Below, in pieces: positions 1-20,706 of a DNA stretch of 20,706 nt. The number at the start of each line of letters is the position of its first letter. The stretch's first letter is position 1. The translations under genes were made by a program, and so were the position numbers. This stretch comes from a virus, in IMG/VR virus record IMGVR_UViG_3300021424_000286, positions 1 through 20,706 of that record, one strand, 5' to 3'. The notes beneath the pieces are model-generated. The model was not told where the DNA came from and ran no database searches. It worked only from the letters and a program-made list of their open reading frames with translations.

Positions 1-7
1 TGATTTA

Positions 8-334
8 CTACTCGGGTTTTGGATATTTTGCCTTAATGCTATTTATTGTTTCTTTCCAAGCATCAATATCATGATAAATCATATCAAGTTGTTCTTCAAT
101 TGGAGGATACTCTGACTTTCTAGATCTTTGATATCTAGCATTAGTATATTCCAACTCTAATTTTTTTACTTCTTGGTTTATTTCAAATTCTGAAGGGCAC
201 TCGCTATCATTTTCAGGTAACCAATTAATTCCTTCATATGAATTATTTTCCACAATCCATTTTGATCCTGGTCTGAGACTTTCTAAAGCCAGGGCAATAT
301 TAATTCTTTTACCATCATCTCTAATAATTGTCAT
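8..334 (-). CDS. Tail-fibre assembly chaperone-like protein (108 aa)
   Basis: A small, soluble, charged protein unlike the beta-rich fibre proteins before it. Seen: a central 'INWLPENDSE' segment, a charged helical stretch (about residues 50-70) with 'YQRSRKSEYPPIEEQLDMIY', and a C-terminal 'AWKETINSIKAKYPKPE'. The order R-x-x-(E)YP-x-I-x-(E/D)QLD-x-(I/L)Y-H-D-I followed by I-x-x-(I/V)K-x-x-(Y/F)PKP is what I know from small phage proteins encoded just after tail fibres and often annotated XkdW-like or tail-fibre assembly. It starts inside the stop codon of the 195-aa gene (ATGA overlap), so the two are translationally coupled, which suits a chaperone for that fibre or for the 3174-aa fibre. 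It ends with TAG. No catalytic motif is visible. A chaperone role is inferred from family resemblance and position; a minor structural role is the alternative. Confidence 0.72.
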   Translation of the reverse strand: MTIIRDDGKRINIALALESLRPGSKWIVENNSYEGINWLPENDSECPSEFEINQEVKKLELEYTNARYQRSRKSEYPPIEEQLDMIYHDIDAWKETINSIKAKYPKPE

Positions 335-918
335 ATTCTAATCTCCCATATTTGAATATAATTTGATCCCCATCCATAGTTGAATTCACCAACTCCAGCA
401 TAAGGAGTAATACCAAGAGTAAATGTAGTTGAATTTTTATTTACAGCTGCGACTGATGTAAATACTCTAATTTCAGAGTGATGATTTAGTGCCTCTCCTT
501 TATAATAAAAATCAAGAGAACTTCTTTGAAATGATGGATTTACAAAAGTCCCATCTCTTTTTAAATACCCAGACATACCGAATCCACCATTAGATCTAGT
601 TTGACACTGTGCAAAAATAACCAATTTACTATCAGAATATTTTGGCGTCATAGAAAGTGATACTGGAGTATCATAATTAGTTGCATCTGCAATATTCACA
701 TAGTTATCATTAGTAGATGGGACTATATAATCAACCATCTGTACGACACTTCCAGAGAACAAATTTGCCCCAGAAGATGTTTGTAAATTATCAGTTCTTA
801 CTGTTCCAGAAGTAAGAATACCACCAAAGTCAACATTTCCAGATGCATTTAGCTGCAAAAATGGAGTTGAAGCTCCAGCAGAGACGTGTTTGATTCTATC
901 AACTCTAAGCTCAGACAT
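331..918 (-). CDS. Fibre-tip-like virion structural protein (195 aa)
   Basis: A short fibre-like protein. The N-terminal ~50 residues ('MSELRVDRIKHVSAGASTPF', then 'NASGNVDFGGILTSGTVRTDNL') follow the pattern of short beta shaft repeats at the N-terminus of marine phage fibre proteins. The remaining ~130 residues form one predicted beta-rich globular domain: 'MTPKYSDSKLVIFAQCQTRS', a 'LKRDGT' turn, a His-containing 'EALNHHSEIRVFTS' segment, and an aromatic Gly-rich C-terminus 'NYGWGSNYIQIWEIRI'. The SDSKL(V/I)(I/L) ... RDGT ... I-x-(I/V)-x-E-I organisation recurs in cyanophage structural proteins of unknown role. It lies 26 nt after the 3174-aa gene, behind a perfect late promoter box, and overlaps the chaperone-like gene by 4 nt. 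It is probably a receptor-contact tip or minor fibre; this is inference. No strong Shine-Dalgarno sequence is visible (AGAAA directly before ATG). Confidence 0.78.
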   Translation of the reverse strand: MSELRVDRIKHVSAGASTPFLQLNASGNVDFGGILTSGTVRTDNLQTSSGANLFSGSVVQMVDYIVPSTNDNYVNIADATNYDTPVSLSMTPKYSDSKLVIFAQCQTRSNGGFGMSGYLKRDGTFVNPSFQRSSLDFYYKGEALNHHSEIRVFTSVAAVNKNSTTFTLGITPYAGVGEFNYGWGSNYIQIWEIRI

Positions 919-941
919 TTTCTAAAATGACTATACAGGGT

Positions 942-949
942 TATTTATA
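942..949 (-). promoter_or_regulatory. T4-type late promoter box TATAAATA before the 195-aa gene
   Basis: The minus strand reads GTATAAATAACC here. The octamer TATAAATA is identical to the T4 late promoter consensus recognised by the gp55-type sigma factor. It overlaps the TAA stop of the 3174-aa gene and lies 23 nt before the ATG at 918, giving a very short leader. The function is inferred from the exact match and position. Confidence 0.7.
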
Positions 950-1106
950 CGATGCTCCAGTATCCGCCACTATTGATGGTAACCGTAGTTCCATTTGCAA
1001 TTGTGATTGGACCTGCGCTCATACAATTATCTCCATTAGCAACAATTACATTTTCTGCTACTGTATTACGATTGCGCTTGAAGATTCCGTAAGTATCAAT
1101 CCACTG
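945..1106 (-). other. C-terminal tip domain of the 3174-aa fibre
   Basis: Residues about 3122-3174 read 'DTYGIFKRNRNTVAENVIV', then 'CMSAGPITIANGTTVTINSG' and end in Y-W-S-I-V. I recognise the pattern N-x-M/A-S-A-G-P-I-T-I-x-x-G-x-x-V-T-(I/V)-x-x-G-x-x-W-x-I-V as a common C-terminal cap of marine phage fibre proteins. It probably terminates a beta-helical trimer. The precise function is unknown. Confidence 0.6.
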
Positions 1107-4100
1107 CTTATCCCCAGTTGCTCTCAGAACAGTTGTCTTCTGACCACTAGCGAGTGCTTCTGCTGCGTTGATATTAATACCACTCTTAGCTCTTACTTCA
1201 AGTGCGTAAGTTGTCTGGAAGTAATCGGTGCCACTATTTCCACCGAGCGTCATGGTGCCAGTATCAGTTAATGTGGCAACACAATTATCATTATCGGATC
1301 TCCAAACAAAATCATCTCCTGTTCTAAAGTATGTTGTGCCATCAGTAGCAAAGAAGAATCTTTGTTGGGCATCAGTCGAAGTGATCCAAACATTAGTTGA
1401 ACCTCCCAGGTACGGAAGCGTCAGTGCAGAGTAACCATCGAGCAGGTCAGCGTTCAGGTTGGTAACAACCGTAGTAGAACTAACCGTGAATGGTGCTGTT
1501 CCTGTAGCAACGCTAGATTCAAAGGTTGGAGATATCATCTTCACGTTAGCTGTAACATTACCATTTATGGCAATTGTTAAAGCATCAGTTCTAGTTGTTG
1601 GGAATAGTTGATTTCCATTACTGCTTGTTTGAGAAATTCTAAATAAACCACTCAACTGACCAATAGACCAGTGGGCAGTATCTATATCATGCAATTTGAT
1701 ACCAATACCATTACCAAAAGTTCTGCTTGCTACAGCATCACCAATACGCATCCATGGGGCGTTTTGATCCAATCCAAGAGCGTTAACATCATTTGCATCT
1801 GTTCCAGCATTAAGAAGTCTCAGAATTGCATCGGTTTGAACTGCTGCAGCATTACCAATAGAAACTTTTGATGTGGTGAACCTTACATTACCATAAACGA
1901 GGTTTGCAGCATTATATCCAAAATCATTTGTGTCATTACCAAAACGAAGATAACCAGAATTTGAATCTTGCTTACCTTTAACTGAGAGGGAGTTTGTTGC
2001 AGCCTTACCTACGGTAATACCATTAGCATCTGCAAGGTTGAGGATCGAAGTGCCTGTATTTGTCAGAGTAATTTGATCACCACTAAAATCATTAGCAGCA
2101 ATATCACCAGCTGATGTTCTCTTAACAATAGAACTATTGGTTGCAGTTTCTGATGGCTCAGCACCCTGCAGATAGCGTGCGTCCAACTGAGAAGCTGAAC
2201 CATCGTTACCAGAGTGCCATACAGTATTACCGTTAATAGTTACATCACCAGCATTAATTCTGAGCGTACCAGCACCATCAGTAGCAGTACCACCAGAGAC
2301 TCTGAATTGAACGTCATAGTTAGATGCCTGACCGCTAGATCTAAAATCAAATGTAGGAACCGAAGTAGTTCCAATTTGACCCAATTCAATACCAGCTCCA
2401 GTTGCGTTATCGTTAACTGCAAAGATCTGTGCAGAACCAGCGACTAATTCATTAGAAGAAGTAACAGTCCATCTTGTGCTTCCAGATGCACCAGGACCAA
2501 TCAGGTAGACATCTTTACCAGATTTTCCAGCAGTGAAGGTGCAGGATCCAGTAATAGTTGAATAAATTCTACCGTCATTTCCAGTACCTTGTACTGCACC
2601 ATTTGAATCAACAATTATTGTTCCAATATTCTGAGTTGCATTAGCATCTTCATATAATGTATAAGTTCCACTATTTGCGATGTTGCCACTTGGTCCAGTG
2701 ACTACATGGAAGTTTGGAATATAGAATTTAAACTTATTGCCCGTTCCAGCAACATAGAAGTTTTCCAGAACATACTTGTCTCTACCGAGAACTTCTGGAA
2801 TGAATGGATCTCCAAGGGTTCCGTGACCTCTTCTATCTCCAATATTGTGACCAGACTGATACCACAGACCCTGTTGACCGTCAAGAAGGTCTGCATCTAA
2901 TCCAGAAGAAGCACCATCATTATTAGATGACCAAATTTGATACCAAGAAGAATATGTTGTGGAAGTTCCACCACTATCACCACGGATCCAAAGATTGTTA
3001 TTATCTGTGAATCCAAGTTGAGTTACTGCTCTTGTGCTGGATGCAGATTTTCTTCTATATGTAAGGATACCTGCTTGGGTTCCACCATCACTCAGAGAAA
3101 CTGTACTGTTGTTTCTCAAATGTAGTTCGATACCAAGAGATGAAGCACTTGGAGCTGGGTTTGAAGTTACTGGAACTTCGTCATGCTTCAACAGAGCAGT
3201 GCTAGCTGATTCTCCGTTAATGCTGATGTTGTAAGTTCCCTGTGCAATACGAGCAGGATCAATACTTCCTTGAGTAAACAAACTTGCATCAACAAGATTT
3301 GCAACACTTAAAGTACCAAAAGCACCCTGAATAAATTCGGCAATCAGACCAGATCCAGTTCCTTGATCGAGACGAACTTCTCCACTATTGGTTACAATAA
3401 AACCAGCTTCTGTTTGGTTGGCAAGAGATTGATCACTCTTTCTCTTGCGGAATTTAGAAATACCATAGTTACCATACAGAGATGTACTTGTGGTATTTGC
3501 ATTTGCTTTTCTAACATCAATACTGATGTTGCCGTAACCACGATTGACTGTTCCCTTAACAGCAGTAAGAGTTGCTGCAGCAGATGGGGATCCGAGCTCA
3601 GTTGGAATAGTAACTGTAAAGTTACCGTTATAACCAGTTCCAGGGTCAGTTACTTGTGCTGCGGTAATGACACCATTAGTAACCGTGAAACTTGCTCTAG
3701 CTACATCATCGGAACTTACTGATACGTTACCACCAGCAAGAGAAAGATTCTGATAAACTTGAGTACCACTTTGAGGAGTATATCCAGTACCGCCACTTAC
3801 AATAGTGATGCTCTCGATGTATGTACTATCAGTAATTGAAGCACTAATTACGATTGCATCAGCAGTTTCTGGTTTGATTGATTGTAATGCATATTCGTAA
3901 GAAGAATCTCCACGGAGGAAAGTAAATGCGTTAGCAACTCCTCTAGATGCAAGACGTTGTGGATCAATTGTACCAGATACAATATTTGTGGCGTCAATAT
4001 TTGTAGAAGTAAGTTGAGTCCAGTTGGCAGCATCTGCCGCTGAAGTATTAACTACTCTAAGAATGTCTACGATTCTTTCTCTTTCTACGTTACCACTAGT

Positions 4101-7100
4101 ACTCGAAGGTGCGTTTGTGGTTACTGTATACTCGTTGGCATTATTGACAGCAACTACATAGAATCCATCTGGAGCAGTACCTGATGTAAAATTGAGATAG
4201 ACAAGATTACCATTTGCCAATCCATGACCAGACTCAGTTACAACAATAGTTGTGCTAGCTGTTTGTGAGTATGTACCAGTTCCAAGATTGGTTCCAGATC
4301 CATCAAGTACAAAGTCACCAGTATCAAACTTGATATTGTTTGCAATATCTAAGTATACTCTACCTTCAACAGCGGCAGAGATAGACGCATTAAATTGCGC
4401 TCCTCCTGGTGAGGTTGGAACAGTAATAACTGGGTTATTGTAATAACCTTTACCAATATTCGTGATGGTTACAGATATAACGCTTCCATTTAATACATTA
4501 GCAGTTGCAGCTGCTTGAATACCATTTACAGTATCATTTGGTGCGCTGATAGTCAGTGCAAAGTTGTTGGCATAAAATGCGCCAGCAACATCGATATCGT
4601 ACTCGTAAACAGCACCATCATTATACTCAGTGATAACTCCAGTAGCTCCTGTCGAACTACCATTTACGATTGCTGCATTCGTAAACGTATATGTATTATT
4701 TGGGGTGAATGTGATGTACTGAGAATCTAAATCATTTTCTAAGATGTAGGAAACTGCAATACCTTGAGTTGTGAATACCTGAGTTCCAGTTCCTTGTGAA
4801 GTCAAATTAATTGCAGTTCCAGTGCCAGCATCTGTTTCATTTGCAGCAAGTTTTATTGTACTTGCATTAACGACTATGGCATAGTAAGTGGATCCATTTG
4901 TAATACCACCGATAGAAGCTGTACCCTGAGTATAGATTAATCCATCGCCAGTTGTAAGTCCATGAGCGGCAATTGTAATTTCTTCAGTTGAAGTATTTAC
5001 ATCAGCTGGAGCAACGTTAAATACCTGTGTGGTTGTCTCAATCGCAATATCTCCAGCAACAACGTCTTCAAGAGCAAGACGTTCTTGAGTTGAGTTAACT
5101 GATGTGATATTGAATGGGCGCAGTGCTGGGATCTGATCAATATTGATCTTACCAGTTGCAGTTAACTGAACAAGTGCAGAAGGAACTGCGTTTGTTGAAT
5201 ATGGTTGATTGAGATATGGTCCAAGGTTGTTGGAGATATAATCCCTAACTGCAGCCTGAGTAGGTAGCAGAGCATCTGATGCAAATGCACCACCAAGATT
5301 ATCATCTGCAGAGAATCCATTAATGGTAATATCCCCACCAGTAATCTTAATTGATGTCAGTTCTGAAATTGCAACAGTACCAACAAAGCTGATAGCACCA
5401 GTTCTATTGAAGATAGTAACAAAATTACCTACCTTAAAGTCACCAAATTCGTTAGTACCCGATGTATATACCTGACCATACTCTTCTTCTCTTGCCTCAA
5501 ATGCAGATCCTCTACCAAATCCACCGTTCTGTGGTAGAGCAGCATAACTGTTTCCAGATCCAGCAAATTCCCAAGTATGAGAAGATGAGTTAACTACCGA
5601 TGGTCTATGTAATTTAATCGTCGCATTTACCAGTGGTGTGCTGGTTCCGCCAGCAATATTTCCGAGTGAATATGCATACCTGGTTCCAGTTGAGGTATTT
5701 GTAACATCAAGACCCTGATTGCTTACAATTGTAGCAGTGATCTGAGATCCTGGAGTTCCAGAAACATCTTTCGTTTGTAAGATAATAAATTCAAGAGCTG
5801 GATTAGTATTTTCATATCCATCAATTTTAATAATATAATCTTCAACTGGGATATTCGTTAACGCTGGTCCACTGATTCTAATCTCTTGCCTTCCAGTTTG
5901 TGCACCATTTCCATCTACCTGGTTGGTGATGGAAAGAATTTGAGCAATATCAAATGAGTATGGTTCTGAGCGATAACCAGTGGCACGCAGAGCATATGTA
6001 CCAAAGTTAGACGCAGAGTTTGTTACAGATGCATAACCACCAGACTGGCAAACGATACCGTCCTGACAGAAGATGGCAAACACAGAAACAAGTTGTGTAT
6101 AACCATCATTTAGAATGTTGTATGCAGTACCACCGAAAGAGATAATGGTAAATGCCGACGCAACCATCGACTTACCTTGTGGATCATAGAGAGCTACAGT
6201 ATTGCCTTGACCATCTATTTTCAATCCTGGACGAGGAACGTTTGGAGTTGATACCTTAGCTCCGTCGATCTCACAACCAGATCCACCTTCAAATGAAATC
6301 AGAGAAGAGTTTTGAATATATGGAGATGCTTCAATAATTGGAAGATCTAAGAAAGTATTGACAAGAGCGAAGTTATATGCACTAGATCCAAGTTCAGTAA
6401 GAATTGGATCTGGATATGTAATGTTAGTAATAGCAGAATTGTTTAAGATTGCACTGTCTAAAGCAGTCCAAAGAGTTGTAAGTGCAGAAGTTACGTTAGC
6501 ACACTCTGGAGCATTAGAATCTACCGTTACTGCACTATTTGCAACTGGTACAATCTGGGAGAATCTTCCATCATCAAGATGTGAATTGATTGACTTCTTA
6601 GCAAGAAGTTTTGCATATGCATAAACTTGTCTTGAGAAAGCAACCTCATTAGCAATAAAGTTTTGAACTCCAGCACCAACGTACTTATTAGCCGCTTCTG
6701 CAGTTGCTGAGTTACCAGTATAGCGAAGGTCATACTGCCATGCTCTCAAAACTTTGACGATATCATCGATACACTGCTGATCTCCATCTGCATAGGTTCT
6801 TGTTATGCCAGTGAGATTTCCTGGTGATCCAGTGCTACCAATTGCTTGAGTGACAATAGCGGTCAGAGTAGTGATTGTTGATGCTACATCCTGACAAGAT
6901 GGATTTTGAATATCAAGTGTAATGCTTGTATCTTTAACCTGAGTGTATGCACCGAGGTTATAAGTTGTAAATGCAGAACTGAAGGTCTCATTACGCATCG
7001 CTGCAATAGCAAGATCTCTAGCATAGTTGAAGACAATTACTGACTGGTTCTCTTCTCCAACTACATGAGCTCCATCAATATAGTATTTGGCAGCATCATA

Positions 7101-10100
7101 AACTTGATCATTACCACCAAAAGTTAAGTTATATGAGAGTGCTTTTAAGAAGTCAACTGTATCATCTTTGCAAGATTGCTTACCAGTTGGAATTGTAAAT
7201 GATTGCTCAGCAACCATTCTTTCAACTGCCATTTCTGCAATCATTACAGCGTTAGCAAGAATCAGAGATGAAGAATCTGCATAACGATCTGCTCTTGGTT
7301 TGCTGCCAGGAGTTACATGTGGAAGTGGAGTGGTGAACGTTACAGTTCCACTTTCTCCGCTATTTGCTAGGCTTGCAAGATTAATTGTAAGAGTTCTATA
7401 GTCTGGGGTATCTGCTACCTGATAATTACCGTCTGCGAGAGCTCCACTCCAATTAAAACTATATGTTTGCAGAGCGTATCCTGCATGACCCAGGGGGGTG
7501 GTTAAAGTGAGAGTTTGACCACTGATGCTATATGATCCAGATCTTGTATTTGCAGAGATGCTTGAGTAAGAAGTTCCATCAATAGAAATCTGAGTTCCTC
7601 TTGTGCTTGAGGAAGTATGATGGGACTTAATTGCTGCATATGCCTCTTCTGCGATAAACTCTTGGTTTACCTTAATAGCCTCTGCACCATCTCTATAACG
7701 ATCAGTTTGATTTACTGCAGTAAATCCATATGGAGAGTTTCTAAGAGATGCAAGAACATAGTTGTTTGCCGCTACAACTTGCTGATCACCAGCAACATCA
7801 ATAGCAGTTCCAAAACGAGAATATGAACCCCTTACAACAAAAGCAATTGAGAAACCATCTGGTCTTTCAATTCTATGAGTAATATACTTTCTTCCGTTCA
7901 GATCTTCGATGTTATCTTGAACACTAAATGTTCCAGTTCTAGTTGCCGAGTCTGGTGCATTCAGTGTAAATCTGACTGTTTGTGTTCCAGAGCTATAAGA
8001 ACCTCTAGCGATACCCAGGACAGTTCCTGCAGGAAGAGTTGGGAAAGTAGTGCCAGATGTGAATGTATCACAGTGATAAACTTTAGTTGTTGCTCCACCA
8101 GTAGTGAATGTAAATTTGAGACCAGCTTCTCCCAGAGTAGTTAAGTTGCCCCAGAATGCATTAACTAATGTTGTATCGACTCCAGTAATTGTACACTGGA
8201 TTGTTGTTCCATTTTGAGTATATGAATATGCTGCTGATGCACCAAAGTTAATTGTTGAACTTTGGAATCCATAGAGATAAACTTCCTGACCAACTTCATA
8301 ATCATGATAAGTTGTTGATCCAAGATTAACAATTGGACCAGAATATGTCTGCTGAGTTGTCAGAGAAGTATTGATATTGGCAATAGCAAGAACTCTGGTA
8401 TTCAGATCAAATCTTTGGAATCCCTTTCCAGCAGATGTAATATCTACAGTGATTGGATCATCTTGACCAGATGCATTTTTTCTAGTTGCGTTTGCCTGAC
8501 TTGTTGCAATTCTAACCCAATTAGAATTTTCTACATAAACAGCATATGTTGTACCGTCAGAAAAACCACCAATAGCGCCCATCTTACTGGCACGATAGAT
8601 GACCTGATCTCCAGTTTCAAATTGGTGATTGAGAATATAGATATTGTTTGACTCTGGCATTACCTTGCCAAAGGTCAGATAGTGAATTGTATTTGATCCT
8701 ACAGCAGTAATATCAACTAAACCCTGCTTTGTAGTTGAAGATGCGTCAAAGTTTGCATTTGCAAAGCTATCGTAAAGTTCGAAAGTATTTGCAGTTAAGA
8801 CACGAACATAATATACAGAGTTGTGGACTAATCCTGGAACGCTAGTATTACCATCATTATCATAATGTACAGCAGCACCAGTGAATAATCCGTGACCATT
8901 AACGGTCAATACATCAGTTGTAGCATTTACATTTGATGCATTTAAGAGGAGAGTTTCTCTCTCAGAATCAAATGTGTGCTGATAAATTTGGTTAGAAATA
9001 GTTTCAAGCTCTGGTCTCAGAGACTCTACGTCAACAAGAGCAGCATTAGGAGAAGTTGGTGGGTTATTTGGATCATTTACAACTTGACCTAAAGTTGGAG
9101 CATAGTAAATTGTATCTACACTAGAAAATACATCATTATTTCCAGATGTAACTAAAACGGTTACGCTACCAGTTGAATACGGAGAAGCTACTGGTCCAGT
9201 AAATGTTACTGCCTTAACTATAGCAGTGAGAGATCCTCCCTCATTTGTAAGTGCAAAACCAGGGAGAAGACTTGTGTTATTGCCAGTATTATCTCTAAAC
9301 GTTAACAGTTGAATGTTTTCTCCCTGGAACTTCTGTCCAGGAACTGCTGGAATTTGCTTTACTTCTGGCTCGTAGTAGAGTCGCTGCTTATCGTCAAATA
9401 CGAAAGCATATTTCCAAGTATAAAGCGTTGCACTATTGGGATCGTTTGGATTCTGTAGTGCGTCTCTAAACGTAACTCCATTAATATAAGTTTCGTTAGA
9501 TGCCTTAACCATGTGACGATCACGGTTAGATGGTCTAACGACTACACGACGTAGGTTATCACCAATAAGAGAACAGTTTCTTGGCAGTGAGATTGGGTTA
9601 TCTTCTAAGTATTCTCCACCAGAAACGATAATCGAAACATATTCATCACTTGGATCTGGAGTTGCCTTCTGCAATCCATAAGCAACTTGAGCTGCCTTCT
9701 TAATGGTTCTAAGAGGTCTAGCTGCCGATCTACCATCATTATCATCATCACCAATAGTCGATGAAACGTAAACACGTCCACCAGTATCGTTAGTAGCAAC
9801 TCGATACACGAAGTCTGTAGTAGCAATACGTCTCGATTGGTCACTCAGAGGAGGAGTATCTGCAGTTGGATGGAAAGTTTGCAGGTATGTTGGACTCGTT
9901 ATATCAGTGTCCTGGAAGTTAAGTAAATTGGGAGCACGAAGATTCAGTGCTGGGTTAACGATTGTACCAATATCCAGATTGATAATCGTTGCAGTATCTG
10001 AAATGATCGAACGAGTCGTTCTGATTTGACCTTCAACGTCCAGTTCGAATTGTGGATTTGTATTATTAATACCAATACGAACATCACCAAGATTATCCTT

Positions 10101-10469
10101 AGTTACAATAAGAGCACTGGATTCTGATACTCCACTTCCAACAGTGATGCCAAGCTTATCACTAGCATTAATGACTAAGGAACGTCTAATTCTATATGCA
10201 AGTGTATTTCCTGCAGTAATTGTACCACTTGCAGCATCTGTAAAAGTAAATGAATCTGAGTTGACTACAGTGATTGTATAGTTGCCACTTGTAGCTCCAC
10301 CAGAGTTTATATCAATCTCAAGTTCTTCGGTATCGATGAATCCGTGCCCAACTGAAATTACTGTTACAGTAGTGCCAACTCTAAAATAAGTGGCATTTAC
10401 CCAACTTCCAGTGGCAACTTTACCTGAACCTTCAATTCTCTGTTGTTCAGAATTAATTCTCAGACTCAT
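945..10469 (-). CDS. Giant modular tail fibre / adhesin (3174 aa)
   Basis: The largest gene of the window, an extracellular virion fibre. Modules, with approximate residues: 28-95 a 'GHG' beta repeat resembling the FCCH-like repeats of phage proteins; 228-345 the start of a DUF1565/right-handed beta-helix domain ('VYVSSTIGDDDNDGR', 'RPLRTIKKAAQ', 'GVTF'); 345-920 a beta-rich insertion with two more HGL-type repeats (about 510 and 608); 920-1345 an alpha-helical duplicated block with conserved Cys; 1380-1530 the resumed beta-helix ('SPYIQNSSLISFEGGSGCEIDG', then 'GYTQLVSVFAIFCQDGI'); 1625-1695 a segment homologous to one in the 2401-aa protein; 1826 and 2073 further HGL repeats; about 2003, 2222 and 2273 GxGY repeats; 2525, 2763 and 3006 LDA-x-x-L-x-G fibre-shaft repeats with 'NTVWHSGNDG'; 3122-3174 a tip domain ending 'GGYWSIV'. 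The start has a good GGAG 7 nt upstream. It follows the 177-aa gene by 17 nt. A fibre role is well supported; the receptor is unknown. No lytic or glycosidase active site was identified in the helix. Confidence 0.9.
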   Translation of the reverse strand: MSLRINSEQQRIEGSGKVATGSWVNATYFRVGTTVTVISVGHGFIDTEELEIDINSGGATSGNYTITVVNSDSFTFTDAASGTITAGNTLAYRIRRSLVINASDKLGITVGSGVSESSALIVTKDNLGDVRIGINNTNPQFELDVEGQIRTTRSIISDTATIINLDIGTIVNPALNLRAPNLLNFQDTDITSPTYLQTFHPTADTPPLSDQSRRIATTDFVYRVATNDTGGRVYVSSTIGDDDNDGRSAARPLRTIKKAAQVAYGLQKATPDPSDEYVSIIVSGGEYLEDNPISLPRNCSLIGDNLRRVVVRPSNRDRHMVKASNETYINGVTFRDALQNPNDPNSATLYTWKYAFVFDDKQRLYYEPEVKQIPAVPGQKFQGENIQLLTFRDNTGNNTSLLPGFALTNEGGSLTAIVKAVTFTGPVASPYSTGSVTVLVTSGNNDVFSSVDTIYYAPTLGQVVNDPNNPPTSPNAALVDVESLRPELETISNQIYQHTFDSERETLLLNASNVNATTDVLTVNGHGLFTGAAVHYDNDGNTSVPGLVHNSVYYVRVLTANTFELYDSFANANFDASSTTKQGLVDITAVGSNTIHYLTFGKVMPESNNIYILNHQFETGDQVIYRASKMGAIGGFSDGTTYAVYVENSNWVRIATSQANATRKNASGQDDPITVDITSAGKGFQRFDLNTRVLAIANINTSLTTQQTYSGPIVNLGSTTYHDYEVGQEVYLYGFQSSTINFGASAAYSYTQNGTTIQCTITGVDTTLVNAFWGNLTTLGEAGLKFTFTTGGATTKVYHCDTFTSGTTFPTLPAGTVLGIARGSYSSGTQTVRFTLNAPDSATRTGTFSVQDNIEDLNGRKYITHRIERPDGFSIAFVVRGSYSRFGTAIDVAGDQQVVAANNYVLASLRNSPYGFTAVNQTDRYRDGAEAIKVNQEFIAEEAYAAIKSHHTSSSTRGTQISIDGTSYSSISANTRSGSYSISGQTLTLTTPLGHAGYALQTYSFNWSGALADGNYQVADTPDYRTLTINLASLANSGESGTVTFTTPLPHVTPGSKPRADRYADSSSLILANAVMIAEMAVERMVAEQSFTIPTGKQSCKDDTVDFLKALSYNLTFGGNDQVYDAAKYYIDGAHVVGEENQSVIVFNYARDLAIAAMRNETFSSAFTTYNLGAYTQVKDTSITLDIQNPSCQDVASTITTLTAIVTQAIGSTGSPGNLTGITRTYADGDQQCIDDIVKVLRAWQYDLRYTGNSATAEAANKYVGAGVQNFIANEVAFSRQVYAYAKLLAKKSINSHLDDGRFSQIVPVANSAVTVDSNAPECANVTSALTTLWTALDSAILNNSAITNITYPDPILTELGSSAYNFALVNTFLDLPIIEASPYIQNSSLISFEGGSGCEIDGAKVSTPNVPRPGLKIDGQGNTVALYDPQGKSMVASAFTIISFGGTAYNILNDGYTQLVSVFAIFCQDGIVCQSGGYASVTNSASNFGTYALRATGYRSEPYSFDIAQILSITNQVDGNGAQTGRQEIRISGPALTNIPVEDYIIKIDGYENTNPALEFIILQTKDVSGTPGSQITATIVSNQGLDVTNTSTGTRYAYSLGNIAGGTSTPLVNATIKLHRPSVVNSSSHTWEFAGSGNSYAALPQNGGFGRGSAFEAREEEYGQVYTSGTNEFGDFKVGNFVTIFNRTGAISFVGTVAISELTSIKITGGDITINGFSADDNLGGAFASDALLPTQAAVRDYISNNLGPYLNQPYSTNAVPSALVQLTATGKINIDQIPALRPFNITSVNSTQERLALEDVVAGDIAIETTTQVFNVAPADVNTSTEEITIAAHGLTTGDGLIYTQGTASIGGITNGSTYYAIVVNASTIKLAANETDAGTGTAINLTSQGTGTQVFTTQGIAVSYILENDLDSQYITFTPNNTYTFTNAAIVNGSSTGATGVITEYNDGAVYEYDIDVAGAFYANNFALTISAPNDTVNGIQAAATANVLNGSVISVTITNIGKGYYNNPVITVPTSPGGAQFNASISAAVEGRVYLDIANNIKFDTGDFVLDGSGTNLGTGTYSQTASTTIVVTESGHGLANGNLVYLNFTSGTAPDGFYVVAVNNANEYTVTTNAPSSTSGNVERERIVDILRVVNTSAADAANWTQLTSTNIDATNIVSGTIDPQRLASRGVANAFTFLRGDSSYEYALQSIKPETADAIVISASITDSTYIESITIVSGGTGYTPQSGTQVYQNLSLAGGNVSVSSDDVARASFTVTNGVITAAQVTDPGTGYNGNFTVTIPTELGSPSAAATLTAVKGTVNRGYGNISIDVRKANANTTSTSLYGNYGISKFRKRKSDQSLANQTEAGFIVTNSGEVRLDQGTGSGLIAEFIQGAFGTLSVANLVDASLFTQGSIDPARIAQGTYNISINGESASTALLKHDEVPVTSNPAPSASSLGIELHLRNNSTVSLSDGGTQAGILTYRRKSASSTRAVTQLGFTDNNNLWIRGDSGGTSTTYSSWYQIWSSNNDGASSGLDADLLDGQQGLWYQSGHNIGDRRGHGTLGDPFIPEVLGRDKYVLENFYVAGTGNKFKFYIPNFHVVTGPSGNIANSGTYTLYEDANATQNIGTIIVDSNGAVQGTGNDGRIYSTITGSCTFTAGKSGKDVYLIGPGASGSTRWTVTSSNELVAGSAQIFAVNDNATGAGIELGQIGTTSVPTFDFRSSGQASNYDVQFRVSGGTATDGAGTLRINAGDVTINGNTVWHSGNDGSASQLDARYLQGAEPSETATNSSIVKRTSAGDIAANDFSGDQITLTNTGTSILNLADANGITVGKAATNSLSVKGKQDSNSGYLRFGNDTNDFGYNAANLVYGNVRFTTSKVSIGNAAAVQTDAILRLLNAGTDANDVNALGLDQNAPWMRIGDAVASRTFGNGIGIKLHDIDTAHWSIGQLSGLFRISQTSSNGNQLFPTTRTDALTIAINGNVTANVKMISPTFESSVATGTAPFTVSSTTVVTNLNADLLDGYSALTLPYLGGSTNVWITSTDAQQRFFFATDGTTYFRTGDDFVWRSDNDNCVATLTDTGTMTLGGNSGTDYFQTTYALEVRAKSGININAAEALASGQKTTVLRATGDKQWIDTYGIFKRNRNTVAENVIVANGDNCMSAGPITIANGTTVTINSGGYWSIV
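5385..5597 (-). repeat. Segment of the 3174-aa fibre paralogous to one in the 2401-aa fibre
   Basis: Residues about 1625-1695 include 'WEFAGSGNSYAALPQNGGFG', an acidic E-rich stretch, then 'GQVYTSGTNEFGDFKVGNFV' and 'RTGAISFVG'. The 2401-aa protein has the matching order: F-E-Y-I-G-T-G-S, G-G-R-V-Y-Y-T-S, G-N-F-R-V-G-D-L-F and L-G-N-V-T-F. In both it follows the split beta-helix. Confidence 0.6.
6435..7712 (-). repeat. Duplicated alpha-helical, Cys-containing block inside the 3174-aa fibre
   Basis: Residues about 920-1345 contain three pairs of related segments. Pair 1: 'DRYRDGAEAIKVNQEFIAEE' and 'DRYADSSSLILANAVMIAEM'. Pair 2: 'SCKDDTVDFLKALSYNLTFG' and 'QCIDDIVKVLRAWQYDLRYT', each followed by a G-N and an A-A/N-K-Y-(I/V) motif. 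Pair 3: 'SCQDVASTITTLTAIVTQAI' and 'ECANVTSALTTLWTALDSAI'. The predicted structure is mainly helical, in contrast to the rest of the protein. One Cys is kept at the same place in both copies of pairs 2 and 3. The pairing suggests internal duplication of a C..C helical hairpin unit. Confidence 0.7.
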
Positions 10470-10476
10470 TTATGTG

Positions 10477-10480
10477 CTCC
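10477..10480 (-). promoter_or_regulatory. Ribosome binding site GGAG of the 3174-aa gene
   Basis: GGAG on the minus strand, 7 nt before the ATG at 10469. This is the clearest Shine-Dalgarno sequence in the window; most of the other starts rely on stop-start coupling or weak AAGG/GAGA sites. Confidence 0.65.
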
Positions 10481-10486
10481 GAATCC

Positions 10487-11020
10487 TTAAGATACGACTG
10501 TGATTTCTAATATTCCAATCCACTTAACAGTGGATGATGATGTAACAGATTCAACTTCAAATGTAAAAAATGGTGCTCCACCAATTTGAAAAGGATCTGG
10601 AGTTACACTCCACTGTTCCTGTCCAGGTAAATTTTGACGAATTACATTTTCATATACAGATGCTACAGTTGAAACACCAGATCCATTTGTAGTAACAATA
10701 ACTTCAAATTGAGTTGCATATACATATGTATTTGTTGTTGTTTCCTGTCCAAAAATTCTTGCAGTAATAAAGGAAACAGTATCATTTGCTAACGCTGGTG
10801 AATTCGTTGCAAGTGCTTGAGTACCATCTAAAGTCAACTGATTGGTATTAAGTACCGAATTAGTTTGAGCTTTTGTGATGTAAGTATCTTTGTTAGCATC
10901 AGCAAACTGATCGCTAGTCATATGCATAGCAGAAATATTCTTCAGTGCATACTCTGTGCTGAGTACTTCTGTAGAACCTACTGCAAAGCCACCAATTGAC
11001 GAAAAATTCTTAATTGCCAT
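10487..11020 (-). CDS. Virion structural protein, fibre-associated (177 aa)
   Basis: Not recognised with certainty. The N-terminus 'MAIKNFSSIGGFAVGSTEVL' has the look of cyanophage virion proteins. Residues about 30-70 look like a short alpha/beta linker ('DQFADANKDTYITKAQTNSV'), and residues about 80-177 are beta-rich ('VSFITARIFGQETTT', 'YATQFEVIVTTNGSGVSTVA', ending 'VKWIGILEITVVS'). There is no signal peptide, transmembrane segment or catalytic motif. It sits between the two giant fibres, 23 nt after the 2401-aa gene and 17 nt before the 3174-aa gene, directly behind a perfect TATAAATA box. It is therefore probably the first gene of a two-gene late unit with the 3174-aa fibre and may connect that fibre to the tail. 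The C-terminal half vaguely resembles the C-terminal domain of the 2401-aa protein in strand order, but the similarity is too weak to claim homology. Confidence 0.75.
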   Translation of the reverse strand: MAIKNFSSIGGFAVGSTEVLSTEYALKNISAMHMTSDQFADANKDTYITKAQTNSVLNTNQLTLDGTQALATNSPALANDTVSFITARIFGQETTTNTYVYATQFEVIVTTNGSGVSTVASVYENVIRQNLPGQEQWSVTPDPFQIGGAPFFTFEVESVTSSSTVKWIGILEITVVS

Positions 11021-11040
11021 GACTTTAGATTACCTTAGGT

Positions 11041-11048
11041 TATTTATA
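11041..11048 (-). promoter_or_regulatory. T4-type late promoter box TATAAATA before the 177-aa gene
   Basis: The minus strand reads GGTATAAATAACCTAAGG. The octamer is a perfect match to the T4 late promoter. It overlaps the TAA stop of the 2401-aa gene (codons AAG GTA TAA) and lies 20 nt before the ATG at 11020. An AAGG follows, 12 nt before that ATG. It would drive the 177-aa and 3174-aa genes. Confidence 0.72.
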
Positions 11049-14000
11049 CCTTGACCTTTGTGGTTGTATATCTACCAGTGAAAGATGTTGACGATGTTGC
11101 CGCACTTGATTTTGCGATGGAAATATTGACATTATTTCCAACAACTGTCACACTTGCATCCACAAGATCATTACTAGAAGTTACTGAGTTGGTAATAGTT
11201 GCATATGCAGTAGTACCAGCTGCAGCACAAACTGTGGTTACTTCGAGCATGTGTACTTTACCATCATTACTCTCAATTGTTACAAGTGTCTTAGCACCCT
11301 TATACGCTGTCTTATTGAACTGAACGATGGTTGCGTTTGCTCCGAAGGAAGAGAGTTGACCACCCTCTACTCTACAATCATTCAGTTCCATGAATGTAGC
11401 AGTGCTATCAAATACGGTCAGATATGACTCAGTGCCAGCATTCCAACCACGATTGATCTTCCACGCAGCTTCTGCGCCATTTGCATCAAGCGAAAGGAAT
11501 GGTTTTGAATCGAGTTGAGTTATATAATCTTGTTGAAGAATATCAAGTCTGGTAAATGCAGGAGTTGTATTTGTAATAGTTGCAACTGGGAAAGTTACAT
11601 CATTTGCTGGAGTAGTCCCACCGAGGAGAGAACCTGCAATTGTGATAATTTCACCTACCTCATAATCGGATCCTGGAACAACAAGACTTACACTTAGAAT
11701 AGATCCAGCACCATCAGTTATAACTGTGAATGTAGCTCCAGATCCTTCAAATTGGGAAGTTGATGTAACCGTAGATGTTTGCGATGGTGTATAAACACCA
11801 GCTCCAGAAGTTACTGTTCCGATAGTAGCAATTTCGCCCAGAACTGGAACCGACTTGAATCTAAGTCCATTTGTAATTTCTACGTCTTTTCTAGATCTTA
11901 CTCTTAAAACTGATGATCCAAGTGTGCGGACATCCAAAGGATCAGATCCAAGAGAAACTCCGTCAAGAACTAAAGTTCCACTAGTCTCAAAAGTTCTTGC
12001 TGTATAAAGCTTGAATTTGTCTTGTACAATATCAAGACTATTGATGCCCTGATTGTAGAAGAAGAATGTATCTTCATTACTTCCAGGGGAAAGCTCGGTA
12101 AGGATATATGTATCCTGGTTTACGTCACGGACTCCACCAAGAGAAACGAAGTCTTGTCCATTATATCCTTCAAATTGTTGTTGTTGAGTGTTGAATCTAA
12201 TACCACCTGTTTGTCGATCCCCAGATGTAGGTCTTTGGTTGGTATTACCAGAAGGAACAACGAACATCGCTGTTGAATCAATCTTAACATTCTTACCAAC
12301 TTGGGGTTTAATGACAATACCAGCACCTTCGATATCGGTTACTGTGATTGTCTTACCTGAACCAGAACCAATTGTTGCAGAATTTAATGTGATAGTATCT
12401 CCTTCGTTATATCCAGCTCCGCCAGAATAAACAGAGATTGTTGTTATGTCTCCACCAGCAACAGTGACGTTGAAAGTTGCATCAGATCCACTACCATTAG
12501 TTGTGGAAGTTACATTTGTGTATGTACCAGTGGTAAATCCAGTTCCAGTTCCAGTAGCTGTTACTGTGATAATTTGACCAAATGAAGTGGTAGCAGTTGT
12601 CCCAATATTTGAAATAATGTTATCTTCTAATTGTAAATTTGCATTTACCTTTAAATTTCCCTTAATTGTAGTATTACCACTTTCAGTATCTACTCTGAAT
12701 GTTTCTGAGGATCCATCGGTAATTAAGAAATCTTTATTCAGACCACCAGTTAATTGAAGATTTCCTTCCCCTAAAGGAATAAGAGTTATATCTACATCTT
12801 GATTTGATCCAATAGCTTCAATTGATGCAGCATTAGTAATTCTAAGACCACTTGTAAATGTTCCAATATCTACTGATTCTCCAATAGAATCTACTTTAAA
12901 AAATGGACTTACGGTTACAAAAGAAGAATCAACAATTAAATCTTTTATTGTTCTAAGTTCAGTTGAACTTAAAGAGAGAGATTTTGTACCAGAGATAGAA
13001 AATCCTAGAACATCACTCGAATCTCTATACAAACCAGTTGTAAGAGAGTTTTCAAATTTTAAAGATGGAGACGCTGCAGATCCATTTTGAAGATCAATAA
13101 GTGCATTATTGATCTGATTGTTGGAACCATTCGCAGTAAGATTATTACTTAATGTTGTAGTTCCATTTACTGTTAAACTTCCAGTAATTGAAGCAGTTGA
13201 TAAAATATTTAAAGATCCACTTGCGGTTATATTTCCAGTTGTTGTAAGACCAGAAGTTCCCAAAGAAGAACTATTTGATCCAGATGAAGTTGTAAAAGTA
13301 CCAGACGCTGAAATATTGTAAATATCTGATACTATTGCTCCATCATTTTTCAATTCAATAATTGATTCAGTATTAACTGTATTTGCTAATAGGGATAAAT
13401 TTGATCCTGATCCTAATCCAGCAAAATTCTGTGGATCAAACAATATTGTTTGATTTGGGTAGAATGTATTACCGCCACTAGTAACTACTGCGGAACTTAC
13501 ATATCCAACCTCAGTAACTGTAAACTGGAATCCAGCTCCGCCACCAGATCCAACATTAGAGTCTGAAACAGATAATATGTCTGCAACTGCATATCCCGAT
13601 CCAGCCGATTGAATATTCGTTACTTGACTAATACCAGTATCATTACCATCAATAGTATAAGAGAATCCACTTCCTCCCCCTATCAATCCATTCGGTACAG
13701 AAACAACATCTCCAGCTTTGTATCCAGATCCCTGTGTTGCAAAACTAACACTACTTACGGAACCAGCAGAAGCGGTGACATTAATTTGTCCACCACTTCC
13801 ATACGATCCAACAGTTCCAGAAATAATGTCAATATATGCATCTTCCGACATGCTTCTTCCATGAACTGTGCATGTATAAAATACAGTATTTGAAGAAGTA
13901 GCAGCGGTTGGTTTGATTATTATATCGACAAATGCACCTGAACTTCCAGCTGCCCCAACAGTCTTGACTACAAAATTCGGATCAGTAGACGTAGTGCTAT

Positions 14001-17000
14001 CTAAAACAAATGGATGATTAGATACGGTTGGACTTGACAAATCGAAACGATATGTATTTCCTTTTATGAGGGTAAGATCTGGAGATTCTTGCCCATTAAT
14101 AAAATATCTATTGGGTGATATTGGGGTAACCTGCAAAGTTCCAGATCCACCACTAGTGAATGTAACTATATTACCTTGACTAAATGTTCCTCCAGATATT
14201 GTTGCTGGATCAACAAATGCAAAGTTAGACCCAACATAGGTTACTGTTGCAGTAACTCCAGAACCATTATTTGCAGTATCACCAACATTAATTGTTCCAG
14301 TAATTCCAGAACCAGACATATCAAGTTTCGTTCTTGGTGCAACCGTTACTGTATATGTTGTTGTTGGAGTGTTGAATAAGTCAATTTGTTGATATGTCCC
14401 ATTTGTATATCCACTTCCAGCATTAGTTATAGTTCCAAAGAAACCACGAACAAAGAAAGTTGCTATTGCTCCACTTCCAGTTCCACCAGTAAACGCTACT
14501 GCTGGATATGTACCAGCTCTATATCCAGATCCATTTGAAAGAATATTACCAGCGACAGGCAATACCGTAATAGAGGCTTGAGCATCTGATCCAGCTCCAC
14601 CAACAATTGATACTGTTGGTGCTGTTAAATAACCAGATCCAGGAGAAGTTAAAGTTATTTCCGAGATAGACCCAGTTTCAGAATCTAAGGTTGCATCAGC
14701 AACAGCATCTATGTCTGGATTTCCAGAAAACGTAACAAATGGAACTTTTGAATAACCATAACCATTATAATTTAAAGTTATAGTATTCAGTTCATATTTT
14801 AGTGCATCTACTGTAGCTGCAGCTCCAGTTCCAGAGTCGAGTGCTTGTGGTGTGATTATCAGAGTTGGCACTGAAGAAAATTCTCCAGCTCCAGAAGTAT
14901 TAATTTCTCTAATTTCACTACCAATATTAACTGTGAATGATCCTGGAGATGCTGGAGTTTCACTTAAGGTAATGTTGATTGGAATACCAACGATATAACC
15001 AGTTCCAGGATTATTGATTGTAAAGCTAGTAATACTTCCACCACTTACATTTGGAGTAATTAATGCAGTAGTACCTCTTATATAATGTTGTTCTTGTGTT
15101 AGTGGAGGTGTTAAAGTTATAACAGGACCCCCAGGAGAGCCTGATAACTGAATCGTATCATTATCAAGATCTCTATTTCTTACATAATAAGTATTTCCAC
15201 TAGTCAATCCACCAATACTTGAATTGCCATTTGAATCATAAATTACTGCATCGTTATTTTTGAAATGTACAATTGTTAAATCTATTGTGTTTCCAGTAAT
15301 TAAACTTGCATCAAATATATTATTTGGTGGATCTGGAACAGTGGCGGTTGGACTAACATATCCAGATCCTCCACTGGAAATTCCAATAACTCCAATTCCT
15401 CCTCCAGATCCTCTTACTACAGAAAATGAAACCGATCCAGATACAGGTGCTTGTAAAGTTGTTACTGTTGGAGATAGTGTATAAAGTGATCCAGGGTTTG
15501 TGATTGTTATTGTGGAGATTAATCCAGTACTCTTTAAAGTTGCAGTTGCAGTTGCGGGAGAATCTGGATTTGATAATATAGCTGCGCTATAAATTCCTGG
15601 AGTATATCCAGTTCCAGCATCAGCAATAGTTATAGTATCTAATGACTTTTTATTAACTCCAATATTTTTATTTGAAAAATATCCATAAGAGGAAACACCA
15701 ACTTGAACATTATTTCCAAGATAGAAATTAGTTTGTCCTACTGCTGATTTGCCAAGTGAAAAGACTTTGCCAGAATCAAAGAAAATTTTCTCTGGCGAGA
15801 TAACCTCAGCATTCAAAACAATATCTTCATCCGCTGATGGATCAAGAATAATTTGACCACTGTTGGAGCTTAGGGTATTGCCAGAAAGTCTGAGGTTGCC
15901 AGTTTCAATATAAGCTGGATATAAATTAGTTGTACCAGTTCCATCTGACAGAGTAATATTTGCGGCGCTCTGAGCATTCTGTGTAACTGCCGAGAAGGTA
16001 ACATTACCAAGCTCTTGATCTACAAGGAATAAATCACCTACTCTGAAGTTACCAGATTGGTCCTGAGAAGTATAGTAAACCCTACCACCGTTTAACTCAT
16101 TAACTTCATTAGATTGTACAACACCAGCAGTATTATTGGTAATATCTGATCCAGTTCCAATATATTCAAAATTAACTGCAGTGAGCCTCAAACTAACGCC
16201 AAGACCATCCGCAACTACACCTTTGTTGCCATAAAGTGCTGCACAACCAATAGAGCGAAGTTCTGCACCAAAATCAGTGTAGTCTGCAAGATTGATTACA
16301 GTTGCAGAATCACCACCAGATGAACGGATATCTTTTGTGGATCCAGAGGAATCTAAGATAGTTGTTGAGCTATTAGCTCCGTCAAGATGAAGAAGGAGGA
16401 CAGTATAAAGATCCTCTACAAACGCTGCAGCAGGCGCTGTGAAATTGGACGTATATCTGCCAGTTCCTTTTGATATTCTGACTTCATCAATATATCCATT
16501 CATGACATATCCTGCATTCTGCAGGCTGCCAATTCTTAAAGTTTTTGTACTTCCGTAGTTATTGTTGTCAGTAAAAGTAGCTCCTTCTTGGACACCATTT
16601 ACAAACAATTTGGTTTGGTTACCAGTTCTTGAAGCAGCAATATGATACCAAGTATCTGCTACAAGTGCATTTCCTGCTGTAATCGCAGTAGTCGCTCCAT
16701 AAGAGAATCTTAGTTTTCCATCGGATCCAAGGTAGAGATATGGTGCAACTTCAGTACCCGCAGCTGCTCTAAATTCAAAAAGACCTTGATTTGCGTTGAC
16801 TACATTAAATCTAGCAAAACACTCAATAGTAAAATCACCAAGTCCGAATCCGAAATTTGGATCGGTAACGTATGAGATAAAGTCGCCAGTTCCATCAAAG
16901 ACAAGTGATGATGTTCCGAATTGATATTGAGCAGTAGACAACTTTGCGTCACCAGTTGTGACTGCAGTCTTAGCGTTACTTATAGTGGAACTAAACTCTC

Positions 17001-18249
17001 CAGTTCCTTTATTGGTGAGATAAACATATGTACCATCATTCTCATCGATGGTTCCGTATGCTAATGCTTTTTTATATTGGATATTGCCAGATGTAGTTGC
17101 AGAAGCAGCAGCAGTTAACACAAATGTATTAGTTGCTGCGCTAGAAACAGTAAAGAATCCACCAACTGCAGTTCCAGTGAGATAATCTGCAGCTACTATA
17201 TCTCCGTTAGAAAGACCATGTGAATTACTTGTAACTGTAACAGTAGTGCCAGACTGAGAATATGTTCCAGTTACAAAGTTGTTATTTAATTCATAAATTA
17301 CTTCAGAAGCAGAGAATGTACCAGATACTCCTCCCAACTTCAGACGTGTCCTACCAGCGCCTGCAACACCAGTCGCTCCAGAAACACCCGTAATCGCTTC
17401 TGATGCAAAATAGAAGAAGCAATTCAGTGCCTCAATTCTAATACCATTAGTTAAATATAAACCAATTTGATTTGGTGTGAAGAAAGTACACTCATTAAAA
17501 AGAACTGCAGCTTCATAGGAGTTTGATGATGATACTGCACCATCAAGTTTTGCTCCACGACCAGCGTCTCCTTGAGCATAACCATATGGATCACTTAAAG
17601 AAGTTACACTACCCCTATTAAGTACAGTGACTCTTTCTACATATGAGCTACGAGTAGAATCCCAGTTTGATGCACAGATAAATGCATATCCACGATCATT
17701 ACCAGAATCATATTGAATGCCACCAATTGTTAAATCTGAAACAATAGTATCTCCATTCAAAACAAAACCATTTTGTGATTTTGTTGATGGTGATGGTTGA
17801 ATTAAAACAGATCTAAGACCAGCACCCTTAACTGTAACTCCATCTGGAACTGTTAGGGGAAAAGTCTCTGTATATGTACCAGCAGAGATATGAATAGTAT
17901 CGCCAGAAGTTGCTGTGCTGAGAGCTTTAGCAAGCGTTAAGAATGGAGTATCTGGGTGCTTTCCATTAGCACCAGTGCTTCCTAAAAGTGTTGAGTCGGA
18001 ACCATTTTTTGAGACATAGTATGTTTGCCCAGGACCATTCGTAATGTCCGTAGCAAGCATAGTAGTTGTAACCTCACCCGTATTGGGTTTTTGGTTAGCA
18101 ACTTCAACTATATTTGCTCCATTTCTTACATAGATCTTTCGATCAGCAATATTAACCGCTACTTCACCATCTGCGAGGTTAGAAGTCGTCGGTACTACTG
18201 CCGCCGTCGTCGATCTTTTGAGTTTGATTCTCGTTGATTCCGCTGCCAT
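11044..18249 (-). CDS. Giant modular tail fibre with LamG lectin and cupredoxin-like domains (2401 aa)
   Basis: A giant virion fibre. Order of modules, with approximate residues: 1-55 an Mtd_N-like attachment domain ('IKLKRSTTAAVVPTTSNLAD', G-E-V-A-V, R-K-I-Y-V); 72-300 a DUF1565/pectin-lyase-like beta-helix ('TYYVSKNGSDS', 'DTIHISAGTYTE', 'GVTVKGAG'); 326-395 an HGL/FCCH-like repeat; 430-620 a LamG/concanavalin-like lectin domain; 660-755 a segment shared with the 3174-aa fibre; 873-1296 a run of GxGY beta repeats; 1380-1478 a cupredoxin-like domain; about 1507 and 1550 two more GxGY units; 1650-1900 fibre-shaft repeats ('SPSLKFENSLTTGLYR'); about 1943 a GxGY unit; 1997-2057 the common phage motif 'QRPTSGDRQTGGIRFNTQQQ' with F-E-G-Y-N-G; about 2197 a GxGY unit; 2254-2401 a C-terminal beta domain. 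The start is fixed by the Mtd_N-like N-terminus and creates a 71-nt overlap with the preceding coiled-coil gene; a weak GAGA lies 8 nt upstream. A fibre/adhesin role is firm; glycan binding by LamG is likely, and metal binding is a prediction. Confidence 0.9.
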   Translation of the reverse strand: MAAESTRIKLKRSTTAAVVPTTSNLADGEVAVNIADRKIYVRNGANIVEVANQKPNTGEVTTTMLATDITNGPGQTYYVSKNGSDSTLLGSTGANGKHPDTPFLTLAKALSTATSGDTIHISAGTYTETFPLTVPDGVTVKGAGLRSVLIQPSPSTKSQNGFVLNGDTIVSDLTIGGIQYDSGNDRGYAFICASNWDSTRSSYVERVTVLNRGSVTSLSDPYGYAQGDAGRGAKLDGAVSSSNSYEAAVLFNECTFFTPNQIGLYLTNGIRIEALNCFFYFASEAITGVSGATGVAGAGRTRLKLGGVSGTFSASEVIYELNNNFVTGTYSQSGTTVTVTSNSHGLSNGDIVAADYLTGTAVGGFFTVSSAATNTFVLTAAASATTSGNIQYKKALAYGTIDENDGTYVYLTNKGTGEFSSTISNAKTAVTTGDAKLSTAQYQFGTSSLVFDGTGDFISYVTDPNFGFGLGDFTIECFARFNVVNANQGLFEFRAAAGTEVAPYLYLGSDGKLRFSYGATTAITAGNALVADTWYHIAASRTGNQTKLFVNGVQEGATFTDNNNYGSTKTLRIGSLQNAGYVMNGYIDEVRISKGTGRYTSNFTAPAAAFVEDLYTVLLLHLDGANSSTTILDSSGSTKDIRSSGGDSATVINLADYTDFGAELRSIGCAALYGNKGVVADGLGVSLRLTAVNFEYIGTGSDITNNTAGVVQSNEVNELNGGRVYYTSQDQSGNFRVGDLFLVDQELGNVTFSAVTQNAQSAANITLSDGTGTTNLYPAYIETGNLRLSGNTLSSNSGQIILDPSADEDIVLNAEVISPEKIFFDSGKVFSLGKSAVGQTNFYLGNNVQVGVSSYGYFSNKNIGVNKKSLDTITIADAGTGYTPGIYSAAILSNPDSPATATATLKSTGLISTITITNPGSLYTLSPTVTTLQAPVSGSVSFSVVRGSGGGIGVIGISSGGSGYVSPTATVPDPPNNIFDASLITGNTIDLTIVHFKNNDAVIYDSNGNSSIGGLTSGNTYYVRNRDLDNDTIQLSGSPGGPVITLTPPLTQEQHYIRGTTALITPNVSGGSITSFTINNPGTGYIVGIPINITLSETPASPGSFTVNIGSEIREINTSGAGEFSSVPTLIITPQALDSGTGAAATVDALKYELNTITLNYNGYGYSKVPFVTFSGNPDIDAVADATLDSETGSISEITLTSPGSGYLTAPTVSIVGGAGSDAQASITVLPVAGNILSNGSGYRAGTYPAVAFTGGTGSGAIATFFVRGFFGTITNAGSGYTNGTYQQIDLFNTPTTTYTVTVAPRTKLDMSGSGITGTINVGDTANNGSGVTATVTYVGSNFAFVDPATISGGTFSQGNIVTFTSGGSGTLQVTPISPNRYFINGQESPDLTLIKGNTYRFDLSSPTVSNHPFVLDSTTSTDPNFVVKTVGAAGSSGAFVDIIIKPTAATSSNTVFYTCTVHGRSMSEDAYIDIISGTVGSYGSGGQINVTASAGSVSSVSFATQGSGYKAGDVVSVPNGLIGGGSGFSYTIDGNDTGISQVTNIQSAGSGYAVADILSVSDSNVGSGGGAGFQFTVTEVGYVSSAVVTSGGNTFYPNQTILFDPQNFAGLGSGSNLSLLANTVNTESIIELKNDGAIVSDIYNISASGTFTTSSGSNSSSLGTSGLTTTGNITASGSLNILSTASITGSLTVNGTTTLSNNLTANGSNNQINNALIDLQNGSAASPSLKFENSLTTGLYRDSSDVLGFSISGTKSLSLSSTELRTIKDLIVDSSFVTVSPFFKVDSIGESVDIGTFTSGLRITNAASIEAIGSNQDVDITLIPLGEGNLQLTGGLNKDFLITDGSSETFRVDTESGNTTIKGNLKVNANLQLEDNIISNIGTTATTSFGQIITVTATGTGTGFTTGTYTNVTSTTNGSGSDATFNVTVAGGDITTISVYSGGAGYNEGDTITLNSATIGSGSGKTITVTDIEGAGIVIKPQVGKNVKIDSTAMFVVPSGNTNQRPTSGDRQTGGIRFNTQQQQFEGYNGQDFVSLGGVRDVNQDTYILTELSPGSNEDTFFFYNQGINSLDIVQDKFKLYTARTFETSGTLVLDGVSLGSDPLDVRTLGSSVLRVRSRKDVEITNGLRFKSVPVLGEIATIGTVTSGAGVYTPSQTSTVTSTSQFEGSGATFTVITDGAGSILSVSLVVPGSDYEVGEIITIAGSLLGGTTPANDVTFPVATITNTTPAFTRLDILQQDYITQLDSKPFLSLDANGAEAAWKINRGWNAGTESYLTVFDSTATFMELNDCRVEGGQLSSFGANATIVQFNKTAYKGAKTLVTIESNDGKVHMLEVTTVCAAAGTTAYATITNSVTSSNDLVDASVTVVGNNVNISIAKSSAATSSTSFTGRYTTTKVKV
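13816..14112 (-). other. Cupredoxin-like domain of the 2401-aa fibre
   Basis: Residues about 1380-1478. Seen: 'YFINGQESPDLTLIKGNTYR' at the N-terminal strands, 'SNHPFVLDST' with H1412, then 'VFYTCTVHGRSM' with C1460, H1463 and M1467, then 'DAYIDII'. Plastocyanin-type proteins use His, Cys, His, Met in this order. The 48-residue spacing from first His to Cys and the C-x2-H spacing are close to plastocyanin (47 and C-x2-H). The H-to-Met gap is one shorter (x3 instead of x4). Fold assignment is fairly confident. Actual copper binding is unproven. Confidence 0.68.
14360..15640 (-). repeat. GxGY beta-repeat block of the 2401-aa fibre
   Basis: Residues about 873-1296 hold eight units with the core (N/S/A)-(P/G/A)-G-(S/T)-G/L-Y followed by a T/V-rich strand: 'ADAGTGYTPGIY', 'TNPGSLYTLSP', 'SSGGSGYVSP', 'NNPGTGYIVG', 'NYNGYGYSKVP', 'TSPGSGYLTAP', 'LSNGSGYRAGTYP' and 'TNAGSGYTNGTY'. 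Unit spacing is irregular, roughly 30-90 residues. At least four more copies lie downstream in the same protein (near 1507, 1550, 1943 and 2197) and three in the 3174-aa fibre. Confidence 0.75.
15985..16272 (-). repeat. Segment of the 2401-aa fibre paralogous to one in the 3174-aa fibre
   Basis: Residues about 660-755: 'ELRSIGCAALYGNKGVVADG', 'NFEYIGTGSD', 'GGRVYYTSQDQSGNFRVGDL' and 'ELGNVTFSA'. The later half matches residues 1625-1695 of the 3174-aa fibre in order and spacing. Confidence 0.6.
16390..16962 (-). other. LamG / concanavalin A-like lectin domain of the 2401-aa fibre
   Basis: Residues about 430-620. Seen: 'FGTSSLVFDGTGDFISYV', 'LGDFTIECFARF', 'ADTWYHIAASRTGNQTKLFV' followed by N-G-V-Q-E-G, 'GYIDEVRISKGTGRYTSNF' and L-H-L-D-G. 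This is the full order of LamG_3/concanavalin-like domains (S-L-x-F-D-G ... F-T-I-E-x-F ... W-Y-H-I-A ... G-Y-I-D-E-V-R-I-S). It probably contacts a glycan on the host surface. Confidence 0.85.
17065..17274 (-). repeat. HGL (FCCH-like) repeat in the 2401-aa fibre, with relatives in the 3174-aa fibre
   Basis: The sequence 'GTYSQSGTTVTVTSNSHGLS' followed by N-G-D-I-V and a G-x-F-x-V strand matches 'GTYSQTASTTIVVTESGHGL' plus A-N-G-N in the 3174-aa protein (near 4262-4095). Looser copies in that protein lie near 10388-10185, 8951-8760, 8648-8475 and 5006-4815. Such short beta domains in phage proteins are sometimes annotated as FCCH-like. Confidence 0.65.
17350..18036 (-). other. Beta-helix (DUF1565/pectin-lyase-like) segment of the 2401-aa fibre
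   Basis: Residues about 72-300. 'YYVSKNGSDS' followed by 'HPDTPFLTLAKALSTA', 'DTIHISAGTYTE', 'DGVTVKGAG' and 'NGDTIVSDLTIGG' gives the standard opening of a right-handed parallel beta-helix. Later rungs ('LFNECTFFTPNQIGLYLTNG', 'IEALNCFFYFASEAI') continue it. No conserved acidic catalytic cluster is recognisable, so it may be only a scaffold or a binding surface. Confidence 0.7.
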
Positions 18250-18394
18250 TTATAGCATTCTCAGTAGATTGTTGTTCTTTGATACTATTTAACTGACTTT
18301 GTAGATCGGAAATTTGAGCTTCCAGCATTACATTTGTCAGAGTCAAATCAGAAATTTTTTTCTGTAATGTTGCAATAACAATTTGTACGTTCAT
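18179..18394 (-). CDS. Small coiled-coil fibre-linker protein (71 aa)
   Basis: Not a family I can name. Residues 3-38 form a textbook heptad series: V3, I7, L10, I14, L17, N21, L24, I28, L31, L35 and I38 alternate with 4/3 spacing, Ile mostly at 'a', Leu mostly at 'd', and one polar Asn at 'a'. The C-terminal ~30 residues are polar and probably disordered, ending 'KIDDGGSSTDDF', which recalls the INGGSF and IDGGTF ends of the two fibre-connector genes upstream. The ATG at 18394 is chosen because it lies 11 nt after the 557-aa gene. An in-frame ATG at 18439 would add 15 residues and overlap that gene. No clear Shine-Dalgarno sequence is seen, so translation may depend on coupling. The last 71 nt overlap the 2401-aa gene in another frame. 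A role in trimerisation or connection of fibres is inferred. Confidence 0.7.
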   Translation of the reverse strand: MNVQIVIATLQKKISDLTLTNVMLEAQISDLQSQLNSIKEQQSTENAINGSGINENQTQKIDDGGSSTDDF

Positions 18395-18405
18395 AGTGTT
18401 AATTT

Positions 18406-20079
18406 TCAGAATGTTCCACCATCGATAGTTGAAGTCCAAACTGGAACTCCAGCTGAAGTAACGGTGAGAATTTGATATGAAGTTGTGGCATCATTACCAG
18501 TGCCAGGAGATACCATGTTGGCAGCTTCTGTTACAAGAAGACCATTCGCACTGTTACCATAAACAATTCCATTTGTGGTAAATGTGCTACGACCAGTTCC
18601 ACCAAATTGAACTTGAAGATCGGTATCAAGTTCAAGATCTCCGAGTACAACAGTACCACGGTTACCAGTTACGCCAAATATACCGTTGGTGTCTGTAGCA
18701 TCTTCAATAAATGTCCAGGCTCCAAGACCATCAGCGCCTCCAGTGCGATCATAACCAAAAAATCCAAACTTAGATGCAGATCCAGTGTAGTAGTGAACTT
18801 TTACACCACGATCAAGAGCATCATTTGCTTCTCTAGTTACTGTAATTGAGTCACCAGAACTAATACCTGCAGTGATTGCAGCATCAAGAGTTAATGTTTT
18901 GGTGCCAGTATTGATTGATTGGATATTTGTTCCAGCAGCAATCCCTGTACCAGAAACTGCATCTCCAGCACTAAGACCATCAACCTTATCAACAACTAAA
19001 GAAGTTGCTCCGCTAGTAGCGTTGGCAGTAACTGTTAATACTGTAGTTGGATCAGCGAGTTCGATGGTTGGATCATTAACTGACATATTTGCCGAGTTAA
19101 CAGTGGTGGTAGTACCATCAATTTGAAGATCGCCTTTGATGATAACCAGACCAGCAGCATCTCCTCCAGCTGGGAAGGGGTCAATAATCAGTTCTGTACC
19201 AGAAGTAGTTGACAGAACATTACCATCCATTCTCAGTTGATCAATATTAAATTGACCAGTTTGGTTGATGGTTGCGTTTAATGTTTGAGCACCATTAAAT
19301 GTTACTGGACCATTAAACGTTGTTGTAGACCCAACTGTGAGAGTATCACCAGCAGTGTCTCCAATAGTTGCATCTCCTTCAACTAACAGAGATCCAAATG
19401 AACCTTTTCCTGCAACACCAACACCACCAACAATAGTTAATGCACCAGTGGTTGAATTTGTGGAAGCTGTAGTGTCTGCGAGTTTGATTGCGACACCACT
19501 ATCAAATTCCCAATCAGCACCATCAATTCTTAATTTATCAAGAGTCGCTTCATCATAGCGAATACTACCATCCTTGTTTGTACCGAAGTACAGTCTCATA
19601 TCATCAGCGATTCTCAGGTCGGGGGTTCCTGTTACACGCTTAATATCGAGAGTACCATCAGCATCAGTGTAAACAAATTCTACATCTCCAGATGTACCAA
19701 ACTCAAGCTCTTGACCATCTTCGATGACAAGTTTACCAGTTCCATTAGCACGGAAAATGAGATCAGTATCTGTAGTGCTGGTAGTGATGACATTTGCGTT
19801 GAGTTGAATATCATCAACCAACCAGTTATCAATTTTTGAATTGCTATCTACAATAGCTACCGAATTTGCAGTGAGAACTCCATGAACATGATTCATCATG
19901 TCAGTGAAGTATCTACCGCCAACTACCTGTGCAGAACCGTTGTTATCTCCTACAAAAAGACGGTCACCCTGGTTTGCCTGAGTACCAGTTCCACTTTGAG
20001 TTACGGCAAGTTCACCGTATAGAATAGTACCTGGAGCCGTCGTCCCAGTACTTCTTTTAATAAGGATGGATGACGCCAT
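18406..20079 (-). CDS. Tail fibre protein with Mtd_N-like N-terminus (557 aa)
   Basis: A virion fibre. Residues 1-50 ('MASSILIKRSTGTTAPGTIL', Y-G-E-L-A-V, R-L-F-V-G-D-N) match the N-terminal attachment domain of phage tropism/fibre proteins (Mtd_N-like) and resemble the start of the 2401-aa fibre. Residues about 90-330 are short beta shaft repeats ('TGKLVIEDGQELEFGTSGDV', 'DDMRLYFGTNKDGSIRYDEA', 'GALTIVGGVGVAGKGSFGSL', 'FNGPVTFNGAQTLNATI'). Residues about 345-410 hold a small beta domain. About 420-470 is the 'RGVKVHYYTGSASKFGFFGY' module common in marine phage fibres. The C-terminus ends 'VPVWTSTIDGGTF'. The start ATG overlaps the stop of the 73-aa gene (ATGA). It is probably part of the baseplate-proximal fibre, and its GG-T-F tail may dock the next component (inference). 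Confidence 0.88.
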   Translation of the reverse strand: MASSILIKRSTGTTAPGTILYGELAVTQSGTGTQANQGDRLFVGDNNGSAQVVGGRYFTDMMNHVHGVLTANSVAIVDSNSKIDNWLVDDIQLNANVITTSTTDTDLIFRANGTGKLVIEDGQELEFGTSGDVEFVYTDADGTLDIKRVTGTPDLRIADDMRLYFGTNKDGSIRYDEATLDKLRIDGADWEFDSGVAIKLADTTASTNSTTGALTIVGGVGVAGKGSFGSLLVEGDATIGDTAGDTLTVGSTTTFNGPVTFNGAQTLNATINQTGQFNIDQLRMDGNVLSTTSGTELIIDPFPAGGDAAGLVIIKGDLQIDGTTTTVNSANMSVNDPTIELADPTTVLTVTANATSGATSLVVDKVDGLSAGDAVSGTGIAAGTNIQSINTGTKTLTLDAAITAGISSGDSITVTREANDALDRGVKVHYYTGSASKFGFFGYDRTGGADGLGAWTFIEDATDTNGIFGVTGNRGTVVLGDLELDTDLQVQFGGTGRSTFTTNGIVYGNSANGLLVTEAANMVSPGTGNDATTSYQILTVTSAGVPVWTSTIDGGTF

Positions 20080-20300
20080 CAGAAGCTACCCCCGTTGATA
20101 GTGATGTGATTTAAAACGTTTGTTGCAACAAATTTGCTGTTTGCTTGATCATAAACAAGAACCGCTCCTTCATTTAATCCTCCTTGAGAAGTATCGGCAA
20201 GGTCAACGTCGGATAATCCTCCGACACTTCCTCCACCACCACCCGCAGCGACTCTAGTAACTCTTGGAACCGATTGATCACCAAATCTGAGTCTTGCCAT
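20079..20300 (-). CDS. Small Gly-rich fibre-connector protein (73 aa)
   Basis: It begins 'MARLRFGDQSVPRVTRVAAG', runs into a five-Gly stretch, then 'GGLSDVDLADTSQGG', 'GAVLVYDQANSKFVAT' and ends 'ITINGGSF'. The L-S-D-V-D-L ... V-L-x-Y-D ... K-F order is familiar from fibre and baseplate-linked phage proteins. It looks like a free-standing version of a fibre C-terminal module: a flexible hinge plus a small beta element. It starts within the stop of the 112-aa gene (TAATG) and overlaps the 557-aa gene by 4 nt, so the three are tightly coupled. No enzymatic motif is seen. The connector role is inferred. Confidence 0.8.
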   Translation of the reverse strand: MARLRFGDQSVPRVTRVAAGGGGGSVGGLSDVDLADTSQGGLNEGAVLVYDQANSKFVATNVLNHITINGGSF

Positions 20301-20638
20301 TAGAGTGTCACTCCCTCTAGAACGCTTACTGTTCCTTCCAAAACTCTAGTTTTTTGACCAGTAATGGAAGTAATAACAACGTCATAAACATATCTACCTG
20401 GTTTCATAGCGGTAGTAGTTGTATTCCCAAGACCAAGTTGGATTTGTCCAGCAGTAGGCGGATTTAAAATCTGAACATTAACAGTAACAGAAGTACTGCT
20501 AGTATAATTTTTCTTGATCTTGCATTCTGCTGTATATCCAGTCAGATTAAAGAATGTACCGTTATCATTCTCGATTGTGAAATCGGTAATGAAATCGGCA
20601 CCTTGGTAGATCAAAAGATTGGATACTGCAGAAGCCAT
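20300..20638 (-). CDS. Ig-like baseplate/fibre-connector protein, BppU-like (112 aa)
   Basis: A single beta-sandwich-like domain: 'LIYQGADFITDFTIENDNGT' followed by F-N-L-T-G-Y-T-A, then 'NPPTAGQIQLGLGNTTTTAM' and 'KPGRYVYDVVITSITGQKTR', ending 'VSVLEGVTL'. The series (I/L)-x-x-G-x-D/T ... D-L/N-L-T-G-Y ... K/L-x-P-G-x-Y-V-Y-D-V ... G-T-V-x-V-x-x-x-V-T is typical of small phage proteins grouped with BppU N-terminal or baseplate upper proteins. It is the first complete gene of the run. An AGAGA lies just before the ATG and AAGGA about 16 nt upstream. It probably sits at the baseplate as the first link of the fibre. The family assignment is moderately sure. Confidence 0.8.
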   Translation of the reverse strand: MASAVSNLLIYQGADFITDFTIENDNGTFFNLTGYTAECKIKKNYTSSTSVTVNVQILNPPTAGQIQLGLGNTTTTAMKPGRYVYDVVITSITGQKTRVLEGTVSVLEGVTL

Positions 20639-20659
20639 TCTCTAAAGAATTCCTTATAG

Positions 20660-20666
20660 TATTTAG
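20660..20666 (-). promoter_or_regulatory. Possible CTAAATA late-promoter variant
   Basis: The minus strand reads GAGCTAAATACTATAAGG, 22-28 nt before the ATG at 20638. CTAAATA resembles the cyanophage variant of the T4 late box. It may act alone or with the CATAAATA just upstream. Confidence 0.35.
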
Positions 20667-20673
20667 CTCAATC

Positions 20674-20706
20674 TTATTTATGGAGTTCAGAGACGATCAC
20701 TTTCAT
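20674..20706 (-). CDS. Possible 3' end of an upstream gene (partial)
   Basis: Read from the right edge, one minus-strand frame stays open for ten codons (MKVIVSELHK) before TAA; the other two frames stop earlier. It could be the last codons of the preceding gene or chance. Nothing can be said about function. Confidence 0.3.
   Translation of the reverse strand: MKVIVSELHK
20675..20682 (-). promoter_or_regulatory. Late promoter-like box CATAAATA before the 112-aa gene
   Basis: Seven of eight bases match TATAAATA, 36 nt before the ATG at 20638. Like the two perfect boxes, it overlaps the stop codon (CAT AAA TAA) of a frame that could be the preceding gene. It would drive the 112-73-557-71-2401 aa run. 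Confidence 0.5.

Follow-up and report, generated by a model that had tools for sequence, protein, structure and literature searches.

The locus raises the question of whether a structural protein of a virus carries a cupredoxin-like domain with a full set of type-1 copper ligands and, if so, what such a site might do in a virion. The window (the whole stretch of 20,706 nucleotides analysed here, i.e., the 20.7-kb IMG/VR virus record IMGVR_UViG_3300021424_000286) contains a minus-strand ORF (18249..11044) that encodes a protein of 2401 aa, whose relevant features are the following:

11044..18249, minus strand: 2401-aa baseplate-wedge / tail-fibre protein (ORF call, PHROG 32294, P-HM1/P-HM2 orthologues)
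16468..16875, minus strand: LamG-like (concanavalin-A-type lectin fold) domain, aa 459-594 (Pfam PF13385, E 8.4e-19, above cut-off)
about 13798-14160, minus strand: cupredoxin-type domain including its N-terminal strand, aa ~1364-1484 (profile, AF2 model, Foldseek)
14014..14016, minus strand: His1412, first type-1 ligand position, just before strand 51-55 of the model (kept in 103/104 family representatives)
13870..13872, minus strand: Cys1460, thiolate ligand position, at the end of model strand 89-97 (kept in 103/104)
13861..13863, minus strand: His1463, second His ligand position, in the loop following model strand 89-97 (kept in 103/104)
13849..13851, minus strand: Met1467, axial ligand position, in the same loop as His1463 (one residue later than in most relatives)

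The carrier protein and the predicted fold of the domain

The best full-length family of the 2401-aa protein is PHROG 32294, named 'baseplate wedge subunit' (2271 bits over residues 5-2401), and the protein is 47-48% identical over 99-100% to proteins of the Prochlorococcus phages MED4-213, P-HM2, and P-HM1. The P-HM1 and P-HM2 orthologues are annotated as gp7, the baseplate wedge initiator. These assignments point to the baseplate wedge, and the label of phage tail fibre in the original prediction was therefore imprecise. The LamG-like domain suggests that the protein is exposed at the surface. The protein is adjoined by a 3174-aa tail fibre protein (PHROG 5342; window positions 945-10469, minus strand), in which we looked for a cupredoxin domain and found none. 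The cupredoxin-type domain lies at the same place in the orthologues of P-HM1, P-HM2, and MED4-213. In MED4-213 (L121; HQ634174.1 35134-41430), a genuine break or a sequencing error immediately upstream of the domain divides the orthologue into separate ORFs.

The four proposed ligands, H1412, C1460, H1463, and M1467, are all present at the places predicted, and both the His-to-Cys distance of 48 and the C-x2-H motif were confirmed. The full spacing is C-x2-H-x3-M, as in the three orthologues, versus C-x2-H-x2-M in 95 of 103 family representatives. The protein contains only 8 Cys, 10 His, and 8 Met; the chance expectation of the pattern H-x35..60-C-x2-H-x2..4-M is 3.6e-5 per protein of such composition, and it was seen in none of 20,000 shuffles of the sequence. 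The family profile A2 matches the domain with an E value of 1.1e-29. The location originally given (13816-14112) holds, but its limits were too narrow, because the N-terminal strand (TLQVTP) is part of the domain.

An AF2 model of aa 1364-1484, built with 60 sequences, reached a pLDDT of 86 and a pTM of 0.81. In this model, His49 lies just before strand 51-55, Cys97 ends strand 89-97, and His100 and Met104 are located in the loop to strand 109-113, so that the predicted structure has the cupredoxin placement, i.e., the Cys at the end of the penultimate strand and the His and Met in the loop that leads to the last strand. When the full-domain model was compared with the PDB using Foldseek, rusticyanin occupied 9 of the 11 top ranks, with weak scores (E 0.005-0.04, TM-scores 0.36-0.49). 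The other two were PAD4, whose N-terminal domain is of the cupredoxin type, and the ranks below rusticyanin included the cupredoxin CupA and multicopper oxidases. The expectation of a cupredoxin fold draws support from the strand topology and from best matches that are mostly rusticyanins, none of the PDB matches reaching E<0.001. Among predicted viral structures there were 30 matches at E<0.001, including cyanophage fibre-like and baseplate connector proteins. An Ig-like fold, indicated by a model of aa 1381-1475, was judged very improbable because that model lacks the first strand and the full domain shifts to rusticyanin.

Homology to copper proteins and conservation of the ligands

A single-sequence search of the PDB with the domain gave no significant match and its Pfam matches were at chance level, a failure that we attribute to the divergence of the domain. 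The domain has no match to the Copper-bind family (PF00127), neither PF00127 nor the plastocyanin family TIGR02656 was matched above its curated cut-off, and no other Pfam family passed its cut-off on the domain. Family members scanned against Pfam and NCBIfam gave weak matches, those to copper-protein families having E values of 0.013 and 0.029 at best. With profile A1 against the PDB, plastocyanins ranked first (E 0.05), and profile A2 alone did not reach copper proteins significantly. A PF00127 search of eight phage genomes revealed true plastocyanin genes in five of them, as well as sub-threshold matches within large structural ORFs that constitute a second phage subfamily, A3. The A2 and A3 profiles aligned with each other with their ligands in register (hhalign probability 97.9, E 3.3e-13), and A3 in turn matched rusticyanin (4.5e-7), plastocyanin (4.9e-6), and amicyanin (7e-4) in the PDB. 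As judged from sequence profiles, the domain is homologous to copper proteins of solved structure, a relationship reached via the bridging subfamily A3. Direct comparison of the tail family with the phage plastocyanin by hhalign was not significant (probability 3.5), suggesting that the domain is a cupredoxin and not a plastocyanin.

To follow the ligands through the family, 300 distinct uninterrupted domains were collected by iterated profile search and reduced to 104 representatives (<80% identity). Among these, conservation is highest in exactly four columns, the M, H, H, and C ligands themselves, each kept in 103/104, followed by a Tyr two residues before the Cys (102/104) and then by a Phe and a Pro at 88%. 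In the sole exception (L052), the first His is replaced by E, the Cys by S, the second His by N, and the Met by I. When every representative containing a ligand-bearing search word was removed, all four ligands were still found in 97 of 98. The complete set is present in 297 of the 300 unique sequences; one of the three incomplete domains is cut by its contig end, and another (L148) has lost the first His and the Met in an ORF that ends just after. It had been proposed that homologues freely losing the ligands would speak against a metal site, and they do not: 103 of 104 keep all four, and the lone exception lost all of them together.

The sequences compared are about 26-45% identical to the domain in the 2401-aa protein, and silent codon changes are frequent at the ligand sites (CAT/CAC 61/42 and 69/34 for the two His, TGT/TGC 63/40 for the Cys), which points to old lineages in which selection, and not recent shared ancestry, has kept the residues fixed. 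On this codon evidence, the ligand set is under purifying selection. The site has also been lost elsewhere. Remote paralogues in structural proteins of 3.2-7.1 kaa (L440, L441, L445, and L447-L450) retain none of the ligands, L440 reading 'SGTYLDF ... YYYF' in place of the ligand-bearing motifs. In addition, gp10-like proteins (L008, L015, L018, L052, and others) have two cupredoxin-type domains each, the second with an insert of ~65-70 residues between the His and Cys strands. In these insert-bearing copies the His is often kept and the C-x2-H often lost, although some are complete, suggesting that the module would also work without the full site in some places. Hence, the site is usually either kept whole or lost whole, and the interrupted gp10-like copies form a partly decaying class.

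Spread of the module among marine phages

Other phages have the domain too: it is one copy of a module that is spread among marine phages and recurs in several types of their baseplate and fibre proteins. A search with the domain alone retrieved 58 phage records (cyanophages, pelagiphages, and Methylophilales phages) and 53 IMG/VR loci, and its sister types retrieved more relatives, at least 595, at least 570, and 286. The hosts of these phages include Prochlorococcus, Synechococcus, Pelagibacter, and Methylophilales, and up to six matches occur in one phage genome. The C-terminal domain of the cyanophage gp9-type 'baseplate wedge tail fiber connector', matched in 337 phage records, belongs to this domain family and has all four ligands (e.g., L300-L379; S-CAM22 KU686207.1 70177-70413).

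When cellular genomes were scanned, the narrow domain family gave no relatives; only the bridging subfamily A3 has cellular ones, in marine Flavobacteriaceae and other genomes. Domains of this second subfamily also occur in S-H9-1 (MW117966.1 77761-78084) and S-BM3 (OQ319121.1 142074-142385), in proteins annotated as subtilisin-like / S8 peptidases. Separately, a 1023-aa ORF of a groundwater Chloroflexi (L409) contains about eight tandem cupredoxin domains, most of them with C-x2-H-x2-M.

The domain family is large and apparently undescribed. Within the open-access literature searched, no publication on phage-tail cupredoxins came up under the terms tried. Cupredoxins as such are already known; what appears to be new is their setting, with a complete type-1 site, kept by selection, in baseplate and fibre proteins of phages and in several copies per genome.

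Possible functions and comparison with known systems

Conservation, strand topology, and the profile bridge together support the original prediction of a cupredoxin-like domain with a full type-1 ligand set, and we consider it highly probable that it is a cupredoxin (a Greek-key beta-sandwich) whose His-Cys-His-Met set is intact and under selection. The type-1 site of the cupredoxin superfamily has a high affinity for copper, and metal binding makes the sandwich more stable. Extrapolating from sequence, the domain in the virion is probably a copper-binding one, although copper as the metal, and the stiffening, sensing, and redox roles named in the original prediction, go further than these results. 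A point against it is that cells export their cupredoxins and load them with metal in the periplasm; a phage protein assembled in the cytoplasm would have to acquire its metal at a later stage. In the mechanism that we propose, the host cytoplasm would be the place where the protein is synthesised and assembled, in its apo form, and its copper would come from seawater or the host envelope, at lysis or thereafter. Once bound, the metal would lock the Cys/His/Met loop to the first-His loop, riveting a surface-exposed adhesion or spacer domain and keeping the module rigid, possibly helped by adhesion. We hold this reading as a whole, from cupredoxin module and apo assembly to late copper uptake and a metal-locked adhesion/spacer domain, with reasonable confidence. 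Whether the main role lies in structure or adhesion, and not in electron transfer, is an evenly balanced judgement. Photosynthetic electron transfer is unlikely as a common role, because the family is also found in phages of Pelagibacter and Methylophilales.

The strongest competitor, which we regard as unlikely, is that the site binds metal in order to act on the host surface, as a redox- or copper-responsive trigger or as a metal-bridged receptor contact, as a copper counterpart of the 'Ferrojan horse' fibres, which are proposed to carry iron. Iron-binding fibre domains have been proposed in phages (PMC11705849). The module recurs in host-facing baseplate proteins, including the gp9-type connectors, and in fibres, and the 2401-aa protein also carries the LamG-like domain; however, the 104 representatives show no conserved surface beyond the ligands and the core (the next positions being Y, F, P, and D), and the hosts are diverse. 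It is likewise a speculative, rather doubtful extension that marine T4-like baseplates and fibres carry several copper-loaded cupredoxin domains whose copper occupancy or redox state controls fibre stability or the infection trigger.

Somewhat less likely still is that the cupredoxin site has been repurposed for another metal (Zn, Ni, or Co) or for a non-metal hydrogen-bond or thiol cluster. The short Met spacing of the family, different again in the 2401-aa protein, could be read in this way, and assembly in a copper-poor cytoplasm would favour non-copper metals. Nevertheless, amicyanin is a true blue copper protein with the same C-x2-H-x2-M spacing and was itself matched by A3, and an invariant Met is expected for copper, not for zinc. 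A degenerate cupredoxin fold that keeps its ligands by chance or common descent only is very improbable: paralogues without any ligands do exist, but exactly these four residues are conserved at such low identity, with silent codon change at the same sites. An ordinary Ig-like tail-fibre domain, which the aa 1381-1475 model matched best, is equally implausible, as the full-domain model retrieves rusticyanin and other copper proteins and the profiles also reach copper proteins.

If the metal-locked cupredoxin reading is true, copper would contribute to tail structure or function in some of the ocean's most abundant viruses, and, should copper control a trigger or stability, there would be a metal-dependent step of ocean phage infection so far undescribed. 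The domain can be expressed and judged by colour alone, and it offers a test bed for a periplasm-type metalloprotein built in the cytoplasm within a virion. It also gives a hint of function for PHROG families named by position only (32294, 677, 693, and 30742) and may be relevant to virus-metal interactions in the sea, beside the iron hypothesis.

Compared with rusticyanin, plastocyanin, and amicyanin, the domain is alike in predicted fold class, in topology, and in H..C-x2-H..M order, and it shares the aromatic residue before the Cys as well as the profile homology via the bridging subfamily. It differs from them in being internal to a 2401-aa virion protein, in lacking a PF00127 match above the cut-off, in its C-x2-H-x3-M spacing, and in a first His that is followed by Pro-Phe. 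The petE-type plastocyanin of cyanophages (L380-L384) belongs to the same phages and the same superfamily; unlike the tail domain, it is a small electron carrier in its own right and begins with a hydrophobic leader. The proposed 'Ferrojan horse' fibres share the idea of metal in fibres, whereas their fold and metal would be unrelated. A further known counterpart, from the same domain family, is the C-terminal domain of PHROG 677 / cyanophage gp9, which has the full ligand set and differs in its carrier protein, and whose annotation makes no mention of a cupredoxin.
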